Below the pieces are notes generated by a model, which searched no databases, was not told the origin of the DNA, and was given only the letters and a program-made list of their open reading frames with translations. A stretch of DNA of 64,000 bases from Flavobacterium xanthum (lineage in GTDB: Bacteria; Bacteroidota; Bacteroidia; Flavobacteriales; Flavobacteriaceae): contig NZ_FRBU01000021.1 of the NCBI RefSeq assembly GCF_900142695.1, positions 1 through 64,000 of the forward strand, read 5' to 3'. A program made the position numbers and the translations under genes. The stretch's first letter is position 1, and every line of letters begins with the position of its first letter. This document shows, piece by piece, positions 1-64,000 of this stretch.

Positions 1-206
1 CAGGGAAAAGAATTAATTTTCTTTTCTTTGTTCTGAAAAAATATTTCATCTTTCTTTGAGATTCCTAACTTTCGCATTTATTAATTGAATTCAAGAACCA
101 ATAAATGTACTAATTTATATTTAGTGCTACTTGTTAAATAAATGTTGTTATTATTTATGATTAGAAATGTAAAACCTTTTACTAATTTTATGGAAAAACA
201 CTGACT

Positions 207-1235
207 ATGAAATATTTATTTGCCTATAGTATTCCTGTTATTGGTATGATAGGAATATATTTTGGAGGTTTCTGGACCTATGCTGCCTTATTGTTTGCCT
301 TTGTCATGATCCCACTATTAGAATTAATATTGCCCATTGATGAAAAAAATTATGATACCGAGACCATCTCAAAACGTTTACACAATAAATTTTTTGACGT
401 TTTACTATTACTAAACGTCCCTATAGTTTATGGAGCGATACTTTTTAGTTTGTATCGCATTACGCAAAACCAACTGCCTATTTATGAAATTATAGGAATG
501 ACCCTTAGCTTAGGAATTATTTTGGGCGCAAATGGAATAAATGTTGCCCATGAATTAGGTCACAGAAATACAATGTTTGAAAAGATAATGGGGAAAATAC
601 TTTTAATTCCCAGTCATTACACCCACTTTTTTATTGAACACAATCATGGACACCATTTGCACGTTTCCACCCCCGAAGATCCATCAACAGCGAAATTCAA
701 TCAGAGCCTGTATTCTTTTTGGTTTCAAACCGTGACTGGCACTTATTCAAAAGCATGGCAAATACAAAAAAAATTAAATAAAATAGAGAATCGCTCTTTA
801 CTATCTATTAAAAATGATATGTTTTGGTTTACTGTCATTCAAGTAACTTACCTACTTACTATTTATTATTTCTTCGGCTTTACTGGATTATTCTTTGCTA
901 TATTTTCAGGAATTGTTGGATTTCTGCTGCTGGAAACCATCAATTATATTGAGCATTATGGCTTGAAAAGAAATCAACTTGCCTCCGGTAGATATGAACG
1001 GGTGACCGAAAAACATTCTTGGAATTCAAACCATGTCCTTGGCCGAATTATACTATATGAACTTACCAGACATAGCGATCACCACTTTAAATCTCAAAAA
1101 AAATACCAAATTCTAGAATACCATGATGTGTCACCCCAAATGCCTTATGGATATCCTACGTCAATGGTTTTATCGTTTTTTCCACCCCTTTGGTTTGCTG
1201 TGATGAATAAACGAATACCTGTAAATATGAAGTAA
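207..1235 (+). CDS. alkB: AlkB-type alkane 1-monooxygenase / fatty acid desaturase superfamily
   Basis: Integral-membrane di-iron hydroxylase, 342 aa, expected to oxidise the terminal carbon of alkanes or a related lipid chain in the inner membrane. All three histidine boxes are visible: HELGHR (residues 115-120), EHNHGHH (144-150) and RHSDHH near residue 285. The NYIEHYG motif typical of true AlkB proteins lies between boxes two and three. Hydrophobic segments precede the first box and separate the second from the third. No rubredoxin, rubredoxin reductase or fatty-acid gene is adjacent, so the electron donor must be encoded elsewhere. The family call is firm; the physiological substrate in this organism is not shown by the sequence. 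Confidence 0.88.
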   Translation: MKYLFAYSIPVIGMIGIYFGGFWTYAALLFAFVMIPLLELILPIDEKNYDTETISKRLHNKFFDVLLLLNVPIVYGAILFSLYRITQNQLPIYEIIGMTLSLGIILGANGINVAHELGHRNTMFEKIMGKILLIPSHYTHFFIEHNHGHHLHVSTPEDPSTAKFNQSLYSFWFQTVTGTYSKAWQIQKKLNKIENRSLLSIKNDMFWFTVIQVTYLLTIYYFFGFTGLFFAIFSGIVGFLLLETINYIEHYGLKRNQLASGRYERVTEKHSWNSNHVLGRIILYELTRHSDHHFKSQKKYQILEYHDVSPQMPYGYPTSMVLSFFPPLWFAVMNKRIPVNMK

Positions 1236-1251
1236 TCTATAGAAATAGAAT

Positions 1252-1259
1252 TATATTTG
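1252..1259 (+). promoter_or_regulatory. -7 element before gltX
   Basis: TATATTTG matches the Bacteroidota consensus TAnnTTTG and lies 16 nt before the gltX start codon, implying a very short leader. No clear -33 TTG is visible at ideal spacing. Confidence 0.45.
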
Positions 1260-1275
1260 CCAAAAATCAACAATA

Positions 1276-2793
1276 ATGTCTAAACAAGTTCGGGTGCGTT
1301 TTGCACCAAGTCCAACTGGACCTTTACATATTGGCGGCGTTCGTACCGCTTTATTCAATTATTTATTTGCCAAAAAAAACAATGGGGTTTTCTTCCTGAG
1401 AATTGAAGATACAGATCAAAACCGTTTTGTTCCTGGTGCCGAAGCATACATCATGGAAGCACTCGAATGGTTAGGCATTGCGCCAGATGAAACCATTGGA
1501 AGAAACGAAAAATTTGGTCCCTACCGTCAAAGCGAAAGAAAAGAGTTGTACCAACAATATGCAGCCGAATTAATCAATTCCGGTAATGCTTATTATGCAT
1601 TTGATACCGCTGAAGATCTAGATGCAGCAAGAAAATTAGAAGAAGAACAAGGAAAAACTTTTATTTACAATCATACCAACAGAGAAAAACTGGACACTTC
1701 ATTAGTGATTTCAGAGGCTGAAACGGCCAAAAGAATAGCTGCTGGAGAACATTATGTAATCCGTTTTAAAACTCCGGTGAACGAAACCTTGCATTTGCAT
1801 GACATCATTCGTGGCGATGTAAAATTTGAAACGAGCCTTTTAGATGATAAAGTATTGTTTAAAAGTGACGGAATGCCAACCTATCATTTGGCTAATATCG
1901 TGGACGATCATTTAATGGAAACGTCTCATGTAATTCGTGGTGAAGAATGGTTACCATCGATGCCTTTGCACGTTTTATTGTACCGAGCATTTGGTTGGGA
2001 AGCGCCGGAATTTGCACATTTACCATTGATTATGAAACCTGTTGGAAACGGAAAATTATCCAAACGTGATGGAGATAAAATGGGATTTCCAGTATTTCCA
2101 TTGGATTGGAATACGGCCGAAGGTATTTCATCAGGCTATAGAGAAAAAGGGTTTTTCCCGGAAGCCGTGATCAACTTTTTGGCTTTGTTGGGCTGGAATG
2201 ATGGCACGGACAAAGAAATATTTTCATTAGAAGAATTAGTGGAAGCATTTGATCTAGATAGAGTGCATAAATCTGGAGCCAAATTTGATCCTGAAAAAAA
2301 CAAATGGTTCAATCATCAGTATTTGATCAAGCAAGAAGACGCCACTTTGGCGAAAGCCTATGCTCCTATTTTGACTGAAAAAGGTATCTCGACTGCGCTC
2401 GATATGACAGATGAAAAACTTATAAAAATCGTTTCCTTGATTAAAGAACGAGCGCATTTTGTTTCTGAATTTTGGGAAATGAGTGATTTCTTTTTTGTAG
2501 CTCCAAGCGCTTACGATGAAAAAGCCACTAAAAACTGGAAAGCAGAAACTCCAGCCTTGATGCAAGAATTAATTTCTGTTGTGGAGGAAATTAGTGATTT
2601 TACTTCTGTCAACATTGAAATGATAGTCAAAGACTGGATGACAAAAAACGAAATTGGAATGGGAAAAGTAATGCAACCCTTTCGCTTGAGTTTAGTTGGT
2701 GCACTGAAAGGTCCTCACCTATTTGATATCGTTGAAGTAATTGGAAAAGACGAAACCATTAGCAGAATTCAAAAAGCAATAGCTACTTTATAG
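1276..2793 (+). CDS. gltX: glutamate--tRNA ligase
   Basis: Class I aminoacyl-tRNA synthetase of 505 aa, which charges tRNA-Glu with glutamate in the cytoplasm. The HIGH signature appears as HIGG at residues 18-21 after PSPTGP, and the KMSKS loop as KLSKR at residues 260-264. A Rossmann catalytic domain is followed by the alpha-helical anticodon-binding half. Length is normal for bacterial GltX. The ATG at 1276 follows a consensus -7 element closely, which supports this start. It is transcribed alone: alkB ends 40 bp upstream and a long palindromic terminator follows. Confidence 0.97.
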   Translation: MSKQVRVRFAPSPTGPLHIGGVRTALFNYLFAKKNNGVFFLRIEDTDQNRFVPGAEAYIMEALEWLGIAPDETIGRNEKFGPYRQSERKELYQQYAAELINSGNAYYAFDTAEDLDAARKLEEEQGKTFIYNHTNREKLDTSLVISEAETAKRIAAGEHYVIRFKTPVNETLHLHDIIRGDVKFETSLLDDKVLFKSDGMPTYHLANIVDDHLMETSHVIRGEEWLPSMPLHVLLYRAFGWEAPEFAHLPLIMKPVGNGKLSKRDGDKMGFPVFPLDWNTAEGISSGYREKGFFPEAVINFLALLGWNDGTDKEIFSLEELVEAFDLDRVHKSGAKFDPEKNKWFNHQYLIKQEDATLAKAYAPILTEKGISTALDMTDEKLIKIVSLIKERAHFVSEFWEMSDFFFVAPSAYDEKATKNWKAETPALMQELISVVEEISDFTSVNIEMIVKDWMTKNEIGMGKVMQPFRLSLVGALKGPHLFDIVEVIGKDETISRIQKAIATL

Positions 2794-2804
2794 TTTTTAA
2801 ACAC

Positions 2805-2866
2805 AAAGTTAACAAAGAAGACTCAAAGTTCACTAAATTTAGTGAACTTTGAGCCTTCTAACTTTA
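2805..2866. terminator. bidirectional terminator with a 32-bp perfect palindrome
   Basis: Positions 2822-2853 form a perfect 32-bp palindrome, flanked by further imperfect complementarity (AAAGTT...AGAAG on the left, CTTCT...ACTTT on the right). It sits between the convergent ends of gltX and the barrel gene and can terminate both. Confidence 0.7.
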
Positions 2867-2882
2867 TTCATTATGTGATTGG

Positions 2883-3524
2883 TTATAAATAAATAATCAA
2901 ATTTCCGTTTAGTATTCCAAGATTTCCTTTAAAATTGACTCCTAAATTCTTTTTGTTCAAATTTTCCAGCATGTTATTGACTCCATATTGATACGAAACA
3001 TTGGCTCTAAAATGACGAACTCCAAATGTGATTCCAATTGTTGGATAAAAATTAAAATTAGAAATAGCTTTAATATCTTTGGCTAGCAAAGTTGTTCCAG
3101 CAATGACGTTGTTTTCTTTACTACTATCCAAATTTAATTTGCCATTGACTTGAACAACAGGTCCAAACTCAATACTCAAATGACTTTGGATAATAACATA
3201 ACTGACCAATAAAGCAACTTGTCCTGAAGCCAATTTATAAGCAACATCTTCTCTACCGCTGGACGAATTAATTGTGGCAACAGAAAAATTATTCTCACTA
3301 AATTGCATCGAATAAACCATTTCCAAATTGTTATAGAAATTTCCCCGCATAGAAAGTCCCGCATTCCAACCCAAGTCTGGTTTTGCCTCAAAATTGTTAG
3401 TATTTAAGGAAAATTGATTGCCTCCAAAACTAATTCCAATCCTATTTGAATCCCTATATCTGTATTGGGAAAAGGCGGATACAGATACTAAAATAAGAAG
3501 TAAGACAAGTGTTAACTTTCTCAT
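2883..3524 (-). CDS. predicted outer-membrane beta-barrel protein (PorT-like size)
   Basis: Protein of 213 aa with a clear signal peptide (about residues 1-19, ending AFSQ). Alternating hydrophobic and polar strands rich in glycine and aromatic residues follow, and it ends in a short strand with a terminal aromatic-hydrophobic pattern (NLIIYL). This is what small Bacteroidota outer-membrane barrel proteins look like. I do not see residues that would place it in a named family such as PorT. It is transcribed alone, convergent with gltX and divergent from the SPFH gene. Function unknown. Confidence 0.65.
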   Translation of the reverse strand: MRKLTLVLLLILVSVSAFSQYRYRDSNRIGISFGGNQFSLNTNNFEAKPDLGWNAGLSMRGNFYNNLEMVYSMQFSENNFSVATINSSSGREDVAYKLASGQVALLVSYVIIQSHLSIEFGPVVQVNGKLNLDSSKENNVIAGTTLLAKDIKAISNFNFYPTIGITFGVRHFRANVSYQYGVNNMLENLNKKNLGVNFKGNLGILNGNLIIYL

Positions 3525-3603
3525 ATAATTAAAATTTACGAAGACAAACCTAAAGTTTTTTTGTAAATTGTGAGATAAATTTTAACTAAAAACAAAAAAA
3601 ATT

Positions 3604-4590
3604 ATGAATATTACGTTAATTATCCTACTGGTCTTTGGATTCTTTATCTTACTATCCTCCTTTTTTACAGTAAAACAGCAAACGGCTGTAGTTGTAGAAC
3701 GATTTGGTAAATTTTTAAGTATCAGACAATCAGGCTTGCATCTAAAGATTCCTTTAATTGACAGAATTGCTGGGCGCGTCAATCTAAAAATCCAACAATT
3801 AGATGTTATCATTGAGACAAAAACCAAAGACAATGTTTTTGTAAAACTTAAGGTTTCCGTTCAATTTATGGTTATCAAAGAAACCGTTTATGATGCCTTT
3901 TATAAATTAGAATATCCACACGATCAAATTACATCTTATGTATTTGATGTTGTACGTGCTGAAGTTCCAAAATTAAAACTAGATGATGTCTTTGAACGAA
4001 AAGATGATATAGCCATCGCAGTAAAAAGAGAATTAAATGAGGCTATGACCACTTATGGCTACACGATTATCAATACTTTGGTAACAGATATCGATCCGGA
4101 TATTCAAGTAAAAAATGCGATGAATAGAATCAATGCTGCTGACAGAGAAAAAACAGTAGCTGAATTTGAAGCAGAAGCATCTAGAATTAGAATTGTAGCA
4201 AAAGCTGAAGCTGAAGCAGAAAGCAAGCGTTTACAAGGACAAGGTATTGCAAACCAACGAAGAGAAATAGCTAAAGGTTTAGTAGAAAGTGTTGATGTAT
4301 TGAACAGAGTTGGAATCAATTCTCAAGAAGCTTCAGCATTAATTGTAGTAACACAACATTATGATACGTTACAAGCTATTGGTGCTGATGCCAATTCTAA
4401 TCTAATTTTGTTACCTAATTCGCCACAAGCCGGAAGTGACATGCTCAACAATATGATTGCATCCTTTAGCGCTTCCAACCAAGTAGGTGAAATGATGAAA
4501 AATAAAAATGGGAAAAGAAGTACTAGAAAAGAAGATACAACCGATTATCAATTGCCACAAACCCCAGAAACTCCAGATAATGAGGAATAA
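3604..4590 (+). CDS. SPFH/Band 7 (stomatin, QmcA-type) membrane protein
   Basis: Protein of 328 aa with an N-terminal membrane anchor (about residues 4-22). An SPFH domain starts at the typical TVKQQTAVVVERFGKF stretch (from about residue 23), followed by an alanine/glutamate-rich coiled coil (EAEASRIRIVAKAEAEAESK, about residues 190-210). The C-terminal tail is polar and disordered. Such proteins form oligomeric scaffolds in membrane microdomains and often act with membrane proteases. No NfeD partner or protease is next to it here. The family is clear; the client proteins are unknown. Confidence 0.9.
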   Translation: MNITLIILLVFGFFILLSSFFTVKQQTAVVVERFGKFLSIRQSGLHLKIPLIDRIAGRVNLKIQQLDVIIETKTKDNVFVKLKVSVQFMVIKETVYDAFYKLEYPHDQITSYVFDVVRAEVPKLKLDDVFERKDDIAIAVKRELNEAMTTYGYTIINTLVTDIDPDIQVKNAMNRINAADREKTVAEFEAEASRIRIVAKAEAEAESKRLQGQGIANQRREIAKGLVESVDVLNRVGINSQEASALIVVTQHYDTLQAIGADANSNLILLPNSPQAGSDMLNNMIASFSASNQVGEMMKNKNGKRSTRKEDTTDYQLPQTPETPDNEE

Positions 4591-4606
4591 ATACTTTAAT
4601 AATCAT

Positions 4607-4634
4607 AAAAAAAGAGGCTTAAACGCCTCTTTTT
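4607..4634. terminator. bidirectional rho-independent terminator
   Basis: AAAAAGAGGC ... GCCTCTTTTT hairpin with a six-base loop, between convergent genes. The stop codon of the minus-strand gene falls at the loop, so the terminator overlaps its 3' end. Confidence 0.8.
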
Positions 4635-4891
4635 CTTTTTGCAAACCAATTTTTGACAAATGGAACTGCTTTGTTTAGTAGAAAAGGCACCGCTGTAGAA
4701 ACGAGAGCTCCATAAGGAATTGCAGCACTATAACTGCCTATTAAGTCACTTACAATATTTTGAGGTGTGAAACTTTCTTTTGTTTTCTTTACTCCAAAAA
4801 CTAATTTTTGATAACTAATCTCTTTTTCAATTTTTAAAATTTCTAATTCTCTATCTATTTGAGCATAAGAGGAATATTTTTTGGTTTCCAT
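4619..4891 (-). CDS. DUF6327-like small protein
   Basis: Protein of 90 aa with a charged, helical N-terminal half (SSYAQIDRELEILKIEKEIS) and a hydrophobic stretch around residues 52-75, ending in a strongly basic tail (KNWFAKRKRG). It resembles the small protein annotated DUF6327 in flavobacteria, which sits beside the holin-like and YtxH genes just as here. It begins three bases after the end of the upstream holin-like gene, so the two are co-transcribed. Probably part of an envelope stress or membrane-associated trio; the function is not known. Confidence 0.6.
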   Translation of the reverse strand: METKKYSSYAQIDRELEILKIEKEISYQKLVFGVKKTKESFTPQNIVSDLIGSYSAAIPYGALVSTAVPFLLNKAVPFVKNWFAKRKRGV

Positions 4892-4894
4892 AAT

Positions 4895-5245
4895 TTATTC
4901 GTTAAAAAATATTTCAGAAAATTTCTCGAGTATTGGTCCTTCAATAACTTTATCTTTGATTAAAAACAAGAGGCTTGTAACCACGAGGTAGATTCCACCC
5001 ATTATTAAAAATCCCAAGGGATAACTTTCTAAAGATTGACCTATAGCCATGGCTCCCGCGATGGAGCAAAATAATATAACCATACCCAAACACAAAAAAA
5101 TCAAAGAAAATTTGAAAATCATAGTGGTCGATTTCATCGCCACTTTAAAACCCCATAATTTATAATAAGATACATTACTCTGTATATAAGCATGAATCTG
5201 GTCTTGAATTTCCTCTGTATTCTCTTTTAATTCTTCAAAAGCCAT
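4895..5245 (-). CDS. phage holin family protein (Holin-X/DUF1469-like)
   Basis: Protein of 116 aa with an amphipathic N-terminal helix (residues 1-40, EELKENTEEIQDQIHAYI) followed by two transmembrane helices (about residues 42-65 and 78-98). This is the layout of the Actinobacterial Holin-X/DUF1469 group, which is chromosomal and not linked to prophages despite the name. It is the middle gene of a minus-strand trio, YtxH - holin-like - DUF6327-like. No lysis genes or other phage functions are nearby, so a role in envelope physiology is more likely than lysis. Confidence 0.75.
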   Translation of the reverse strand: MAFEELKENTEEIQDQIHAYIQSNVSYYKLWGFKVAMKSTTMIFKFSLIFLCLGMVILFCSIAGAMAIGQSLESYPLGFLIMGGIYLVVTSLLFLIKDKVIEGPILEKFSEIFFNE

Positions 5246-5284
5246 GTAGTTTGTTTTAAGATTTAGTAGATGGGTTAAACCATA

Positions 5285-5614
5285 TTATTTTTGAAGTTTA
5301 GCATTTTGCCTTTTTAACTCCGCTAATTTTTCTTCTAAAAAAGAAATTACCTCTTCGGTTTTGTGACTCATATTGGAAATCATATCCTCATATGTTTCTT
5401 CTAAATCAAATTTAGCAGATGTCAACTTATCATTAAATTGTGAAGAGACCGTGTCAAATTTATTTTGCAAATCGTTTTTGGCATCATCATACCCATCTTT
5501 TATTTTTTCTCTGGTTTTAGAACCTTTATCTGGTGCATACAAAATTCCCAATCCAGCTCCAATAACTACTCCAGTTAAAACGGCCACTAATGTATTACCT
5601 GTACTATTCGACAT
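5285..5614 (-). CDS. YtxH domain-containing protein
   Basis: Protein of 109 aa with an N-terminal membrane helix carrying the YtxH pattern (VLTGVVIGAGLGILYAPDKGSKTREKI, about residues 11-37). A long amphipathic helix, probably a coiled coil, runs to the C-terminus. The GxLYAPxxGxxTR motif is diagnostic. It is the first gene of the minus-strand trio. In other bacteria YtxH proteins are general-stress, membrane-bound proteins. Start chosen at ATG 5614; a -7-like element lies about 80 bp upstream. Confidence 0.85.
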   Translation of the reverse strand: MSNSTGNTLVAVLTGVVIGAGLGILYAPDKGSKTREKIKDGYDDAKNDLQNKFDTVSSQFNDKLTSAKFDLEETYEDMISNMSHKTEEVISFLEEKLAELKRQNAKLQK

Positions 5615-5690
5615 AATTCTAAAGTTTAAAAGTTTGTTTCATAAAGATACAGATTTATTAACAACATCCCGTTAACAACTCGTTAAAGTG

Positions 5691-5698
5691 CAAATTTA
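5691..5698 (-). promoter_or_regulatory. -7 element for the YtxH trio
   Basis: On the minus strand TAAATTTG matches TAnnTTTG, 77 nt before the YtxH start. The rest of the 304-base gap (5615-5918) holds only this promoter, AT-rich sequence and the glnS terminator. Confidence 0.35.
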
Positions 5699-5860
5699 TA
5701 GGTCAAAAATCAAATAAAAGCGTGCTAAACAACCTATATTTTAATTTTATACTTACTTATATAAATTCAAAAAAGTAAGCTTAAAACCAACTTATGCGCT
5801 TCGTTTTTAATTGAAAAATAATATGAAAAACCCAATTGTTATAAGAATTTTAAATAATAG

Positions 5861-5887
5861 AAAAAGCCCTCTAAAAAGAGAGCTTTT
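5861..5887 (-). terminator. terminator downstream of glnS
   Basis: Read on the minus strand, AAAAGCTCTCT ... AGAGGGCTTTTT forms a hairpin with a short loop and a T-run, 32 bp beyond the glnS stop codon. Confidence 0.7.
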
Positions 5888-5918
5888 AATTGATAAAACC
5901 TATACTTATTCATATAAC

Positions 5919-8021
5919 TTATATTTTAAGATTGTTTAATAATTGCAGTACTTTTTCATTTTTTTCCTTTGTTTTTAACTCTATAAGCTGATGCTCTAAA
6001 AGACTAAAATGATTCAAGTCATTTTGTAAATTTTCAATGGCCAAAATTCTAACGGCAGCCAATTGACTTTTCAATGACATAGAATATAATTTAATCAACG
6101 CCTCTTCTTCAATATCTTTTACTTTTACTTTATCAGAATAATGCAAAATCAAATTAGAAAACAACAAGGAGTTATTGTCATTCTTAACATTTTTGACGAT
6201 GGTGTGAATAATTAAACTATAATTGTCGATACTTTTTATGTTAGCAACAATGCTGTTGAGAATCAAATTAGCATTGTTTTCATCCTTTTCTTTTACATAT
6301 TTATTGATTTCTTTTTGAGTGTTCATCAATAAATTTTCTTCTTTTTTACCTTTTTCTTCCCACGCATCTTTCAATCCAACAGTTTTATTAAAGACAATTT
6401 TGCCTTCAGCTGAATCTTTATCCACACTGAAGTAACCCAAACGTTGAAACTGGAATTTGTCTCCCGGTTGTACCGAAACTAAACTTGGTTCTACAAATCC
6501 ATTTACAATCTGTAACGAGTTAGGATTCATAAATTCCAAGAAATTTTTTTCCTTATGACTGTCTGGTGCTTCATCAATAAACAAGCGATCATAAAGACGC
6601 ACTTCGGCTTCTAAAGCGTGTTGAATTGAAACCCAATGCAGGGTTCCAGCCACTTTTCGTTGACTCGCTTCACTCCCACTCCCACTTTGACTGTCTTCGT
6701 CATAGGTTACATGAATCTCCGTAATCGTTCCCGCAGCATCTTTTATAACACTTTCTCCTTTGATTATATAAGCATTTTTAAGTCGTACTTCACGTCCTAA
6801 ACTCAGTCGAAAAAATTTAGGAGGAGCTTCTTCTAAGAAATCTTCTCTTTCAATGTATAATTCTCTTGCAAAAGGAACTTTTCTAAATCCGGCACTTTCA
6901 TCTTCCTGATTATTTTCGGCTTCCAGCCATTCTTCTTTATCTTCAGGATAATTCGTGATTACTAATTTTATTGGATCTAACACCGCCATTACTCTTGGAG
7001 CAGTTTTATTCAAGTCTTCACGCAAACAAAATTCCAATAGCGAGAAATCAATGATATTTTCTCTTTTAGCAACACCAATAATATCACAAAATTTACGAAT
7101 AGAATTCGCTGTATACCCTCTTCTTCTCAATCCTGAAATTGTGGGCATTCTTGGATCATCCCAACCATTTACAATTTTTTCTTGAACCAATTGCAATAGT
7201 TTTCGCTTGCTCATTACGGTGTAATTCAAGTTCAAACGGGCAAATTCATATTGATGTGGTCTCACTTTTGAATCATCATAAATTTGGTCCAAAAACCAGT
7301 TGTACAATTCTCTGTGCATTACAAATTCTAATGTACAAATAGAATGTGAAATTTGCTCGATATAATCACTTTCACCGTGTGCATAATCATACATTGGATA
7401 AATATTCCATTGATTGCCTGTCCTGTGATGATGACGATGTAAAATACGGTACATCAATGGATCACGCATCAACATATTAGTCGAAGTCATATCAATTTTG
7501 GCACGTAAGACATGACTTCCTTCCGGAAAATCACCATTTTTCATTCCTTCGAACAAGGTAAGGTTTTCTTCCACTGACCGGTTTCTATAAGGACCGTCAA
7601 CTCCAGGTTGTGTTGGTGTTCCTTTTTGAACAGCCATATCTTCTGACGATTGACTATCAATGTAGGCCTTACCGTTCTTAATCATGGCAAGAGCCCAATC
7701 GTATAATTGTTGAAAATAATCAGAAGAGTACAATTCTTCGGTCCAATTAAAACCCAACCATTTTAAATCTTCTTTAATTGCGTCTACATATTCCTGCTCT
7801 TCTTTAGCTGGATTAGTATCATCAAAACGCAGGTTTACTGGCGCATTGTATTTTAATCCTAAACCAAAATTTAAACAAATCGATTTAGCATGTCCAATGT
7901 GTAAATACCCATTAGGCTCTGGCGGAAAACGAAAACGTAATTTATCTTGCGGAAATCCATTGGATAAACTGTCCTCAATAATTTGTTCTATAAAATGGAG
8001 TGATTTTTCTTCAGTTGACAT
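5919..8021 (-). CDS. glnS: glutamine--tRNA ligase with C-terminal helical extension
   Basis: Class I synthetase of 700 aa that charges tRNA-Gln. The N-terminal catalytic domain has HIGH at residues 41-44 (PPEPNGYLHIGH) and a VMSKRK loop near residue 270. The anticodon-binding beta-barrels follow to about residue 560. The last ~140 residues are an extra, almost entirely helical, lysine-rich region (for example LAAVRILAIENLQNDL near residue 660). Fusions of GlnRS with YqeY-like domains are known in bacteria and databases often use that name, but I do not see a convincing YqeY signature; the tail looks more like HEAT-type helical repeats. Transcribed alone from a strong -7 element and divergent from folB. 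Confidence 0.93.
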   Translation of the reverse strand: MSTEEKSLHFIEQIIEDSLSNGFPQDKLRFRFPPEPNGYLHIGHAKSICLNFGLGLKYNAPVNLRFDDTNPAKEEQEYVDAIKEDLKWLGFNWTEELYSSDYFQQLYDWALAMIKNGKAYIDSQSSEDMAVQKGTPTQPGVDGPYRNRSVEENLTLFEGMKNGDFPEGSHVLRAKIDMTSTNMLMRDPLMYRILHRHHHRTGNQWNIYPMYDYAHGESDYIEQISHSICTLEFVMHRELYNWFLDQIYDDSKVRPHQYEFARLNLNYTVMSKRKLLQLVQEKIVNGWDDPRMPTISGLRRRGYTANSIRKFCDIIGVAKRENIIDFSLLEFCLREDLNKTAPRVMAVLDPIKLVITNYPEDKEEWLEAENNQEDESAGFRKVPFARELYIEREDFLEEAPPKFFRLSLGREVRLKNAYIIKGESVIKDAAGTITEIHVTYDEDSQSGSGSEASQRKVAGTLHWVSIQHALEAEVRLYDRLFIDEAPDSHKEKNFLEFMNPNSLQIVNGFVEPSLVSVQPGDKFQFQRLGYFSVDKDSAEGKIVFNKTVGLKDAWEEKGKKEENLLMNTQKEINKYVKEKDENNANLILNSIVANIKSIDNYSLIIHTIVKNVKNDNNSLLFSNLILHYSDKVKVKDIEEEALIKLYSMSLKSQLAAVRILAIENLQNDLNHFSLLEHQLIELKTKEKNEKVLQLLNNLKI

Positions 8022-8039
8022 TTTTTTGTTTTATTTTAG

Positions 8040-8047
8040 CAAAGATA
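8040..8047 (-). promoter_or_regulatory. -7 element for glnS
   Basis: TATCTTTG on the minus strand, 19 nt before the glnS ATG, is a perfect match to TAnnTTTG. Immediately upstream is a small direct repeat (cagttt/tacagttt units, 8053-8083). Confidence 0.5.
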
Positions 8048-8135
8048 AAAAAGTTTACAGTTTTCAGTTTACAGTTTACAGTTTTCTTTAGAACTGAATT
8101 CAGTAAATGATTACTCTCACTAAAACAGTTAAGAA

Positions 8136-8495
8136 ATGGGCATTATAAAACTTAAAAATATCAGAACCTACTCCTATCACGGTTGTTTAATTGAAGAAGG
8201 TAAAATTGGTTCTGACTACACCGTAAATTTAGAAGTTAAGACCGATCTGAGAAAATCCAGCCTTTCGGATGATTTAAAAGATACAGTGGATTATGTGCTT
8301 TTGAATACCATTGTTGTAGAAGAAATGGCTATTCGTTCTGATTTATTAGAACATGTAGGACACCGAATTGTGACTCGAATTTTTGAAGAAATTCCTGAAG
8401 TTTCCAGAATTATTGTCGCAGTTTCTAAACTAAACCCTCCTATTGGCGGTGATGTTGAAGCAGTTACTATAGAAATGGAAGAGTATAGGAGTTAG
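8136..8495 (+). CDS. folB: dihydroneopterin aldolase
   Basis: Protein of 119 aa, the usual length of FolB, which converts dihydroneopterin to 6-hydroxymethyl-dihydropterin and glycolaldehyde in folate synthesis. The N-terminal IKLKNIRTYSYHGCLIEEGKIG stretch carries the YHG..EE motif, and DTVDYVLLN and the C-terminal KLNPPIGGDVEAVTIEM (Lys near residue 100) match the conserved substrate-binding and catalytic parts. It is a single gene between the divergent glnS and tRNA-Cys, with no other folate genes adjacent. Confidence 0.92.
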   Translation: MGIIKLKNIRTYSYHGCLIEEGKIGSDYTVNLEVKTDLRKSSLSDDLKDTVDYVLLNTIVVEEMAIRSDLLEHVGHRIVTRIFEEIPEVSRIIVAVSKLNPPIGGDVEAVTIEMEEYRS

Positions 8496-8554
8496 AATAA
8501 AAATATTTTTTAAAACTTTTAAACTTTATACTTTAAAACTCTAAACTTTTTGAG

Positions 8555-8562
8555 TACTTTTG
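8555..8562 (+). promoter_or_regulatory. -7 element for tRNA-Cys
   Basis: TACTTTTG matches TAnnTTTG and ends 16 nt before the first base of the tRNA. Confidence 0.5.
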
Positions 8563-8578
8563 CCGTCCATTCAACGAT

Positions 8579-8649
8579 GGCGTCGTGGCCGAGTGGCTAG
8601 GCTGGGCTCTGCAAAAGCTCCTACTCCGGTTCGAATCCGGACGATGCCT
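8579..8649 (+). tRNA. tRNA-Cys (GCA)
   Basis: A complete 71-nt cloverleaf. The acceptor strands GGCGTCG (8579-8585) and CGATGCC (8642-8648) pair with one G-U wobble. The D-arm is GCC...GGC. The anticodon arm GGGCT-CTGCAAA-AGCTC carries anticodon GCA, and the T-arm holds TTCGAATC. The discriminator base is T (U73), the identity base for cysteine tRNAs. CCA is not encoded (TCTA follows) and must be added after transcription. A -7 promoter element precedes it and an intrinsic terminator follows directly. Its 3' end is repeated in tandem downstream. Confidence 0.97.
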
Positions 8650-9240
8650 CTAAAAGAGATACAGCAATGTGTCTCTTTTTTTTTAGGACTAATTTTTAGG
8701 AAAAATTAAGTAAATATAGGGTTCGAACCCGGACGATACCTCTAAAAGAGATACAGAAATGTGTCTCTTATTTTATATCTAATTTTTAATAAAAATGAAG
8801 TAAAGTTATAGTTCGAATCCGGACGATGCCTCTAAAGAGATACAGCAATGTGTCTCTTTTTTTATGTCTAATTTCTAGGAAAAATTAAGTAAATATAGGG
8901 TTCGGATCCGGACGATACCACTAAAAGAGATACAAAAATGTGTCTCTTTTTTTATGTCTAATTTTTAATAAAAATGAAGTAAAGTTATAGTTCGAATCCG
9001 GACGATGCCTCTAAAAGAGATACAGCAATGTGTCTCTTTTTTTATGTCAAATTTTTAGGAAAAATTAAGTAAATATAGCGTTCGAATCAAGACGATGCCA
9101 TAACAACAGATACAGAAATGTGTCTCTTTTTTTTAGGACTAATTTTTAGAAAAAATTAAGTAAGTTATAGTTCAAATCTGGATAATTTTCTAAAACGTAC
9201 AAAGTAATTTGGCGGTTTTTTAAAGTCTAATTTTAGAAGG
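8630..9240 (+). repeat. tandem array of tRNA-Cys 3' end plus terminator (seven ~90-bp units)
   Basis: The T-loop/acceptor segment starting TTCGAATCCGGACGATGCC recurs at 8630 (the tRNA itself), 8722, 8812, 8901, 8991, 9081 and 9171, with spacings of 92, 90, 89, 90, 90 and 90 bp. Each unit also carries the terminator hairpin (GAGATAC ... GTGTCTC plus T-run) and an AT-rich linker. Linkers come in two alternating types: AGGAAAAATTAAGTAAATAT before copies 2, 4 and 6, and AATAAAAATGAAGTAAAG before copies 3 and 5. This gives a higher-order period near 180 bp. Copies 6 and 7 are decayed. No copy contains the 5' half of the tRNA, so none can make a second tRNA. Confidence 0.92.
8652..8684 (+). terminator. 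intrinsic terminator of tRNA-Cys
   Basis: Nine-bp stem AAGAGATAC / GTGTCTCTT (one T-G wobble), loop AGCAAT, then a long T-run. The same hairpin recurs in the downstream repeats. Confidence 0.85.
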
Positions 9241-9356
9241 AATAAAAGAAGTTTACATTTTTAACCATTTGTAATTAAGAAAAATTAAGTCTACATCTTA
9301 ATAAAACTTAATTTATTAGTGATTTAAAAAAACTTAAATGACTTATATGTTTAAAT

Positions 9357-9396
9357 AAAAAGCCCTGAATATAAATAAATTACATTCAAGGCTTTT
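9357..9396 (-). terminator. terminator downstream of the LysE-family gene
   Basis: AAAAGCC-TGAAT ... ATTCA-GGCTTTT hairpin with an ~14-nt AT-rich loop, 21 bp past the stop codon of the minus-strand exporter gene. The stretch 9241-9356 shows only AT-rich sequence. Confidence 0.65.
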
Positions 9397-9416
9397 ACTA
9401 TTTTTTAAAATTATTA

Positions 9417-10094
9417 TTACTTATCTATTTTTTCAAATGCTTTTTTAACCATTTCTTTTTCTTCTGGGAACCAACCTTGCGTAATCAAAACGATACCAAA
9501 AACCATCATTATAATACTGATTCCTTTTTTAATTTTTAGAATATTTACAGGTGTAAGCTTTGTTTTTAACTGTTTTGCCAAAAGTATTTTAACACAATCA
9601 ACAACTAAATAAGAGATAATTACCGAGGTGAAAAAAGTGACCATTCTGGAGGTTTGCATTTCGAGTTTTGGTCCTACAGAAATGATAATTGCCAACCAAA
9701 AACCAAGAACACCAATATTAATGATATTCAATAGAAATCCTTTGATGAAAAGGCTTATATAGTTTTTTTTGACAATTTCCTTGTCGATAATATCCGTATT
9801 GATTTTCTGTTCTTTTTTTAACTGTATGAAGGAAATTATACCATAAGCCAACATTAATACTCCACCAAATATAAAAAGAGCCGGTTGATCTTTTAAACTT
9901 TGAATCAAGCGGTAACTGCCTAAATACGCAATTCCAATAAAAACAATATCCCCTAAAATAACTCCTAAATCGAATACCAAAGCCGCTCTAAATCCTTTTA
10001 TAATACTTGTTTCTAGTAAAATAAAAAAAACAGGACCAATCATAAAACTCAAGAAAATTCCCCAAGGAATACCAGCTAAAATGTCGTTTATCAT
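9417..10094 (-). CDS. LysE/RhtB-family amino-acid exporter
   Basis: Protein of 225 aa with about six transmembrane helices, the size and pattern of LysE-type exporters. It opens with the family-typical GIPWGIFLSFMIGPVFFILLETSI (residues 9-32), with GP in the first helix, followed by FRAALVFDLGVILGD. A charged cytoplasmic loop (about residues 95-110) separates the two halves. It would export an amino acid or similar metabolite across the inner membrane; substrate unknown. It is the last of a minus-strand group behind rnr and the GIN-domain gene, with a 44-bp gap to the latter. Confidence 0.85.
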   Translation of the reverse strand: MINDILAGIPWGIFLSFMIGPVFFILLETSIIKGFRAALVFDLGVILGDIVFIGIAYLGSYRLIQSLKDQPALFIFGGVLMLAYGIISFIQLKKEQKINTDIIDKEIVKKNYISLFIKGFLLNIINIGVLGFWLAIIISVGPKLEMQTSRMVTFFTSVIISYLVVDCVKILLAKQLKTKLTPVNILKIKKGISIIMMVFGIVLITQGWFPEEKEMVKKAFEKIDK

Positions 10095-10138
10095 TAAAAA
10101 TTTAAATTTATTACGCTAAAATCTAAACCAAAGTACTA

Positions 10139-10804
10139 CTATTTTTCTAAAATTGTACCTCCAATGAAAACTTCCTTGTTAATCTGTTTGGGTTTACCGT
10201 AGATAAATATAGAGCCACCAGCACGAACTTTTGCATCAACTAATGTTGAGGCATTAATTTCAGATTTTCCTCCTGCAGCAACGCTTATTGTAGTTTGTAA
10301 AGTCTCTAAATCCTTAGCGTTTAAAATTCCTCCAGAAGTTATTACAACATCTTGATTTTTCGCTTTTCCTGATAAAGTAATTATTCCACCAGCATTCGCC
10401 TTTACATTTACTTTGTCAACATCTATATCTAAATTAATTTCTCCTCCTGATTTTGCATTTAAATCTAAGCTTGTTTGTTTGAAATCTTCTTCACTGGAAA
10501 CATAGCTTCCCTCGCTCACAGCAATACTTTCGAGGTTTTTAAAATATAATTTAACCATAATATCTTCACCGGATAATAATTGTGGAAAAGGCATTCTAAT
10601 CTTTAATTCTCCATTTTTATTTACCGTTTCTACTTCATCAGCGCGTGCTCCAGTTACGACAATCTTATTTTCAGATGCAGGAATTAATTTGACATTGATT
10701 TTATCAAATACTTTAACTTCATCAAAATCCCCTAAGTTTCTAGTTACTTGTGCTTGTGTTATTTGACTTAAAAATACAAAAGCAATAATCACTAATTTTT
10801 TCAT
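10139..10804 (-). CDS. GIN-domain (DUF2807) secreted protein
   Basis: Protein of 221 aa with a signal peptide (residues 1-18, ending ITQAQ) and a putative auto-transporter adhesin head GIN domain. The pattern NLGDFDEVKVFDKINVKLIPA and the repeated glycine/serine turns (SEGSYVSSE, AKSGGEINLD, NAGGIITLSG, TSGGILNAKD, AAGGKSEI, RAGGSIFIYG) mark successive turns of a right-handed beta-helix-like fold. It lies 5 bp after rnr and is probably co-transcribed. In Bacteroidota these are abundant periplasmic or surface proteins of unknown role. Confidence 0.85.
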   Translation of the reverse strand: MKKLVIIAFVFLSQITQAQVTRNLGDFDEVKVFDKINVKLIPASENKIVVTGARADEVETVNKNGELKIRMPFPQLLSGEDIMVKLYFKNLESIAVSEGSYVSSEEDFKQTSLDLNAKSGGEINLDIDVDKVNVKANAGGIITLSGKAKNQDVVITSGGILNAKDLETLQTTISVAAGGKSEINASTLVDAKVRAGGSIFIYGKPKQINKEVFIGGTILEK

Positions 10805-10809
10805 TTTAT

Positions 10810-12999
10810 CTATTTTAATGGTTCTTCAATTCTTCTTAAAAAATTAAAATCCAATTGTTTTTTAACTAAATCGGCATTTTTTACTTTAACGTAAATTTCA
10901 TCTCCTAATTGTAATAATTTACCAGAAGTTGCGCCGGTTAGTGCATATTGTTTTTCGTCAAAAGTGTAGTAATCGTCTTTTATATCTCGAATTCTACACA
11001 TTCCTTCACATTTATTTTCGATGATTTCTACATAGATTCCCCATTCGGTTACACCCGAAATTACTCCTAAAAATTCCTGATCCTGATGATCTTGCATGTA
11101 TTTTACCTGCATGTATTTGATAGAATCTCGTTCCGCATTGGTTGCTAAACCTTCCATTGTGGAGGAATGTAAGCACTTGGTTTCATAGGTTTCTTCATCA
11201 GCAGATTTTCCACCATCGAGATAATGCTGCAATAATCGGTGCACCATTACATCTGGGTAACGACGAATTGGTGATGTAAAATGAGAATAATATTCAAAAG
11301 CCAAGCCGTAATGTCCAATGTTATCTGTAGAATATTTGGCTTTACTCATACTTCTAATCGCTAAAGTATCAATAAGATTTTGTTCTTTTTTACCATTTAC
11401 ATCTTCCATTAATTTATTCAAAGCTTGTGAAATAGAACCTTGTTTGAAATCAATTTTATGTCCAAACTTGGCAATTACTGCTTGCATCGCAAAAAGTTTA
11501 TCCTCATTTGGCTCATCGTGAATTCTATAAATAAAAGTTTTCTTTTGTTTTCCAATGAATTCTGCTACTTTTTTATTGGCTAAAAGCATGAATTCTTCAA
11601 TCAGATGATTGGCATCTTTGGAAACTTTAAAATAAACGCCTTGAGGTTCTCCAGCTTCATCTAAATTAAATTTTACTTCTACTTTATCAAAAGAAATGGC
11701 ACCATCAGCCATTCTTCTTTTTCTAAGAATTTTAGCTAATTCATCCATTTTTAGCGTCGCAGCAACAATTGCTTCTGAAACTTGATACGAACTTCCTGTA
11801 ATCGAAATTTCTTCCGGAATCACATCGTCTTTGGTTTCTATGATGTACTGCGCTTCTTCGTAAGCAAAACGTTGATCGGAATAAATTACCGTTCTTCCAA
11901 ACCATTGATTCACCACTTCAGAAGTTTCTGTGATTTCAAATATAGCCGAAAACGTATATTTTTCTTCATTTGGACGTAAAGAACACGCAAAATTGGACAA
12001 CACTTCCGGTAACATGGGCACTACTCTATCCACTAAATAAACGGATGTTGCTCTTTGATATGCTTCATCATCCAGAATTGTTCCTTCTTGTAAATAATAA
12101 GAAACATCGGCAATGTGAATACCAATTTCGTAATTACCATTTTCTAATTTTTTGAATGAAAGTGCATCATCAAAATCCTTTGCATCTTTTGGATCAATAG
12201 TAAAAGTCAATGTATCGCGCATGTCGCGACGTTTGGCAATTTCACTTTCTTCTATCGAAGTATCGATTTTTTGTGCAAACGTTTCTACTTCAATAGGAAA
12301 CTCTGACGGTAGTCCGTATTCAGCAAGAATCGCATGGATTTCTGTATCGTGTTCTCCTGGTTTCCCTAAAACTTTAATTACGGAACCAAAAGGACTATCC
12401 GCTCTGGCTGGCCAATCTTCGATATGAACTAAAACTACATCGCCTTGCTCCGCCTCGCCTATTTTATCCTTTGGAATAAAAATATCAGTGTACATTTTTG
12501 GATTTGCAGTAGAAACAAAAGCAAAATTAGCTTGGATGTCAATTACACCAACAAAATCTGTTTTATTTCTTTCTAATACTTCAATAACTTCACCTTCAGG
12601 TTTTTTACCACTTCTTTTGTTATAAACATACACTTTGACAATATCTTTGTCTAAAGCATGATTTAAATTATTGGTAGGAATAAAAACATCATCTTCTAAA
12701 TCAGCACATACAAAATAGGCTGTTTTACGCCCAGTCATGTCAATTTTACCTTCGTAATAGTCCTTGCTGATTGCTTTTATTAAATATTTTCCAGGTTCTG
12801 ATTCTATAATTTTGTTTTGCGAAGCCAGAATCTTCAAATCTTTAATAATTTGGTTTCTGCTCTCAGTATCATCGAGCTCCAACTTTGCTCCTATTTGTTT
12901 ATAATTGAATGCTTTATTAGCACTTTGCGATAATATTTTTACTATTTTTTCAGAGAAGTCTTTCCCTTTTTTTACCGGCTTTCTTAATCTTTTACTCAT
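10810..12999 (-). CDS. rnr: ribonuclease R
   Basis: 3'-5' exoribonuclease of 729 aa that degrades structured RNA. The order is: basic N-terminus with a helix-turn-helix-like region (residues 20-75), two cold-shock OB folds (about 75-240), the RNB catalytic domain with the metal-binding motif FTIDPKDAKDFDDAL (near residue 270) and the HFTSPIRRYPDVMVHR signature (near residue 585), and a C-terminal S1 domain (about 640-722). Length and motifs are standard. It heads a minus-strand operon with the GIN protein and exporter. It is the last gene before the putative origin, pointing away from it. Confidence 0.96.
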   Translation of the reverse strand: MSKRLRKPVKKGKDFSEKIVKILSQSANKAFNYKQIGAKLELDDTESRNQIIKDLKILASQNKIIESEPGKYLIKAISKDYYEGKIDMTGRKTAYFVCADLEDDVFIPTNNLNHALDKDIVKVYVYNKRSGKKPEGEVIEVLERNKTDFVGVIDIQANFAFVSTANPKMYTDIFIPKDKIGEAEQGDVVLVHIEDWPARADSPFGSVIKVLGKPGEHDTEIHAILAEYGLPSEFPIEVETFAQKIDTSIEESEIAKRRDMRDTLTFTIDPKDAKDFDDALSFKKLENGNYEIGIHIADVSYYLQEGTILDDEAYQRATSVYLVDRVVPMLPEVLSNFACSLRPNEEKYTFSAIFEITETSEVVNQWFGRTVIYSDQRFAYEEAQYIIETKDDVIPEEISITGSSYQVSEAIVAATLKMDELAKILRKRRMADGAISFDKVEVKFNLDEAGEPQGVYFKVSKDANHLIEEFMLLANKKVAEFIGKQKKTFIYRIHDEPNEDKLFAMQAVIAKFGHKIDFKQGSISQALNKLMEDVNGKKEQNLIDTLAIRSMSKAKYSTDNIGHYGLAFEYYSHFTSPIRRYPDVMVHRLLQHYLDGGKSADEETYETKCLHSSTMEGLATNAERDSIKYMQVKYMQDHQDQEFLGVISGVTEWGIYVEIIENKCEGMCRIRDIKDDYYTFDEKQYALTGATSGKLLQLGDEIYVKVKNADLVKKQLDFNFLRRIEEPLK

Positions 13000-13117
13000 A
13001 AATCTGTTCTTAAAAGTCTAAAATTACAAAATACTAAACTGTTATCCATAAAGAGTGCACAGTTTTAAAGAAAATATAACTTTACAGAATAGTTGTATCT
13101 TTATAAAAAGTATTAAA

Positions 13118-13351
13118 ATGGAAGATTTTCAAACTATTGCAATTTTCAATTATTCCCATGAAATTGTAGTAATAAAGCATTTGCTAGAGCAGGAAGAGAT
13201 TAACTTTTTTTTTGAAAATGAAACGTTGGTATCCATCGATCCTTTTGGCAGTTTCGCATACGGTGGAATCAAACTCAAAATTCACTTCAACGATTTTGAA
13301 AAAGTTCAAGAACTGTTAGATAATTTGAATAGCAATTTGAAAATTGTTTGA
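13118..13351 (+). CDS. DUF2007-type small protein (putative signal-transducing)
   Basis: Protein of 77 aa beginning MEDFQTIAIFNYSHEIVVIKHLLEQ, the usual opening of DUF2007 proteins. They have a ferredoxin-like fold in which the pattern 'hydrophobic strand - helix - strand' is followed by a glycine-rich turn and an ELLD-like C-terminal helix (EKVQELLDNL). An in-frame upstream extension to 13055 exists but uses unlikely sequence; the ATG at 13118 follows a -7-like TATCTTTA and fits the family. Cytoplasmic, function not established. It faces the putative origin region. Confidence 0.75.
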   Translation: MEDFQTIAIFNYSHEIVVIKHLLEQEEINFFFENETLVSIDPFGSFAYGGIKLKIHFNDFEKVQELLDNLNSNLKIV

Positions 13352-13379
13352 AACTGAAATCAATCTAAAATCATTTTTT

Positions 13380-13935
13380 TGACTTTAATTTTTTTGAAAG
13401 TTGTCAACATATATTAATATAAACAAAAAGAAAAATTAAATTTAAATTATTTTTTGGTTGTTATTATAGCTTGTTAATAGTGGCAATAAATTTATTTTAA
13501 AACGCATTGAAATCAAGTTTAAAGATGTTATTGGGAGTTATTAACATACTTATCTTAGGATAAAGTATTCGTTTTAAAGGGTTTTTATATTTTAATTAAC
13601 AATGGTTGATAACAGAAAGACTATTGGTTTTGTAAATAACTCACACTACTCCTTTTTGTTGATAACCTACTTTTTAATATTGATAACTATTCTAAAATTT
13701 TATCAAACTAAATTAGGTTTTAAAAAACAGGTTTTGGATTACTTATTTTTATTTAAGTACCCAAAAAAACTTCTAAAATTCTATCCGAACTTATCAACAT
13801 TTAATGTTAACTTAAAGTTAACTGAATATCAAGCAATTAGGTTTCGCTATTAACAATGTAAATTTTTAACATTTAAAGTAGATAATTTATATTGATTTAC
13901 AGCTATTTATACAGATAATCCAATTGTTGATAACT
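13380..13935. other. candidate chromosomal replication origin (oriC) with DnaA-box-like cluster
   Basis: Gene-free, very AT-rich stretch between the DUF2007 gene and rpiB. The nonamer TTATCAACA, one base off the classical TTATCCACA DnaA box, occurs exactly at 13791 (+), 13657-13665 (-) and 13925-13933 (-). One-mismatch relatives occur at 13401 (TTGTCAACA), 13538 (TTATTAACA), 13604-13612 (-, TTATCAACC) and 13678-13686 (-, TTATCAATA). TTATCCATA lies at 13042, and extended AT tracts lie at 13430-13460 and 13580-13600. rnr and its neighbours run left from here and most genes to the right run right, as expected around an origin. No dnaA is in the window, and Bacteroidota origins are often away from dnaA. 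Inferred, not proven. Confidence 0.55.
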
Positions 13936-14059
13936 GCTAATTGTATCACGGACTGTTAGTTACAGTTTTGGTAATTTACATTATTTATGATACCCAAATA
14001 AAATTGAAAAATCTATCAAAGAAGCGAAATTTAAATTCCTCATACTAGATTACTTTATT

Positions 14060-14067
14060 TAAATTTG
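14060..14067 (+). promoter_or_regulatory. -7 element for rpiB
   Basis: TAAATTTG, a TAnnTTTG match, 26 nt before the rpiB ATG. Confidence 0.45.
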
Positions 14068-14092
14068 CAGCACACAACTTAAAACATATCAT

Positions 14093-14521
14093 ATGAAAAT
14101 CTCCATAGGAAACGATCACGCAGGACCGGATTACAAAAAAGCAATCGTTGAAATGCTTGAAGCAAAAGGACATGAAGTAATGAATTACGGAACCGATTCA
14201 GTGGAAAGCGTAGATTATCCTGATTTTGGTCGTCCTGTAGCCACAGATGTTGCTGAAGGAAAAGCTGATTTTGGAATTGTTATTTGCGGAAGCGGAAACG
14301 GAATTTCAATGACAGCAAATAAGCAATCTAAAGTTCGTGCGGCTTTATGCTGGATGAAGGAAATTGCGGTTTTAGCTCGTCAGCACAATGATGCCAATAT
14401 TATTAGTATTCCTGCTCGTTTCACTTCAATTCCTCAAGCAGTAGAAATGGTCGATGCCTTTTTAAACACGGATTTTGAAGGTGGAAGACACCAAACAAGA
14501 GTAGACAAGATTAGCTGTTAG
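14093..14521 (+). CDS. rpiB: ribose 5-phosphate isomerase B
   Basis: Protein of 142 aa that interconverts ribose 5-phosphate and ribulose 5-phosphate in the pentose phosphate pathway. It opens with MKISIGNDHAGPDYK (Asp8, His9), has the DYPDFG motif and the active-site loop ICGSGNGISMTANK (near residues 65-80) where family members have Cys. The DANIISIPARFT segment binds phosphate. Length is typical for RpiB/LacAB. Transcribed alone, with a strong terminator 45 bp after the stop. Confidence 0.95.
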   Translation: MKISIGNDHAGPDYKKAIVEMLEAKGHEVMNYGTDSVESVDYPDFGRPVATDVAEGKADFGIVICGSGNGISMTANKQSKVRAALCWMKEIAVLARQHNDANIISIPARFTSIPQAVEMVDAFLNTDFEGGRHQTRVDKISC

Positions 14522-14564
14522 TAAAACAAAATAAAATAGGACGTTAGAACCTATTGTCTTAGAG

Positions 14565-14604
14565 AAATCGCCGAATTATTTCAAAACAATTCGGCGATTT
14601 TTTA
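14565..14604 (+). terminator. terminator of rpiB
   Basis: Perfect 13-bp stem AAATCGCCGAATT / AATTCGGCGATTT with a 10-nt loop, followed by T residues. Confidence 0.85.
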
Positions 14605-14627
14605 TTTCAAATGACTAAATTTATAGT

Positions 14628-14685
14628 AATTCGGTCAACGCACTGACTGAATTAACGTTAATTTGGTCAGTGCGTTGACCGAATT
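14628..14685. repeat. 20-bp perfect inverted repeat overlapping the ATPase promoter
   Basis: Left arm 14628-14647 and right arm 14666-14685 are perfectly complementary over 20 bp (GGTCAACGCACTGAC core), around an 18-nt centre containing TTAACGTTAA. GAATTAACGTT is also repeated directly at 14649 and 14681. The right arm contributes the TTG (14675-14677) that sits 21 bp before the -7 element. It may be an operator for the downstream ATPase or the scar of a palindromic element. Confidence 0.8.
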
Positions 14686-14698
14686 AACGTTTTTTACT

Positions 14699-14706
14699 TA
14701 TATTTG
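14699..14706 (+). promoter_or_regulatory. promoter of the AAA/DUF4143 ATPase
   Basis: TATATTTG (-7) with TTG at 14675-14677 as -33, spacer 21 bp. The start codon is 23 nt downstream. The -33 lies inside the inverted repeat. Confidence 0.5.
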
Positions 14707-14729
14707 TTCTAGATTTCTAAAACAATAAT

Positions 14730-15872
14730 ATGGGAAATTATTTTAACAGAGCGATTGTTCAAGAATTTAATCGAAAATTACTTCCAAATAAAGTCTTGAT
14801 TTTATTAGGGGCAAGACGTGTGGGAAAAACGGAACTGATAACAAATTATCTTCAAACCATTCCCAGTGAAAGTTACTTGAAACTTAATGGAGAAGATATT
14901 AACGACTCGAATTTACTCAAGGAACGTTCCGTGAGCAATTACCAACGATTGTTGATGAATATCGATTTATTAGTAATAGACGAAGCACAAATTATTCCTG
15001 ATATCGGTTTGATTTTAAAATTGATTGTTGATTCTATTCCTGGTATAAAAATCATTGCGACGGGTTCTTCTATATTTGATTTGAATAATAATTTGGGCGA
15101 GCCTTTAGTGGGGCGAAAAAACACTTTATATCTTTTTCCATTGGCACAAATTGAGTTTGCTCCTTATGAAAATTACAAACAAACCAGCGAGAATCTAGAG
15201 CAACGATTGCTTTTTGGTGGTTATCCGGAACTAGAGCAATACGTGGATTGGGAAGATAAAAAAGAGTATTTGTATGAAATCATCAATTCGTATTTGTTAA
15301 AAGACATTTTGATATTTGATGGCATCAAACATTCTGATAAAATATACGATTTGTTGCGCTTGATAGCGTATCAGGTAGGGAAAGAAGTTTCGTTGTTGGA
15401 GCTGGCAACTCAATTACACATGTCTAAAAATACAGTTGCAAATTATTTAGATTTGCTTTCTAAAGTTTTTATTGTCTTCAAAGTAGAAGGTTTTAGCAGG
15501 AATCTTCGAAAGGAAATTGTAAAATCCAGTCGCTGGTATTTTTATGACAATGGCATTCGGAATGGTATTATCAATAACTTTAATCGTTTGGATTCTAGGA
15601 CTGATATTGGCGATTTATGGGAAAATTATCTTGCTTCAGAAAGAGTTAAAAAACAAAATTATCAAAAGATAAAAGCTAAAAATTATTTTTGGAGAACGTA
15701 TGATCAGCAAGAACTGGATTGGTTGGAAGAAATAGGAGAAGAACTGGCTGGATTTGAGTTTAAATGGAGTGAAACTAAAAAAGTCAAAATCCCTGCTGCT
15801 TTCGCAAAAGCATATCCGGATGCTACTTTTGAAGTAATAAACAAGAGTAATTATTTAGATTTTATAACATAG
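14730..15872 (+). CDS. AAA ATPase with DUF4143 domain
   Basis: Protein of 380 aa of the archaeal-type ATPase group common in Bacteroidota. Walker A is GARRVGKT at residues 27-34 and Walker B LLVIDEAQ at about 79-86, followed by a sensor TGSS near residue 112. The C-terminal DUF4143 part includes a helix-turn-helix-like segment (ATQLHMSKNTVANYLDLL, about 222-240) and a PD-(D/E)XK-like stretch near the end (LDWLEEIGEELAGFEFKW), where the residues E..D...E..K are seen. Cellular role unknown; often considered a mobile or defence-like accessory gene. It overlaps the convergent DUF1294 gene by 22 bp. Confidence 0.85.
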   Translation: MGNYFNRAIVQEFNRKLLPNKVLILLGARRVGKTELITNYLQTIPSESYLKLNGEDINDSNLLKERSVSNYQRLLMNIDLLVIDEAQIIPDIGLILKLIVDSIPGIKIIATGSSIFDLNNNLGEPLVGRKNTLYLFPLAQIEFAPYENYKQTSENLEQRLLFGGYPELEQYVDWEDKKEYLYEIINSYLLKDILIFDGIKHSDKIYDLLRLIAYQVGKEVSLLELATQLHMSKNTVANYLDLLSKVFIVFKVEGFSRNLRKEIVKSSRWYFYDNGIRNGIINNFNRLDSRTDIGDLWENYLASERVKKQNYQKIKAKNYFWRTYDQQELDWLEEIGEELAGFEFKWSETKKVKIPAAFAKAYPDATFEVINKSNYLDFIT

Positions 15873-16120
15873 AAATACACTAAAATAATCTGTAGCATTG
15901 CAATTAAAAAATACTTCCATAAAAAAGACCTTTTTGCTGTTTTATGTCTAAAAAAAAGCATCGCTAATCCGGAACCAATCGTACCGCCTATTGCACTTGT
16001 AAGTAATAAACTTCGCTCTGAAACGCGTCTTTTTTGCTGAATAGCCAGTCGTTTGTCTATTCCAATTATTGAAAAAGCTATTAAGTTACTAAGAGGAAAA
16101 TACCAAAATAGAAAAGACAT
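15851..16120 (-). CDS. DUF1294 small membrane protein
   Basis: Protein of 89 aa from ATG 16120, with three to four hydrophobic segments and the DUF1294 signature SNLIAFSIIGIDKRLAIQ near the N-terminus, followed by the RRVSERSLLLTSAIGGTIGS stretch and a C-terminal membrane helix. A longer reading from a TTG at 16174 adds 18 residues, but the ATG form matches the usual N-terminus. Function unknown. Its 3' end overlaps the ATPase gene tail-to-tail by 22 bp. Confidence 0.8.
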   Translation of the reverse strand: MSFLFWYFPLSNLIAFSIIGIDKRLAIQQKRRVSERSLLLTSAIGGTIGSGLAMLFFRHKTAKRSFLWKYFLIAMLQIILVYFYVIKSK

Positions 16121-16271
16121 AAACAGGGGATTTTGAACCAAAGATAACACTTTGGCAGCATAAAAAGCGAACAATAGTAAATGGTCTAATTAGAATACTA
16201 TCCTTACAATTATAATGGACTGGTTGTGATTCAAATTTTGTAAACGCATAAAAAAATAGTGGTTCAAAACA

Positions 16272-16315
16272 GAAATTCCAATCTTGAAAACATAATTTTT
16301 CGAGATTGGAATTTC
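16272..16315 (-). terminator. terminator of the carbohydrate-binding-like gene
   Basis: Perfect 13-bp stem GAAATTCCAATCT / AGATTGGAATTTC with an ~18-nt loop, 36 bp past the minus-strand stop codon. Confidence 0.75.
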
Positions 16316-16350
16316 ATTTTTTGATTAATCGGATTAAAAATTTAGATCTA

Positions 16351-16935
16351 TTATTCATCAAAATTTAAATTAGAAGGTTCGATAATTTTCTCTACTTTTT
16401 CAATTTTTTTTCCCGTGGTCGCTACACTGCTGTCTACTATTTCGAAGCTTAGATTGTCAAACCAAATTTGTCCGGTTCCTTTTACTAAAGCGCCGTACGA
16501 AATTTTTGACGCACTTGCAGGTACATCCAATACAATTTCATATTTTTTCCAATCATTCGTTCCGGTTATAGGTCGGTTATTCATATTATCAAATGCCAAT
16601 ATTTGTTGAGAATTAGCTTTCTCTACTCTTAACCAAAAACAAGCTTTTCCCGCAATGTCTTTTGTTTTAACGTAACCTGAAAGTCGGATTCTTTTTCCCA
16701 AGTATTTTTCAGCTATAAAACTTTGCATCAGAGTTCCAAAACCGGAAACGGTAGGAGTTATGGATTCAATTGTAGCCGCATTTTTCCCGTCATAACCGGC
16801 ACCTTTTTCAATCCTCATGTCATAACTTTCTGGCTCGCTTCCAGATTTAAACCAGCCAGAAGGCAATTCAAAGGATATTAAAGTTAAAGCCAATCCAATC
16901 AGCAAAACTTTTTTAATAGTAGTAGTAGTTTCCAT
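16351..16935 (-). CDS. secreted protein with galactose-binding-like (jelly-roll) domain
   Basis: Protein of 194 aa with a hydrophobic N-terminal segment (about residues 8-24) that may be a signal peptide or anchor. One beta-sandwich domain follows (residues 27-165) with hallmarks of carbohydrate-binding-like modules: SGWFKSGSEPESYDM, RIRLSGYVKTKDI, WKKYEIVLDVPASASKISYGALVKGTGQIWFDNLSFEIV. The final motif, a buried 'G..WFDN..', is typical. The C-terminal tail is charged. There is no catalytic domain, so it probably binds glycans or proteins in the envelope. Transcribed alone, divergent from tex. Confidence 0.6.
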   Translation of the reverse strand: METTTTIKKVLLIGLALTLISFELPSGWFKSGSEPESYDMRIEKGAGYDGKNAATIESITPTVSGFGTLMQSFIAEKYLGKRIRLSGYVKTKDIAGKACFWLRVEKANSQQILAFDNMNNRPITGTNDWKKYEIVLDVPASASKISYGALVKGTGQIWFDNLSFEIVDSSVATTGKKIEKVEKIIEPSNLNFDE

Positions 16936-17090
16936 ATTTGTGAGGTATTAATTGATTACTTACTTTTTATGGTTAGTAGGTTTTAATATCTGTAAATCAG
17001 GGACTTATAAAATTAATAAAAAATTTACATTCTACAACATGAAAATTCAATTTTATTTAATCAACTTTAAAAATTAGATGAAAAACGATG

Positions 17091-17098
17091 TATTTTTG
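17091..17098 (+). promoter_or_regulatory. -7 element for tex
   Basis: TATTTTTG matches TAnnTTTG, 29 nt before the first in-frame ATG. Confidence 0.45.
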
Positions 17099-17126
17099 TA
17101 TAAATAATAAATTAATATCCGCCTAA

Positions 17127-19262
17127 ATGGTCAGCAACATGACAAACATCAATTTTATTAAACAACAGGTTGCCACACTAGCAATCAACATTCAGAATAC
17201 CGTACAATTATTACAAGAAGATTGCACAATTCCGTTTATTTCACGCTATAGAAAAGATACGACCGGAAATCTAGATGAAGTCCAAATCGAGAAAATTGCC
17301 AAGCTTCAAAAGGAATACGAAATTATAGTAAAACGCAAAGAAGCGATTTTAAAATCGATTCAAGAACAAAACGCGCTTAGCCCAGAATTAGACAAAAAAA
17401 TCCAGCAAAGTTTTGATTTACAAGAATTGGAAGATTTCTATCTACCTTTTAAAAAGAAGAAAAAAACAAAAGCCGATACTGCCCGCGAAAACGGATTGGA
17501 ACCATTGGCAACAATCATAATGGCGCAAAATAATGACGATGTCGATTTTATTTCGACAAAATATTTAAACGAAAATGTCATCAATGAAGAGGCGGCATTA
17601 CAAGGCGCCAGAGATATTATTGCCGAATGGATTAATGAAAATATTTATGTTCGAAAGCAACTCCGACGATTGTATGAACGTAAAGCAATCATTACTACTA
17701 AAGTTGTAAAAACGAAGAAAGACGACGAAGGCGCACAGAAATTCAATCAATACTTTGATTGGTCAGAACCATTAAGTAAAGCACCTTCGCACAGATTATT
17801 AGCAATGCTTCGTGCTGAAAATGAAGGTTTTATTAAGTTCAAAGTAGCAGTCGATATTGACGAAGCGTATGATTTTATTGATGCTTTAGTTTTAAAAGGA
17901 CAAAACAAAACCACCCCACATGTGCAATTAGCCATAGAAGACAGTTACAAACGATTGCTGAATCCGGCCATTTCAAACGAGGCGTTGCAAGAGGCCAAAG
18001 CGAAGGCTGATGCCAATTCGATTCAGGTTTTTGCGAATAATTTAGGGCAATTATTATTGGCACCACCTTTGGGTGAAAAACGAATTCTGGCCATTGATCC
18101 AGGATTTAGAAGCGGTTGTAAAATTGTTTGTTTGGACGAAAAAGGGGATTTATTATATAACGAAACTATTTATCCGCACGCACCTCAAAAAGAGGAAGCG
18201 ATGGCAATGAAAAAAATTCGTTCGATGGTGAATTCATATAAAATTGATGCGATTTCTATAGGAAACGGAACCGCTTCGCGGGAAACCGAATTTTTTATCA
18301 AGAAAATTGCTTTCGATAAACCGGTTCAGGTTTTCATCGTTTCGGAGGCTGGAGCATCGGTGTATTCCGCATCGAAAATTGCCAGAGACGAATTTCCCAA
18401 TTATGATGTTACGGTTCGAGGTTCGGTTTCTATCGGAAGACGATTGAGTGATCCGTTAGCCGAATTGGTTAAAATTGATCCGAAAGCCATTGGCGTAGGC
18501 CAATACCAACACGATGTAGACCAAACTAAACTCAAAGAAGAATTAGACAATACAGTGATTCGGTGTGTGAATTCAGTTGGGATAAACATCAATACTGCAA
18601 GCAAGCATTTGTTGAGTTATGTGAGTGGAATAGGAGAGAAGCTGGCTGAAAATATTGTAAATTATCGTTCGGAAAACGGTCCTTTTACAGATCGGAAACA
18701 ACTTAAAAAAGTACCGCGTTTGGGTGAAAAAGCATACCAGCAAGGCGTTGCTTTTATTCGAATTTCGAATGCCAAAAATCCGTTAGATAATTCAGCGGTT
18801 CATCCGGAGGCCTATGGAATTGTAGAGAAAATGGCGAAAGATTTGAAATTGACAGTGCATGATTTGATTGCCAACAAAGAAAAAACAGCGTTGATAAAAC
18901 CAGAAAATTACATTACACCAGATATAGGGTTATTGGGATTGAAAGACATTATTAAAGAATTAGAAAAACCAGGATTAGATCCAAGAAAATCAGCTAAAGT
19001 CTTTGAATTTGACCCGAATGTAAAAACAATAAAAGATGTAAAAACAGGAATGGTTTTACCTGGAATTGTCAATAACATTACAAATTTTGGTTGTTTTGTG
19101 GATATTGGAGTCAAAGAAAGCGGTTTGGTTCATATTTCCCAACTAAAAGCAGGATTTGTAAGCGATGTGAATGAAGTGGTTAAATTACACCAACATGTTA
19201 CCGTAAAAGTGGTGGAAGTTGATGAGGATAGAAAGAGAATTCAGTTGACGATGGTTATTTAA
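17127..19262 (+). CDS. tex: Tex family RNA-binding transcription accessory protein
   Basis: Protein of 711 aa, the standard Tex length and layout. It has an N-terminal helical region (IPFISRYRKDTTGNLDEVQI near residues 35-55), a YqgF/RNase-H-like domain (ILAIDPGFRSGCKIVCLDEKG near residue 325), helix-hairpin-helix motifs (ASKHLLSYVSGIGEKLAENIVNYR near residue 500) and a C-terminal S1 domain (MVLPGIVNNITNFGCFVDIG, about 640-711). It binds nucleic acids and is tied to transcription and stress tolerance. A second ATG four codons in (17139) is an alternative start. Convergent with tatA. Confidence 0.95.
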   Translation: MVSNMTNINFIKQQVATLAINIQNTVQLLQEDCTIPFISRYRKDTTGNLDEVQIEKIAKLQKEYEIIVKRKEAILKSIQEQNALSPELDKKIQQSFDLQELEDFYLPFKKKKKTKADTARENGLEPLATIIMAQNNDDVDFISTKYLNENVINEEAALQGARDIIAEWINENIYVRKQLRRLYERKAIITTKVVKTKKDDEGAQKFNQYFDWSEPLSKAPSHRLLAMLRAENEGFIKFKVAVDIDEAYDFIDALVLKGQNKTTPHVQLAIEDSYKRLLNPAISNEALQEAKAKADANSIQVFANNLGQLLLAPPLGEKRILAIDPGFRSGCKIVCLDEKGDLLYNETIYPHAPQKEEAMAMKKIRSMVNSYKIDAISIGNGTASRETEFFIKKIAFDKPVQVFIVSEAGASVYSASKIARDEFPNYDVTVRGSVSIGRRLSDPLAELVKIDPKAIGVGQYQHDVDQTKLKEELDNTVIRCVNSVGININTASKHLLSYVSGIGEKLAENIVNYRSENGPFTDRKQLKKVPRLGEKAYQQGVAFIRISNAKNPLDNSAVHPEAYGIVEKMAKDLKLTVHDLIANKEKTALIKPENYITPDIGLLGLKDIIKELEKPGLDPRKSAKVFEFDPNVKTIKDVKTGMVLPGIVNNITNFGCFVDIGVKESGLVHISQLKAGFVSDVNEVVKLHQHVTVKVVEVDEDRKRIQLTMVI

Positions 19263-19267
19263 ACCAT

Positions 19268-19305
19268 AAAAAAAGGCTTTTCAAATTATGAAAAGCCTTT
19301 TTTTT
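19268..19305. terminator. shared terminator of tex and tatA
   Basis: AAAAGGCTTTTC ... GAAAAGCCTTTT with a 7-nt loop, A-run on one side and T-run on the other, so it works in both directions. Confidence 0.85.
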
Positions 19306-19477
19306 ATTTTGTTTCTTCTTCTTTTTTATCAGCTGGCTGGCCGTCTTTAGCAGCGTTTTTGAATTCTTTGATTCCGCTTCCTAAACCTTTCATCAATTCC
19401 GGGATTTTTTTACCACCAAAAAGTAATAAAACAATCGCTAATATAACAAGGATTTCTGTAACACCTAATCTTCCCAT
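19304..19477 (-). CDS. tatA: Sec-independent translocase subunit TatA
   Basis: Short gene of 57 codons, reading [20 protein letters not shown] then [20 protein letters not shown] and a charged tail ending in Lys. It has the TatA pattern: an N-terminal transmembrane helix (residues 5-20), the FGGKKIPEL hinge, an amphipathic helix with G-GSGI, and an acidic/lysine-rich C-terminus. It forms the pore part of the twin-arginine pathway. No tatC is within the window. It is oriented against tex and lies just upstream of the M23-like fragment, on the opposite strand. Confidence 0.93.
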
Positions 19478-19665
19478 GATTGAATAATTTATTGCCGAAG
19501 CAAATTAGTAATAAAACTGCAGGCAAAGGTATATAGAATTAGTTAACCGAAAATCATTTTGTAGCATTTATTTGGTTTCATAAGCGTTAAAAATTTGCTA
19601 AAAATAAATTTACGTTAAGAACAGTGACGTCAATGCAAGGGAATACAATCAATGACAATAATTGT

Positions 19666-19673
19666 TATATTTG
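19666..19673 (+). promoter_or_regulatory. -7 element for the truncated M23 gene
   Basis: TATATTTG, 18 nt before the ATG at 19691; a perfect TAnnTTTG match, so the truncated gene still has an apparent promoter. Confidence 0.45.
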
Positions 19674-19690
19674 TTCAATAATCAATTTAG

Positions 19691-20206
19691 ATGTCCAAGA
19701 AAAGACAAAAACGCAAAGTAATAAAGGAAAACCTATTCAATAAAAGGCGTTTAATTATTTTAAACGAGGATACTTTTGAAGAAACTTTTTCGTTGAAACT
19801 TACCTTAATGAATGTTTTTGTGGTAGCTACTTTAGGAGCTATAATTATTACAATTGTCACTACATTTATCATAGCTTTTACCCCGTTACGAGAATTTATA
19901 CCAGGCTATTCCTCGTCAAAATTAAAGAGAGATGCACTGGAACTCGCTTTAAAGTCGGATTCTTTGTCAAAAGCGCTGCAGCGCAATGAAGCTTATATTC
20001 AATCAATCCAGAAAGTGTTAACCGGTGAACTAGAATATGCAAAATTCAATAAAGATTCTATACTTTCGGCTGCAGATGAAGTGGTACCGCAAGTTAATTT
20101 ATCAGCTTCAAAGCAAGAAATGGAGTTGCGAAAACAAGTAGCGGTGGAAGAGAATCCCCACCCCAACCCTCCCCAAAGGAGAGGAAGCCAGAACTCAGAA
20201 AAGTAA
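19691..20206 (+). pseudogene. M23-family metallopeptidase gene, truncated: N-terminal region only
   Basis: Protein of 171 aa. Residues 1-154 look like the N-terminal part of a flavobacterial M23 peptidase: a basic start, LIILNEDTFEETFSLKLT, one transmembrane helix (about residues 39-60), LREFIPGYSSSKLKRDA and a coiled coil. The ~150-residue LytM catalytic domain with its HxxxD and HxH zinc motifs is absent. After AVEE (codon ~154) the reading enters a proline-rich tail (NPHPNPPQRRG) made from a GC-rich repeat (about 20152-20185) and stops. GH3 begins 66 bp on, so the missing part is not downstream. Degenerate, or a membrane stub; catalysis is lost. Confidence 0.7.
20152..20190 (+). repeat. 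C-rich dispersed-repeat fragment at the M23 truncation point
   Basis: The stretch has CCCCACCCCAACCCTCCCC followed by AAAGGAGAGGAAG, far more GC-rich than its surroundings. It encodes the NPHPNPPQRRG peptide seen as tails of broken genes in many bacteria. It marks the exact point where homology to M23 peptidases ends. Confidence 0.5.
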
Positions 20207-20272
20207 AACAGTTTTCAGTGCACATAATATTGAATGCATGTGGTAAAAAACAATAAAAATCAAGAGTAAAAA

Positions 20273-21772
20273 ATGTCAATAAAATCAATTGCGGCAAAAA
20301 TATTTGCACAAAAAATATACAAGAAAACACAACTTTGGGCTACTAATCCTATTGTAACTCAAAAAAAAGTGTTAATGGAATTAATAGCAGCTGCAAAAAA
20401 CACTCAATTTGGTATAGACCATCATTTTGAAACAATAAAAAACGAGAAGGATTTTGCAAAACAAGTTCCTGTACGCGATTATGAAGCGTTGAAACCGTAT
20501 GTAGATCAAGTAGTGAAAGGTGCCGAAAATATTCTTTGGAAAGGCAAGCCCCTTTATTTTGCTAAAACTTCTGGAACTACTTCGGGAGCAAAATACATTC
20601 CGCTGACTAAAGAATCCATGCCTTTTCATATTGAAGCGGCTCGAAATGCAATTTTACACTATATTCATGAAACTGGAAATGCTGCTTTTGTGGATGGAAA
20701 AATGATTTTCTTGCAAGGAAGCCCTTTATTAGAAGAAAAAAACGGAATTAAATTAGGTCGCTTGTCTGGAATTGTAGCTAATTTTGTTCCGAAATACCTT
20801 CAAAAAAACCGAATGCCTTCATGGGAAACCAATTGTATTGAGGATTGGGAAACCAAAGTAAATGCGACTGTCGAAGAAACTTTTGATAAAAACATGACGG
20901 TAATTTCGGGAATCCCTTCTTGGGTACAAATGTATTTTGAAAAAATACACCAAAAAGGAGGAAAGCCCGTCGGCGAAATCTTCAAAAACTTTAATTTATT
21001 TATTTACGGTGGTGTTAATTACGAACCGTATCGCGCTAAATTTGAAAATTTGATTGGTCGGAAAGTTGATAGCATTGAGTTATTTCCGGCATCGGAAGGA
21101 TTTTTTGCGTATCAGGATTCACAGAAGGAACGCGGCATGTTACTGCTTTTGGATTCGGGAATTTTCTATGAATTTATAAAAAGTGATGAATTTTATTCTG
21201 AAAATCCAGAGCGGTATACTATTGGTGAAGTGGAATTAAATGTAAATTATGTTTTGATTATTTCCACCAATGCAGGGCTTTGGGGTTATAATATTGGTGA
21301 TACGGTTCAGTTTGTTTCCTTGAAACCGTATCGAATTATCGTTTCTGGAAGAATCAAACATTATATATCTGCTTTTGGAGAACATGTGATAGGTAAAGAA
21401 GTGGAAAGTGCGTTGCAGGAAGCAATTCTTGGTACAGATATTCGCATCAATGAATTTACGGTGGCGCCACAAATTAGTCCACTAAATGGATTGCCGTATC
21501 ATGAATGGTGCATCGAATTTGAGAACGAACCGGAAGACAGCGTAACTTTTGCGGAAGCGCTGGACAACGCTATGCGAAAACAAAACATGTATTACGATGA
21601 TTTGATTGTGGGCAAAGTATTGCAAAAAGTGGTCGTTACGAAGGTTGTTAAAAACGGATTTCAGGATTATATGAAATCTATTGGGAAGCTGGGTGGACAA
21701 AATAAAATTCCAAGACTTTCTAATGATCGAAATATAGTGGATCAATTAGAAAATTTACCAATTATAAAATGA
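20273..21772 (+). CDS. GH3 auxin-responsive promoter family protein (acyl-adenylating superfamily)
   Basis: Protein of 499 aa. GH3 proteins are ANL-superfamily enzymes that adenylate a carboxylate and pass it to an amine. Visible motifs are the ATP-binding FAKTSGTTSGAKYIPLT (about residues 97-113), the SEGFFAYQD region (about 273) and YNIGDTVQFVS with SGRIKHYISAFGEHV (about 340-375). Length is usual for bacterial GH3 homologues; substrates in bacteria are unknown. The downstream carboxypeptidase-regulatory-like gene overlaps its stop by 4 bp (ATGA). Confidence 0.88.
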   Translation: MSIKSIAAKIFAQKIYKKTQLWATNPIVTQKKVLMELIAAAKNTQFGIDHHFETIKNEKDFAKQVPVRDYEALKPYVDQVVKGAENILWKGKPLYFAKTSGTTSGAKYIPLTKESMPFHIEAARNAILHYIHETGNAAFVDGKMIFLQGSPLLEEKNGIKLGRLSGIVANFVPKYLQKNRMPSWETNCIEDWETKVNATVEETFDKNMTVISGIPSWVQMYFEKIHQKGGKPVGEIFKNFNLFIYGGVNYEPYRAKFENLIGRKVDSIELFPASEGFFAYQDSQKERGMLLLLDSGIFYEFIKSDEFYSENPERYTIGEVELNVNYVLIISTNAGLWGYNIGDTVQFVSLKPYRIIVSGRIKHYISAFGEHVIGKEVESALQEAILGTDIRINEFTVAPQISPLNGLPYHEWCIEFENEPEDSVTFAEALDNAMRKQNMYYDDLIVGKVLQKVVVTKVVKNGFQDYMKSIGKLGGQNKIPRLSNDRNIVDQLENLPIIK

Positions 21773-22635
21773 GAAAATTAACGCTGCTTTTACTAGTTGT
21801 TAGTAGTTCTATTTATTCACAATTTAAAGGAATTGTTCTTGATGAAAGTAATAAACCCATTTCCTATGTTAATATTTGGGTTGAAAATGAAAATATCGGA
21901 ACGACTTCAAATGAGGATGGAGAATTCTTAATTAATACAACCAATGAAAAGATTTTGGTTTTTTCAGCAGTAGGTTTTGAAACTAAGAAAATTAAAATTT
22001 CAAATAATGATAAGGTGGTTTTGCAGACCGCCGTTTATAATCTTGAAGAAATTGTAATCACTAAAAGCAAAGGATCAATAGAAAGAGAAATTGGAAATTT
22101 TAAAATATCTATTGGAAGCCATTTTTCAGGTTCTGTGCCCTGGATTTATGCTAAACGATTTGAATTTGATGGGGTGTATAAAAAAACTCCTTTTTTAAAA
22201 AATGCAATCGTGTTTACAAAGAGCAAAATTAAAAATGCAAAATTCAAATTGAGAATTTTTTCAGTGATGGGAAATGGTTTCCCAGGAGAAGATTTATTGA
22301 AAGAAGATATTACAGTTGTTGTAAAATCAGGAAAAATTAAAAATGTAATTGATTTGTCCAAATTCAATATAATTTTCCCAGATAATGGGATTTTTATAGC
22401 GTATGAATGGATGATAATCGAAGAAAATAAATATTTATATAAATCTTTTTCCAAAGAATCTTCAAATACGTATTCTATAACTTACGCTCCCGCTGTCATG
22501 GTGCATAAAGTTGAAACGGAAAATACAGTTGCGTATCGAGAAGGGAAATGGATTTCAAGAAAAGGTTCTTCGTTAAAAGAAAACATGAATAAAGTAGTTA
22601 TCGAGCCCGCAATTAATCTTACGTTAACAAATTAG
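21769..22635 (+). CDS. carboxypeptidase-like regulatory domain protein
   Basis: Protein of 288 aa with a signal peptide (MRKLTLLLLVVSSSIYSQ, residues 1-18). A CarboxypepD_reg-like beta-sandwich domain follows (FKGIVLDESNKPISYVNIWVENENIGTTSNEDGEF, about residues 19-95), the plug-side module common on Bacteroidota outer-membrane proteins. The rest (residues 100-288) is a beta-rich region without a recognised name. It overlaps the GH3 stop codon by 4 bp, so translation is probably coupled. Likely periplasmic or surface exposed; function unknown. Confidence 0.8.
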   Translation: MRKLTLLLLVVSSSIYSQFKGIVLDESNKPISYVNIWVENENIGTTSNEDGEFLINTTNEKILVFSAVGFETKKIKISNNDKVVLQTAVYNLEEIVITKSKGSIEREIGNFKISIGSHFSGSVPWIYAKRFEFDGVYKKTPFLKNAIVFTKSKIKNAKFKLRIFSVMGNGFPGEDLLKEDITVVVKSGKIKNVIDLSKFNIIFPDNGIFIAYEWMIIEENKYLYKSFSKESSNTYSITYAPAVMVHKVETENTVAYREGKWISRKGSSLKENMNKVVIEPAINLTLTN

Positions 22636-22648
22636 AAAATAAAAAAAC

Positions 22649-22656
22649 TACCTTTG
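22649..22656 (+). promoter_or_regulatory. -7 element for the DUF6909-like gene
   Basis: TACCTTTG, a TAnnTTTG match, 23 nt before the start codon. Confidence 0.45.
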
Positions 22657-22678
22657 CAGGTTAGAAAATAGTTAGAAA

Positions 22679-24358
22679 ATGAAAGAAACAAAAAATATAT
22701 CACGCTCTAGAGCACAAGAATCATCGGCAGCCATTGAAAAAATGTACATCACCATGCGTCATCTTTTCAACAGGGGATTTTACAAGCCAATGGGTATTTC
22801 AGGCGATACGTTGCGGGAAGCATTATTAGCATTACGACCAGAAATTTATGGAAATATTGCTGAAGAAAAAGTAGAATTGAACGGGCTTTTATATGTAATT
22901 GAGCGTCTTCCAGTGGGAATTGAGGAATGTCGGTTTATTAATTTAACTTCAGAAGAAGGATATTCTAAATCTCATTTTAAAGCAATTGTCCCTCCTAAAA
23001 GAAAAAGAAATTGTTACCGTATCGATGAAGAGCAAATGAACGTGGAGATTACCCGCGGGCGTTCCGATATTTATGATATTTTGACGCATTTGACTTTTAT
23101 TTTCATTGAATCACACAAGATTAGAAACCGAGTATTACTGGATGATGCCGGGGAAGTTTCGCGCGATTGGTTTAAACTGGAACAAGCAGTTTCACAAAAT
23201 AAAAAACTGACTCAGGTAGAAAAAGAGAAAGCGATTTCACATGCAGCGAACATTCTTGGACGAACTTTTGAAGAAGTTTTGGACATTTATGATGCTTTTG
23301 GTTCAGCAGTTGCACCGGATCGCTTTTTGCATGTTATATTTTGGTTGGGGAAACTAGCCATTGAAGAAATTGTAGATGATAATAAGAGAACCATTACCTT
23401 CAGTCCTATTTTAAGAGAACGATTGGGGCACCACATTCACGGGGAGATTTGGGCGACTAGCATCAAGGAGGTTTTGAAAGAAAACGAACTTTTAGACCGT
23501 CCCATTCACGTAATAAGTGCAAACATGCACAGTGTGATGAACTCTATTTTTGCGACAGAAGTTTTAAAAACCAAGTTCAAAGACAAATCCGATTTCTTTA
23601 TTTATGAGGAATTGAGTAAGTCTGGTGCGAATGCCCTACGAAACCAAGTAGAAGAAGTAGCTTTAAAAAGCGGTATGATTTCGATTCCAGACACCTCTGG
23701 GACTAATATAGATGTTCAAATTTTTGACACTGCCAAAATGGATTGGGCAAAAACATCTTTTCCTAAAGCAAATACCGGTGATAAAAAACCAGTGCTTATT
23801 GTTATGGATTATGCATTTGGAGAACAAGCCTATGAAACCATTGACGAGCTGTTGAAACCGTTTAAAAAAGATACATTATTAAATGTAGAATCGGTTTCTA
23901 TTATGGGGAAAGCAGGAATTCTGGAAGGTGGAAAAGGAGATATTATGATTCCAAATGCACATATTAATGAAGGTACAGCGGATAATTATTTTTTCGAAAA
24001 TGAATTAACAGCTGCTATGTTTGAAGGAAATGATATTGCTGTTTTTGCAGGTCCAATGGTTACTGTATTAGGAACGTCATTACAAAATAGGGATTTATTG
24101 AAGTTTTTCCACGAATCAACTTGGGGAATTATTGGGTTGGAAATGGAAGGATCCTATTATCAAAAAGCCATTCAATCTGCTTCAAAAATCAGAAAGAGTG
24201 TTCCTCATGATGTTAAGGTAAGATATGCGTATTATGCCTCTGATAATCCTTTGGAAACCGGAAGTACATTAGCTTCAGGAGGACTAGGAACTACGGGTGT
24301 AAAGCCAACTTATTTGATTACCATTAAAATATTGGAACAAATTTTCAACGCAAAATAA
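22679..24358 (+). CDS. DUF6909-like protein with phosphorylase-like C-terminal half
   Basis: Protein of 559 aa, cytoplasmic (no signal or membrane segments). I recall this sequence type as DUF6909 in Flavobacteriia. The N-terminal 250 residues are helical and charged. The C-terminal half has features reminiscent of the nucleoside phosphorylase/AMP nucleosidase fold: glycine-rich MGKAGILEGGKGDIMIP (about residue 410), PMVTVLGTSLQNRDLLKFF (about 462) and GIIGLEMEGSYYQKAI (about 488), where phosphorylases have an M-E pair binding ribose. That resemblance is my inference. It has its own -7 element and the polysaccharide locus starts 8 bp later. Confidence 0.6.
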   Translation: MKETKNISRSRAQESSAAIEKMYITMRHLFNRGFYKPMGISGDTLREALLALRPEIYGNIAEEKVELNGLLYVIERLPVGIEECRFINLTSEEGYSKSHFKAIVPPKRKRNCYRIDEEQMNVEITRGRSDIYDILTHLTFIFIESHKIRNRVLLDDAGEVSRDWFKLEQAVSQNKKLTQVEKEKAISHAANILGRTFEEVLDIYDAFGSAVAPDRFLHVIFWLGKLAIEEIVDDNKRTITFSPILRERLGHHIHGEIWATSIKEVLKENELLDRPIHVISANMHSVMNSIFATEVLKTKFKDKSDFFIYEELSKSGANALRNQVEEVALKSGMISIPDTSGTNIDVQIFDTAKMDWAKTSFPKANTGDKKPVLIVMDYAFGEQAYETIDELLKPFKKDTLLNVESVSIMGKAGILEGGKGDIMIPNAHINEGTADNYFFENELTAAMFEGNDIAVFAGPMVTVLGTSLQNRDLLKFFHESTWGIIGLEMEGSYYQKAIQSASKIRKSVPHDVKVRYAYYASDNPLETGSTLASGGLGTTGVKPTYLITIKILEQIFNAK

Positions 24359-24366
24359 TACTATAA

Positions 24367-25359
24367 ATGAGTACAAACGTGCCCAATAATTCAGAAGAAC
24401 AAGAAATAGATTTGACTCAAATTTCAAAAAAAATTGGCAATTTGCTGCAAGATTTTAATACTTTCTTATTCAGCTGCATTGGGTTTTTTGTAAAGAATGT
24501 GAGAGTAATTTTGATTTTGTTTGTAGTTGGTCTTGCTTTAGGACTGTTTATAGACTACAGAAATAAGAGTTATAAAAGTGAGGTTATTGTAGCTCCTAAT
24601 TTTGGCAGTACGGATTATTTATATTCGAAAATTGATTTATTAGCAGCTAAAGTAAAAGAAAGAGATACTGTTTTTTTGAAATCAATCGGTATTCTAGAGC
24701 CAACTAAAATAACAAAAATCTCTATTGAACCCATTGTCGACGTTTATAGTTTTATCAATAACAGCGATCAAAATTTTGCACTGCTAAAGTTAATGGCAGA
24801 AGATGGAGATTTAAAATCCATTGTGAAGGAAACGACCACCAGTAAGAATTATGCTTTTCATACCATTACTTTTTTAACAAAGGGAATAACTAATAATGAA
24901 AAGGGGATACAACCGATTTTAAACTATTTGAACACGAGCGATTACTATACTAAAATTCAGAAAGCGTCCGTGATTAATATTCAAGAAAGGATAAAGACCA
25001 ACCAGGGAATTGTTTCTCAAATAGACGGAATCTTAAACGAGTTTTCGAATGCTACAGCTGGAAACAATCAAAAAAGTGATAAATTAGTGTACTACAATGA
25101 AAATACACAACTGAATGATGTCATTAAAACGAAAGAATCATTGCTTACAGAAATTGGAAACTTAAAAATTGCGTTGTTAACTTCGGATAAAATTATAAAA
25201 GAGAATAGCACCGCCATAAATATTGAAAATACAGCCTCTATTAATGGCAAAATGAAATTAATACTGCCGTTTTTATTTATTTTTATTTTCATTTCTATTT
25301 CATTTTTTATCGCTTTTTATAAAAAGCAAGTGTTAAAGGCACAACAAATAGCAATATAA
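24367..25359 (+). CDS. Wzz-like polysaccharide chain-length determinant
   Basis: Protein of 330 aa with an N-terminal cytoplasmic tail, a first membrane helix (VRVILILFVVGLALGLFI, about residues 45-62), a long periplasmic helical region with coiled coil, and a second membrane helix near the C-terminus (LILPFLFIFIFISISFFIAFY, about 297-318). This two-helix layout is that of Wzz/PCP proteins, which set O-antigen or capsule chain length. There is no fused tyrosine kinase. It begins 8 bp after the DUF6909-like gene and 21 bp before rfbA, the first gene of the polysaccharide locus. Confidence 0.75.
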   Translation: MSTNVPNNSEEQEIDLTQISKKIGNLLQDFNTFLFSCIGFFVKNVRVILILFVVGLALGLFIDYRNKSYKSEVIVAPNFGSTDYLYSKIDLLAAKVKERDTVFLKSIGILEPTKITKISIEPIVDVYSFINNSDQNFALLKLMAEDGDLKSIVKETTTSKNYAFHTITFLTKGITNNEKGIQPILNYLNTSDYYTKIQKASVINIQERIKTNQGIVSQIDGILNEFSNATAGNNQKSDKLVYYNENTQLNDVIKTKESLLTEIGNLKIALLTSDKIIKENSTAINIENTASINGKMKLILPFLFIFIFISISFFIAFYKKQVLKAQQIAI

Positions 25360-25380
25360 TTTGAACTATAATTGCAATCT

Positions 25381-26238
25381 ATGAAAGGAATAATATTAGC
25401 AGGAGGATCAGGAACTCGTTTGCATCCACTGACGTTAGCCGTAAGCAAACAATTGATGCCTATTTATGACAAACCCATGATTTACTATCCACTATCATCC
25501 TTGATGTGGGCAGGAATTAGAGAAATACTTATTATTTCTACACCGCATGATTTACCACTATTTAGACAATTGCTTGGTGATGGATCTAAGTTGGGCTGTC
25601 GTTTTGAATACGCTGTTCAGGAACACCCAAACGGTTTAGCAGAAGCCTTTATCATAGGCAAGGATTTTATTGGCAAAGATAAAGTAGCTTTGGTTTTAGG
25701 AGATAATATTTTTTACGGAACGGGTTTGTCAGGCTTGTTGCAAGCTAATAATGATCCAGATGGCGGGATAATTTATGCGTACCATGTGAATGATCCGGAG
25801 CGTTATGGCGTGGTTGATTTTGATGCCAATGGTAACGTACTTTCTATTGAAGAAAAACCGTTGGTACCTAAATCCAATTATGCAGTACCAGGTATTTATT
25901 TTTATGACAATGACGTTGTTGAAATTGCAGCCAATATTAAACCGAGTCAACGCGGAGAAATTGAAATTACGGATGTGAATAAGGAATATCTTAGAAGAGG
26001 AAAATTAAAAGTCAGTATTCTGGATCGAGGAACAGCTTGGTTTGATACCGGAACCTTTAATTCTTTGATGCAGGCATCCCAGTTTGTACAAGTTATTGAA
26101 GAGCGCCAAGGACTTAAGATAGGCTCTATCGAAGAGGCTGCTTATACCATGGGGTACATCAATGCCGAACAGTTAAAAGCAATAGCACAACCGTTACTAA
26201 AAAGTGGCTACGGCACGCATTTGTTAGATATTATTTAA
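25381..26238 (+). CDS. rfbA: glucose-1-phosphate thymidylyltransferase
   Basis: Protein of 285 aa from ATG 25381 (an in-frame TTG nine bases earlier is not needed). It joins dTTP and glucose 1-phosphate to make dTDP-glucose. Motifs are the nucleotide-binding [18 protein letters not shown] (residues 1-18), [18 protein letters not shown], the catalytic LGDNIFYG (about 107-114) and GTAWFDTGT near residue 220. Length and motifs are standard RmlA. First committed step of dTDP-rhamnose-type sugars, followed directly by rfbC and rfbD. rfbB is not in this cluster. Confidence 0.96.
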
Positions 26239-26246
26239 AATAATTT

Positions 26247-26798
26247 ATGAAATTTATACCTACTACACTCGAAGGATGTTATATTATAGAACCTAAAATC
26301 ATTAAAGATGAAAGGGGCTATTTTATGGAAAGTTTCAACGAGAATACCTTTCAAAAAGGAGTCCATCAAGACGTTCATTTTGTTCAGGACAACCAATCCT
26401 TTTCAACTAAAGGCGTACTTAGAGGATTGCATTATCAAACCGGAATCCATGCACAAGCTAAATTAGTACGCGTTTTACAAGGCGAAGTTTTAGATGTTGC
26501 GGTAGATATTAGACCGGATTCTTTGACTTTTGGGCAGCACATTTCAGTGGTACTTTCTGGCGAAAATCAAAGGCAGTTTTTTGTACCAAGAGGTTTTGCG
26601 CATGGATTTTTAGTATTGAGCGAAACAGCCACGTTCTTTTATAAATGTGATAATTTTTACAACAAGGATTCAGAAGGTGGAATTATGTATAATGATGAGC
26701 AACTCAATATAGATTGGCAATTTCCAGCAACGGAATTAGTTATTTCTGAAAAAGACCACCTATTGCCAACCTTAGAGAACGCAAAATGCGCCCAGTAG
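26247..26798 (+). CDS. rfbC: dTDP-4-dehydrorhamnose 3,5-epimerase
   Basis: Cupin-fold epimerase of 183 aa acting on dTDP-4-keto-6-deoxyglucose. Seen are GCYIIEPKIIKDERGYFMESFN at the N-terminus, the VQDNQSFSTKGVLRGLHYQ segment with the catalytic His (about residue 61) and the FVPRGFAHGFLVLSE stretch near residue 112. Normal length. It overlaps the following rfbD by 13 bp, so the two are translationally coupled. Confidence 0.96.
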   Translation: MKFIPTTLEGCYIIEPKIIKDERGYFMESFNENTFQKGVHQDVHFVQDNQSFSTKGVLRGLHYQTGIHAQAKLVRVLQGEVLDVAVDIRPDSLTFGQHISVVLSGENQRQFFVPRGFAHGFLVLSETATFFYKCDNFYNKDSEGGIMYNDEQLNIDWQFPATELVISEKDHLLPTLENAKCAQ

Positions 26799-27634
26799 TG
26801 CTTGTAACAGGTGCGAATGGACAATTGGGGCAATCCCTTCGATTTGTTGCCGATAAATACTCTCAAATTGATTTTGTTTTTTGTGATTCTAAAGCACTCG
26901 ATATTACTTTAAAGGTAGAAATAGCGTCCGTTTTCAACACAATTAAACCTGATTTTTGTATTAATACAGCTGCGTACACTGCCGTTGATAAGGCCGAAAG
27001 CGAACCAGATAAAGCAACTGCAATCAATGTGACCGGTGCCAAAAATTTGGCGGAAGCCTGCAAAGAGTTTAAAACCAAATTAATTCATGTTTCTACGGAT
27101 TTTGTCTTTGATGGAAACGCAAAAACACCGTACACAGAAGAAGCAATTCCAAATCCACAAAGCGTTTATGGACAAACTAAATTAGATGGAGAAGAAGCGA
27201 TTCAAAGCATTTTACAAAGCTATTTTATCGTAAGAACATCCTGGGTTTATTCACAATTTGGGAATAATTTCATGAAAACAATGTTGCGATTGGCCACAGA
27301 AAGAAACGAATTAGCGGTGGTTGATGATCAAATAGGAACCCCTACACATGCGGTGGATTTAGCGAATGTATTGGTACAGATTATTTTGTATACTTTTAAA
27401 AATCCAGAAATTAACACTTACGGTATTTACAATTTCAGTAACGAAGGAGCATGCAGCTGGTTTGATTTTGCCCAAAAAATATTTGAAGTTAACAACATCA
27501 AAATTGATTTACAACCAATACCAAGCTCAAAGTATCCAACCCCTGCACACAGACCTCGCTACAGTGTTTTAGATAAAAGTAAGATCAAAAAGACATTTGA
27601 TATTGAAATTAAAACATGGGACGAAACAATTTAG
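26786..27634 (+). CDS. rfbD: dTDP-4-dehydrorhamnose reductase
   Basis: Short-chain dehydrogenase of 282 aa, reducing dTDP-4-keto-L-rhamnose to dTDP-L-rhamnose with NAD(P)H. Rossmann motif VTGANGQLGQSLR at residues 6-18, active-site STDFVFDG (about 103) and YGQTKLDGE with the Tyr-Lys pair (about 128-132), then RTSWVYS. Length fits RmlD. Third consecutive dTDP-sugar gene. The dehydratase RfbB, which makes its precursor's precursor, is absent from this window. Confidence 0.95.
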   Translation: MRPVVLVTGANGQLGQSLRFVADKYSQIDFVFCDSKALDITLKVEIASVFNTIKPDFCINTAAYTAVDKAESEPDKATAINVTGAKNLAEACKEFKTKLIHVSTDFVFDGNAKTPYTEEAIPNPQSVYGQTKLDGEEAIQSILQSYFIVRTSWVYSQFGNNFMKTMLRLATERNELAVVDDQIGTPTHAVDLANVLVQIILYTFKNPEINTYGIYNFSNEGACSWFDFAQKIFEVNNIKIDLQPIPSSKYPTPAHRPRYSVLDKSKIKKTFDIEIKTWDETI

Positions 27635-27664
27635 TCTAAGGAAACACAACTCATTTGAAAGTAA

Positions 27665-28909
27665 ATGTGGAGAAAAATATACCTATCATTAAGTAATGAA
27701 GTCGCACATAACTTCTTTTATTTTAGCGTTATTAAGTTTACCAATATACTTTCAAAGTATATCTTGTTGGGTTATTTAATAAGGACTTTAGGAGAACATG
27801 GTTATGGCATTCTTACTTGGGTTGATTCCTTTACGCAATACTTTTTAATACTGGTTAATTTTGGGTTTGACATGTATGTGGCAAAATATATTGTTGAAAA
27901 CAAACAAAATAAGGCTAAAATAGACGAAATTATTTCTGCCATTTTAACTATAAAAACAGGATTATTTGTCTTTGGTTTTGTGCTTCTGGGGTTATTTTCT
28001 TTCAATGATGAAATAACGAAAGTTATCCACCTGCTATTTTTTATGTTACTGATGGGAATTGGAGAAATTTTATTTCCAATTTGGTATTTTCAAGGAATCG
28101 AAAAAATGAAACCCATTGCCATTGTTAGTGTTATTTCAAGATCTTTATTGGTTATTCTTACAATACTGTTTGTAAAAAATGCTAGTCATATCTTAGTCTA
28201 TGTATTTATTTTGGTACTTTCGAACTTAGTTTGGGGAGGATTGGGATTTTATTTCCTGAAAAAAGTATCCAACTTTAAATTTATAGTCGTTCCTCTAGCG
28301 ACGCTGAAATTGTACCTAAAAGAAGGATACTTATTTTTTTTAGGACGATTTTCAACACTTTTTTTAAATTTCGGAACCATCTTTTTGATTGGTTATTTCT
28401 GTTCTAAAAATTTAGTCTCCGGTTTTGACATTGCGTCTAAAATAATTTTCGCTTTCATTTTTCCATTTGAAGTCATTCAACAAGCTGTTTTTCCTTCTAT
28501 TGTTCGCACTAGGAATAAACTATTCTTACAAAAACTAGTTCTTTTTACTATCTGCTGCGCTTTGTTGTTTGCAGGAAGTATTTATTATTTCTCCGAAGAA
28601 TTAATGGTGTTTTTTGGTGGGATTTCCATGGGGAAGTATGCTTATTTACTGAAACAATTGGTAGTATTGATACCAGTGATCAGTAGTTCCATTATCATAG
28701 GAAGTTGTTCATTAGTAGCTTTTGGGGCATTAAAACAATATAATTACGCGCTTGTTTTTTCTTGTTTGATTTATATTTTTGTAGTATTGTTGCTGTACTT
28801 TATGGGACAAATGAGTTTTAAAAATTTAGTTATTCTTCGTATAAGTGTTGATATAATTATGGTTTTACTTATTTTTTATTTTGCTGTTAAAAAGAAAACG
28901 TTATTGTAA
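27665..28909 (+). CDS. wzx: oligosaccharide flippase family protein (Wzx-like)
   Basis: Polytopic membrane protein of 414 aa with about 12 transmembrane helices, matching the polysaccharide biosynthesis/MATE-like flippase superfamily. N-terminal features are NFFYFSVIKFTNILSKYILLGYLIRTLGEHGYGILTWVDSF, where Wzx proteins carry a conserved start of the first two helices. It would move the lipid-linked repeat unit across the inner membrane. It follows rfbD after 30 bp and precedes the polymerase genes, consistent with a Wzx/Wzy-dependent pathway. Confidence 0.85.
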   Translation: MWRKIYLSLSNEVAHNFFYFSVIKFTNILSKYILLGYLIRTLGEHGYGILTWVDSFTQYFLILVNFGFDMYVAKYIVENKQNKAKIDEIISAILTIKTGLFVFGFVLLGLFSFNDEITKVIHLLFFMLLMGIGEILFPIWYFQGIEKMKPIAIVSVISRSLLVILTILFVKNASHILVYVFILVLSNLVWGGLGFYFLKKVSNFKFIVVPLATLKLYLKEGYLFFLGRFSTLFLNFGTIFLIGYFCSKNLVSGFDIASKIIFAFIFPFEVIQQAVFPSIVRTRNKLFLQKLVLFTICCALLFAGSIYYFSEELMVFFGGISMGKYAYLLKQLVVLIPVISSSIIIGSCSLVAFGALKQYNYALVFSCLIYIFVVLLLYFMGQMSFKNLVILRISVDIIMVLLIFYFAVKKKTLL

Positions 28910-28994
28910 TTAGAACCTAAAATAAGATACAGGAAACGATATTAAAAGGTGATGATTATAATGTGTTTTAATAATGAAAATTAAAAATAGCTAC

Positions 28995-29002
28995 TATATT
29001 TG
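28995..29002 (+). promoter_or_regulatory. -7 element before the lipoprotein gene
   Basis: TATATTTG, 31 nt before the lipoprotein ATG, inside the polysaccharide locus; it suggests an internal promoter there. Confidence 0.45.
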
Positions 29003-29032
29003 TACAAAATCTGAATTAAAAAAAACTAAAAA

Positions 29033-29443
29033 ATGAAAAAGTATATTTATTTGATATTTGTTTTAGCATTGGTAGTATCCTGTAAAGAGGAGGAAAAGAA
29101 AGCGGATTCTTTCAGTCTAAAAGAAATTGTAAACAAACAAAAATATCAAATGGAACTCTATCAAGTAGAGGCTAATGAGTATACCTTAGTCGTTTTAAAC
29201 CGGTTAACAGGAAAGGTATTTGTAGGGAAGAATGCTTCTGGATGGTATGAAGCTACAAATGCGGATAGTATTCCAGTTTACAAAACACCAACGTATTCTA
29301 TTAAAGTATTCAAAGGACCAGAATCGAGTCCTCAAATTTCCTTAATGGACGAGAAAGAGGGCGAGCTCTATATGTATATTGTAGGACATACAGCCAATTT
29401 TTACAATACAAACGCTGCAATTAAAGCGCTTGAAAGAAGCTAG
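29033..29443 (+). CDS. small lipoprotein of unknown function
   Basis: Protein of 136 aa with a lipoprotein signal peptide (MKKYIYLIFVLALVVSC; lipobox VVSC, acylated Cys17), followed by acidic/lysine residues, then a compact beta-rich domain (YTLVVLNRLTGKVFVGKNASGWYEAT, about residues 48-75). I do not recognise a family. It has its own -7 element and lies between wzx and a polymerase-type gene, an unusual place for a lipoprotein. Whether it takes part in polysaccharide assembly cannot be told from the sequence. Confidence 0.8.
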   Translation: MKKYIYLIFVLALVVSCKEEEKKADSFSLKEIVNKQKYQMELYQVEANEYTLVVLNRLTGKVFVGKNASGWYEATNADSIPVYKTPTYSIKVFKGPESSPQISLMDEKEGELYMYIVGHTANFYNTNAAIKALERS

Positions 29444-29460
29444 TATTTCCAAAACATAGA

Positions 29461-30750
29461 ATGATGATCGTAATTTTATTTTTTTTGTTCTTGCTGGTAG
29501 GGATGCTCTATTGGAAGCGAAAAATATTTTTGCTGTCTCCTGTTGATGTTTTTGTGTTATTCTTTATTGGGGTTTTAGTTTCAACGGTTCTATATCATAA
29601 TTTCTATCCTAGGTATGAGAAATTTAATTTTTTTCAATTTGATTTTATTGGAAAAAATAAGTTTAACCGAACCTTTTTAGTTTACATAAAAATGCTTTTA
29701 CTTTTCTTAATAGGCGTTTTTATATATTCCTTTTTGAATAAATCGTATTTTACTTTAGCGAAGCAGCGGATCAAAATCATAAACGTTCAAAATATAAAGC
29801 TCAATACCAATCAAATTTCCATCGTAATATTTGCGATAGCTATTGTTTGCATCGTTTTGGTTTACATTGATTATGGTTCAATGTTGTTTTATCGGGTCGA
29901 ATATATCCCTAAGGACAATTCAATTTTTAAAATTATTTATCAAAATTTATTTATTGTGCTTTGCCTATTGTCAGGGACGCTTTACAGGCAAAATAGATCT
30001 CTTGCAGTAGCGGCTTTTCTTATTGCAATGACCGTTGGGATAGGAGTGGGGAGTAGGTCAGCAACAATTTATTTAGTAGCATTTGGATTAAGTTATTCGG
30101 TATTTTTGAATCATAAGCGTGCCAAAAGATTTTTTGTTTTCTTTATTCCTTTTGTTATTGTTTTTTTTGGGTATAATATTTCGCTGCGATTGGAGTCCAA
30201 TACGCATGGGCTTATTCCCTATTTGAAGGCAACGGTTTCTAAACCGGAGATTCTGTTCAAGTATACAATCATGAATATTTATTATACGTTTATTTTTGGA
30301 TTTTATGCTACTTCGGAGACCATTCACCTTTATGAAAATGCTTCTATACGTAATTTAGTCACCACATTAAACCCATTACCTGGAAGGTTGACAAACTGGT
30401 ATGCAATTGCCTCAAAACTCAGGATAAATGAAATCGCTCCCTATACAGCCATAGGTGAACTGGCTAGATACCCACTTTTCAGTATTTTTTATTATTCGGG
30501 ATTGGGTTATTATTTTGCCGCAGTAGATTTTTTTATAAAAACTCAAGTCCTTCATAAAAAATACTTATGGGCAGTACTCCAATTTTTGGTTTTAGCTTTA
30601 TATGTAGTTCATAGTTTTGAATACAACCTTAGGTCTTCCCATCGCTTTATCTACTATTCGATGGCGCTTTATGTGCTTTATTTTATTTTAAAAAGAGTTA
30701 AAATTAAAATGCCTCTTAAAACAAATTCTAGTAATTTCCAGAAACAATGA
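29461..30750 (+). CDS. wzy: oligosaccharide repeat-unit polymerase (Wzy-like)
   Basis: Polytopic membrane protein of 429 aa with roughly 11-12 hydrophobic helices and a larger periplasmic loop around residues 290-340 (NPLPGRLTNWYAIASKLRINEIAPYTAIGELARYP). Very low sequence conservation, membrane layout and position between flippase and ligase-like genes are those of Wzy polymerases, which join repeat units on the periplasmic face. It overlaps the next gene by 4 bp. The family call rests on architecture and context more than motifs. Confidence 0.7.
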   Translation: MMIVILFFLFLLVGMLYWKRKIFLLSPVDVFVLFFIGVLVSTVLYHNFYPRYEKFNFFQFDFIGKNKFNRTFLVYIKMLLLFLIGVFIYSFLNKSYFTLAKQRIKIINVQNIKLNTNQISIVIFAIAIVCIVLVYIDYGSMLFYRVEYIPKDNSIFKIIYQNLFIVLCLLSGTLYRQNRSLAVAAFLIAMTVGIGVGSRSATIYLVAFGLSYSVFLNHKRAKRFFVFFIPFVIVFFGYNISLRLESNTHGLIPYLKATVSKPEILFKYTIMNIYYTFIFGFYATSETIHLYENASIRNLVTTLNPLPGRLTNWYAIASKLRINEIAPYTAIGELARYPLFSIFYYSGLGYYFAAVDFFIKTQVLHKKYLWAVLQFLVLALYVVHSFEYNLRSSHRFIYYSMALYVLYFILKRVKIKMPLKTNSSNFQKQ

Positions 30751-31961
30751 GGATGAAAATAAAAGATTTCACACTTGAAAAAATAGGCACTTATGTTGCT
30801 TTTTTTTGTGGTTTATTCGTTTTATTGCCTTTTAAACTAAAGCCTTTAACGGTATTTGTTTTTTTTGTCTGGAGTCTTTTTTCGCTTTTTAAAAACAGAA
30901 AAACCATTAAAATTGAAATAAAAACGCTAATTATAGGCAGTATTTTCTTCATTAGCTATGCAGTCAGCCTACTGTTTTCGGAAAATATTCAAAGGGGTTT
31001 TACAATTTTAATTCGGTGTATTCCCATTGTCCTCATTCCACTTGGATATTCTTTTTTGACTTTGGAAACAAAAATTATTTTTAATAAACTATTCCGGAAA
31101 ACGTTTATTATTGCTGCTAGTATCTACTCAAGTCTGCTATTTATTTACTTATTCCAATTGGGTTATTCTAGCCAAAAACTGGATTTGTATACTTACTATT
31201 CCTATATAACGTATGAATTTTGGGGTTTGAATGAACATCCTATTTATAGCTCCATCTTTTTTTCAATCGCCTTGTTTTTTATTTTGATAGAAGGATTCAA
31301 AAACAAGATTTTCAATTCTATTTTGTTTTTGATTTTAATTTTTGGACTTTTAATACTAGCCAGGAAAGGTGTAATCGCTTCCTTTTTTGTTCTATCTGGT
31401 ATTTTTTTATTCCTTAAAAAGGATAAAAAACACACGGCTAAATTGGTGTTTGTTTTTATCGGATTATTTCTTTTATCACTTTGTGTTACTGAAATCAGAG
31501 GCCGTTTTTTAGAACTATTCGACAGCAGTAAAGTGGTAAATAACAAGGAAACATCCACTGGAATTCGGTATATTCTATGGAATACAAGTGAAAAAGTAAT
31601 TCAAAATTCAAATTATTTGGGATATGGCATAGGAGATGCCCAAGAAGTTTTAAGCAAACAATTGGCTTTGGATGGTTACGATTTTTTATCCAAAGAAAAT
31701 TATAATGCGCACAATCAATTTCTTCAAATAGCGATCGCTATTGGTGTTGTTGGTGTTTGTTTGTATTTCTTTTCGTTACTTTATTTCATTCAAAAGTTTA
31801 TTAAACGAAAGAATCCGGAAGCAATCGTTTTTTTATTATTTTTTATTTTTGTTTTTCTTTTCGAAAGTGTTTTGGAACGGCAAAACGGAATAATCATTTA
31901 CTCCTTTATTAGCAGTATGTTTATTTACAGTTCAGAGTTTGATAAAAATAGTTCAAAATGA
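30747..31961 (+). CDS. O-antigen ligase / polymerase family membrane protein
   Basis: Polytopic protein of 404 aa with about 10-12 membrane helices and the Wzy_C-type signature: the periplasmic loop near residues 285-335 contains WGLNEHPIY-like and NYNAHNQFLQIAIAIGVVG (His in AHNQFLQ, about residue 327), typical of WaaL/Wzy_C proteins. It either transfers the finished glycan to lipid A-core or polymerises units; with a Wzy-like gene just upstream a ligase is somewhat more likely. Overlaps both neighbours by 4 bp, so the three genes are coupled. Confidence 0.8.
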   Translation: MRMKIKDFTLEKIGTYVAFFCGLFVLLPFKLKPLTVFVFFVWSLFSLFKNRKTIKIEIKTLIIGSIFFISYAVSLLFSENIQRGFTILIRCIPIVLIPLGYSFLTLETKIIFNKLFRKTFIIAASIYSSLLFIYLFQLGYSSQKLDLYTYYSYITYEFWGLNEHPIYSSIFFSIALFFILIEGFKNKIFNSILFLILIFGLLILARKGVIASFFVLSGIFLFLKKDKKHTAKLVFVFIGLFLLSLCVTEIRGRFLELFDSSKVVNNKETSTGIRYILWNTSEKVIQNSNYLGYGIGDAQEVLSKQLALDGYDFLSKENYNAHNQFLQIAIAIGVVGVCLYFFSLLYFIQKFIKRKNPEAIVFLLFFIFVFLFESVLERQNGIIIYSFISSMFIYSSEFDKNSSK

Positions 31962-33049
31962 GACAGAACGTGCTTATCATTGGCCCTTTTCCAGGTCCAC
32001 CAAAAGGAATTAGTTTGTCGAACGAAGTTGTTGCAAATGGCTTGTCCAAGAGGGGTTGGAATGTAAAAAAAATAAATACGGAACTTTCAGATACTGTCAA
32101 TAGCGCCATTGGTGATTTCTCGTTTGAGAAATTGTCCTTCCTAAAGACTTATTTTCAGAGCTACAAAATTTTTACAGCTGATGCTGTTTATATCACGATT
32201 GGTATTACATTTTTTGGCGTTGTAAAATACGCACCTTTCATCATTTTGGCGAAAATTTTAAACAAGAAGACACTCCTTCATTTGCACAGCAACCATCTAA
32301 AAAAAGAATATCAGTCATTACATGGAATAAAAAAAGCCCTTTTTTTTAAACTCATTGCTTCATTCGATACAGGAATCGTACTTTCTAATTCATTAAGAGA
32401 TAATTTGACTCCATTTATTGCGGAGGATTCTGTTTGTGAATTGTATAATTTTGTGGAAGATAAATTATTGCTTTCTGAGAAAATAGTGTTGCAGCAAAAA
32501 GATTTTTCAGCAATACGACTTTTCTTTTTAAGTAATCTATTAGAGGAAAAAGGGATAAACCTGTTGCTTAAAGTGATAAAAAGACTGAATGAAGAGGGTC
32601 TATTTCTTGAAGTTAAAATCGCAGGAAATAAAATCAAAGACAATAATGTAGATGCATTGCTGGCAGAATTAAGTAATGTAGCCTATCTGGGAATTGTCTC
32701 CGGCACAATCAAGCAAGACTTGTTGATTTGGGGAAATGTTTTTTGTTTACCCACTTTTTTCAGTATGGAAGGACAACCCATTAGTATTCTGGAGGCGATG
32801 GCTTTTAATTCCTTAATAATTACTACAAAACATGCCGGAATTCCGGATATTTGTTCAGAGGAAAATGCTGTTTTTTGCGTCGAAAAAAGTGAAGAAGATC
32901 TGTATTCAAAATTGAAATACGCAATTTCAAATTGGGAGGAATTGCAAAAAAAAGCAATAGCAAATGGCGCGTATGCTAGGCTTAGGTTTACTGAAACTAA
33001 ATTTATTACTACTCTAGAAAGTATAATTTTAGAAACAATAAGGAAATAA
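31958..33049 (+). CDS. glycosyltransferase family 4
   Basis: GT-B glycosyltransferase of 363 aa. The N-terminal donor-side glycine-rich segment IIGPFPGPPKGISLSNEVV (residues 7-25), the acceptor-domain strand LLHLHSNH (about 107) and the C-terminal E-x7-E element in SMEGQPISILEAMAF (about 268-282) are visible. It would add one sugar to the growing lipid-linked unit on the cytoplasmic face. Donor and acceptor are not predictable. Overlaps the ligase-like gene by 4 bp. Confidence 0.88.
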   Translation: MRQNVLIIGPFPGPPKGISLSNEVVANGLSKRGWNVKKINTELSDTVNSAIGDFSFEKLSFLKTYFQSYKIFTADAVYITIGITFFGVVKYAPFIILAKILNKKTLLHLHSNHLKKEYQSLHGIKKALFFKLIASFDTGIVLSNSLRDNLTPFIAEDSVCELYNFVEDKLLLSEKIVLQQKDFSAIRLFFLSNLLEEKGINLLLKVIKRLNEEGLFLEVKIAGNKIKDNNVDALLAELSNVAYLGIVSGTIKQDLLIWGNVFCLPTFFSMEGQPISILEAMAFNSLIITTKHAGIPDICSEENAVFCVEKSEEDLYSKLKYAISNWEELQKKAIANGAYARLRFTETKFITTLESIILETIRK

Positions 33050-33058
33050 ACGGCACCT

Positions 33059-34267
33059 ATGAAAATTACTATAATTGGGCATAATTATTTTCCAGAGGAC
33101 AGCGGGATTGGTTTATACACTACAGGTATGGCCGAATTTTTGGCGCTCAAACATGAGGTTAGCATTATAACTGGCGTTCCTTACTATCCGCACTGGAAGG
33201 TCCATGCTGATTATGTTGATAGCCCCCTTTTTTCGAAAGAAACGATAAACCATGTCACGGTATATAGATTCAAGCAATACACGCCCGCGAAACCAACTTT
33301 TTTTAAGAGAGTCCTTCAAATGGTTCATTTTTTTATTGGTTCTGTTGTTAATGGTTTAAAAATCAAAAAATCAGATGTGATCATTGTCGTTGTGCCTTTC
33401 ACAGTTTCCATTATCTTGGGTTGGTTTTTAAAAATAAGTAAAGGAGGTATGTTATGGATTCACATTCAGGATTTTGAATTTGATGCCGCCTTTAAGACTA
33501 AGATGCCGTCGAAGCATCAGATCACCTCTACGATTTTATTTCAAATTGAAAAATGGACATTAAACCGAGCGGACTGTAGCAGCACCATCAGTAAAGGCAT
33601 GATGATTAAATTAGCGCAAAAATCTAAGGTTAATCCAATTTACTTTCCTAATTGGATCGATTATTCTATGATAAATCCTGAAACTGCCCAAGAGAACAAG
33701 ACATTCAGTAGTTCTACTACGTTCAACATTCTTTACTCTGGTAACATTGGTGAAAAACAAGACTGGGATTTCTACATGGAGTTTGTAACAGCAATGCAGG
33801 TTCATCCTGAATTCCATTTTTATTTGGTTGGTGAAGGAGCAAAACGAGAGGAGATTGTGGGGCAGTTGCAAAGTCTTGGGAATTTTACCTATTGTCCACC
33901 AGTACCTTACAATCAGTTAAATGATTTGTTGTGTCATGCAGATGTCCATGTATTGTTCCAAAAACCAGAGTTCAAAGACCTAGTGATGCCTTCAAAAATT
34001 TTGGGAATGATGGCAAGCGCAAAGCCTTCCATAGTTACTGGCCATGGAGATTCTGAGATAAAAAATAACTTTGAGCATTCTCAAGGTGGATTTTATTTCC
34101 ATGAAAACAACATTGAAATCATAAAACAACTGTTGTTTAGGATAAAAAAAAATCCAGAAATGGCAAAATCAATGGGATTAAAAGCCAGACAATACGTGGT
34201 AGAAAATTTTGCTCTCGAAAGTATATTGCCGCAGTTTGAGAAAGATTTGATAAAAAAAAGGAATTAA
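33059..34267 (+). CDS. WcaI-like glycosyltransferase family 4
   Basis: GT-B enzyme of 402 aa resembling WcaI/WbuB-type transferases: MKITIIGHNYFPEDSGIGLYTTGMAEFL at the N-terminus, GVPYYPHWKVHADY (about residues 39-52), and a hydrophobic segment around residues 103-122 that can sit in the membrane. The C-terminal domain has LYSGNIGEKQDWDF (about 222) and FKDLVMPSKILGMMASAKP (about 300). Probably fucosyl- or similar transfer in surface polysaccharide assembly. Nine bases separate it from the previous transferase gene. Confidence 0.85.
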   Translation: MKITIIGHNYFPEDSGIGLYTTGMAEFLALKHEVSIITGVPYYPHWKVHADYVDSPLFSKETINHVTVYRFKQYTPAKPTFFKRVLQMVHFFIGSVVNGLKIKKSDVIIVVVPFTVSIILGWFLKISKGGMLWIHIQDFEFDAAFKTKMPSKHQITSTILFQIEKWTLNRADCSSTISKGMMIKLAQKSKVNPIYFPNWIDYSMINPETAQENKTFSSSTTFNILYSGNIGEKQDWDFYMEFVTAMQVHPEFHFYLVGEGAKREEIVGQLQSLGNFTYCPPVPYNQLNDLLCHADVHVLFQKPEFKDLVMPSKILGMMASAKPSIVTGHGDSEIKNNFEHSQGGFYFHENNIEIIKQLLFRIKKNPEMAKSMGLKARQYVVENFALESILPQFEKDLIKKRN

Positions 34268-34287
34268 GTTTCTTGATGTATTTTAAT

Positions 34288-34455
34288 TTATTTATAAAAT
34301 GTACCATCAACTTCCAGCTGTTCCTTAGTAAATTTATCATAGAATCCGTTTTCTAATGCTCGTAAATGGAACCCTAAATGCTTCAATTGATCTTTTATTT
34401 CTTGATAAACCACACAATATTTATAGCAGTAAACCCTTAAAATCAGTGGGTATCT
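34288..34455 (-). pseudogene. possible 3' remnant of a decayed gene
   Basis: In the 301-base gap between two plus-strand genes, the minus strand holds an open frame of 56 codons without an ATG, ending in TAA at 34288-34290. Its translation ends EIKDQLKHLGFHLRALENGF then YDKFTKEQLEVDGTFYK, which looks like genuine protein rather than random AT-rich translation. The frame is closed upstream by a TAA at 34456-34458. No family recognised. It may be the tail of a gene removed when the polysaccharide locus was rearranged. Confidence 0.35.
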
Positions 34456-34568
34456 TTAATTAAACAATAAAAGCAAAATAGTAGTGTTAAACAGGATATT
34501 GTTTAGGTTTTATTTTACCTTGCACTAGTAAAATTAAGTTAATAGAAGCGCTAGACAATTAAAAAATA

Positions 34569-35315
34569 ATGAGGTATTCTACACTGATCAAACAGCTATT
34601 TATTGTTGCAAAATCTAAATGGGCTTTACAATTAGTTAAAGGAAAACTCTTTTCCATAGCTTCTTTTGAAGTAGTTTCTAATTTAAAAAAAATGGTACCC
34701 CAGTTAGATACGATTATTGATGTAGGTTCTAATTCAGGCCAGTTCTCTAAAGTCGCTAGCCATTTTTATCCTAACGCAGAAATAAACGCCTTTGAGCCAT
34801 TACCAGATTTGTATTTAAAAATCGAAAAATTATTCGATTCCAATAAAAAAGTCAAAACATACAACCTTGCTCTAGGAAACGAGGTGGGTGTAATCAATTT
34901 CAACAAAAACAAATACGGTCATATTAGTTCTATATTAGATATCAGCTCGGACAATATACACTACCCAAAACAAGAGAATGACTTGTCGCAGATTAAGGTA
35001 GAAATTAAAACGCTAGATTCTCTTTTATTGACAAATAGTTTAAAGGCCGAAATTACGTTGTTAAAATTAGATGTTCAAGGTTATGAATTAGAAGTCTTAA
35101 AAGGGGCTGAAGAATCATTAAAAAACATAGATTATATTATAATTGAAGCTAATTTAGAACAACTTTATACAAATCAACCTTCATTTACTGAAATGAACAC
35201 GCATCTCTTGAGTAAGCATTTTGAACTTTCTGGAATGCTTGATTTCAATTTAGGACATAAAAACAAATATATTGAAGTTGATTTACTATATAAAAAAACA
35301 TCAAAAAAGGATTAA
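34569..35315 (+). CDS. FkbM family methyltransferase
   Basis: SAM-dependent methyltransferase of 248 aa. SAM-binding motif I is IIDVGSNSGQFSKVA (about residues 49-63), followed by the acidic EPLPDLY (about 77) and the FkbM-typical LLKLDVQGYELEVLKGAEESL (about 160-180) and IIIEAN. Such enzymes methylate hydroxyls of sugars in surface polysaccharides. It starts after a non-coding gap and is 5 bp from the SDR epimerase gene, so the two form a pair. Confidence 0.88.
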   Translation: MRYSTLIKQLFIVAKSKWALQLVKGKLFSIASFEVVSNLKKMVPQLDTIIDVGSNSGQFSKVASHFYPNAEINAFEPLPDLYLKIEKLFDSNKKVKTYNLALGNEVGVINFNKNKYGHISSILDISSDNIHYPKQENDLSQIKVEIKTLDSLLLTNSLKAEITLLKLDVQGYELEVLKGAEESLKNIDYIIIEANLEQLYTNQPSFTEMNTHLLSKHFELSGMLDFNLGHKNKYIEVDLLYKKTSKKD

Positions 35316-35320
35316 TTCTT

Positions 35321-36283
35321 ATGGTTAAGATTCTAGTAACAGGAGGTTCAGGTTTTATAGGCTCAAACCTTGTTGAATATTTGAGCTCTAAAAATCATCA
35401 GGTTATCAATTATGATATTAAAAAGCCCAGAAATAAATCATTTATAAAAAACTGGGTCAAAGGAGATATTCTAAATCAAAAAGATCTTGCAGCATGTTTT
35501 GAGTCCTTTAACCCGGATTATGTGATTCATTTAGCAGCACGAACAGATTTAGATGAAAAACAATCTATTACGGGATATGCCACAAATATCGAAGGTGTCG
35601 AAAATATAATCGACCTCATAAATAAATATCCAACCATCAAAAGAACGATTTATGCCTCTAGTAGAATGGTATGCAGAATAGATTATGCGCCTGAATCATT
35701 TGACGATTTTTGTCCTCCTAATTTATACGGAGAAAGTAAAGTGATTGGAGAAAAAATAGTAAAAGAAAAAGCCAACCATGATTTTGTAATTGTCCGACCT
35801 ACTTCTATTTGGGGACCATATTTCGAAATTCCATACCGAACTTTTTTTGATGCTGTTCGAAAAAAAATGTTTTTTATTCCCAGAAACCATAATCCTAAAA
35901 AATCATTTGGTTTTGTGCACAATACGACTTTTCAAATAGAAAAAATACTGTTTGCGTCAAAGGAAAAGGTTTACCAAAATTACTATTTAGCGGATTATCC
36001 AGCTTTAGAATTGAAATTATGGGCTAACTTGATTGCTGTAGAATTTAATCAAGAACAGATAAAAACTATACCAATGTTGCCCTTAAAGATGGCTTCCAAA
36101 ATAGGCGATGCACTTCAAAAAGTAGGTTGGAAAAATCCACCATTAACGACTTTTAGATTAAATAACCTAATCACAAATATGGTATATGATACTACCTCAT
36201 TAGAAAAACTATGTGGAGAGTTACCTTATAAATTAGAGGAGAGCGTGGCAATAACTACTTCTTGGATGAAAAATAATTTTTAA
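35321..36283 (+). CDS. NAD-dependent epimerase/dehydratase (extended SDR)
   Basis: Protein of 320 aa with the Rossmann motif VTGGSGFIGSNLVEYL (residues 6-21), the HLAARTD stretch (about 71) and the catalytic Tyr-Lys in LYGESKVIGEK (about 127-137). The upstream Ser position reads YASSRMVC instead of the usual S-S-x-x-V-Y-G. It modifies a nucleotide sugar; the exact reaction is not clear, and it does not look like RfbB. A 271-base gap follows that holds a 12-bp inverted repeat (36299-36310 / 36382-36393) and nothing else I recognise. Confidence 0.85.
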   Translation: MVKILVTGGSGFIGSNLVEYLSSKNHQVINYDIKKPRNKSFIKNWVKGDILNQKDLAACFESFNPDYVIHLAARTDLDEKQSITGYATNIEGVENIIDLINKYPTIKRTIYASSRMVCRIDYAPESFDDFCPPNLYGESKVIGEKIVKEKANHDFVIVRPTSIWGPYFEIPYRTFFDAVRKKMFFIPRNHNPKKSFGFVHNTTFQIEKILFASKEKVYQNYYLADYPALELKLWANLIAVEFNQEQIKTIPMLPLKMASKIGDALQKVGWKNPPLTTFRLNNLITNMVYDTTSLEKLCGELPYKLEESVAITTSWMKNNF

Positions 36284-36298
36284 AATTGATACCAGTCT

Positions 36299-36393
36299 TT
36301 ATGATTTTCATTAATTTAGATTGCAGTGAAATTAATAGCCATTTCGTCGTTCCAGATTAAAAGCTAAATTACACAATGCTGTGAAAATCATAA
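36299..36393. repeat. 12-bp inverted repeat in a non-coding gap
   Basis: TTATGATTTTCA (36299-36310) and its exact complement TGAAAATCATAA (36382-36393) enclose 71 bases between the SDR gene and the decarboxylase gene. No ORF or T-run; purpose unknown. Confidence 0.5.
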
Positions 36394-36554
36394 GGAAGTA
36401 AAACGGCAATAATTTTTCTTATTTATTTAACACCGCCATAGGTTATGATTCTAAGTCGCCATTGCAGTTTAGTAAAAAAGAAGACGTAATATAATTCTAT
36501 AATTCGCTTTTAAAAACGAGCATTTTTTATATATTGCGAACACAAAAATATTTC

Positions 36555-37538
36555 ATGAAAAGAATACTTATCACCGGAGCTGCAGGATTTTTAGGCTCAC
36601 ACCTTTGTGACCGTTTTATCAAGGAAGGTTATTTTGTTATCGGAATGGACAATCTCATCACAGGAGATTTAAAAAATATCGAACATTTATTCAAATTGGA
36701 ACATTTTGAATTTTATCACCATGATATTACAAAGTTTGTTCACGTTCCAGGTAATTTAGACTATATACTTCATTTTGCATCACCGGCAAGTCCAATAGAT
36801 TATTTAAAAATTCCAATTCAAACTTTGAAAGTGGGTTCTTTGGGAACGCACAATCTTTTAGGATTGGCTAGAGTAAAAAAAGCCAGAATTCTTATCGCCT
36901 CTACTTCTGAAGTTTATGGAGATCCATTGGTCCATCCACAAACCGAGGAATATTACGGTAATGTAAACACGATAGGGCCAAGAGGCGTATACGATGAGGC
37001 CAAACGTTTTCAGGAATCAATTACCATGGCCTATCATACCTTTCACGGAGTAGAAACTAGAATTGTGCGCATTTTCAATACCTACGGTCCAAGAATGCGA
37101 CTCAATGATGGACGTGTGATTCCAGCATTCATTGGTCAGGCGATTCGTGGCGAAGATTTAACGATTTTTGGTGACGGCATGCAAACGCGCTCCTTTTGTT
37201 ATGTCGATGATCAGGTAGAAGGTATTTTCAGATTACTGCATTCAGATTATGTTTTTCCAGTAAATATTGGGAACCCAGATGAAATAACAATAAAGGATTT
37301 TGCAGAAGAAATCATCAGACTTACCGGAACGAATCAAAAAGTGGTTTATCATCCGTTACCAATAAACGATCCCTTACAGCGTCAGCCTGACATTACTAAA
37401 GCTAAAAAGTTATTAGGCTGGGAAGCCAAAGTAGGCAGGGCCGAAGGAATGAAAATCACCTACGATTATTTCAAATCCTTGTCTATAGAAGAGCTGTCTA
37501 AAGAAGAACATAAGGATTTTTCAAAATATATTTTTTAA
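36555..37538 (+). CDS. uxs: UDP-glucuronate decarboxylase (UDP-xylose synthase)
   Basis: Extended SDR of 327 aa from ATG 36555 (the longer reading uses an upstream TTG). It has the Rossmann motif [16 protein letters not shown] (about residues 5-20), [22 protein letters not shown] (about 77-98), [14 protein letters not shown] (about 120) and YDEAKRFQE with the catalytic Tyr-Lys, then IFNTYGPRM and the RSFCYVDD motif. ASPASP and GVYDEAKR distinguish UXS from other epimerases. It converts UDP-glucuronate to UDP-xylose for the polysaccharide. It stands between two gaps of roughly 270 bp. Confidence 0.92.
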
Positions 37539-37815
37539 AGCCGTGATTTAGACGCAAAAATTATTTTTTAAAGGCTATGTATGGTTTTATTATACAATGT
37601 TTAATCTTTTATGGTACTAATATAAACCATCTTTACACGCTGGATTGCGGAGTATAAGTGAGCAATGAATTATTTTAAAATTTAGCTAACCCACTTCGTT
37701 GTTTTTGTTTTAAAAAGTATAATTTAGGTGTGAAAATAGTGCTTTTTACAGCCACTTATTATTGGCGTCGGAGTGTAATCATAGTAGTAAAAGAAAAGTA
37801 GCATGACTTTTCTAA
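37539..37815. other. 277-bp gap with nothing recognised
   Basis: AT-rich sequence between the decarboxylase and the initiating transferase. I see no ORF with protein-like composition, no terminator-quality hairpin and no -7 consensus near the downstream start. Confidence 0.4.
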
Positions 37816-39180
37816 TTGTATAAAGTAGTGAAAACCAAAACGGGAAGATATTCAGGCTATATTCGCCCTTTTTCATTTGTCATAGACTTGATTGTTATCA
37901 ATGTACTTTCAGTATACTTGACCGACTTCCCTGTAGATAAGATTTTTTATCCTTTATTTATCAGTGTCAGTTGGTTTGTCATCGCTGCAAACCTTGGCTT
38001 TTACGAAGTTTACAGATACACTAAAGTGATATCAATACTAAACTGCGCCCTAAAGCAAGGTGTTTTGTTTACTCTTTTTTGTCTCGCCTTAGCTTTTTTT
38101 GATTCGGAAAATTCTAGTTTTAAAAAAGTTGTCCTTTTTACTGCGCTATCACTTGCAGTAATCTTAGTGGTTAAATTATGTATTTATTACTTTCTAAAGA
38201 AATTCAGAGTTCTTTTCGGTGGGAATTTCAGAACGGTTATCTTATTAGGAACAGCTAAAAGTATTGAACCCTTACAGCATTTCTTTACGGAGAATCCAGA
38301 TTATGGATATAAGTTAGAACGTGTTTTTGATCTTGAAAAGGATAAAACCCGCATTCTTCGGGAGAGTTTTGACTATGTTTTAGAGCAAAAAATAGATGAA
38401 ATGTATTGCTCGATGCGTGATTTAACACAAAATCAGATGAATGAGATCGTTTATTTTGCTGATAATAATCTGAAGACGTTAAAGTTTATTCCTGATGAAA
38501 AGCAAATTCTTTCTCGAAATTTCACTTTTGAATATTACAATTACATCCCGGTAATTTCGTTGAGAAATATCTTGTTAGATGATACTTTGAATAAGATAAT
38601 CAAACGCGTTTTTGATCTTTTGTTTTCGATTGTAGTCATATTTGGTCTGCTTTCATGGTTGAGTATAATTCTTGCAATTTTAATTAAGTGGGAATCCAAA
38701 GGACCTTTGTTTTTTATCCAAAAGCGCAACGGATTAAATTATAAAGAATTTAGTTGCTACAAATTCAGATCGATGGAGATTAATGAGGAGGCACATTTAA
38801 ATCAGGTTTGTAAAAATGATATACGCGTTACTAAAATAGGGCGCTTTATACGCAAGACAAGCATTGATGAGCTTCCACAATTTTTCAATGTATTATTTGG
38901 AGATATGTCTGTTGTTGGGCCTAGACCGCACATGGTAAGTCATACCCAAATGTATGCTCTAAAAATTGATAAGTTTATGGTGCGTCACTTTGTCAAACCA
39001 GGAATTACGGGGCTTGCTCAAACTAAAGGATTTCGAGGTGAAGTAGAAACCGATGAGGATATTATCAACCGCGTCAAATTTGACATCTTTTACATGGAAA
39101 ATTGGTCTATTTTATTAGACATAAAGATCATTTTCATCACAATATACAACACTTTAAGAGGTGATAAAAAAGCATATTAG
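37816..39180 (+). CDS. WcaJ-type undecaprenyl-phosphate sugar-1-phosphate transferase
   Basis: Protein of 454 aa that starts polysaccharide synthesis by moving a hexose 1-phosphate to undecaprenyl phosphate. Four to five N-terminal membrane helices (residues 18-135) precede a Rossmann-like CoA-binding fold, then a membrane hairpin (about 263-290). The catalytic bacterial sugar transferase domain follows: [43 protein letters not shown] (about 350-378), [11 protein letters not shown]. The frame has no ATG at its start: TTG at 37816 or GTG at 37828 must be used. Followed after 2 bp by a family 2 transferase. Confidence 0.9.
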
Positions 39181-39182
39181 AA

Positions 39183-39965
39183 ATGGAAAACCCACTTGTA
39201 TCCATAATCACACCCTCTTTTAATTCGGCTAAATTCATTGCAGAAACGATCCAATCAGTCCAAAATCAAACGTATCAGGACTGGGAAATGATTATTGTGG
39301 ATGACTGTTCAACAGATGAAACGATTTCCATTATTGAAGAAATCGTGAATAATGACAATAGAATTCATCTTTTTCAACTCCAGAAAAACGCTGGAACTGG
39401 AATTGCCCGAAATACTGCTTTGGAGAAAGCAACTGGCAAATTCATTGCTTTTCTAGATGCGGATGATTTGTGGAAACCCGAAAAATTAGACAAACAGCTT
39501 ACTTTTATGAAAGCGAATAACCTTCCTTTCACCTTTTCATTTTATGATTGCATTAACGAAGCAGGCATACCTTTGAACAAAAGAGTAGAAGCGCCTTTGC
39601 ATCTTTCGTACCAACAGTTGTTTTTTTGTAATTATATTGGGAACCTTACGGGAATCTATGATGTCAATTATTTTGGAAAAATTGCTATTTCCTCAATTCG
39701 GAAACGGCAAGATTGGATGATGTGGTTGACTATTCTAAAAAAAATACAATTCGCACAACCTGTTCCGGAAAGTTTAGCGCTGTATCGCATTCGAGAAAAC
39801 TCGATTTCGGCCTCTAAACTCGATCTGATTAAACATAATTTTTCGGTTTATAGAACGCATCACCGTTTGAATTTAATTGGCGCAACGCTTTGTATGATCG
39901 GGTTTTTATTCACACAATTGCTACTCAAACCACGCTATTCTAAAACCATTAAAGCATCGATTTAA
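39183..39965 (+). CDS. glycosyltransferase family 2
   Basis: GT-A transferase of 260 aa with the typical opening NPLVSIITPSFNSAKFIAETIQSV (residues 3-26), MIIVDDCSTDET (about 36-48), GTGIARNTALEKATGKFIAFLDADDLW with the metal-binding DxD (about 70-97), and RKRQDWMMWLTIL (about 175). A hydrophobic stretch near the C-terminus may attach it to the membrane. It likely acts right after the initiating transferase two bases upstream. Its 3' end overlaps the convergent CapK-like gene by 17 bp. Confidence 0.92.
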   Translation: MENPLVSIITPSFNSAKFIAETIQSVQNQTYQDWEMIIVDDCSTDETISIIEEIVNNDNRIHLFQLQKNAGTGIARNTALEKATGKFIAFLDADDLWKPEKLDKQLTFMKANNLPFTFSFYDCINEAGIPLNKRVEAPLHLSYQQLFFCNYIGNLTGIYDVNYFGKIAISSIRKRQDWMMWLTILKKIQFAQPVPESLALYRIRENSISASKLDLIKHNFSVYRTHHRLNLIGATLCMIGFLFTQLLLKPRYSKTIKASI

Positions 39966-41259
39966 ACTGCTTTAATTTTCCTCGATTCCTTCTTTCTAAA
40001 CTATTTTTTCGGATAAATATAAAATTCAAATGCGGTTCGAGATACAATTCAATCGCCTTTTTAATCTTTTTTATTTGTTCCAAATTCAATTCGGCTTCGC
40101 TGACATATTCAATTTCGAAGCAGTCTATTTTGGTCTGTTTGATCACAAATTCTTTGACGTTTCCGTCATCCTCAATAATACTTTTTGTGACGTAATAAAA
40201 GGTAAGTCCAGGTGATTTTTTCCCGCTGGGCAAAACTGCTACATCATTAGTTCTTCCTATTAATTTTTTCAGAATGGGTTTTTGTAACGTACTTTTTTCA
40301 TCCAAAATTCCAATATCACCAAGGTCATATCGTATAAAAGGATGCGCTTTATTGAACAAGGAGGTAATGACGATTCGGCCCGAAGTACCATTTGCAACCG
40401 CTTTATTATTTTCGTCTAAAATTTCTACAAACAACGTTTCTGAATTCACTTGCCATTCTCCTTCCGTATTCTGAAAAGCAATTAAATCCAATTCTGAAGC
40501 ACCATATTCATTGACGATAGGAATGCCAAATTGTTTTTCTAAAAGCATTTTATCGTCATCAAAAAGCATTTCAGAAGTTACCATGCAAACTTTCAAACTC
40601 GGACAAATTGAAGTTAATACGATGTTTTTCTTTTGCAAAAATTTAGCAAATAAAACAATGGAACTCGTATAGCCATTGATGTAATCGAATTTTTCATTCT
40701 GAAATTTTTTCAGTATCTTTTCTAAAACGTCATCCGATAAATCAAAAATGGAAAACCGAAAACGATGGCTTAAAAAATCCTTGAAACGTTCTTTTTTGTT
40801 GCTAATAAAATCCATCGGAATTCCATAAAACCGCGCTTGATAGGAAGTATTAAAATCAATTCCGTACCAACCAAAACGGTACATATTTGAAGCCCAAGTC
40901 AAGGCATGACAATATTTGTCCTTGGCAAAAATAAACGGAGTCCCGCTGGAACCGGAAGTTTTGTTTACATAACTGTTTTTAACGAAATAGCCTTTTGAAA
41001 GTCTTTCCAGTAATGGTTTTTGTAAGTTTTTCTTATTTAGAACTGGTAAATCTTCCCAGTTTTCATAATTTTCTGAACCGACTAAATCTTTATAAAAAGC
41101 GTTATTTTGCAAATGAAAATGGACAATTTCCAATTTTTTATTTTGAACAAAAACTTGATGTTCTTTTTCAGAAAAGGCTACAATTTTCCGCAATTCGGCT
41201 TTAGCTTCCTTCATAGGAAAGCCATTTAGTCGCAAGGATAAGTCGAATAGTGGAAACAT
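39949..41259 (-). CDS. CapK-like / phenylacetate-CoA ligase-type adenylating enzyme
   Basis: Protein of 436 aa from ATG 41259 (a GTG precedes it directly). It belongs to the PaaK-related group often found in capsule loci as CapK. The ATP-binding loop is VNKTSGSSGTPFIFAKDK (about residues 99-116), then NEYGASELDLIAFQ (about 243) and ITSLFNKAHPFIRYDLGDIG (about 302). It probably activates a carboxylic acid for transfer to a sugar. On the minus strand, its start overlaps the stop of higA by 1 bp, yet it lies tail-to-tail with the polysaccharide genes. Confidence 0.82.
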   Translation of the reverse strand: MFPLFDLSLRLNGFPMKEAKAELRKIVAFSEKEHQVFVQNKKLEIVHFHLQNNAFYKDLVGSENYENWEDLPVLNKKNLQKPLLERLSKGYFVKNSYVNKTSGSSGTPFIFAKDKYCHALTWASNMYRFGWYGIDFNTSYQARFYGIPMDFISNKKERFKDFLSHRFRFSIFDLSDDVLEKILKKFQNEKFDYINGYTSSIVLFAKFLQKKNIVLTSICPSLKVCMVTSEMLFDDDKMLLEKQFGIPIVNEYGASELDLIAFQNTEGEWQVNSETLFVEILDENNKAVANGTSGRIVITSLFNKAHPFIRYDLGDIGILDEKSTLQKPILKKLIGRTNDVAVLPSGKKSPGLTFYYVTKSIIEDDGNVKEFVIKQTKIDCFEIEYVSEAELNLEQIKKIKKAIELYLEPHLNFIFIRKNSLERRNRGKLKQFKSML

Positions 41260-41561
41260 CACGCTACTTTTGAAACATCAAAACGTTTGATGGATTGCAA
41301 TTCCTCGGCTTTATTTTCCTTTTCTTCTTCAATGTCAAAATCATCTTGAAGACCAAGCCAAAACTTCGCAGAATTGCCAAAATACAGACTTAAACGCAAA
41401 GCGGTATCAGCTGTAATTCGTCGGTTTCCTTTAGTAATTTCAGAAATTCTGGTTTGTGGAATTTTCAAATCTTTAGCTAATCTATAGGCTGATATTTCTA
41501 AAGGAATAAGAAATTCTTCCAACAGAATTTCACCTGGATGTATGTTTTTTAATTTTTCCAT
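41259..41561 (-). CDS. higA: HigA family antitoxin
   Basis: XRE-type helix-turn-helix protein of 100 aa: IHPGEILLEEFLIPLEISAYRLAKDLKIPQTRISEITKGNRRITADTALRLSLYFGNSAKFWLGLQ is the canonical HigA/VapI core (residues 7-72, written here in overlapping signature form PGEIL, ISEI, GNRRI, FWL). It neutralises HigB and represses their operon. It lies 10 bp after higB on the same strand, toxin first as usual for higBA. The C-terminus is acidic. Confidence 0.9.
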   Translation of the reverse strand: MEKLKNIHPGEILLEEFLIPLEISAYRLAKDLKIPQTRISEITKGNRRITADTALRLSLYFGNSAKFWLGLQDDFDIEEEKENKAEELQSIKRFDVSKVA

Positions 41562-41571
41562 TTTAACGATT

Positions 41572-41940
41572 TTAATGATAATCTATTATTTCCACAGCAA
41601 TTGAATTTCCGTCTTTCCAAATAAAAATAATACGCCATTGATTGTTAATTCGAATGCTGTAAAAATCCTTTAAAGTGCCCTTTAATTTTTCTAATCGGTT
41701 AGATGGAGGTATTCTCAAGTCATTCAAATCTTGCGAATTGTTAAGCATTCTTAATTTTCGTCTGCCAATTTTTTGAATTTCTTCCGGAAGAGCAGTTATT
41801 TGCCCAAGGTCGTCAGGAGCCCACTTTGTCATTTCGCAGGTATAAGAATGTTTTTTCTTGTGGGATTCAATTGAAGGCTTCCTTACAACAATTCCATTCC
41901 ATATTTTTTCGGTTTCTTTAGAGCCAAATGAAATTATCAT
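41572..41940 (-). CDS. higB: HigB-type toxin (RelE superfamily) with an internal ~29-residue insertion
   Basis: Protein of 122 aa; typical HigB toxins have about 92. The start IISFGSKETEKIWNGIVVRK and the rest LPEEIQKIGRRKLRMLNNSQ...IRINNQWRIIFIW...VEIIDYH match HigB well. Between them (about residues 22-50) lies an extra PSIESHKKKHSYTCEMTK-type segment that the family does not have. The frame is intact and the catalytic-side residues (Arg-rich helix, N-x-QWRI, DYH end) remain. HigB cleaves mRNA on the ribosome; whether this version is active is open. Promoter region carries a short palindrome. Confidence 0.82.
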   Translation of the reverse strand: MIISFGSKETEKIWNGIVVRKPSIESHKKKHSYTCEMTKWAPDDLGQITALPEEIQKIGRRKLRMLNNSQDLNDLRIPPSNRLEKLKGTLKDFYSIRINNQWRIIFIWKDGNSIAVEIIDYH

Positions 41941-41946
41941 ATCTTT

Positions 41947-41961
41947 AGCGTTACTAACGTT
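41947..41961 (-). promoter_or_regulatory. putative HigA operator
   Basis: CGTTA-C-TAACG is an 11-bp perfect palindrome within AGCGTTACTAACGTT, 7 bp upstream of the higB start. Antitoxins of this type usually bind such palindromes to repress their own operon. Confidence 0.45.
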
Positions 41962-42003
41962 AAAAGTAAGTAAAAAAAATTATTATTTCAACATAAAACG
42001 AAC

Positions 42004-42011
42004 TATTTTTG
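42004..42011 (+). promoter_or_regulatory. -7 element for purD
   Basis: TATTTTTG, a TAnnTTTG match, 25 nt before the purD ATG. Confidence 0.45.
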
Positions 42012-42035
42012 CACGACAACTAAACACAACTACAC

Positions 42036-43310
42036 ATGACAATTTTACTACTGGGTTCGGGCGGAAGAGAACATGCTTTTGCATGGAAAATGGTTCAAAG
42101 TCCGCTTTGCGACACACTTTTTGTAGCGCCAGGAAATGCTGGAACTGCTTCAATAGCGACGAATGTTGCGATGAGTCCAACTGATTTTGAAGCCATAAAA
42201 GCATTTGTAATTCAGGAAAAAGTAGCAATGGTAGTGGTGGGACCAGAAGATCCTTTGGTAAAAGGGATTTATGATTTCTTTTTAAATGATCCTGCGTTAA
42301 ATCATATTCCGGTCATCGGTCCATCAAAAATGGGAGCACAATTGGAAGGTAGTAAAGAATTTGCCAAAGAATTTCTAATCAAACATAACATTCCAACTGC
42401 CGCTTATGATAGTTTCACAGTTGAAACGGTGGAAAATGGATGTAAATTTTTGGAAACGCTGCAACCGCCTTATGTTTTGAAAGCTGATGGATTAGCTGCA
42501 GGAAAAGGGGTTTTGATTATTCAAGATTTGGCAGAAGCCAAAGAAGAATTAAGAAACATGCTGGTTCATCAAAAATTTGGTGACGCCAGTTCTAAAGTGG
42601 TAATAGAAGAATTTCTTGACGGAATAGAATTAAGCTGTTTCGTTCTCACCGATGGAAAAAATTATAAAATATTGCCAACTGCTAAAGATTACAAACGCAT
42701 TGGCGAAGGCGATACAGGATTGAATACAGGCGGAATGGGAGCAGTTTCTCCAGTTCCTTATGTTGATGCTGTTTTGATGGAAAAAATTGAAACACGTATT
42801 GTAAAACCAACAATTGATGGTTTTCAAAAAGATGGAATTCCTTACAAAGGTTTTGTTTTCATTGGGTTGATTAATGTCAATAATGAGCCAATCGTAATAG
42901 AATATAATGTAAGAATGGGCGATCCGGAAACCGAAGTCGTGATTCCTAGATTGAAAACAGATTTAGTAGAATTGTTTTTGGCTGTAGCCAATAAAAAACT
43001 GGATGAAATCACCTTAGAAATTGACGAAAGAAGCGCCACTACAATTATGGTTGTTTCTGGTGGATATCCGGAGGATTTCGAAAAAGGAAAAGTAATTTCT
43101 GGATTAGAGAACGTTCAAGATTCAATTGTTTTTCATGCTGGAACCAAACTGGATAATGGAAATATAGTGTCAAATGGAGGAAGGGTTTTAGCCGTAACTT
43201 CGTATGGAAATGATTTTGAAGAGGCCATAAAAAAATCTTACCAAAATATAGACAAGCTACACTTTGATAAGATGTATTTTAGAAAAGATATTGGAAACGA
43301 TTTAAAATAA
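42036..43310 (+). CDS. purD: phosphoribosylamine--glycine ligase
   Basis: ATP-grasp enzyme of 424 aa (GAR synthetase), the second step of purine synthesis. Starts TILLLGSGGREHAFAWKM, then the VVVGPEDPLVKGIYDFF region (about residues 65-82), ATP-grasp motifs KADGLAAGKGVLI (about 149), KVVIEEFLDGIELSCFVLTDG (about 187), NTGGMGAVSPVPYV (about 229) and EYNVRMGDPETEVV (about 288). Standard length. The neighbouring genes DUF6341, DUF6427 and upp also accompany purD in related flavobacteria as I recall. Confidence 0.97.
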   Translation: MTILLLGSGGREHAFAWKMVQSPLCDTLFVAPGNAGTASIATNVAMSPTDFEAIKAFVIQEKVAMVVVGPEDPLVKGIYDFFLNDPALNHIPVIGPSKMGAQLEGSKEFAKEFLIKHNIPTAAYDSFTVETVENGCKFLETLQPPYVLKADGLAAGKGVLIIQDLAEAKEELRNMLVHQKFGDASSKVVIEEFLDGIELSCFVLTDGKNYKILPTAKDYKRIGEGDTGLNTGGMGAVSPVPYVDAVLMEKIETRIVKPTIDGFQKDGIPYKGFVFIGLINVNNEPIVIEYNVRMGDPETEVVIPRLKTDLVELFLAVANKKLDEITLEIDERSATTIMVVSGGYPEDFEKGKVISGLENVQDSIVFHAGTKLDNGNIVSNGGRVLAVTSYGNDFEEAIKKSYQNIDKLHFDKMYFRKDIGNDLK

Positions 43311-43341
43311 TTTCCAATTATCGTTCACTTTTTTTTAAATA

Positions 43342-43572
43342 TTATTTTAAGAAAGAGTGAGCGGTAGTATCTTGCTTCTCTGTTCCAGCGTCTTCAAAAA
43401 TTTTCAATTGTTTGATCCAATACACCATGGCAGAGGCACAAATAATCATGAAAATCCAGTTGATTGTATTAGCAACAAACCAAGAAGATAGCTCTAATGA
43501 GCGTAAAAAGTCTAGAGGAGCAAATAAAATATTTACAAATAAGTACTGTATTCCTTCGAAAAATGATTTCAT
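43342..43572 (-). CDS. DUF6341-like small membrane protein
   Basis: Protein of 76 aa with two hydrophobic segments (about residues 8-25 and 33-52; SWFVANTINWIFMIICASAMVYWI) and a polar C-terminal tail. I recall this as DUF6341, a short membrane protein conserved next to purD in Flavobacteriaceae. It is convergent with purD with a 31-bp gap. No function known. Confidence 0.7.
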   Translation of the reverse strand: MKSFFEGIQYLFVNILFAPLDFLRSLELSSWFVANTINWIFMIICASAMVYWIKQLKIFEDAGTEKQDTTAHSFLK

Positions 43573-43715
43573 AATGTATAAAATTAATTTTATTAATTGT
43601 TTTTGAGGAACTCTGGAAAGTAAAAAGTCTTATTTAGAAGAATCTTTTTGAACTTGCAGGGTTTACTTTTTAAACAAGTATTATATTTACGAACACAAAA
43701 GTATAAAATATCCTT

Positions 43716-44645
43716 ATGATAACAAGTGTTTTTAGAAAATCTACACCATTAAATTTTTCATTGGTCTTAATTTTAATGCTGATTTTCTTTTTCCTGTTTC
43801 AAATTCAAGATTTATCTTGGACCAATTCCTTTTTATTAATGCTAAGTAAGGGTGGATTACTGTGTCTTTTATTGGCTTCTATCTTCATTACAGATTTTGT
43901 AGCTAAAAAGAACGGATTGAGCAAAGACAGTACCTACACGATCTTTTTTTATTTTTTATTGCTGCTTTTTTTTCCAACCGTACTGGATAATTTAAGTCTG
44001 ATTTTGTCTAATTTCTTTATTTTATTAGCCCTACGCCGATTGATTTCGTTACAATCTTTGAAAGCGTCCAAAGAAAAAATATTTGATGCTTCTTTGTGGA
44101 TTTTTCTGGCAACATTATTTCATTTCTGGAGTATAATTTTTATTGTATTGGTTTTTATATCTATAATTTTCCATGTTTCTAGAGACTATAGAAACTGGAT
44201 ACTGCCTTTTATTGCTTTTTTTATTACTTCAATTATTTTCTTAGTATATGCTACAGTGTTCAATGTAAACGTGCTAGAATACATAACTAATAGTGTAACG
44301 ACAAACTTTAGCATTGATTATTTTACTAATAATTATCAAAATGCGGCTTTGTCAATCTATGCTACAATCGCTTTATTTTTTCTAGTCTCTATGTTTGCCA
44401 CATTATCAGGCAGACCACAACTATTGCATACTTCTTTCAAAAAAATCATTGCTTCTTTTTTTATTGGAGTACTTATTTTCTTGATCTCATCTAATAAAAG
44501 CAATGACCTATTAATTTTTACGGTTGCACCTTTAGCAATAATGGCAACTAGTTATATAGAAATACCACAGCTTAAATTAAAGCAAGAGATGGTACTTTCA
44601 GTACTAATTATCTGCAGTTTATTTGCTTTTTTTAGCCAGCTATAA
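43716..44645 (+). CDS. DUF6427-like multi-pass membrane protein
   Basis: Protein of 309 aa made almost entirely of hydrophobic helices (about nine), starting MITSVFRKSTPLNFSLVLIL. It matches what is annotated as DUF6427 in flavobacteria, next to upp. The LRRLISLQSLKASKEKIFDASLWIFLATLFHFWSI segment (about residues 108-142) is the best-conserved part I can point to. Some such proteins resemble polymerase- or glycosyltransferase-like membrane folds, but no catalytic motif is visible. Its 3' end overlaps upp by 6 bp. Confidence 0.65.
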   Translation: MITSVFRKSTPLNFSLVLILMLIFFFLFQIQDLSWTNSFLLMLSKGGLLCLLLASIFITDFVAKKNGLSKDSTYTIFFYFLLLLFFPTVLDNLSLILSNFFILLALRRLISLQSLKASKEKIFDASLWIFLATLFHFWSIIFIVLVFISIIFHVSRDYRNWILPFIAFFITSIIFLVYATVFNVNVLEYITNSVTTNFSIDYFTNNYQNAALSIYATIALFFLVSMFATLSGRPQLLHTSFKKIIASFFIGVLIFLISSNKSNDLLIFTVAPLAIMATSYIEIPQLKLKQEMVLSVLIICSLFAFFSQL

Positions 44646-45293
44646 CTTATTTCCATAGGCAAGATCACCTGCATCACCTAATCCTGGGACGATGTAGCGG
44701 TGTTCATTTAATTTTTCATCTAAGGAAGCCACCCAAAGATGACATTGTTCTGGCAAGTATTCCTCTAGATAAGCAATTCCCTCAGGCGCGGCAATCACAA
44801 CTGCAATGTGAATTTCTTTTGGTGTCCCATTTTCCATTAATTTATTGTAAACAGCAACTATGGATTGACCTGTGGCAAGCATGGGATCTACTAGTACTAA
44901 ATTTTTCCCATTGATATCAGCGATGGCTTGGTATTGGACTAAAATATCAAAGTAATCGTCATTATTGGGATGATGTCTAAAAGCAGATACGAAACCATTC
45001 TCGGCATTATCGAAATAGTTCAGAAAACCCAGATGCAAAGGTAAGCCAGCCCGTAAAATGGAGCATAAAACCAACTGATCTTTGATCTCAGTCGTATTTT
45101 TTATGCCTAACGGCGTTTGGATTTCAATGGGTGCGTAATGCAGTTCTTTACTTAATTCATACGCCATTATTTCGCCAATACGCTCAATATTTCTTCGGAA
45201 ACGCATGCTGTCATTGTGAACATTCACATTCCGTATTTGCCCCAAAAAATGATTAAGGACACTGTTTCCTTCTGATAAATAATGAATTTGCAT
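44640..45293 (-). CDS. upp: uracil phosphoribosyltransferase
   Basis: Protein of 217 aa that makes UMP from uracil and PRPP in pyrimidine salvage. The PRPP-binding loop is NLVLVDPMLATGQSIVAVYN (about residues 131-150) and the uracil-binding C-terminus ends IVPGLGDAGDLAYGNKL, the hallmark of UPRTases. N-terminal IRNVNVHNDSMRFRRNIERIGEIMAYEL is also typical. Divergently arranged with the DUF4254 gene. Confidence 0.95.
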   Translation of the reverse strand: MQIHYLSEGNSVLNHFLGQIRNVNVHNDSMRFRRNIERIGEIMAYELSKELHYAPIEIQTPLGIKNTTEIKDQLVLCSILRAGLPLHLGFLNYFDNAENGFVSAFRHHPNNDDYFDILVQYQAIADINGKNLVLVDPMLATGQSIVAVYNKLMENGTPKEIHIAVVIAAPEGIAYLEEYLPEQCHLWVASLDEKLNEHRYIVPGLGDAGDLAYGNKL

Positions 45294-45352
45294 GGTTGTA
45301 TATTTGTAATTAAACTTCTAGTTATTTTTTTATGGTATAAAAGTATAAAAAG

Positions 45353-45360
45353 TATCTTTG
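45353..45360 (+). promoter_or_regulatory. -7 element for the DUF4254 gene
   Basis: TATCTTTG, a perfect TAnnTTTG match, 19 nt before the ATG. Confidence 0.5.
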
Positions 45361-45379
45361 TCTTTTAATATATAAAGAT

Positions 45380-45985
45380 ATGTTTTCAAAACTAGCGTAC
45401 TCCGTATTCGAACAAAGTATCAAGGATTATCATCAATTTGATAATGTCGATCAGCCTATAAACAATCCTTTCCCGAAGGATAAATTCGAACATTTGTTAT
45501 ACCACAAAAACTGGATTGACACCGTTCAATGGCATTTTGAAGATATTATTCGGGATCCAAATATCGATCCAGTTGCAGCGTTGACTTTGAAAAGAAGAAT
45601 CGATGCTTCTAATCAAGAACGTACGGACATGGTGGAATATATTGACAGTTATTTTCTTCAAAAATACAGTCATGTTGTAGTAAAAGAGGAGGCAAAAATC
45701 AACTCAGAAAGTCCAGCTTGGGCTTTTGACCGATTGTCAATTTTAGCTTTAAAAATTTATCACATGAATGAAGAAGCGACTCGTTCTGAAGCTTCCCAAG
45801 ACCACAGAGATAAATGTCAGGCCAAATTGAATATTTTATTGGAACAAAGATCCGATTTGTCAGCCGCTATAGATGATTTGTTAACAGACATCGAAAACGG
45901 TGATAAATTCATGAAAGTGTACAAACAAATGAAAATGTACAATGACGATGAATTGAATCCTGTTTTGTATCAGAACAAGAAGTAA
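45380..45985 (+). CDS. DUF4254 protein
   Basis: Protein of 201 aa, helical and soluble. It contains NPFPKDKFEHLLYHKNWIDTVQWHFEDIIRDPNIDP (about residues 26-61), a WAFDRLSILALKIYHM helix (about 115-130) and a long C-terminal helix pair. These are DUF4254 features. The gene sits directly before a family 9 glycosyltransferase in many Bacteroidetes, suggesting a role in lipopolysaccharide core assembly, but the biochemical activity is unknown. A strong hairpin separates it from the transferase. Confidence 0.85.
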   Translation: MFSKLAYSVFEQSIKDYHQFDNVDQPINNPFPKDKFEHLLYHKNWIDTVQWHFEDIIRDPNIDPVAALTLKRRIDASNQERTDMVEYIDSYFLQKYSHVVVKEEAKINSESPAWAFDRLSILALKIYHMNEEATRSEASQDHRDKCQAKLNILLEQRSDLSAAIDDLLTDIENGDKFMKVYKQMKMYNDDELNPVLYQNKK

Positions 45986-45999
45986 AAAAATATTTTTTG

Positions 46000-46053
46000 A
46001 ACCATTAAGGTATTAAGATTCATTAAGTTTTCCTCAATACCTTAATGGTTTTT
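46000..46053 (+). terminator. terminator after the DUF4254 gene
   Basis: Perfect 15-bp inverted repeat (AACCATTAAGGTATT at 46000-46014, complement at 46036-46050) with a 21-nt loop and T residues after. Confidence 0.75.
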
Positions 46054-46066
46054 AAACATTAATTAA

Positions 46067-47092
46067 TTGTCAACTACTATCAAACATATAGCCGTCATGA
46101 GACTTTCCGCAATGGGAGATGTCGCCATGACGGTTCCTGTTTTACGCGCTTTTGTAAATCAGTACCCAGAAGTAAAAATCACCGTTATTTCTAGACCTTT
46201 TTTTAAACCCTTTTTTGAAGGAATTCCTAATCTTTCTTTTTTTGCTTTCGATGAAAAAGAACGACACAAAGGATTTTTAGGATTGTTGCGTTTGTTCCAA
46301 GATTTGAAAGGTTTAGAAATTGATGCTTTCGCCGACTTACATAACGTTTTACGTTCTAAAATAATCCAAAACCTTTTTGCGTTAAGCGGAAAAAAAACAG
46401 CTTCGGTGGATAAAGGAAGAGAAGAGAAGAAAGCTTTGACGCAAGCCGAGAATAAAGTGTTCCAGCAACTGCCTACGATGTTCGAAAGACATGTGAAAGT
46501 GTTTGAACAACTCGGTTTTAATGTTAATTTATCGCATGTAGTTTTTCCTGAAAAGGTAGTTTTAAGTCTGGAGATTTCAACAATAATTGGAACCAATCAT
46601 CAGAAACTAATTGGAATTGCACCTTTTGCACAATACGATTCTAAAGTGTATCCGTTGGATTTGATGCAGGAAGTGATTGATCAATTGGCTTTGGATTCAA
46701 CCCAAACTATTCTGCTTTTTGGCGGTGGAAAAAAGGAAATAGAACTCTTAAATTCGCTTGCTGCGAATAAAGACAATGTGATTGTTGTTGCAGGAAAAAT
46801 TAAGTTTCAGCAGGAATTACAACTCATTAGCAATCTTGATGTCATGCTTTCCATGGATTCCGGGAATGCGCATATTGCGGCCATGCTTGGTGTAAAAGTC
46901 ATTACGCTTTGGGGCGCTACGCATCCGTATTCGGGATTTTCACCTTTTAATCAACCAATGGAAAATGCTTTGGTATCGGATAGAAATGGGTTTCCTAAAC
47001 TACCAACTTCGGTGTATGGGAACAAGAAAGTAGCTGGTTATGAAGATGCCATGCGAACGATTACCGTTGATACAATTCTTAAGGCACTCTAG
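46067..47092 (+). CDS. glycosyltransferase family 9 (heptosyltransferase type)
   Basis: GT-B enzyme of 341 aa of the LPS heptosyltransferase class: IKHIAVMRLSAMGDVAMTVPVLRAF (residues 5-29), FADLHNVLRSKI (about 89), the nucleotide-sugar strand IGIAPFAQYDSKVYPLDLM (about 182), and SMDSGNAHIAAMLGVKVITLWGATHPYSGFSP (about 264-295), the typical Wxxs donor-binding region. The frame has TTG at 46067; the first ATG (residue 11) would cut off the first beta strand, so TTG is the likely start. It probably transfers a sugar to the LPS core. Confidence 0.88.
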   Translation: MSTTIKHIAVMRLSAMGDVAMTVPVLRAFVNQYPEVKITVISRPFFKPFFEGIPNLSFFAFDEKERHKGFLGLLRLFQDLKGLEIDAFADLHNVLRSKIIQNLFALSGKKTASVDKGREEKKALTQAENKVFQQLPTMFERHVKVFEQLGFNVNLSHVVFPEKVVLSLEISTIIGTNHQKLIGIAPFAQYDSKVYPLDLMQEVIDQLALDSTQTILLFGGGKKEIELLNSLAANKDNVIVVAGKIKFQQELQLISNLDVMLSMDSGNAHIAAMLGVKVITLWGATHPYSGFSPFNQPMENALVSDRNGFPKLPTSVYGNKKVAGYEDAMRTITVDTILKAL

Positions 47093-47210
47093 CTACAGTT
47101 TACATATCCTTGACTGTATTTTCCTTTTGTATGTTTGATGTAATTTTCACGCAATGCTAATTTTAACACTTTTATAACAAATAGGCATAAACACATAGTG
47201 GGAAAAATAC

Positions 47211-47218
47211 TATTTTTG
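47211..47218 (+). promoter_or_regulatory. -7 element for the outer-membrane receptor gene
   Basis: TATTTTTG, TAnnTTTG match, about 105 nt before the ATG at 47324, suggesting a longer leader than for most genes here. Confidence 0.35.
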
Positions 47219-47323
47219 ATTTTGATACGTTCAGCGTAAACCGTAAAGTAAAGACTAAATAAAAATGCTTATTTGCTAGTTCAACTTTTTGGAAATACTT
47301 TGAAATATGCCATTAACAAAAAT

Positions 47324-50119
47324 ATGAAACTATTTATGTCAAAAATTACGGTAACAATTGCAATTTTGTTGATTTTCTCCTTTTCTGCGTTTTCTCAAAA
47401 AAATAAACTTTCAGGTATTTTGACCGCTGGAAGTGAAAAAACCCCCATTTACAATTCAGTTGTTGCTTTATTAACTCCGGTAGACTCGGTTTTATACCAA
47501 TTTACACGATCAGACAAAGCGGGTAAATTCAACCTTAATAATGTAAAACCGGGTAATTACATTCTAATGTCATCGCACAGTCAATATGCGGATTATTTAG
47601 ATGAAATTACCGTAACTAGCACTGATAAGGATTTAGGAGCCATTGCTTTGATGAGCAAAATGGAATTGTTGCGAGAGGTGATTATAAAAACGGGATCTAT
47701 CAAGATTAAAGGCGATACAACTAGTTACAGGGCTAGTGATTTTAAAGTTGATGCCAATGCCAATGTGGAAGAATTGCTAAAAAAATTGCCGGGAATACAA
47801 GTTGATAAAAATGGAACCATCAAAGCTATGGGCGAAACAGTAGAAAGAGTTCTAGTTGATGGCGAAGAATTTTTTGGTGATGATCCAGGCATGGCTGTAA
47901 AAAACCTACGTGCCGATGCTATAAAAGAAGTACAAGTTTTTGATAAGAAAAGCGATCAAGCGGAGTTTACAGGAATAGATGATGGCGACTCTAAAAAAAC
48001 AATTAATCTGAGATTAAAGGAGGATAAAAAGAAAGGCTATTTTGGTAAAATAGATGGAGCAAACCAACCCTTTACTGGTTCGGATTCTAGATACAATAGC
48101 AATATCATGGTGAGTAGTTTCAAAGGAAAAAGAAAGCTTTCGGCATTTTTGTTAAACGGAAACACGGGTCAAGATGGGTTAAGCTGGCAGGACAGTGACA
48201 AATTTGGTGGAGGAGACGGAAATGTCAGCATGAGTATGGATGATGACGGAAATGTAAATTACGAATGGACCGGTGGCGATAATGATGGCGAACCTTATGT
48301 AGACACTCAAAACGGTTTTATAAAAAACACTAATGCAGGATTGCAATATAACAACAAATGGAATGACAAGCATTCCTTAAATTTATCACCAAAATACAAC
48401 AGTCAAAGTTATCAAAACAATAGCACTAGGAATACGCAAACTCAAGTAGGAGCGACTCAATTGAATGAGAACAGAGCTACTGCTAGTCATGTAGATAGAG
48501 ATAATTTTAAACTTAATGCGGTTTATGATGTAAAAATAGATTCAGTAAATACCCTGAAATTTACGGCTAAAACTAATTTTTATAATACTGAAAGTGACGA
48601 ATTTACTACGGGAAATACCACTGGAAGCGATGGATTGTTAAGAAACAGACAGGAACGATTATTTACGACAAAATCAAACAAGGAATCGGTGTCTGCGAGT
48701 GCTTTGTTTAAGCATAAATTTGTAAAACCACGTAGAACATTATCAGTAAATACGAGTTGGAGTACGTTGAATTCAAATGCTAATAATTTTTTAAAATCGG
48801 CTAACGAGAGTTATGAAGGAGGCGATTTTGCTTTTAGTAACGCGGTAGATCAAAATAAAATTGGAGATAAAAGCAATCAAAATCTGGCTCTAAATGTAGC
48901 CTATACAGAGCCTATTGGAAAGAAATTTGCTTTGCAATTATCCTATCAAATTACGCACAATACGGGCAATAGTAACTTTGTGACTTACGATTTTTCAGAC
49001 CTAACAGGCAAGTATGATGTAGTAGTTGATTCGCTTTCAAACCAATTCAAGCAGAGCATTACAACAAATAAACCCGTTCTAAAATTAAGTTATAATGCCA
49101 AAAAAATCAATTATAGTTTTGGTAGTGGTTTTGGTTTTACCTCATTTGATTTACAAGATCAAACCCTAAATAGGGAATACAAACGCAGTTTTACTAACTT
49201 TTTCCCAAGCGCAAATTTTTCGTATAAGTACAAAAGCAACAGTAATTTGCGTGTAAATTATCAAGGTGCAACAAGACAGCCTACTATTGACCAATTACAG
49301 CCTTTACGAAACAATCAAGACTTTTTTAATCAAGTGCTAGGAAACCCGGATTTAAAACAATCTTTCACAAATAGCATCAACGTTTCTAACAACAGCTACA
49401 GCATTTTGACCGAAACTAATTTTTATCAAAGCCTCTCTTTTAGAACAACCTCTAATTTGATTTCTTTCAATAGAGATATTGACCCTGAAAGTGCAAAAAC
49501 AATTAGTACACCTATAAATACAAATGGTAATTTTTCAGCCAACTTGTATATGGGTTACGGGTTTAAAGTCAAAAAAATGAATATGTATGTTAACCTTAGT
49601 CCATCTATAAATTACAATAAATCGGTCAATAGCATTAATAGACAAATCAACAATTCGAATATATTAAGTTCTAATTTTTCTGTTTATTTGAATAAATCCA
49701 AAGAAAAGAAATACGATATTAATCTAAGCAATACTTTTTCAAATAGCCGTAACAGTACCTCTCAAAACAATGAAGTAAAATCATTTAATACCAATAATTT
49801 AGGTTTAGATGTTGCCGTTTATTTTAGAGAAAAATGGAAATTATCAACAGATTATAATTTGTATTCTCGTCAAAAAACAGTTGATTTTCAAAATAATCTT
49901 ACCAATCAATTGTGGAATGCCAGGTTCCAACGTACTTTTAAGAACGATGAGTTTACCGCTTATGTAATGGTGCGTGACATTTTGAATCAAAACATAGGTA
50001 TTAGTAGATTTGTTTATGACAATACAATAGGAGAAGAGCAAAATGATAGACTCCGACGCTATGCTATGATCGGGTTTACATGGAATTTTAAAAATAAAAG
50101 CGGCATCGAAAAAAAATAA
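47324..50119 (+). CDS. outer-membrane beta-barrel receptor with carboxypeptidase-regulatory N-terminal domain
   Basis: Protein of 931 aa from ATG 47324 (in-frame TTG at 47273 would add 17 residues before the signal peptide). Signal peptide ends at FSFSAFSQ. A CarboxypepD_reg-like domain follows (about residues 27-110), then a plug-like domain with LLKKLPGIQVDKNGTIKAMGETVERVLVDGEEFFGDDPGMAVKNL (about 150-195), and a ~700-residue beta-barrel of the TonB-dependent-receptor-like 'outer membrane beta-barrel family'. No clear TonB box. The following gene encodes a GLPGLI protein, a usual partner. Confidence 0.88.
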   Translation: MKLFMSKITVTIAILLIFSFSAFSQKNKLSGILTAGSEKTPIYNSVVALLTPVDSVLYQFTRSDKAGKFNLNNVKPGNYILMSSHSQYADYLDEITVTSTDKDLGAIALMSKMELLREVIIKTGSIKIKGDTTSYRASDFKVDANANVEELLKKLPGIQVDKNGTIKAMGETVERVLVDGEEFFGDDPGMAVKNLRADAIKEVQVFDKKSDQAEFTGIDDGDSKKTINLRLKEDKKKGYFGKIDGANQPFTGSDSRYNSNIMVSSFKGKRKLSAFLLNGNTGQDGLSWQDSDKFGGGDGNVSMSMDDDGNVNYEWTGGDNDGEPYVDTQNGFIKNTNAGLQYNNKWNDKHSLNLSPKYNSQSYQNNSTRNTQTQVGATQLNENRATASHVDRDNFKLNAVYDVKIDSVNTLKFTAKTNFYNTESDEFTTGNTTGSDGLLRNRQERLFTTKSNKESVSASALFKHKFVKPRRTLSVNTSWSTLNSNANNFLKSANESYEGGDFAFSNAVDQNKIGDKSNQNLALNVAYTEPIGKKFALQLSYQITHNTGNSNFVTYDFSDLTGKYDVVVDSLSNQFKQSITTNKPVLKLSYNAKKINYSFGSGFGFTSFDLQDQTLNREYKRSFTNFFPSANFSYKYKSNSNLRVNYQGATRQPTIDQLQPLRNNQDFFNQVLGNPDLKQSFTNSINVSNNSYSILTETNFYQSLSFRTTSNLISFNRDIDPESAKTISTPINTNGNFSANLYMGYGFKVKKMNMYVNLSPSINYNKSVNSINRQINNSNILSSNFSVYLNKSKEKKYDINLSNTFSNSRNSTSQNNEVKSFNTNNLGLDVAVYFREKWKLSTDYNLYSRQKTVDFQNNLTNQLWNARFQRTFKNDEFTAYVMVRDILNQNIGISRFVYDNTIGEEQNDRLRRYAMIGFTWNFKNKSGIEKK

Positions 50120-50206
50120 AGAAGCCGGATACAAATTGTAATTCAACATCGAAAAATAGTATTATTTTTTAAAATTAATCATCTCAATACTTTAAAATAC
50201 AACGCA

Positions 50207-50968
50207 ATGAAATCAATATATTTTTACCTCACATTATTTGTTTTCACTACTGGATCTTATGCACAACAGTTTGTAGATAAAGCTGTAATTGAATACGAAG
50301 TCAACACCAATCTCAAAAAAACAATGAGCAATGACAGTTGGGATGAAATGATGAAAGATAATTTATCCGACTTAAAAATATCGTATTATACCTATACTTT
50401 TGAAGACAACAAAAGTGTATTTAAATTTGATCGATGGAGTCCAAAAACAAGAATACCAAAACAGGAGAAAGAAGCTGACGAAGAAAACTCTTGGTATTTT
50501 GATTTTACAAACCAAAAAATGAACCTTCAGAAACAAATTGTAGGTACTAATTTTGTGATTGCGGATAGCATTCCGAATATTCAATGGAAAATCACCAATG
50601 AGCGCAGAGAAATAGCAGGCTATAATTGTCGAAAAGCGGTTGGTAAAATATTTGATGATGTATATGTGTTTGCTTTTTATACGGATGACATTACAATTTC
50701 TGGCGGTCCATGTAGTATAAATGGTTTACCGGGAATGATTTTAGGACTTTCAATACCAAGATTGTATACGTCATACATAGCCACCAAAATTGATTTAAAA
50801 ATTAAAGATAGCACTGTGATTAAACCTGCTATAGCTAAAAAAACCTATGATTTAAAAGAACTCAAAACATTAATAGAAGAAAAAACGAAGGATTGGTATA
50901 CGTACGGAGAGGACAAGGAAGAGAATAAAAGACAGAAAAATATGTTCTTGTGGAATGCTTTCTTGTAA
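50207..50968 (+). CDS. GLPGLI family protein
   Basis: Protein of 253 aa with a signal peptide (residues 1-19, GSYAQ) and the family name motif as INGLPGMILGLSI (about residues 177-189), preceded by the conserved REIAGYNCRKAVG (about 141-153) and a YAFYTDDI-type strand. GLPGLI proteins are secreted Bacteroidota proteins usually encoded next to large outer-membrane barrels, as here, 87 bp downstream. Function not established. Confidence 0.9.
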   Translation: MKSIYFYLTLFVFTTGSYAQQFVDKAVIEYEVNTNLKKTMSNDSWDEMMKDNLSDLKISYYTYTFEDNKSVFKFDRWSPKTRIPKQEKEADEENSWYFDFTNQKMNLQKQIVGTNFVIADSIPNIQWKITNERREIAGYNCRKAVGKIFDDVYVFAFYTDDITISGGPCSINGLPGMILGLSIPRLYTSYIATKIDLKIKDSTVIKPAIAKKTYDLKELKTLIEEKTKDWYTYGEDKEENKRQKNMFLWNAFL

Positions 50969-51027
50969 TGTTTTGACTATTATCAAATTACTGATTTTTG
51001 AAAATGATGTTTAAATAAGGAGTGCAA

Positions 51028-51336
51028 TTAAAGCCAAATTTTCTCCTCCCGACAGCGAACCAAAATATATCTTTTTAAATTCGAAATGGTTTCTTGATAA
51101 TTTGGCGCATCATACCCAAAACGGTCATGTTCAGCATGTTCTTTCTCGGTAGCATCGCAGCCTTTTATGACTTCTTTAATCATATCAAGCATCGCTAATT
51201 CTTTGTTGTTTGTTTTTTGAAATTTGAATTCCACGATTTCATCTTGCAATTGCTCACAATATTCCAAAAGTTGCGCTACTTCTGGTTCGTCAAGAAGGGA
51301 AGGGTTATTTTTGAAAAGTTCTCGAATGGATTTCAT
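51028..51336 (-). CDS. hypothetical protein
   Basis: Protein of 102 aa, acidic and helical, beginning MKSIRELFKNNPSLLDEPEVAQLLEYC. No signal peptide, membrane segment or familiar motif. It contains a C-H-rich patch (GCDATEKEHAEHDRFGYDAP, about residues 58-77). It lies 30 bp downstream of parE on the same strand, so it may be co-transcribed with the toxin-antitoxin pair. I do not recognise a family. Confidence 0.6.
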   Translation of the reverse strand: MKSIRELFKNNPSLLDEPEVAQLLEYCEQLQDEIVEFKFQKTNNKELAMLDMIKEVIKGCDATEKEHAEHDRFGYDAPNYQETISNLKRYILVRCREEKIWL

Positions 51337-51366
51337 TTTAAAAACGGTTTAGTGGCTACTTTTGGA

Positions 51367-51660
51367 TTAAAGCTTAGATTTTAAATCCATTCTTTCGTGA
51401 AGAATTCGTATTATTTCTATTTCTTTGACCGAAATAATTCTAAAAAAAATAATGTGATGATTAGTTTTAAATCCTAAAAGATCAGGTTGAATTAGCTCGT
51501 AATTTTTGCCAAAGTTAGGGTAATTAGCTAATTCCTGACAAGATGCTAATAGAAGTTTATAATACTTATTGGCTTGTTTTTCTGACCATTCCTCATAAGT
51601 ATACTCCCAGATTTCAGCTAAATCGGTAACAGCTAAATTGGTCAAATAATATTTAGCCAT
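51367..51660 (-). CDS. parE: ParE/RelE-type toxin
   Basis: Protein of 97 aa with the ParE signature: YYLTNLAVTDLAEIWEYTYEEWSEKQANKYYKLLLASCQELANYPNFGKNYE covers the N-terminal two helices (residues 3-54), and the C-terminal strands read LGFKTNHHIIFFRI...IEIIRILHERMDL. ParE toxins block DNA gyrase. It overlaps the antitoxin gene by 8 bp, antitoxin first. Intact length suggests a functional module. Confidence 0.9.
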   Translation of the reverse strand: MAKYYLTNLAVTDLAEIWEYTYEEWSEKQANKYYKLLLASCQELANYPNFGKNYELIQPDLLGFKTNHHIIFFRIISVKEIEIIRILHERMDLKSKL

Positions 51661-51904
51661 TTGCTTTTTTCATTGCTTGTAACGTTTCTAAGTGTTTTTT
51701 TGGATCGAAGTCTCTTGCAAGCCCACTATCAATACCTTCCTGAATGGCATTTTTTAATAGTAAAACTTTATCTTCTTCCTCTTCTAGCATGCGAAGTCCG
51801 GCCCGGATAACCTCACTTGCATTTTGAAACCGACCTTTTGAAATACTTTTTTCTACAAAAGTTTCAAAATGGTTTCCTAAAGAGATTGATGTGTTCTTTC
51901 CCAT
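51653..51904 (-). CDS. parD: ParD-type antitoxin
   Basis: Protein of 83 aa with an N-terminal ribbon-helix-helix (MGKNTSISLGNHFETFVEKSISKGRFQNASEVIRAGLRMLEEEE, residues 1-44; ASEVIRAGLR is the family hallmark) and a C-terminal toxin-wrapping helix. It starts downstream of a TACCAA-ATA-TTGGTA palindrome and overlaps parE by 8 bp. It would neutralise ParE and repress the operon. Confidence 0.92.
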   Translation of the reverse strand: MGKNTSISLGNHFETFVEKSISKGRFQNASEVIRAGLRMLEEEEDKVLLLKNAIQEGIDSGLARDFDPKKHLETLQAMKKANG

Positions 51905-51925
51905 GATTTTAATTTTTTACTAAAG

Positions 51926-51940
51926 TACCAAATATTGGTA
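51926..51940 (-). promoter_or_regulatory. putative ParD operator
   Basis: TACCAA and TTGGTA form perfect 6-bp arms around ATA, 22 bp upstream of the parD start; a likely binding site for the ribbon-helix-helix dimer. The remaining ~270 bases to 52209 show only the terminator below. Confidence 0.5.
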
Positions 51941-52163
51941 ACAATTGAAATGTTTTTTCGGAAAATTTAACGTTCTGTCCTCCTCGCTAGGGTTTTGAGA
52001 TTATGTTAAGATTGTTGTTATGGATTGTCACATTAAATTAAGTAGGATATGTAAAACTGCAAAGTCACTTTTATTAGTGTTTTATCCTTTGGTAACTAGA
52101 TGATTTTCTACAGTTTCATCATTTCACCAAAATACTAAGAATCCCAACCTCCCTAAAACAAAA

Positions 52164-52187
52164 GAACTTCCCTTTTCAGAGAAGTTT
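52164..52187 (-). terminator. probable terminator of the PaaE-like gene
   Basis: AACTTC / GAAGTT stem with a 10-nt loop; on the minus strand it is followed by TCTTTTGTTTT. It lies 23 bp past the stop codon. Confidence 0.45.
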
Positions 52188-52209
52188 CATGTATAAAGCA
52201 ATTTATCTT

Positions 52210-53262
52210 TTAAACATCATCATAATCTACATAAATAGATTCTGATGTTGGATGTGCTTGACAGGTAAGAATCAAACCATCGGCGATTTCTTTATCCGTC
52301 AAGATAGAGTTTTTAGACATTTCGGCAGTTCCTGAAGTAACACGCGCCAAGCAGCTGCTGCAAATTCCGCCTTGGCAAGAATACGGCGCATCAATACCTT
52401 GTTTCAAGGCTGCATCAAGAACGGTTTGTTTTTGTGACATTTCAAAAGTGGTCTCTTCATCATCTACCAAAATGGTAATTTTAGAATGTCCGCCTAATGA
52501 TTTTTTGATCTCGTTTACCTGTGTTGAAGTAGCAAACAATTCAAATTTAATGTTTGATTCCTTTACGTTCTTTTCTTTCAAAACTCCGGAAACAATATTG
52601 ATCATTTCTTCCGGTCCGCACAAGTAGAACTTATCAAAATCAAGTTCTTTGTGTTTATTATTTAAAACAAAGTTCACTGTTGATTTTTCAATTCGGCCAA
52701 ATAAAGCCTGATCTACTTTGGCTTGACTGAAAACATAATGTACAAAAAAGCGACCCACATATTGCAATTGCAAGTCGTGTAATTCTTGATGAAATATGGT
52801 TTCTTCGGGAGTTTTGTTACCGTAAACCAATACAAAAGAGCTATTCGGTTCGTTTTTCAATACGGATTTTAAGATGGACATTACCGGTGTAATTCCGCTT
52901 CCAGCAGCAAATGCCGCATAGTTTTTTTGGCGTTCAGCCTGAGGTTCAAAAGTAAATTTACCTTCTGGAGTTCCTATTTCTAATGCATCACCTACTTTAA
53001 GTTTGGTATTAGCAAACTGAGAAAAAGCACCGCTAGGCACCGCTTTTACTGCAATACGTAATTCTCCGCTATCGGGTGAAGAGCAAATCGAATAGGCACG
53101 GCGAATTTCTTCACCATCAAGGGTTAATCTCAAGTTTAAGTATTGACCCGCAATAAAGGTATAGTTCGCTTTTAGTTCTTGAGGGACATTAAAAAGTATG
53201 GAAACCGCATCTTTGGTTTCGCGTTTTACTTCTTTTATAATTAATTTTAAAAAGGATGACAT
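52210..53262 (-). CDS. paaE: PaaE-like ferredoxin--NADP+ reductase
   Basis: Protein of 350 aa from ATG 53262. An FAD-binding ferredoxin-reductase domain (FIAGQYLNLRLTLDGEEIRRAYSICSSP, about residues 35-62, with the RxYS FAD motif) is followed by an NAD(P)-binding part (AAFAAGSGITPVMSILKSVL, about 115-134; FYLCGPEEMI). The C-terminal 2Fe-2S plant-type ferredoxin domain has PYSCQGGICSSCLARVTSG and a last Cys in LILTCQAHP. It matches PaaE, the electron-transfer subunit of phenylacetyl-CoA epoxidase, but no paaABCD genes are nearby, so it may serve another oxygenase. Confidence 0.87.
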   Translation of the reverse strand: MSSFLKLIIKEVKRETKDAVSILFNVPQELKANYTFIAGQYLNLRLTLDGEEIRRAYSICSSPDSGELRIAVKAVPSGAFSQFANTKLKVGDALEIGTPEGKFTFEPQAERQKNYAAFAAGSGITPVMSILKSVLKNEPNSSFVLVYGNKTPEETIFHQELHDLQLQYVGRFFVHYVFSQAKVDQALFGRIEKSTVNFVLNNKHKELDFDKFYLCGPEEMINIVSGVLKEKNVKESNIKFELFATSTQVNEIKKSLGGHSKITILVDDEETTFEMSQKQTVLDAALKQGIDAPYSCQGGICSSCLARVTSGTAEMSKNSILTDKEIADGLILTCQAHPTSESIYVDYDDV

Positions 53263-53363
53263 CTGATTATTTTTTTGCAAATATACTAAAGTGTATAGGT
53301 TTCTAAAAAATTAAAAAGATTGAAATTTATATACCTAATGAAGTTATGTATAAGAATCTTATG

Positions 53364-53371
53364 TATATTTG
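53364..53371 (+). promoter_or_regulatory. -7 element for the padR operon
   Basis: TATATTTG, 45 nt before the chosen PadR ATG. A transcript starting just after it would exclude the upstream in-frame codons, which supports a start at 53404 or 53416. Confidence 0.5.
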
Positions 53372-53382
53372 TGTATCAATAT

Positions 53383-53408
53383 GAGCTTGCTTCGTGCCTC
53401 GGAATGAC
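53383..53408 (+). repeat. solo end of the GIY-YIG-associated repeat
   Basis: GAGCTTGCTTCGTGCCTC followed by GGAATGAC strongly resembles the right-end repeat that flanks the two GIY-YIG genes (TGCTTCGTTCCTCAGCATGAC core). It has no partner in opposite orientation nearby. It lies in the 5' leader of padR. Confidence 0.55.
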
Positions 53409-53415
53409 TAAAAAA

Positions 53416-53757
53416 ATGAAAAACTCGCAATTATACAAAGGAAGTCTGAATACCATCATCATGAAATTGCTAGAAGAAAACGGCAAGATGTATGGATACG
53501 AAATCACGCAAAAAGTAAAGGCCATCACGCAAGGCGAACTCAACATTACCGAGGGCGCTTTATATCCTGCGCTACACAAAATGGAAGCAGAAGGAATTCT
53601 AGACGTAGAGATGGAGAAAGTAGACAATCGCATGCGTAAATATTACAAATTGACGGAGGCTGGCACCAAGGAAACCGTAAACCGACTCTCCGAGCTCGAA
53701 GATTTCATCAGGAACATGCAAAGTTTAGTAAGCCCAAAACCCAATTTAGAATTTTAA
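53416..53757 (+). CDS. PadR family transcriptional regulator
   Basis: Winged-helix regulator of 113 aa from ATG 53416. MKNSQLYKGSLNTIIMKLLEENGKMYGYEITQKV, GELNITEGALYPALHKMEAEGIL and RKYYKLTEAGTKE are standard PadR helix-turn-helix and wing features (residues 5-75), and a C-terminal dimer helix follows. The in-frame ATG at 53404 lies inside a repeat sequence, so 53416 is preferred. It heads a run of membrane proteins and an ABC transporter that it probably represses. Confidence 0.9.
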   Translation: MKNSQLYKGSLNTIIMKLLEENGKMYGYEITQKVKAITQGELNITEGALYPALHKMEAEGILDVEMEKVDNRMRKYYKLTEAGTKETVNRLSELEDFIRNMQSLVSPKPNLEF

Positions 53758-53767
53758 TTTTTTGAAG

Positions 53768-54433
53768 ATGAAATTAACAGCGGAACAAATAGAATTTATA
53801 GATTCCATCTTATTATCAAACGGCATTATGTATGATGATGTAAAATTAGAGATGATGGATCATATGGCTTCAGAAATAGAAATTCTGATGGAGGAAAATG
53901 CACTGCCTTTTGAAGAAAATTTTAAATTGGTATTGGATAAATGGAAGCCACAATTACAGCTATCTTTTTCTGGATTAATTGGATTTTCCAACCCTAAAAT
54001 CATCACTTCGAAATGCCATGATTTAATAAAAAATCAATTATTATTTGCACTTTTTGTAGCTGGTTTACTTACATGCTTGGTTTTGTTTTTGATATCATAT
54101 TCAACTTTTAATAGCATGTTCAAAAGCATTGAACAAGTTTTTAAATCTTTTATTGTTGTTGAATTTTGTTTGGTTATTTTATCCTTGGGTTTGGTTTGGA
54201 GCACCAAGCGACAAACAACGTATAGTTACTTAATGAAGAAAAAAGGTCTTGGTGTCATTTTATTTCTTTTTATGATAGGAATCGGAATGTTTCCCGCGCA
54301 ATTAAATCATCCGGATTTTAAAATTGCTTTTGTTACTATTTTTATATCTATTATTTATGTTGTAATGGGTATGTTTTATTTGCAATTTGCTCTGAAACAT
54401 TTTCAGTTTGAAAGAAAATTAAAAAATAACTAA
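53768..54433 (+). CDS. PadR-linked membrane protein, paralogue A
   Basis: Protein of 221 aa from ATG 53768. The N-terminal ~70 residues are a helical cytoplasmic domain (MKLTAEQIEFIDSILLSNGI; then VKLEMMDHMASEIEILMEE), followed by four membrane helices (about residues 90-215). The pattern 'L-x-x-E-x-x-D-H...E' resembles the permease-prefix/HAAS-like domain often encoded beside PadR regulators; that assignment is inference. It is 10 bp after padR and 2 bp before the next paralogue, so it is in the same operon. Confidence 0.65.
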   Translation: MKLTAEQIEFIDSILLSNGIMYDDVKLEMMDHMASEIEILMEENALPFEENFKLVLDKWKPQLQLSFSGLIGFSNPKIITSKCHDLIKNQLLFALFVAGLLTCLVLFLISYSTFNSMFKSIEQVFKSFIVVEFCLVILSLGLVWSTKRQTTYSYLMKKKGLGVILFLFMIGIGMFPAQLNHPDFKIAFVTIFISIIYVVMGMFYLQFALKHFQFERKLKNN

Positions 54434-54435
54434 GG

Positions 54436-55104
54436 ATGAAACTAACCAACCAACAAATACAATGCATCTCAAATCACATTGAATCCAAAGATATCAAATG
54501 GTATGAGTTGCAACTAGAACTCACCGATCACATGGTTACTAGTATGGAAGAATTTTGGGAACAGAATCCTGAGCTGTCTTTTGAGCAAGTAAAAGAAAAC
54601 ACATTTAAAAAATTCACAAAACCAGAATTAAAAGCGATTGAAAAGCAGCGTAAACAAATTCTTGTCGAAGAGTACAATAAACAACAACGAAAAATGGTTG
54701 GAACTTATTTTAAGTTTCCTAAAATTATGGGTTGTATTTTGCTTGTTATTATAAGTTTTAAAGTATCATTCTATTTCGAAAGCCCTTACAAATATATACT
54801 AGCATTGTTTTGGTCATTATATGTTTTAGCAATTCCACTGCTTTATTTCTTTCACAAAAACCGCAAGATAAATGGTAAACGTTTTCTCGCCATTGAATCT
54901 GTACATCCTTATTTAACAATAATGGGAGTGCCTCAATTAGGAATGTGCTCAATTAATCCATTTAAAGAGGAAATTAATCAATACCCAGCAGTAGTTCTAG
55001 TTTTTTGTTTGATTTGGACACTCGGGATTTTATTTGTCGCGAGTGCTACTTACCTTCAAAAGCAATCAATTAATACAATCAGAAAACAGTACCAACTTTC
55101 ATAA
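54436..55104 (+). CDS. PadR-linked membrane protein, paralogue B1
   Basis: Protein of 222 aa, the same architecture as paralogue A: helical N-terminal domain (WYELQLELTDHMVTSMEEFW near residues 21-40, then NPELSFEQVKENTFKKF) and four membrane helices. It is much closer to paralogue B2 downstream (same length, matching C-terminus KKQYQLS/RKQYQLS). Directly after its stop the sequence enters the duplicated block with a gene fragment and a GIY-YIG gene. Function unknown; probably acts with the ABC transporter or PadR. Confidence 0.65.
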   Translation: MKLTNQQIQCISNHIESKDIKWYELQLELTDHMVTSMEEFWEQNPELSFEQVKENTFKKFTKPELKAIEKQRKQILVEEYNKQQRKMVGTYFKFPKIMGCILLVIISFKVSFYFESPYKYILALFWSLYVLAIPLLYFFHKNRKINGKRFLAIESVHPYLTIMGVPQLGMCSINPFKEEINQYPAVVLVFCLIWTLGILFVASATYLQKQSINTIRKQYQLS

Positions 55105-55113
55105 AGTTACAAA

Positions 55114-55197
55114 ATGAAACTAACTAAACAACAAATCGCTCAATATGAGGAAATCTTGGTTTCAAACGGTCTTGTGTATAATGCCACAAAAACATAA
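55114..55197 (+). pseudogene. 27-codon fragment of a paralogue-A-like gene, copy 1
   Basis: ATG at 55114, reading MKLTKQQIAQYEEILVSNGL then VYNATKT and stop. The first 22 residues closely follow the start of paralogue A (MKLTxxQIxxxxxILxSNGxxY), after which homology ends. It is a 5' stub of a lost third paralogue, cut off 53 bp before the GIY-YIG element. Confidence 0.7.
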
Positions 55198-55249
55198 AGA
55201 ATGAAAATTAGGTAAGTTCTGTTACTAATAAACGACATCGCGCAAATTT

Positions 55250-55656
55250 GTCATGCTGAGGAACGAAGCATCTCCACAAAATTGGCAATTCACTTTTAAA
55301 GCGAAAAAAGATGATTGAATTTCAAGAAGGGTACCATACGTATTATGTTTACATTTTGACTAACAAAGCGAAAACGGTTTTATATACTGGCGTAACAAAT
55401 AATTTGAAAATAAGGCTGCAACAGCACAAGCAATCCTTAAGTCCTAATTCGTTTACAGCCAAATACAATGTACATTATTTGTTGTATTTCCATAAGTTCA
55501 CTTGGATTCAAATAGCAATTGCAAGAGAGAAAGAAATAAAAGGATGGAAAAAAGACAAGAAAATCACACTAATAAAAACAATTAATCCGGAGTTGAATTT
55601 TTTGAACCACTTGTTTGAGTAGCAATGAGCAGAGATGCTTCATTCCTCAGCATGAC
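55250..55656 (+). mobile_element. GIY-YIG gene enclosed by 25-bp inverted repeats, copy 1
   Basis: Left end 55250-55274 (GTCATGCTGAGGAACGAAGC...) and right end 55632-55656 (...TTCCTCAGCATGAC) are inverted repeats matching at 24 of 25 positions. They enclose only one gene, encoding a GIY-YIG nuclease. The 407-bp unit looks like a minimal mobile element. I see no target-site duplication. Mobility is inferred from the ends, the second copy and a related solo end at 53383. Confidence 0.6.
55311..55622 (+). CDS. GIY-YIG nuclease family protein, copy 1
   Basis: Protein of 103 aa. The GIY-YIG core is YYVYILTNKAKTVLYTGVTNNLKIRLQQHK (about residues 11-40), where Y-V-Y and Y-T-G are the two halves of the motif and Arg/His follow, then a FTAKYNVHYLLYFHKF strand and the catalytic-type Glu in AIAREKEIKGWKKDKK (about 71-86). 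It belongs to the small UvrC-N-terminal-like (UPF0213) group. Such genes are common as single-domain nucleases in Bacteroidota. Here it lies between inverted repeats and is duplicated. Confidence 0.92.
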   Translation: MIEFQEGYHTYYVYILTNKAKTVLYTGVTNNLKIRLQQHKQSLSPNSFTAKYNVHYLLYFHKFTWIQIAIAREKEIKGWKKDKKITLIKTINPELNFLNHLFE

Positions 55657-55724
55657 AAAAAAGAGTGAAAAAAGCAAGAAAATCGTATGCGGTAAATAAT
55701 ATTCAAAAAAAACCAAAACATAAC

Positions 55725-56393
55725 ATGAAATTAACTCAAGAACAAACACAACATATTTTTAATAAAATTACAGATTTTGGCATAAAATGGTATGAGTTGC
55801 AATTAGAATTGACGGATCACGTAGTTTCTAGTATGGAGGAGTTTTGGGCAATAAATCCTAATTTCACTTTTGATCAGGTGAAAGAAAACGCATTTAATAA
55901 ATTTAGTAGACAAGATATAAAAGCGATTGAAAAGGAGCGTACAAAAAGTTTAAGAAAAGAATTAACTAGAGAACATAGAAAAATGATTGCGAACTATTTA
56001 ACATTTCCAAAAATCATCGGTAGTATTACTTTAGTGTATTTAGCATATGCTTTTTCAGTTTATTTTGTTAGTCCTCAGAAATATTTAGCGGTATTATTTT
56101 CTTCTTTATTGATTTTGGGTTTACCATTACTTTATTATTGGTGGAAAAGTAAAGAAATTGATGGCAATCAATTTTTGACTCTTCAAACCTTGGATCCGAA
56201 CCTTTTAGTGTTTTCTTTTCCATCTTTAGGAATGAACATCACAACACAGTTAAAAGAAGAATTAGTGGAACACCAATGGCTCGTATTGCTTTTTTGTTGT
56301 TTTTGGGTATTAGGAATATTATTCATGATTACAGCAATTCACCTACAAAAAATGACTATTTCAAAAATCAAAAAACAGTACCAACTTTCATAA
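55725..56393 (+). CDS. PadR-linked membrane protein, paralogue B2
   Basis: Protein of 222 aa from ATG 55725 (a GTG further up would add 20 residues made of the repeat). It has the same length and layout as B1: WYELQLELTDHVVSSMEEFW in the N-terminal helical domain and NPNFTFDQVKENAFNKF, then four membrane helices and the same C-terminal KKQYQLS. B1 and B2 are clearly related but diverged, unlike the near-identical block between them. Function unknown. Confidence 0.65.
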   Translation: MKLTQEQTQHIFNKITDFGIKWYELQLELTDHVVSSMEEFWAINPNFTFDQVKENAFNKFSRQDIKAIEKERTKSLRKELTREHRKMIANYLTFPKIIGSITLVYLAYAFSVYFVSPQKYLAVLFSSLLILGLPLLYYWWKSKEIDGNQFLTLQTLDPNLLVFSFPSLGMNITTQLKEELVEHQWLVLLFCCFWVLGILFMITAIHLQKMTISKIKKQYQLS

Positions 56394-56402
56394 AGTTACA
56401 AA

Positions 56403-56486
56403 ATGAAACTAACTAAACAACAAATCGCTCAATATGAGGAAATCTTGGTTTCAAACGGTCTTGTGTATAACGCCACAAAAACATAA
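56403..56486 (+). pseudogene. 27-codon fragment of a paralogue-A-like gene, copy 2
   Basis: Same 27-codon frame as at 55114 (MKLTKQQIAQYEEILVSNGL then VYNATKT, stop), with one silent change (AAT to AAC). It is part of the duplicated block. Confidence 0.7.
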
Positions 56487-56538
56487 AGAATGAAAATTAG
56501 GCTAGTTCAGTTACTAATAAACTACATCGCACAAATTT

Positions 56539-56943
56539 TTCATGCGGAGGAACGAAGCATCTCCACAAAATTGGCAATTCACTTTTAGAGCGAAAAAAGA
56601 TGATTGAATTTCAAGAAGGGTACCATAAGTATTATGTTTACATTTTGACTAACAAAGCGAAAACGGTTTCATATACTGGCGTAACCAATAATTTGAAAAT
56701 AAGGCTGCAACAGCACAAGCAATCCTTAAATCCTAATTCGTTTACAGCCAAGTATAATGTACATTATTTGTTGTATTTCCATAAGTTCACTTGGATTCAA
56801 ATAGCAATTGCAAGAGAGAAAGAAATAAAAGGATGGAAAAAAGACAAGAAAATCACACTAATAAAAACAATTAATCCGAAGTTGAATTTTTTGAACCACT
56901 TGTTTGAGTAGCAATACAGAGATGCTTCGTTCCTCAGCATGAC
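56539..56943 (+). mobile_element. GIY-YIG gene enclosed by inverted repeats, copy 2
   Basis: Left end 56539-56563 (two substitutions relative to copy 1) and right end 56919-56943 (matches the inferred consensus exactly) enclose the second GIY-YIG gene. The unit is 405 bp long. The duplication carrying it extends beyond the ends, so this copy arose by segmental duplication rather than by separate insertion. Confidence 0.6.
56600..56911 (+). CDS. GIY-YIG nuclease family protein, copy 2
   Basis: Protein of 103 aa that differs from copy 1 at only four positions (T to K in GYHKYYV, L to S in TVSYTG, S to N in LNPNSF, E to K in INPKLNF). The L-to-S change falls within the GIY-YIG core, just before YTG. 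The catalytic-type Arg and Glu are retained. Both open frames being intact after duplication suggests the event is recent or that function is maintained. Confidence 0.92.
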   Translation: MIEFQEGYHKYYVYILTNKAKTVSYTGVTNNLKIRLQQHKQSLNPNSFTAKYNVHYLLYFHKFTWIQIAIAREKEIKGWKKDKKITLIKTINPKLNFLNHLFE

Positions 56944-57010
56944 AAAAAAGAGCGAATAAAGCAAGAAAATCGTAAGTGACAAATAACTTTCAAGAATAGC
57001 AAAATAGAAT

Positions 57011-57718
57011 ATGAAATTAACTTCTCAACAAATTGACCACCTATTCACTTTCACTCGCCAGCATTATGTAGAGTGGTACGACTTACAATCAGAATTGGTA
57101 GATCACATAGCAAACGCTATCGAAACCCAATGGCAAGAAAACCCAAATCGCTCGTTTGATGAAGCGCTGCAACTTGAATTCAAAAAGTTTGGTGTTTTTG
57201 GGTTTATGGATGTGGTCGAAAAACGACAAGCCGTTTTGGGTAAAAAATACAATGGTTTGGTTTGGCAACATTTCAAAGATTTCTTTGGCATCCCAAAAAT
57301 TATATTGACAATCGCCATGACGCTAGTTTTATACAGTATTTTAAAAATAAGTGCTTATAGCGCATGGATTTTTGTAGGTCTCTCTCTTATTGTAGTAGGA
57401 TTTACTTTTTACGAACTTTTCAAAAACAATAAAAACAATAAAAGAAAAAAGCAAACCCAAGAAAAAAGATGGCTTTTTGAAGAAATAATAAATCAATACG
57501 GCAGCTTTTCAGGAGCTATTATTTTTCCGTTTAATGTATTCGTTTCAGTGTTTAATCATTCCGAAAAGTATTTAGGCAATTACTATTGGATGATGGGATT
57601 GAGTTTCTTTTTAGTAGTGGTCATCTTACTGCTTTTTATCATTTTTAAAATCATTCCAGCCAAAGCAGAAGAGTATCTACAAACAACTTATCCAGAATAT
57701 AAATTAGAAAACGTGTAA
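57011..57718 (+). CDS. PadR-linked membrane protein, paralogue C
   Basis: Protein of 235 aa in the same series: MKLTSQQIDHLFTFTRQHYV, then WYDLQSELVDHIANAIETQW and NPNRSFDEALQLEFKKFGVFGFMDVVEK (about residues 21-70), followed by four membrane helices. The 'SF-EA...F-KFG' segment is the clearest resemblance to permease-prefix/HAAS-type domains, whose helices end in a similar FG turn. It is the last paralogue before the transporter genes, 47 bp upstream of the DUF5687 gene. Confidence 0.68.
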   Translation: MKLTSQQIDHLFTFTRQHYVEWYDLQSELVDHIANAIETQWQENPNRSFDEALQLEFKKFGVFGFMDVVEKRQAVLGKKYNGLVWQHFKDFFGIPKIILTIAMTLVLYSILKISAYSAWIFVGLSLIVVGFTFYELFKNNKNNKRKKQTQEKRWLFEEIINQYGSFSGAIIFPFNVFVSVFNHSEKYLGNYYWMMGLSFFLVVVILLLFIIFKIIPAKAEEYLQTTYPEYKLENV

Positions 57719-57765
57719 CATTTCCTTACTTTTAGGTACTTACTAGCAAACCAAAAAACCAAACT

Positions 57766-59235
57766 ATGATTCAAAAATTCCTCTATCTCGAATGGAAAGC
57801 ATTTATTAGATCGGCTTCGTTCGCGACCAATTTAGCTTTAAAAATCCTGATGGGTTTTGTCGCCGTTTATTTTATTCTGATTTTCTTAGCCTTGGGAATT
57901 GGTGTTTTTTACATCCTCAAGAAAGAGAACATGGATCCTGTTGCAACGGTAAATAAGTTCATGATTTACTATGTGTTGATGGATTTAATCATCCGATTGC
58001 TATTACAAAAAATCCCAGTTTTAAACATTCGCCCGATGCTGGTTTTCCCAATCAAAAAATCGACAATTGTGCATTTCTCCTTGGGGAAAACTATTTTATC
58101 TTTTTTTAATTTAGTACATGGTTTTTTCCTGATTCCGTTTAGCGTTGTACTAATCATCGAAGGCTATGATGCGTTGTCAGTAGTGCTTTGGTTCACGGCC
58201 GTGTATTCGCTATTGTACATCAATAATTTCATAAATATTATACTGAGTAATAAAGATAATTTATTTGGTATTTTCCTTGCGATAGTTGCGATTTTAGGAG
58301 GATTGCACTATTACGATTATTTTAATATTACAGATTATACCGCTCCATTTTTTGATGCAATTTTCAATACCTATTGGGCTTTTGCCATTCCAGTTATGGC
58401 GCTTGTTGTGTTGTATGTTGCCACATTTCAGTATTTCAAAAACAATTTATACCTCGACGCAGGATTGTCAAGCAAACATGATATTGCCAAAACAGAGGAT
58501 TTGACTTGGTTGAACCAATTTGGAACTATAGGAACCTTCTTGAAAAACGACATTAAATTGATTAAAAGAAACAAACGTTCTAAAACCACCGTAGGATTAA
58601 GTGTTATGTTTTTATTTTACGGCTTTTTGTTCTTTACTAATGGAATTGCAATGTACAACAATCCAGTAATGCACATCTTTGCTGGTATTTTTGTCTCCGG
58701 TGGATTCTTAATCACTTTTGGGCAGTTTGTACCAAGTTGGGACAGCGCGTATTACCAATTAATGATGACACAAAACATTCCGTACAAAGGCTATTTGAGT
58801 TCGAAGTGGTGGCTCATGGTAATTGCAACATTAGTGACTACAACTATCGCGTCTTTCTATCTTTATTTTGGCGTGCAGGTGTATTTAACCATTGTTGTTG
58901 GAGCGATTTATAATATTGGTATCAACTCGCATTTGGTTTTGTTAGGTGGCGCATATACAAAAACACCCATCGATTTGAGTTCTGGAAAAGGGGCTTTTGG
59001 AGACAAAAAAGCATTCAACGTAAAAACCATGCTAATATCTATACCGCAATTAGGACTGCCCGTTTTACTGTATTGGCTAGGTTCTAAATATGGAAATCCA
59101 ACTATCGGATTGTCTCTAGTAGCCGCAGTAGGAGTAATTGGTTTTGCTTTCAAAGACAAAGCGTTCTCCTTGATCGAAAAAATCTACAAAGCAGAGAAAT
59201 ACGCGACCATTGCTGCTTACAAACAAAAAGGATAA
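57766..59235 (+). CDS. DUF5687 family ABC-type permease
   Basis: Integral membrane protein of 489 aa with about 11-12 hydrophobic helices, matching DUF5687 proteins, the membrane subunits of an ABC exporter type found in Bacteroidota. Recognisable parts are MIQKFLYLEWKAFIRSASF at the N-terminus and FLKNDIKLIKRNKRSKTT (about residues 261-278), a basic loop in the middle. The ATPase gene follows 48 bp later. Substrate unknown; with a PadR repressor in the operon, export of a toxic compound or envelope component is plausible. Confidence 0.82.
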   Translation: MIQKFLYLEWKAFIRSASFATNLALKILMGFVAVYFILIFLALGIGVFYILKKENMDPVATVNKFMIYYVLMDLIIRLLLQKIPVLNIRPMLVFPIKKSTIVHFSLGKTILSFFNLVHGFFLIPFSVVLIIEGYDALSVVLWFTAVYSLLYINNFINIILSNKDNLFGIFLAIVAILGGLHYYDYFNITDYTAPFFDAIFNTYWAFAIPVMALVVLYVATFQYFKNNLYLDAGLSSKHDIAKTEDLTWLNQFGTIGTFLKNDIKLIKRNKRSKTTVGLSVMFLFYGFLFFTNGIAMYNNPVMHIFAGIFVSGGFLITFGQFVPSWDSAYYQLMMTQNIPYKGYLSSKWWLMVIATLVTTTIASFYLYFGVQVYLTIVVGAIYNIGINSHLVLLGGAYTKTPIDLSSGKGAFGDKKAFNVKTMLISIPQLGLPVLLYWLGSKYGNPTIGLSLVAAVGVIGFAFKDKAFSLIEKIYKAEKYATIAAYKQKG

Positions 59236-59283
59236 TCCAGCGATTAACGAAATCAACAAATAACCGAATAAACTTTTTCAAAC

Positions 59284-59979
59284 ATGATACAAGTAAACAA
59301 CCTTTCGAAAACATACAACGGAACAACCGTATTAAAAATAGATTCTTTAGAGATAAAAAAAGGCGAAAGCTTTGGATTAGTAGGCAATAACGGTGCTGGA
59401 AAAACTACTTTTTTTAGCCTTTTATTGGATTTAATCCAGCCTTCAACAGGAAACATTGTCAACCATGGCGTACAAGTAAACACCAGCGAATCTTGGAAAC
59501 CCTTCACCGCCTCCTTCCTAGATGAAAGTTTCTTGATAGGCTACTTGACTCCCGAAGAATATTTTTACTTTATAGGTGATTTACGCGGACAAAACAAAGC
59601 CGATGTCGATGCTTTATTGGCTACACACGAAGAATTTTTCAATGGTGAAATCCTAAAAAACAAGAAATATTTACGCGATTTATCCAAAGGGAATCAGAAA
59701 AAAGTAGGCATCATCGCTACCTTAATCGGGAATCCGGAAGTGATTATTCTGGACGAACCTTTTGCTAATTTAGACCCAACCACTCAATTCCGTTTAAAAA
59801 AAATCATCAAAGATTTAGCCGATAATCCAGAGATTACTGTTTTGGTTTCTAGCCACGATTTGCAGCATACCGTTGAGGTTAGCGACAGGATTGTTGCCAT
59901 GCACAAAGGCGAAGTGGTCAAGGATATTCAAACTTCACCAGAAACGTTAAAGGAACTAGAATTGTTTTTTGCCGTTTAA
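59284..59979 (+). CDS. ABC transporter ATP-binding protein
   Basis: Protein of 231 aa. Walker A GNNGAGKTT (about residues 34-42), Q-loop region near ASFLDESFLIGYLTPEEY (about 74-91), signature motif LSKGNQKKVG (about 135-144; the usual LSGGQ is LSKGN), Walker B VIILDEPFANLDP (about 152-164) and the switch His in VSSHDLQH. It drives the DUF5687 permease encoded just upstream. Normal length for an exporter ATPase. Confidence 0.94.
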   Translation: MIQVNNLSKTYNGTTVLKIDSLEIKKGESFGLVGNNGAGKTTFFSLLLDLIQPSTGNIVNHGVQVNTSESWKPFTASFLDESFLIGYLTPEEYFYFIGDLRGQNKADVDALLATHEEFFNGEILKNKKYLRDLSKGNQKKVGIIATLIGNPEVIILDEPFANLDPTTQFRLKKIIKDLADNPEITVLVSSHDLQHTVEVSDRIVAMHKGEVVKDIQTSPETLKELELFFAV

Positions 59980-60120
59980 ATTCAACCTAACAATCTCATA
60001 AAAAAGTATACCGCTACTACGCTAATTTCATTTATTACTTTAAATGTTTACGATGCGAATTAGCGGTTTATTTTTAGGCTTTCAAGTCAAAAACTACCTG
60101 TAAGTCTTTTAGATTTTACT

Positions 60121-60229
60121 TTGGGCGTGACCCTTCGTGAAAAACTTCGGGTCGGGCTGTACGCTGTATCTTTATTTTCTTAAAGAAAGAAAATAAAGGA
60201 TGCCGCTTCCATCCCTCACGCACGCGAAA
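60121..60229. repeat. structured GC-rich intergenic element
   Basis: In the 358-base gap between the ABC ATPase and sprE, about 110 bp are markedly GC-richer than their flanks, with GCGTGA near the left end and TCACGC near the right end as inverted ends. A central TTTATTTTCTT / AAGAAAATAAA hairpin and a GACCC/GGGTC pair lie inside. It resembles dispersed intergenic repeats I have seen in Bacteroidota genomes. No ORF. The rest of the gap is AT-rich with no recognised signal. Confidence 0.5.
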
Positions 60230-60337
60230 GAGTCAAATAAACCCGGATAATTTTCACGATGTCAAAAAGAAACGTATTTTTACCAGTCAGTATACTAAAA
60301 AGCATATTTAAAAGTTAATTGATAAAAACGTTTCCCC

Positions 60338-62965
60338 TTGAAAATCAATATATTTAAACCGTTACCCTTCTTGTTGTTTTTTGCTTTTTTGGTAGCTTGT
60401 TCTACTAAGAAAGATACTTTTTTGGCACGGAATTCTCATGCCTTAAGCACCAAGTATAACATTTTATACAACGGTAAAGTAGGCTTAGACAAAGGAGTTC
60501 AAACTTTAAAATCTAATGATGATGATGACTTCTGGCAACTTTTACCTCCAGAAAAAATGCAAATTGTAGAGGACTTCACCGCTACCACAAAACCAATAAA
60601 TGCTGATTTTGAATTGGCTGAAACCAAAGCGACCAAAGCCATTCAGAAACACTCCATGAATATTGGAGGCAGAGAAAAAAACAGTCAAATTGACGAAGCC
60701 TATCTCATGCTTGGAAAAGCGAGGTATTACGACCAACGGTTTGTGCCGGCTCTCGATGCTTTCAATTACATTCTCTATAAATACCCCAACAGCAGCAAGA
60801 TTTACGAAGCTAAAATATGGCGAGAAAAAACCAATATGCGTCTGGGAAATGATGCTTTAGTGATAAAAAACATCAGTAAATTATTAGAAGAGCACCAAGT
60901 AAAGAAACAAGTTTTTGCAGATGCAAACGCCCTTTTAGCGGCTTCTTTTTTAAACCTGGAAGAAAAGGATAGCGCCGTGGCCAAAATAAAAGAAGCCATC
61001 GCATTCACCAAAGTAAATCAGGAAAGAGCAAGATACCGTTTTGTTTTAGGACAATTGTATCTAGAGCTGGGGTATAAAGACAGCGCTGTGGCAGCCTATC
61101 AAGAAGTAATTAGTATGAACCGAAAAGCGGAGCGAAAATTTGTTATTCAAGCACATGCTAAAAAAGCGGAATTATTTGATTACCAAATTGGAGATACGAT
61201 TTCTTTTGTAAACACCTTCAATAAACTGATGCAAGACCGAGAAAATCGTCCCTACAAAGATTTGATTTTTCATCAAATGGCCGTGTATCATGACAAGCAA
61301 AACAATCGGAAAACGGCAATGGATTTGTATAGTGCTTCCTTAAAAACGAATTCGAAAGACAGCTATTTAATAGCCTCTAACTATAGAAATTTAGGAAACA
61401 TGTATTTTAGAAATGCGGAATATCCTTTGGCGGCAAAATACTACGATAGTACTTTAGTCAAGCTAAATAAGAAAACTAGAGAATTTGGTAAAATTCAAAA
61501 AATCAGAAGCAATCTCGATGAAGTGATTTTATACGAGGCGTTGGCAAAGCAAAATGACAGTATTCTAAATGTAGTGGCAATGAATCCTGCGGATCGTTCC
61601 GCTTATTATGAAAAATACATTACTAAATTAAAGGAACAAGATGAGGTTAAAAGGCTCTTAGAAGAAAAAAACAAAGTGATACAAGAAAACACTGCACGCA
61701 ATAATTCACCTTCTTCTATTGATCCAGTTTCTACTCAAGATCCGATAAGACCTAACCGCAAATCGACAATGACTCCACCTACAGCGGCGTCCACTAATGC
61801 GCAGCCTGGAGCGAGTACATTCTACTTTTATAATTTTACAACCGTGGCTTTTGGTAAAATAGAATTTAAAAAAATATGGGGCGACAGGGTTCTAAATGGC
61901 AATTGGAGACTTTCATCAGGAAATGTAAATGCAGCGGCTGCTGATTCTTTGACTTTGGAAAAGAACGGTACAAAAAAGGAATCGGACATCATACTAGTTG
62001 CAGAGCAGTACACTACGAATTATTATTTAAAACAACTTCCGACCGCACAAATAGAATTAGACAGCATTAGTAAAGAACGCAATTTTGCCTACTATCAATT
62101 GGGAATTATTTACAAAGAAAAATTCAAAGAAAATGATTTGGCTATCGCTAAACTGGAATACCTATTAAAAAATAATCCAGAGGAAAAACTGATTCTTCCT
62201 GCTATGTACAATTTGTATAAGTTATATCAAATCAACGGTAGCAGCAAAGCAGAGGCGATGAAAAACAGAATCGTAACGCAATATCCGGACTCCCGCTATG
62301 CCCAAATTATAAACAACACCAATCCAAGTGCGATTTCAGCAGTTGACTCGCCAGAAAGCGTCTATAACAAGTGGTATAAACTGTTTCAACAAGAGCAATT
62401 TGTTTTGGTTTTAGAGAATGCCGATGCTCTTATTACTCAGTTTTCGGGCGAAGAGATTGGATCTAAATTTGAACTGCTAAAAGCGAATGTGATAGGCAAG
62501 CTAAAAGGGGTTGCCGCTTACAAAAACGCGCTGCAAGTGGTTGCAGATAATTATCCAAATAGTGAGGAGGGGAAAAATGCCCTATTGATATTGAATGATC
62601 AAATTCCGTTTTTAGAAAAAATGGACTTTGTTACAACAGATTCAAATAACTGGAAAATTTTATATCAAGTGGGAGCACGCGATGCTCAAAACACCAAAGC
62701 GTTAGAAGAAAAAATAAAAGTATTCTTGGCAAGTGAAAACTTTCAAAAAATGTATTATTCGTATGATATCTACACGGACAAAGGAAATTTCATCACGATA
62801 CATGGAATAAAATCAAAGGCCTACGCAGCGGATATTGCATTGGTTTTAGAAGAAAATATAAAATATAAAATTACTGATGCGGCTGTAGTAGTTTCAGGCG
62901 AAAATTATAAAGTCATCCAAATCAAGAAAAATCTTGAAACGTATTTAGCCTCTAAAAAGCAATAA
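60338..62965 (+). CDS. sprE: SprE/PorW type IX secretion and gliding lipoprotein (TPR)
   Basis: Protein of 875 aa. It has a lipoprotein signal (MKINIFKPLPFLLFFAFLVAC; lipobox LVAC, Cys21), then tetratricopeptide repeats (YLMLGKARYYDQRFVPALDAFNYILYKYPNS about residues 125-155 and further units), a low-complexity Ser/Pro/Thr stretch (about 450-490) and a conserved C-terminal part with more TPRs and GARDAQNTKALEEKI. It matches SprE/PorW, needed for T9SS-dependent gliding and secretion. The only possible start is TTG at 60338: a stop lies five codons before it and no ATG occurs before the signal peptide. Confidence 0.88.
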   Translation: MKINIFKPLPFLLFFAFLVACSTKKDTFLARNSHALSTKYNILYNGKVGLDKGVQTLKSNDDDDFWQLLPPEKMQIVEDFTATTKPINADFELAETKATKAIQKHSMNIGGREKNSQIDEAYLMLGKARYYDQRFVPALDAFNYILYKYPNSSKIYEAKIWREKTNMRLGNDALVIKNISKLLEEHQVKKQVFADANALLAASFLNLEEKDSAVAKIKEAIAFTKVNQERARYRFVLGQLYLELGYKDSAVAAYQEVISMNRKAERKFVIQAHAKKAELFDYQIGDTISFVNTFNKLMQDRENRPYKDLIFHQMAVYHDKQNNRKTAMDLYSASLKTNSKDSYLIASNYRNLGNMYFRNAEYPLAAKYYDSTLVKLNKKTREFGKIQKIRSNLDEVILYEALAKQNDSILNVVAMNPADRSAYYEKYITKLKEQDEVKRLLEEKNKVIQENTARNNSPSSIDPVSTQDPIRPNRKSTMTPPTAASTNAQPGASTFYFYNFTTVAFGKIEFKKIWGDRVLNGNWRLSSGNVNAAAADSLTLEKNGTKKESDIILVAEQYTTNYYLKQLPTAQIELDSISKERNFAYYQLGIIYKEKFKENDLAIAKLEYLLKNNPEEKLILPAMYNLYKLYQINGSSKAEAMKNRIVTQYPDSRYAQIINNTNPSAISAVDSPESVYNKWYKLFQQEQFVLVLENADALITQFSGEEIGSKFELLKANVIGKLKGVAAYKNALQVVADNYPNSEEGKNALLILNDQIPFLEKMDFVTTDSNNWKILYQVGARDAQNTKALEEKIKVFLASENFQKMYYSYDIYTDKGNFITIHGIKSKAYAADIALVLEENIKYKITDAAVVVSGENYKVIQIKKNLETYLASKKQ

Positions 62966-62967
62966 TT

Positions 62968-63375
62968 ATGTTTGATAAAAAACAAAAATCATATACTGAT
63001 CTTCTAGGAAAGACCAATAGAATTGTAGAGGGAACCACGATCAAAGGGGATATTATTTCACAAGCTGATTTTAGATTAGACGGACACTTGATTGGTAATT
63101 TTGAGTCTGGCGGAAAAATTGTAATTGGCCCTGCAGGAAGTGTCACGGGAGATATTGTATGTAAAAATGCAGATATCGAAGGCAAATTTGACGGAAAAAT
63201 TCAGGTAACGGAGGTGCTAAATGTAAAATCGAAAGCTAGTATTCATGGTGAAGTTATCGTAGGCAAATTATCTGTTGAACCAGGTGCTGATTTTAGTGCG
63301 TCGTGTGCAATGAAGACCAATATTAAAAATCAAATGCCTACTAATGGACAACAAACCGCCTCAAAAAAGGCCTAA
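62968..63375 (+). CDS. bactofilin family (polymer-forming cytoskeletal) protein
   Basis: Protein of 135 aa. The central beta-helix core shows regular hydrophobic/glycine turns: NRIVEGTTIKGDIISQADFRLDGHLIGNFESGGKIVIGPAGSVTGDIVCKNADIEGKFDGKIQVTE (about residues 17-82; cited here as the turn series TTIKGDI, DFRLDGHLIG, GKIVIGPAGSVTGDI, ADIEGKFDGKI). Polar tails flank it. Bactofilins polymerise into filaments under the envelope. It starts 2 bp after sprE and overlaps atpZ by 32 bp. Confidence 0.92.
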   Translation: MFDKKQKSYTDLLGKTNRIVEGTTIKGDIISQADFRLDGHLIGNFESGGKIVIGPAGSVTGDIVCKNADIEGKFDGKIQVTEVLNVKSKASIHGEVIVGKLSVEPGADFSASCAMKTNIKNQMPTNGQQTASKKA

Positions 63376-63571
63376 TAAATGGCTTGCACTCATTAATATT
63401 CCCATTCAAATGGGAGTTATTATTTTCTTGTTCTCCTATCTTGGAGACTGGTTAGATGAAAATCATCCCAATCCCAAGGTGTATTACTCTAAAATTTTAG
63501 TATTCGTTGGTGTTGTACTGGCGTTGTATAACGTGATTCGGCAAGTAAACGAAATTAATAAAACACAATGA
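63344..63571 (+). CDS. atpZ: AtpZ/AtpI family protein
   Basis: Protein of 75 aa with two membrane helices (about residues 13-32 and 49-64) around GDWLDENHPNPKVYYSKILVFVGVVLALYNVIRQV, the AtpZ/AtpI pattern of a helical hairpin thought to help ATP synthase assembly or Mg2+ movement. Its start lies 32 bp inside the bactofilin gene in another frame, and it overlaps the next gene by 4 bp: tight translational coupling at the head of the atp operon. Confidence 0.88.
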   Translation: MDNKPPQKRPNKWLALINIPIQMGVIIFLFSYLGDWLDENHPNPKVYYSKILVFVGVVLALYNVIRQVNEINKTQ

Positions 63572-63960
63572 GTTTAAAAAAATACAGACCGCTTTTGTCT
63601 TTAGTAGTACTTGCAGGATTAGCATACCTTATTCATCGCGTTATTTTTTATGCTTTAGAAATAAATGATACGCCTTTTTATTATTCCATAGAAACCCTAT
63701 ATCTCTTGTTTTTAGTATTGTCAATTATGGTATTTGTAGTTTTGTTGAAAGTCAAAGAACGCAGTTTTGACAATGTAGGGATGTCTTTTCTTTTGAGCAC
63801 AAGTGTCAAAATGATTGTTTGTTATGTAATTTTAAAACCTATATTGCAGGTCACAAACGAGGAAAATACATTGGAGAAAATTAATTTTTTTATGATGTTT
63901 ATTATCTTTTTAGCAATTGAAACGATATTAACAATACGGATATTAAACGAAAAGCAATGA
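63568..63960 (+). CDS. DUF6168-like membrane protein
   Basis: Protein of 130 aa with four membrane helices (about residues 8-28, 40-60, 70-90 and 103-125). I recall this as DUF6168, the small membrane protein between atpZ and atpB in flavobacteria, in the position where AtpI often lies elsewhere. It overlaps atpZ by 4 bp (ATGA). atpB should follow beyond 64000; the last 40 bases of the window show no start of it yet. Confidence 0.72.
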   Translation: MSLKKYRPLLSLVVLAGLAYLIHRVIFYALEINDTPFYYSIETLYLLFLVLSIMVFVVLLKVKERSFDNVGMSFLLSTSVKMIVCYVILKPILQVTNEENTLEKINFFMMFIIFLAIETILTIRILNEKQ

Positions 63961-64000
63961 ATATGTGATTTAAGGAACAAATCCATCAAAAATAAATTTT

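Follow-up and report, generated by a model that had tools for sequence, protein, structure and literature searches.

The window, a stretch of 64,000 nucleotides from Flavobacterium xanthum, contains two small GIY-YIG nuclease genes that are each enclosed by inverted repeats, which raises the question of whether such a nuclease spreads the repeats around it. The two open reading frames (55311-55622 and 56600-56911, plus strand) each encode 103 amino acids and match the GIY-YIG family (PF01541; E 3e-14 and 1e-13) in Pfam. The first gene belongs to group K4, and the second differs from it at 7 of 312 nucleotides and 4 amino acids. The left REP-like hairpin of unit 1 (55250-55274, plus strand; GTCATGCTGAGGAACGAAGCATCTC) is of class 'TC', with a GTCA tag that points outward, and sequence comparison with the inverted right hairpin (55632-55656, minus strand) shows one mismatch between the arms. 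The 25-bp inverted repeats described by the sequence-only reading were thus confirmed for both genes, except that the left hairpin of unit 2 (56539-56563, plus strand), which begins with TTCATGCGGAGG, is degenerate (TTCATGCGG) relative to the right hairpin (56919-56943, minus strand). The same reading had taken 53383-53408 for a diverged solo copy of these ends. However, its minus-strand sequence, GTCATTCCGAGGCACGAAGCAAGC, is two positions off the repeat GTCATTGCGAGGCACGAAGCAATC, and we therefore read it as a solo repeat that has decayed and belongs to another class, of the GTCATTGCGAG..CGAAGCAATC type. An Rfam scan of positions 53000-57600 returned just two matches, both at chance level (E 0.14 and 0.48).

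The PF01541 domain spans residues 10/11-84 of the 103 residues, and no other Pfam domain was found in the protein at E 0.001. The structure 1zg2 (UPF0213 protein BH0048) was matched at the profile level (E 8e-8) and was also the best Foldseek match to the AlphaFold2 model of copy 1 (mean pLDDT 91.3), followed by Slx1, a branched-DNA nuclease. An asparagine near the C-terminus, N92, was invariant in 21 sequences. The protein shares its size and its nearest solved structure with the prokaryotic Slx1-like/UPF0213/COG2827 family, which PMC1564403 describes as mostly vertically inherited and as lacking the C-terminal Asn. It differs from that family in its patchy distribution and, if N92 corresponds to that Asn, in having the residue invariantly.

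The units are set within a host locus that is headed by a gene for a PadR-family regulator outside the element (53320-53757, plus strand; PF03551, E 7e-21). The locus continues with an array of mutually similar genes of about 220-240 amino acids each (53762-57718, plus strand; members at 53762-54433, 54436-55104, 55665-56393 and 57011-57718), for which no Pfam family was found at E 0.001. The region 55077-55706 aligns to 56366-56993 (both plus strand) with 95.4% identity over 630 columns, and this duplicated block overruns the hairpins on both sides, by 173 bp past the left ends and 50 bp past the right ends. Just upstream of the block, the paralogous gene bodies are only 48-77% identical in windows of 60 columns. 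At the same locus in relatives, the GIY-YIG gene is resident in four genomes (G292, G117, G070 and G129), a fifth (G363) contains two units and a sixth (G257) has a repeat pair spaced like a unit. The block with its overrun and the residence of the unit in relatives argue that a single resident unit was duplicated locally by way of the paralogous array, which we consider very likely, although two older copies homogenised by gene conversion would give the same picture. As products of a local segmental duplication, the window copies provide no evidence of transposition.

Local duplication accounts for the copies in the window, but the family to which their ends belong is dispersed. Its members are hairpins that stand on a TGTCA foot and show compensatory changes in the stem, and they number up to 202 per congeneric genome. 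The genus form consists of a stem of about 5 bp, GA/GA and a loop, with tails such as CTC, CAC and CTT. The three repeat patterns searched presuppose the A-T pairs at the stem base that are present in most repeats of the genus (GTCAT...ATC, with exceptions such as GTCAC...GTC), and exact matches of the general pattern amounted to 3153 in 150 genomes, compared with 0 for its reverse in each of the 150, the window genome among them. Among 50 unique sequences, the three variable stem pairs were Watson-Crick in 49, 47 and 47 and the loop-closing pair in 43, against an expectation of 20.6-28.9 for these pairs. The predicted DNA folding energies of eight strings were mostly unremarkable (z +0.16 to -2.54) and provide weak evidence. 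The 261 close repeat pairs are not uniformly REPIN-like, since 115 have their tags outward, 80 inward and 66 on the same strand. A gene-less inverted pair that does resemble a REPIN, of about 102 bp, is found in large-genome species and has the same ends as the gene-bearing units.

Of the 150 genomes, 115 have a GIY-YIG relative and hold 3076 of the matches, while the remaining 35 account for 77. In seven genomes, 5-24 repeats occur although no relative was detected, which implies either loss or a different mover. The GIY-YIG gene is present in 0 to 12 copies per genome, some of them broken, and the repeat count correlates more strongly with genome size (Spearman 0.70) than with GIY-YIG copy number (0.45, or 0.28 after size). 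Of 112 GIY-YIG rows, representing 111 distinct genes, 99 have a hairpin of one of four classes no more than 400 bp away, and the nearest repeats both had tags outward from the gene in only 45 of the 112. The flank arms at GIY-YIG loci are more similar to each other than those in the cross-locus and distal controls.

In RAYT/REPIN systems, GTAG-tagged repeats are paired with an HUH Y1 tyrosine transposase (TnpA-REP, PF01797), and RAYT loci were used as a further control. Hairpins of the four classes were found at the same distance at 0 of 30 RAYT loci, in 8 of 34 distal windows and in 5 of 112 block-shuffled flanks. The 30 loci were read from 101 matches in 26 of the 30 repeat-rich congener genomes searched; they carried other palindromes or none, with inverted arms scoring at least 15 in 16 of them. 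These controls led us to reject terminators or chance as an explanation of the flanking repeats. RAYT as the mover of the TGTCA-foot repeats was likewise rejected, as none of the 30 loci read carries them.

The class of the repeat tracks the group of the GIY-YIG protein and not the genome. In the tree, groups K1, K2 and K3 each form a supported branch, while K4 is what is left of a 75-row branch once K2 and K3 are taken out and is no clade in itself; the tree is based on few columns, and many of its forks are without resolution. The first matching test used 101 of the 112 rows, excluding nine rows from other groups, L098, to which no group was assigned, and L002, whose best match is the gene already counted as L001; eight of the 101 loci, absent from the tree, were assigned by identity (L016, L034, L037, L039, L049, L051, L054 and L070). 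The cognate class was found at 92 of the 95 loci with a classified repeat, compared with a maximum of 49 in 20000 permutations. In the 16 genomes with at least two GIY-YIG groups, the class followed the group at all 42 classified loci. Since the hairpin classes had been defined on the loci of the first test, held-out loci were used against circularity: among 60 new loci from genomes that were not part of the first 150, although some had earlier been searched for other loci, the class was as predicted by the group at 51 of the 52 that could be classified. As a measure of matching in trans, all 12 genomes with its GIY-YIG group contain the GNA-loop repeat, as do 27 of 138 others, a count that includes repeats adjoining the gene (in at least one genome, G056, all four matches do so). 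Such matching in trans is expected both if the nuclease mobilises the repeats and if it homes into them. The association, the match between group and class, the held-out loci and the RAYT control together lend good support to the earlier suggestion that the GIY-YIG protein is cognate to the repeat, in the manner of RAYT/REPIN but with another nuclease fold.

That suggestion had been framed as a Bacteroidota counterpart, whereas the pattern extends, among named records, to seven taxa at class-to-phylum rank. The arms reached a match score of at least 15 at 40 of 77 named loci, compared with 23 of 600 cross pairs and 0 of 66 distal controls, and 30 of the 40 have the tag in both arms. Clear matching arms were not found at the other 37 of these distant loci; R. 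tumorigenes and Photobacterium gave none, and the arms in Planktothrix scored 14. GIY-YIG genes with CGTC/TGTC-type arms are present in Neisseria and in A. lipoferum, S. meliloti and N. aromaticivorans, three species named in the REP survey of 2013 discussed below. The GIY-YIG gene of N. gonorrhoeae, 54% identical to the query, lies amid dRS3-like repeats, which are so dense around it that proximity alone proves little.

Orthologous sites with and without the gene were seen in the genus, in Azospirillum and in Sphingobium. In A. lipoferum, a GIY-YIG gene with a hairpin pair on either side is placed between sufB and sufC; this element is absent from four aligned relatives, whose sites contain no CGTC-tagged repeat, although that of B510 has another palindrome-like stretch. 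On Sphingobium plasmids, the site is either filled or gene-less, and two gene-less sites retain one palindrome while a third does not. Both presence and absence were seen at two places examined in the genus. At the first of these, with 30 loci, the gene is located within about 720 bp of the anchor in 12 and farther away in one, and 17 are without it, two of them having less than 210 bp of upstream DNA. At neither of the two genus places were exact junctions found, because divergence between the genomes is too rapid in intergenic DNA. The filled/unfilled alignments from the genus, Azospirillum and Sphingobium gave no evident target-site duplication, and their junctions are inexact.

CGTC/TGTC-tagged REPs, which our repeats resemble, were described by Di Nocera, De Gregorio and Rocco (2013); they cover Neisseria dRS3 and Rickettsia RPE-4/RPE-6 and are said to "apparently lack a dedicated transposase", and how this superfamily moves was left open because no transposase was associated with it (PMC3733652). 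Section 6 of that paper defines these REPs as short palindromes in which a terminal CGTC, TGTC or CCTC tag on one side stays unpaired, with complementary A-T at the first and second stem positions, a stem of 8-9 bp and a tail that is mostly CCA, dispersed in multiple copies and frequently as inverted dimers. Our repeats share the unpaired tag at one end (TGTC in the window's genus, CGTC in Alphaproteobacteria), the A-T pairs at the stem base, the dispersal and the many inverted pairs, and the Azospirillum and Sinorhizobium forms also share the longer stems and CCA tails. However, the genus forms have shorter stems, GA/GA with a small loop, and CTC or CAC tails, and are therefore relatives of the four published families rather than members. 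They also differ in having a GIY-YIG gene as their cognate partner. No link between a GIY-YIG gene and REP or CGTC repeats was found among the matches listed from titles, abstracts and term counts of open-licence PMC papers. As with RAYT/REPIN, a cognate nuclease gene lies between repeats of the class that belongs to it, inverted pairs without a gene occur and the pairing is specific to the enzyme group, but the GIY-YIG enzyme is unrelated to HUH Y1 and the tag is GTCA instead of GTAG. The catalytic domain and the selfish-looking distribution are shared with GIY-YIG homing endonucleases of the I-TevI type, from which the protein differs in being a hairpin-flanked single domain without a separate DNA-binding domain, and no intron or intein was seen. 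Our reading is that the GIY-YIG family would be the missing cognate enzyme of the TGTC/CGTC repeats, a RAYT/REPIN analogue with an unrelated nuclease.

Matching short palindromes of a known repeat class, one for which no partner enzyme was known, stand beside small GIY-YIG genes in F. xanthum and in several bacterial phyla, which makes the nuclease a strong candidate as the spreading enzyme. The element is probably a REP-type repeat system with a single-domain GIY-YIG nuclease as its dedicated protein, which would recognise, cut and copy the hairpins of its own group. Recognition of the hairpin by the protein is strongly implied, and we infer binding, cutting and copying. Each group would have a TGTC/CGTC-tagged hairpin class of its own, which it most likely recognises in the extruded state, as a hairpin or cruciform, while the DNA is single-stranded. 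The nuclease would nick or cut close to the hairpin foot, and repair or replication would then copy the intervening DNA to another place. A hairpin, a GIY-YIG gene and an inverted hairpin would form the autonomous unit, and the inverted pair that lacks the gene but has identical ends would represent its non-autonomous derivative, mobilised in trans. The second window copy came from the local duplication and not from a nuclease-driven move. The wider proposal, that a second, non-HUH enzyme class drives REP-like repeats across bacteria and that standalone GIY-YIG nucleases are the long-missing enzymes behind the CGTC/TGTC REP superfamily as a whole, Neisseria dRS3 and Rickettsia RPE included, with each group reading its own hairpin loop and tail, appears to us evenly poised between right and wrong.

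The GIY-YIG gene may also be a passenger of the repeats and not their driver. As a homing parasite, the nuclease would cut existing repeats and its gene would be copied in by recombination of the flanks, while something else spreads the repeats. GIY-YIG domains do occur in homing endonucleases, according to PMC1564403, the gene by eye lies within a REPIN-like pair having the same ends, and the gene-less site on two Sphingobium plasmids holds a single palindrome. However, RAYT, the only other mover tested, is dissociated from the TGTC-type class at the 30 loci read, and the unfilled Azospirillum sites have no CGTC-tagged repeat; we regard homing as rather unlikely. Use by the host is clearly less probable: the protein would then be a repair or structure-specific nuclease that has been domesticated to resolve repeat cruciforms, with the gene-side repeats as terminators or regulatory sites. 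The similarity of the modelled fold to Slx1 is consistent with such a role, as is the SOS box on one Caulobacter COG2827 gene described in PMC1839093, but the variable copy number with broken copies, the presence and absence at orthologous sites and the single repeat class per GIY-YIG group fit a selfish element better. Some genomes are rich in repeats, and the surroundings of the N. gonorrhoeae gene illustrate how small genes in repeat-rich intergenic DNA could gain flanking repeats by chance. Yet such passive hitch-hiking is very hard to reconcile with the distal and RAYT controls and the class-group match within genomes, and is contradicted by the held-out loci.

A cognate enzyme makes the movement of one of the two large REP superfamilies directly testable, and the single hairpin class per nuclease group provides a natural specificity series for biochemistry. 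If GIY-YIG nucleases do mobilise these repeats, this would suggest a function for the small "GIY-YIG nuclease family protein" genes, which have been discussed as DNA repair enzymes. GIY-YIG chemistry would then join the ways by which bacterial repeats spread, and the repeats of Neisseria, rhizobia and Rickettsia would be linked to one mechanism.

The two GIY-YIG genes of the window (55311-55622 and 56600-56911) each encode a protein of 103 amino acids and lie between the 25-bp inverted ends that the sequence-only reading had described (55250-55274 with 55632-55656, and 56539-56563 with 56919-56943). The two units, each a gene between a hairpin and its inverted copy, did not insert independently: 630 aligned columns spanning them are 95.4% identical, and the block extends past the repeat ends by 173 bp to the left and 50 bp to the right. 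The paralogous gene bodies just upstream of the duplicated block are only 48-77% identical. At the equivalent locus in congeners, a GIY-YIG gene is found in G292, G117, G070 and G129, two units in G363, and a repeat pair with the spacing of a unit in G257, while no gene or unit was found there in G200, the best DNA match for one window flank (86%) among 398 congeners. Because the block overruns the ends and relatives carry units at the same locus, local duplication is the better account of the two window units. The sequence at 53383-53408, previously considered a diverged solo end of the same repeat, is interpreted instead as a repeat that has decayed and belongs to another class.

The surrounding array (53762-57718), located beside a PadR regulator, comprises four paralogues, each about 220-240 amino acids long and with no Pfam family, and its copy number differs among relatives. 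Elsewhere in the same genome (G000:C48:15786-16231; L006, L007, L011, L012), four REP-like hairpins of the GTCATTCTGAGGAACGAAGAATC type, two of them with one mismatch, form a tandem array of direct repeats that recur every 141 bp.

Many ends fit a common consensus, GTCAT-NYY-GA-S-NNN-S-GA-RRN-ATC. Covariation was assessed on 50 unique 23-mers from a set of genus loci, picked with no pairing required at the variable positions. Watson-Crick pairing is seen at the three variable stem pairs in 49, 47 and 47 of them (25.6, 28.9 and 25.7 expected) and at the loop-closing pair in 43 (20.6 expected); six shifted controls were around or under expectation. The computed DNA folding energy is mostly unremarkable (z +0.16 to -2.54), and the structural case therefore depends on covariation. 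Further classes comprise GTCATTCCGTAGGAATC, whose loop is of the GNA type, GTCATTGCGAG..CGAAGCAATC, and forms that have the tail ATCAC in place of ATCTC. Another tagged class, GTCAGGCTGAGCGAAGTCGAAGC, is recurrent in large-genome species (L233, L234, L238, L268, L281) and lies outside the classes given to GIY-YIG groups.

The tree of 102 proteins contains three supported branches (K1, K2 and K3) and a remainder (K4), which parallel the repeat classes. The cognate class was present at 92 of the 95 loci with a classified repeat (maximum 49 in 20000 permutations); such a repeat was absent at 6 of 101 loci. In the 16 genomes with at least two groups, all 42 classified loci were cognate (0/5000 within-genome permutations). 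Since the classes had been drawn up on these first loci, 60 more were fetched from genomes outside the first 150, picked from the match table blind to repeats and assigned to a group by the nearest protein. Five belonged to other groups and 55 to the four groups, of which 52 had a classified repeat and 3 did not; 51 of the 52 were cognate (permutation maximum 28), L399 being the sole mismatch.

Tagged hairpins occur on both flanks of 62 of 107 GIY-YIG loci and on neither flank of 11, as compared to 1 and 56 of 88 windows placed 450-800 bp away. A classed repeat lies within 400 bp of the gene in 99 of 112 rows (111 distinct genes); the corresponding counts are 8 of 34 for distal windows, 5 of 112 for block-shuffled flanks and 0 of 30 for loci encoding RAYT, the Y1 tyrosine transposase of REP/REPIN systems. 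The 30 RAYT loci were taken from 101 matches, which came from 26 of 30 repeat-rich genomes. Inverted arms of score at least 15, unrelated in sequence, are present at 16 of these loci. The Y1 transposase genes (L293-L322) are often flanked by GTTCC..GGAAC, GCTTCGGAGAAGC, GGCTTTAGCC or other palindromes, which together with the enzyme are a second repeat-enzyme system in the congeners. The lack of GIY-YIG-type repeats at RAYT loci argues for the coexistence of two repeat systems, each with its own enzyme.

As the sequence-only reading had proposed, the genome and its relatives were searched for the ends, which gave 3153 pattern matches across 150 genomes of the genus; the reversed pattern had no match. 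At least one match was present in 104 genomes, with a maximum of 202. GIY-YIG relatives (E up to 1e-5) were identified in 115 genomes in 1-12 copies, some with stops. These genomes held 3076 matches and the 35 others 77, counts that include repeats beside the gene itself; at least three matches were found in 74/115 versus 9/35. Genome size is a strong confounder of repeat count (Spearman 0.70), and once size is accounted for, repeat count and GIY-YIG copy number show a rank correlation of 0.28 (p 6e-4). At most one match was present in seven genomes that have a close GIY-YIG relative (G012, G032, G061, G068, G098, G130, G134); judging from the repeats at their loci, their own classes fall outside the pattern. 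Seven genomes without a detected relative have 5-24. The GNA-loop pattern was found in all 12 genomes with its GIY-YIG group versus 27 of 138 others, with one match in total for its reversed control. Its four matches in G056 are all beside the gene, and matches also occur away from the gene in G012, G013, G032, G066, G115 and G139.

In large-genome species, comparison by eye showed that the ends of gene-bearing units match those of dispersed pairs of about 102 bp over 46-54 bp on both sides. At one orthologous site in 12 genomes, G006, G088, G083 and G187 have a REPIN-like pair, that is, a gene-less inverted hairpin pair, and G136, G305, G217 and G103 lack it; two longer regions and the different palindrome of G250 and G042 make up the remainder. 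This palindromic element (L274 and L266, respectively) is CCTGCAAGGTTT..AAACCTTGCAGG. The gene-bearing unit also varies in presence upstream of a conserved gene, where 12 of the 30 loci read have it. Tags point outward in 115 of 261 close repeat pairs, inward in 80 and along the same strand in 66.

The system had been pictured as a Bacteroidota counterpart of RAYT/REPIN, a restriction that no longer stands, as matching arms occur in other phyla too. The alignment A1 scan, with one genome per species, identified at least 557 relatives. Eighty loci were kept, of which L126, L132 and L190 belong to the window's genus and 77 were usable. By title, the kept loci cover Bacteroidota, Alpha-, Beta- and Gammaproteobacteria, Chloroflexi, Leptospiraceae, Syntrophales, Cloacimonadota, Fibrobacter, Verrucomicrobia, Patescibacteria, Clostridiales, Gastranaerophilales, Acidobacteria and others. 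A contig titled Candidatus Nitrotoga (17587 bases) appears to be identical to G126:C14 of the window's genus (L118 and L126; equal length and the same protein), and its title may be wrong. Arms of score at least 15 were found at 40/77 loci versus 23/600 cross pairs and 0/66 distal pairs, and 30 of the 40 have a GTCA or GTCG tag in both arms (15 Bacteroidota, 9 Alphaproteobacteria, 2 Chloroflexi and one each from Syntrophales, Verrucomicrobia, Fibrobacter and Acidobacteria). Tagged hairpins were present on both flanks at 25/77 loci versus 0/66 distal windows, and on at least one flank at 52/77 versus 7/66.

Eight replicons were read from the plasmid collection. Matching CGTC arms are located at the gene in Azospirillum lipoferum, Sinorhizobium meliloti, Novosphingobium aromaticivorans and Sphingobium, the arms in N. 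gonorrhoeae are dRS3-like, and the Planktothrix gene has TGTC repeats close by (arm score 14); no matching arms were found at the R. tumorigenes and Photobacterium genes. The Planktothrix agardhii gene (plasmid p1, L329) has an MmeI-type restriction gene on one side and DISARM drmA on the other. The N. gonorrhoeae records NZ_CP119142.1 and NZ_CP119140.1 are classed as plasmids; at about 2.17 Mb, their length makes them look like chromosomes.

Empty sites, which the sequence-only reading had suggested seeking in sister strains, were seen in Azospirillum. In A. lipoferum, sufB and sufC are separated by the gene, which has a hairpin pair at either flank, and sufB adjoins sufC with the element absent in A. 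ramasamyi, A. oryzae, Azospirillum sp. B510 and A. thermophilum. The shared parts are 90-97% identical, and the site reads as a gain of the element. In seven Sphingobium plasmids, the neighbours of the gene are fnrL and a response regulator. Three gene-less plasmids were aligned: at this site, TomTYG64 and TomTYG74 have one palindrome and TomTYG72 has other sequence. The retained palindrome (L333 and L331) is nearly symmetric with a CGTC tag at both ends, as if the arms had been merged by deletion or it were a former target; the fnrL site could represent gain or loss of the gene.

The AlphaFold2 model of the GIY-YIG protein has a mean pLDDT of 91.3, and its nearest solved folds are UPF0213 BH0048 (1zg2) and Slx1. 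The residues invariant in 21 sequences include Y14, Y25, G27, R35, H39, E73 and N92, among which are presumably the catalytic residues. Of the original idea that the protein recognises the ends and spreads the repeats, the first part stands on sequence evidence, by which recognition of its own repeat class is strongly implied. Mobilisation of the repeats by the protein is the best, though still putative, explanation, and its main rival is homing of the GIY-YIG gene into the repeats.

In published work, the Slx1 family is described as vertically inherited with few exceptions (2006 GIY-YIG nuclease analysis, PMC1564403), and three COG2827 genes are noted in a Caulobacter study (PMC1839093). A 2025 REP survey (PMC12306157) cites the CGTC paper among its references, and a search of its text for RAYT, nuclease and transposase found none of the three words. 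That CGTC paper (Di Nocera et al. 2013, PMC3733652) defined the CGTC-tagged REPs, noted TGTC variants and concluded that these REPs “apparently lack a dedicated transposase”. The pairing of GIY-YIG proteins with repeats addresses the question left there.
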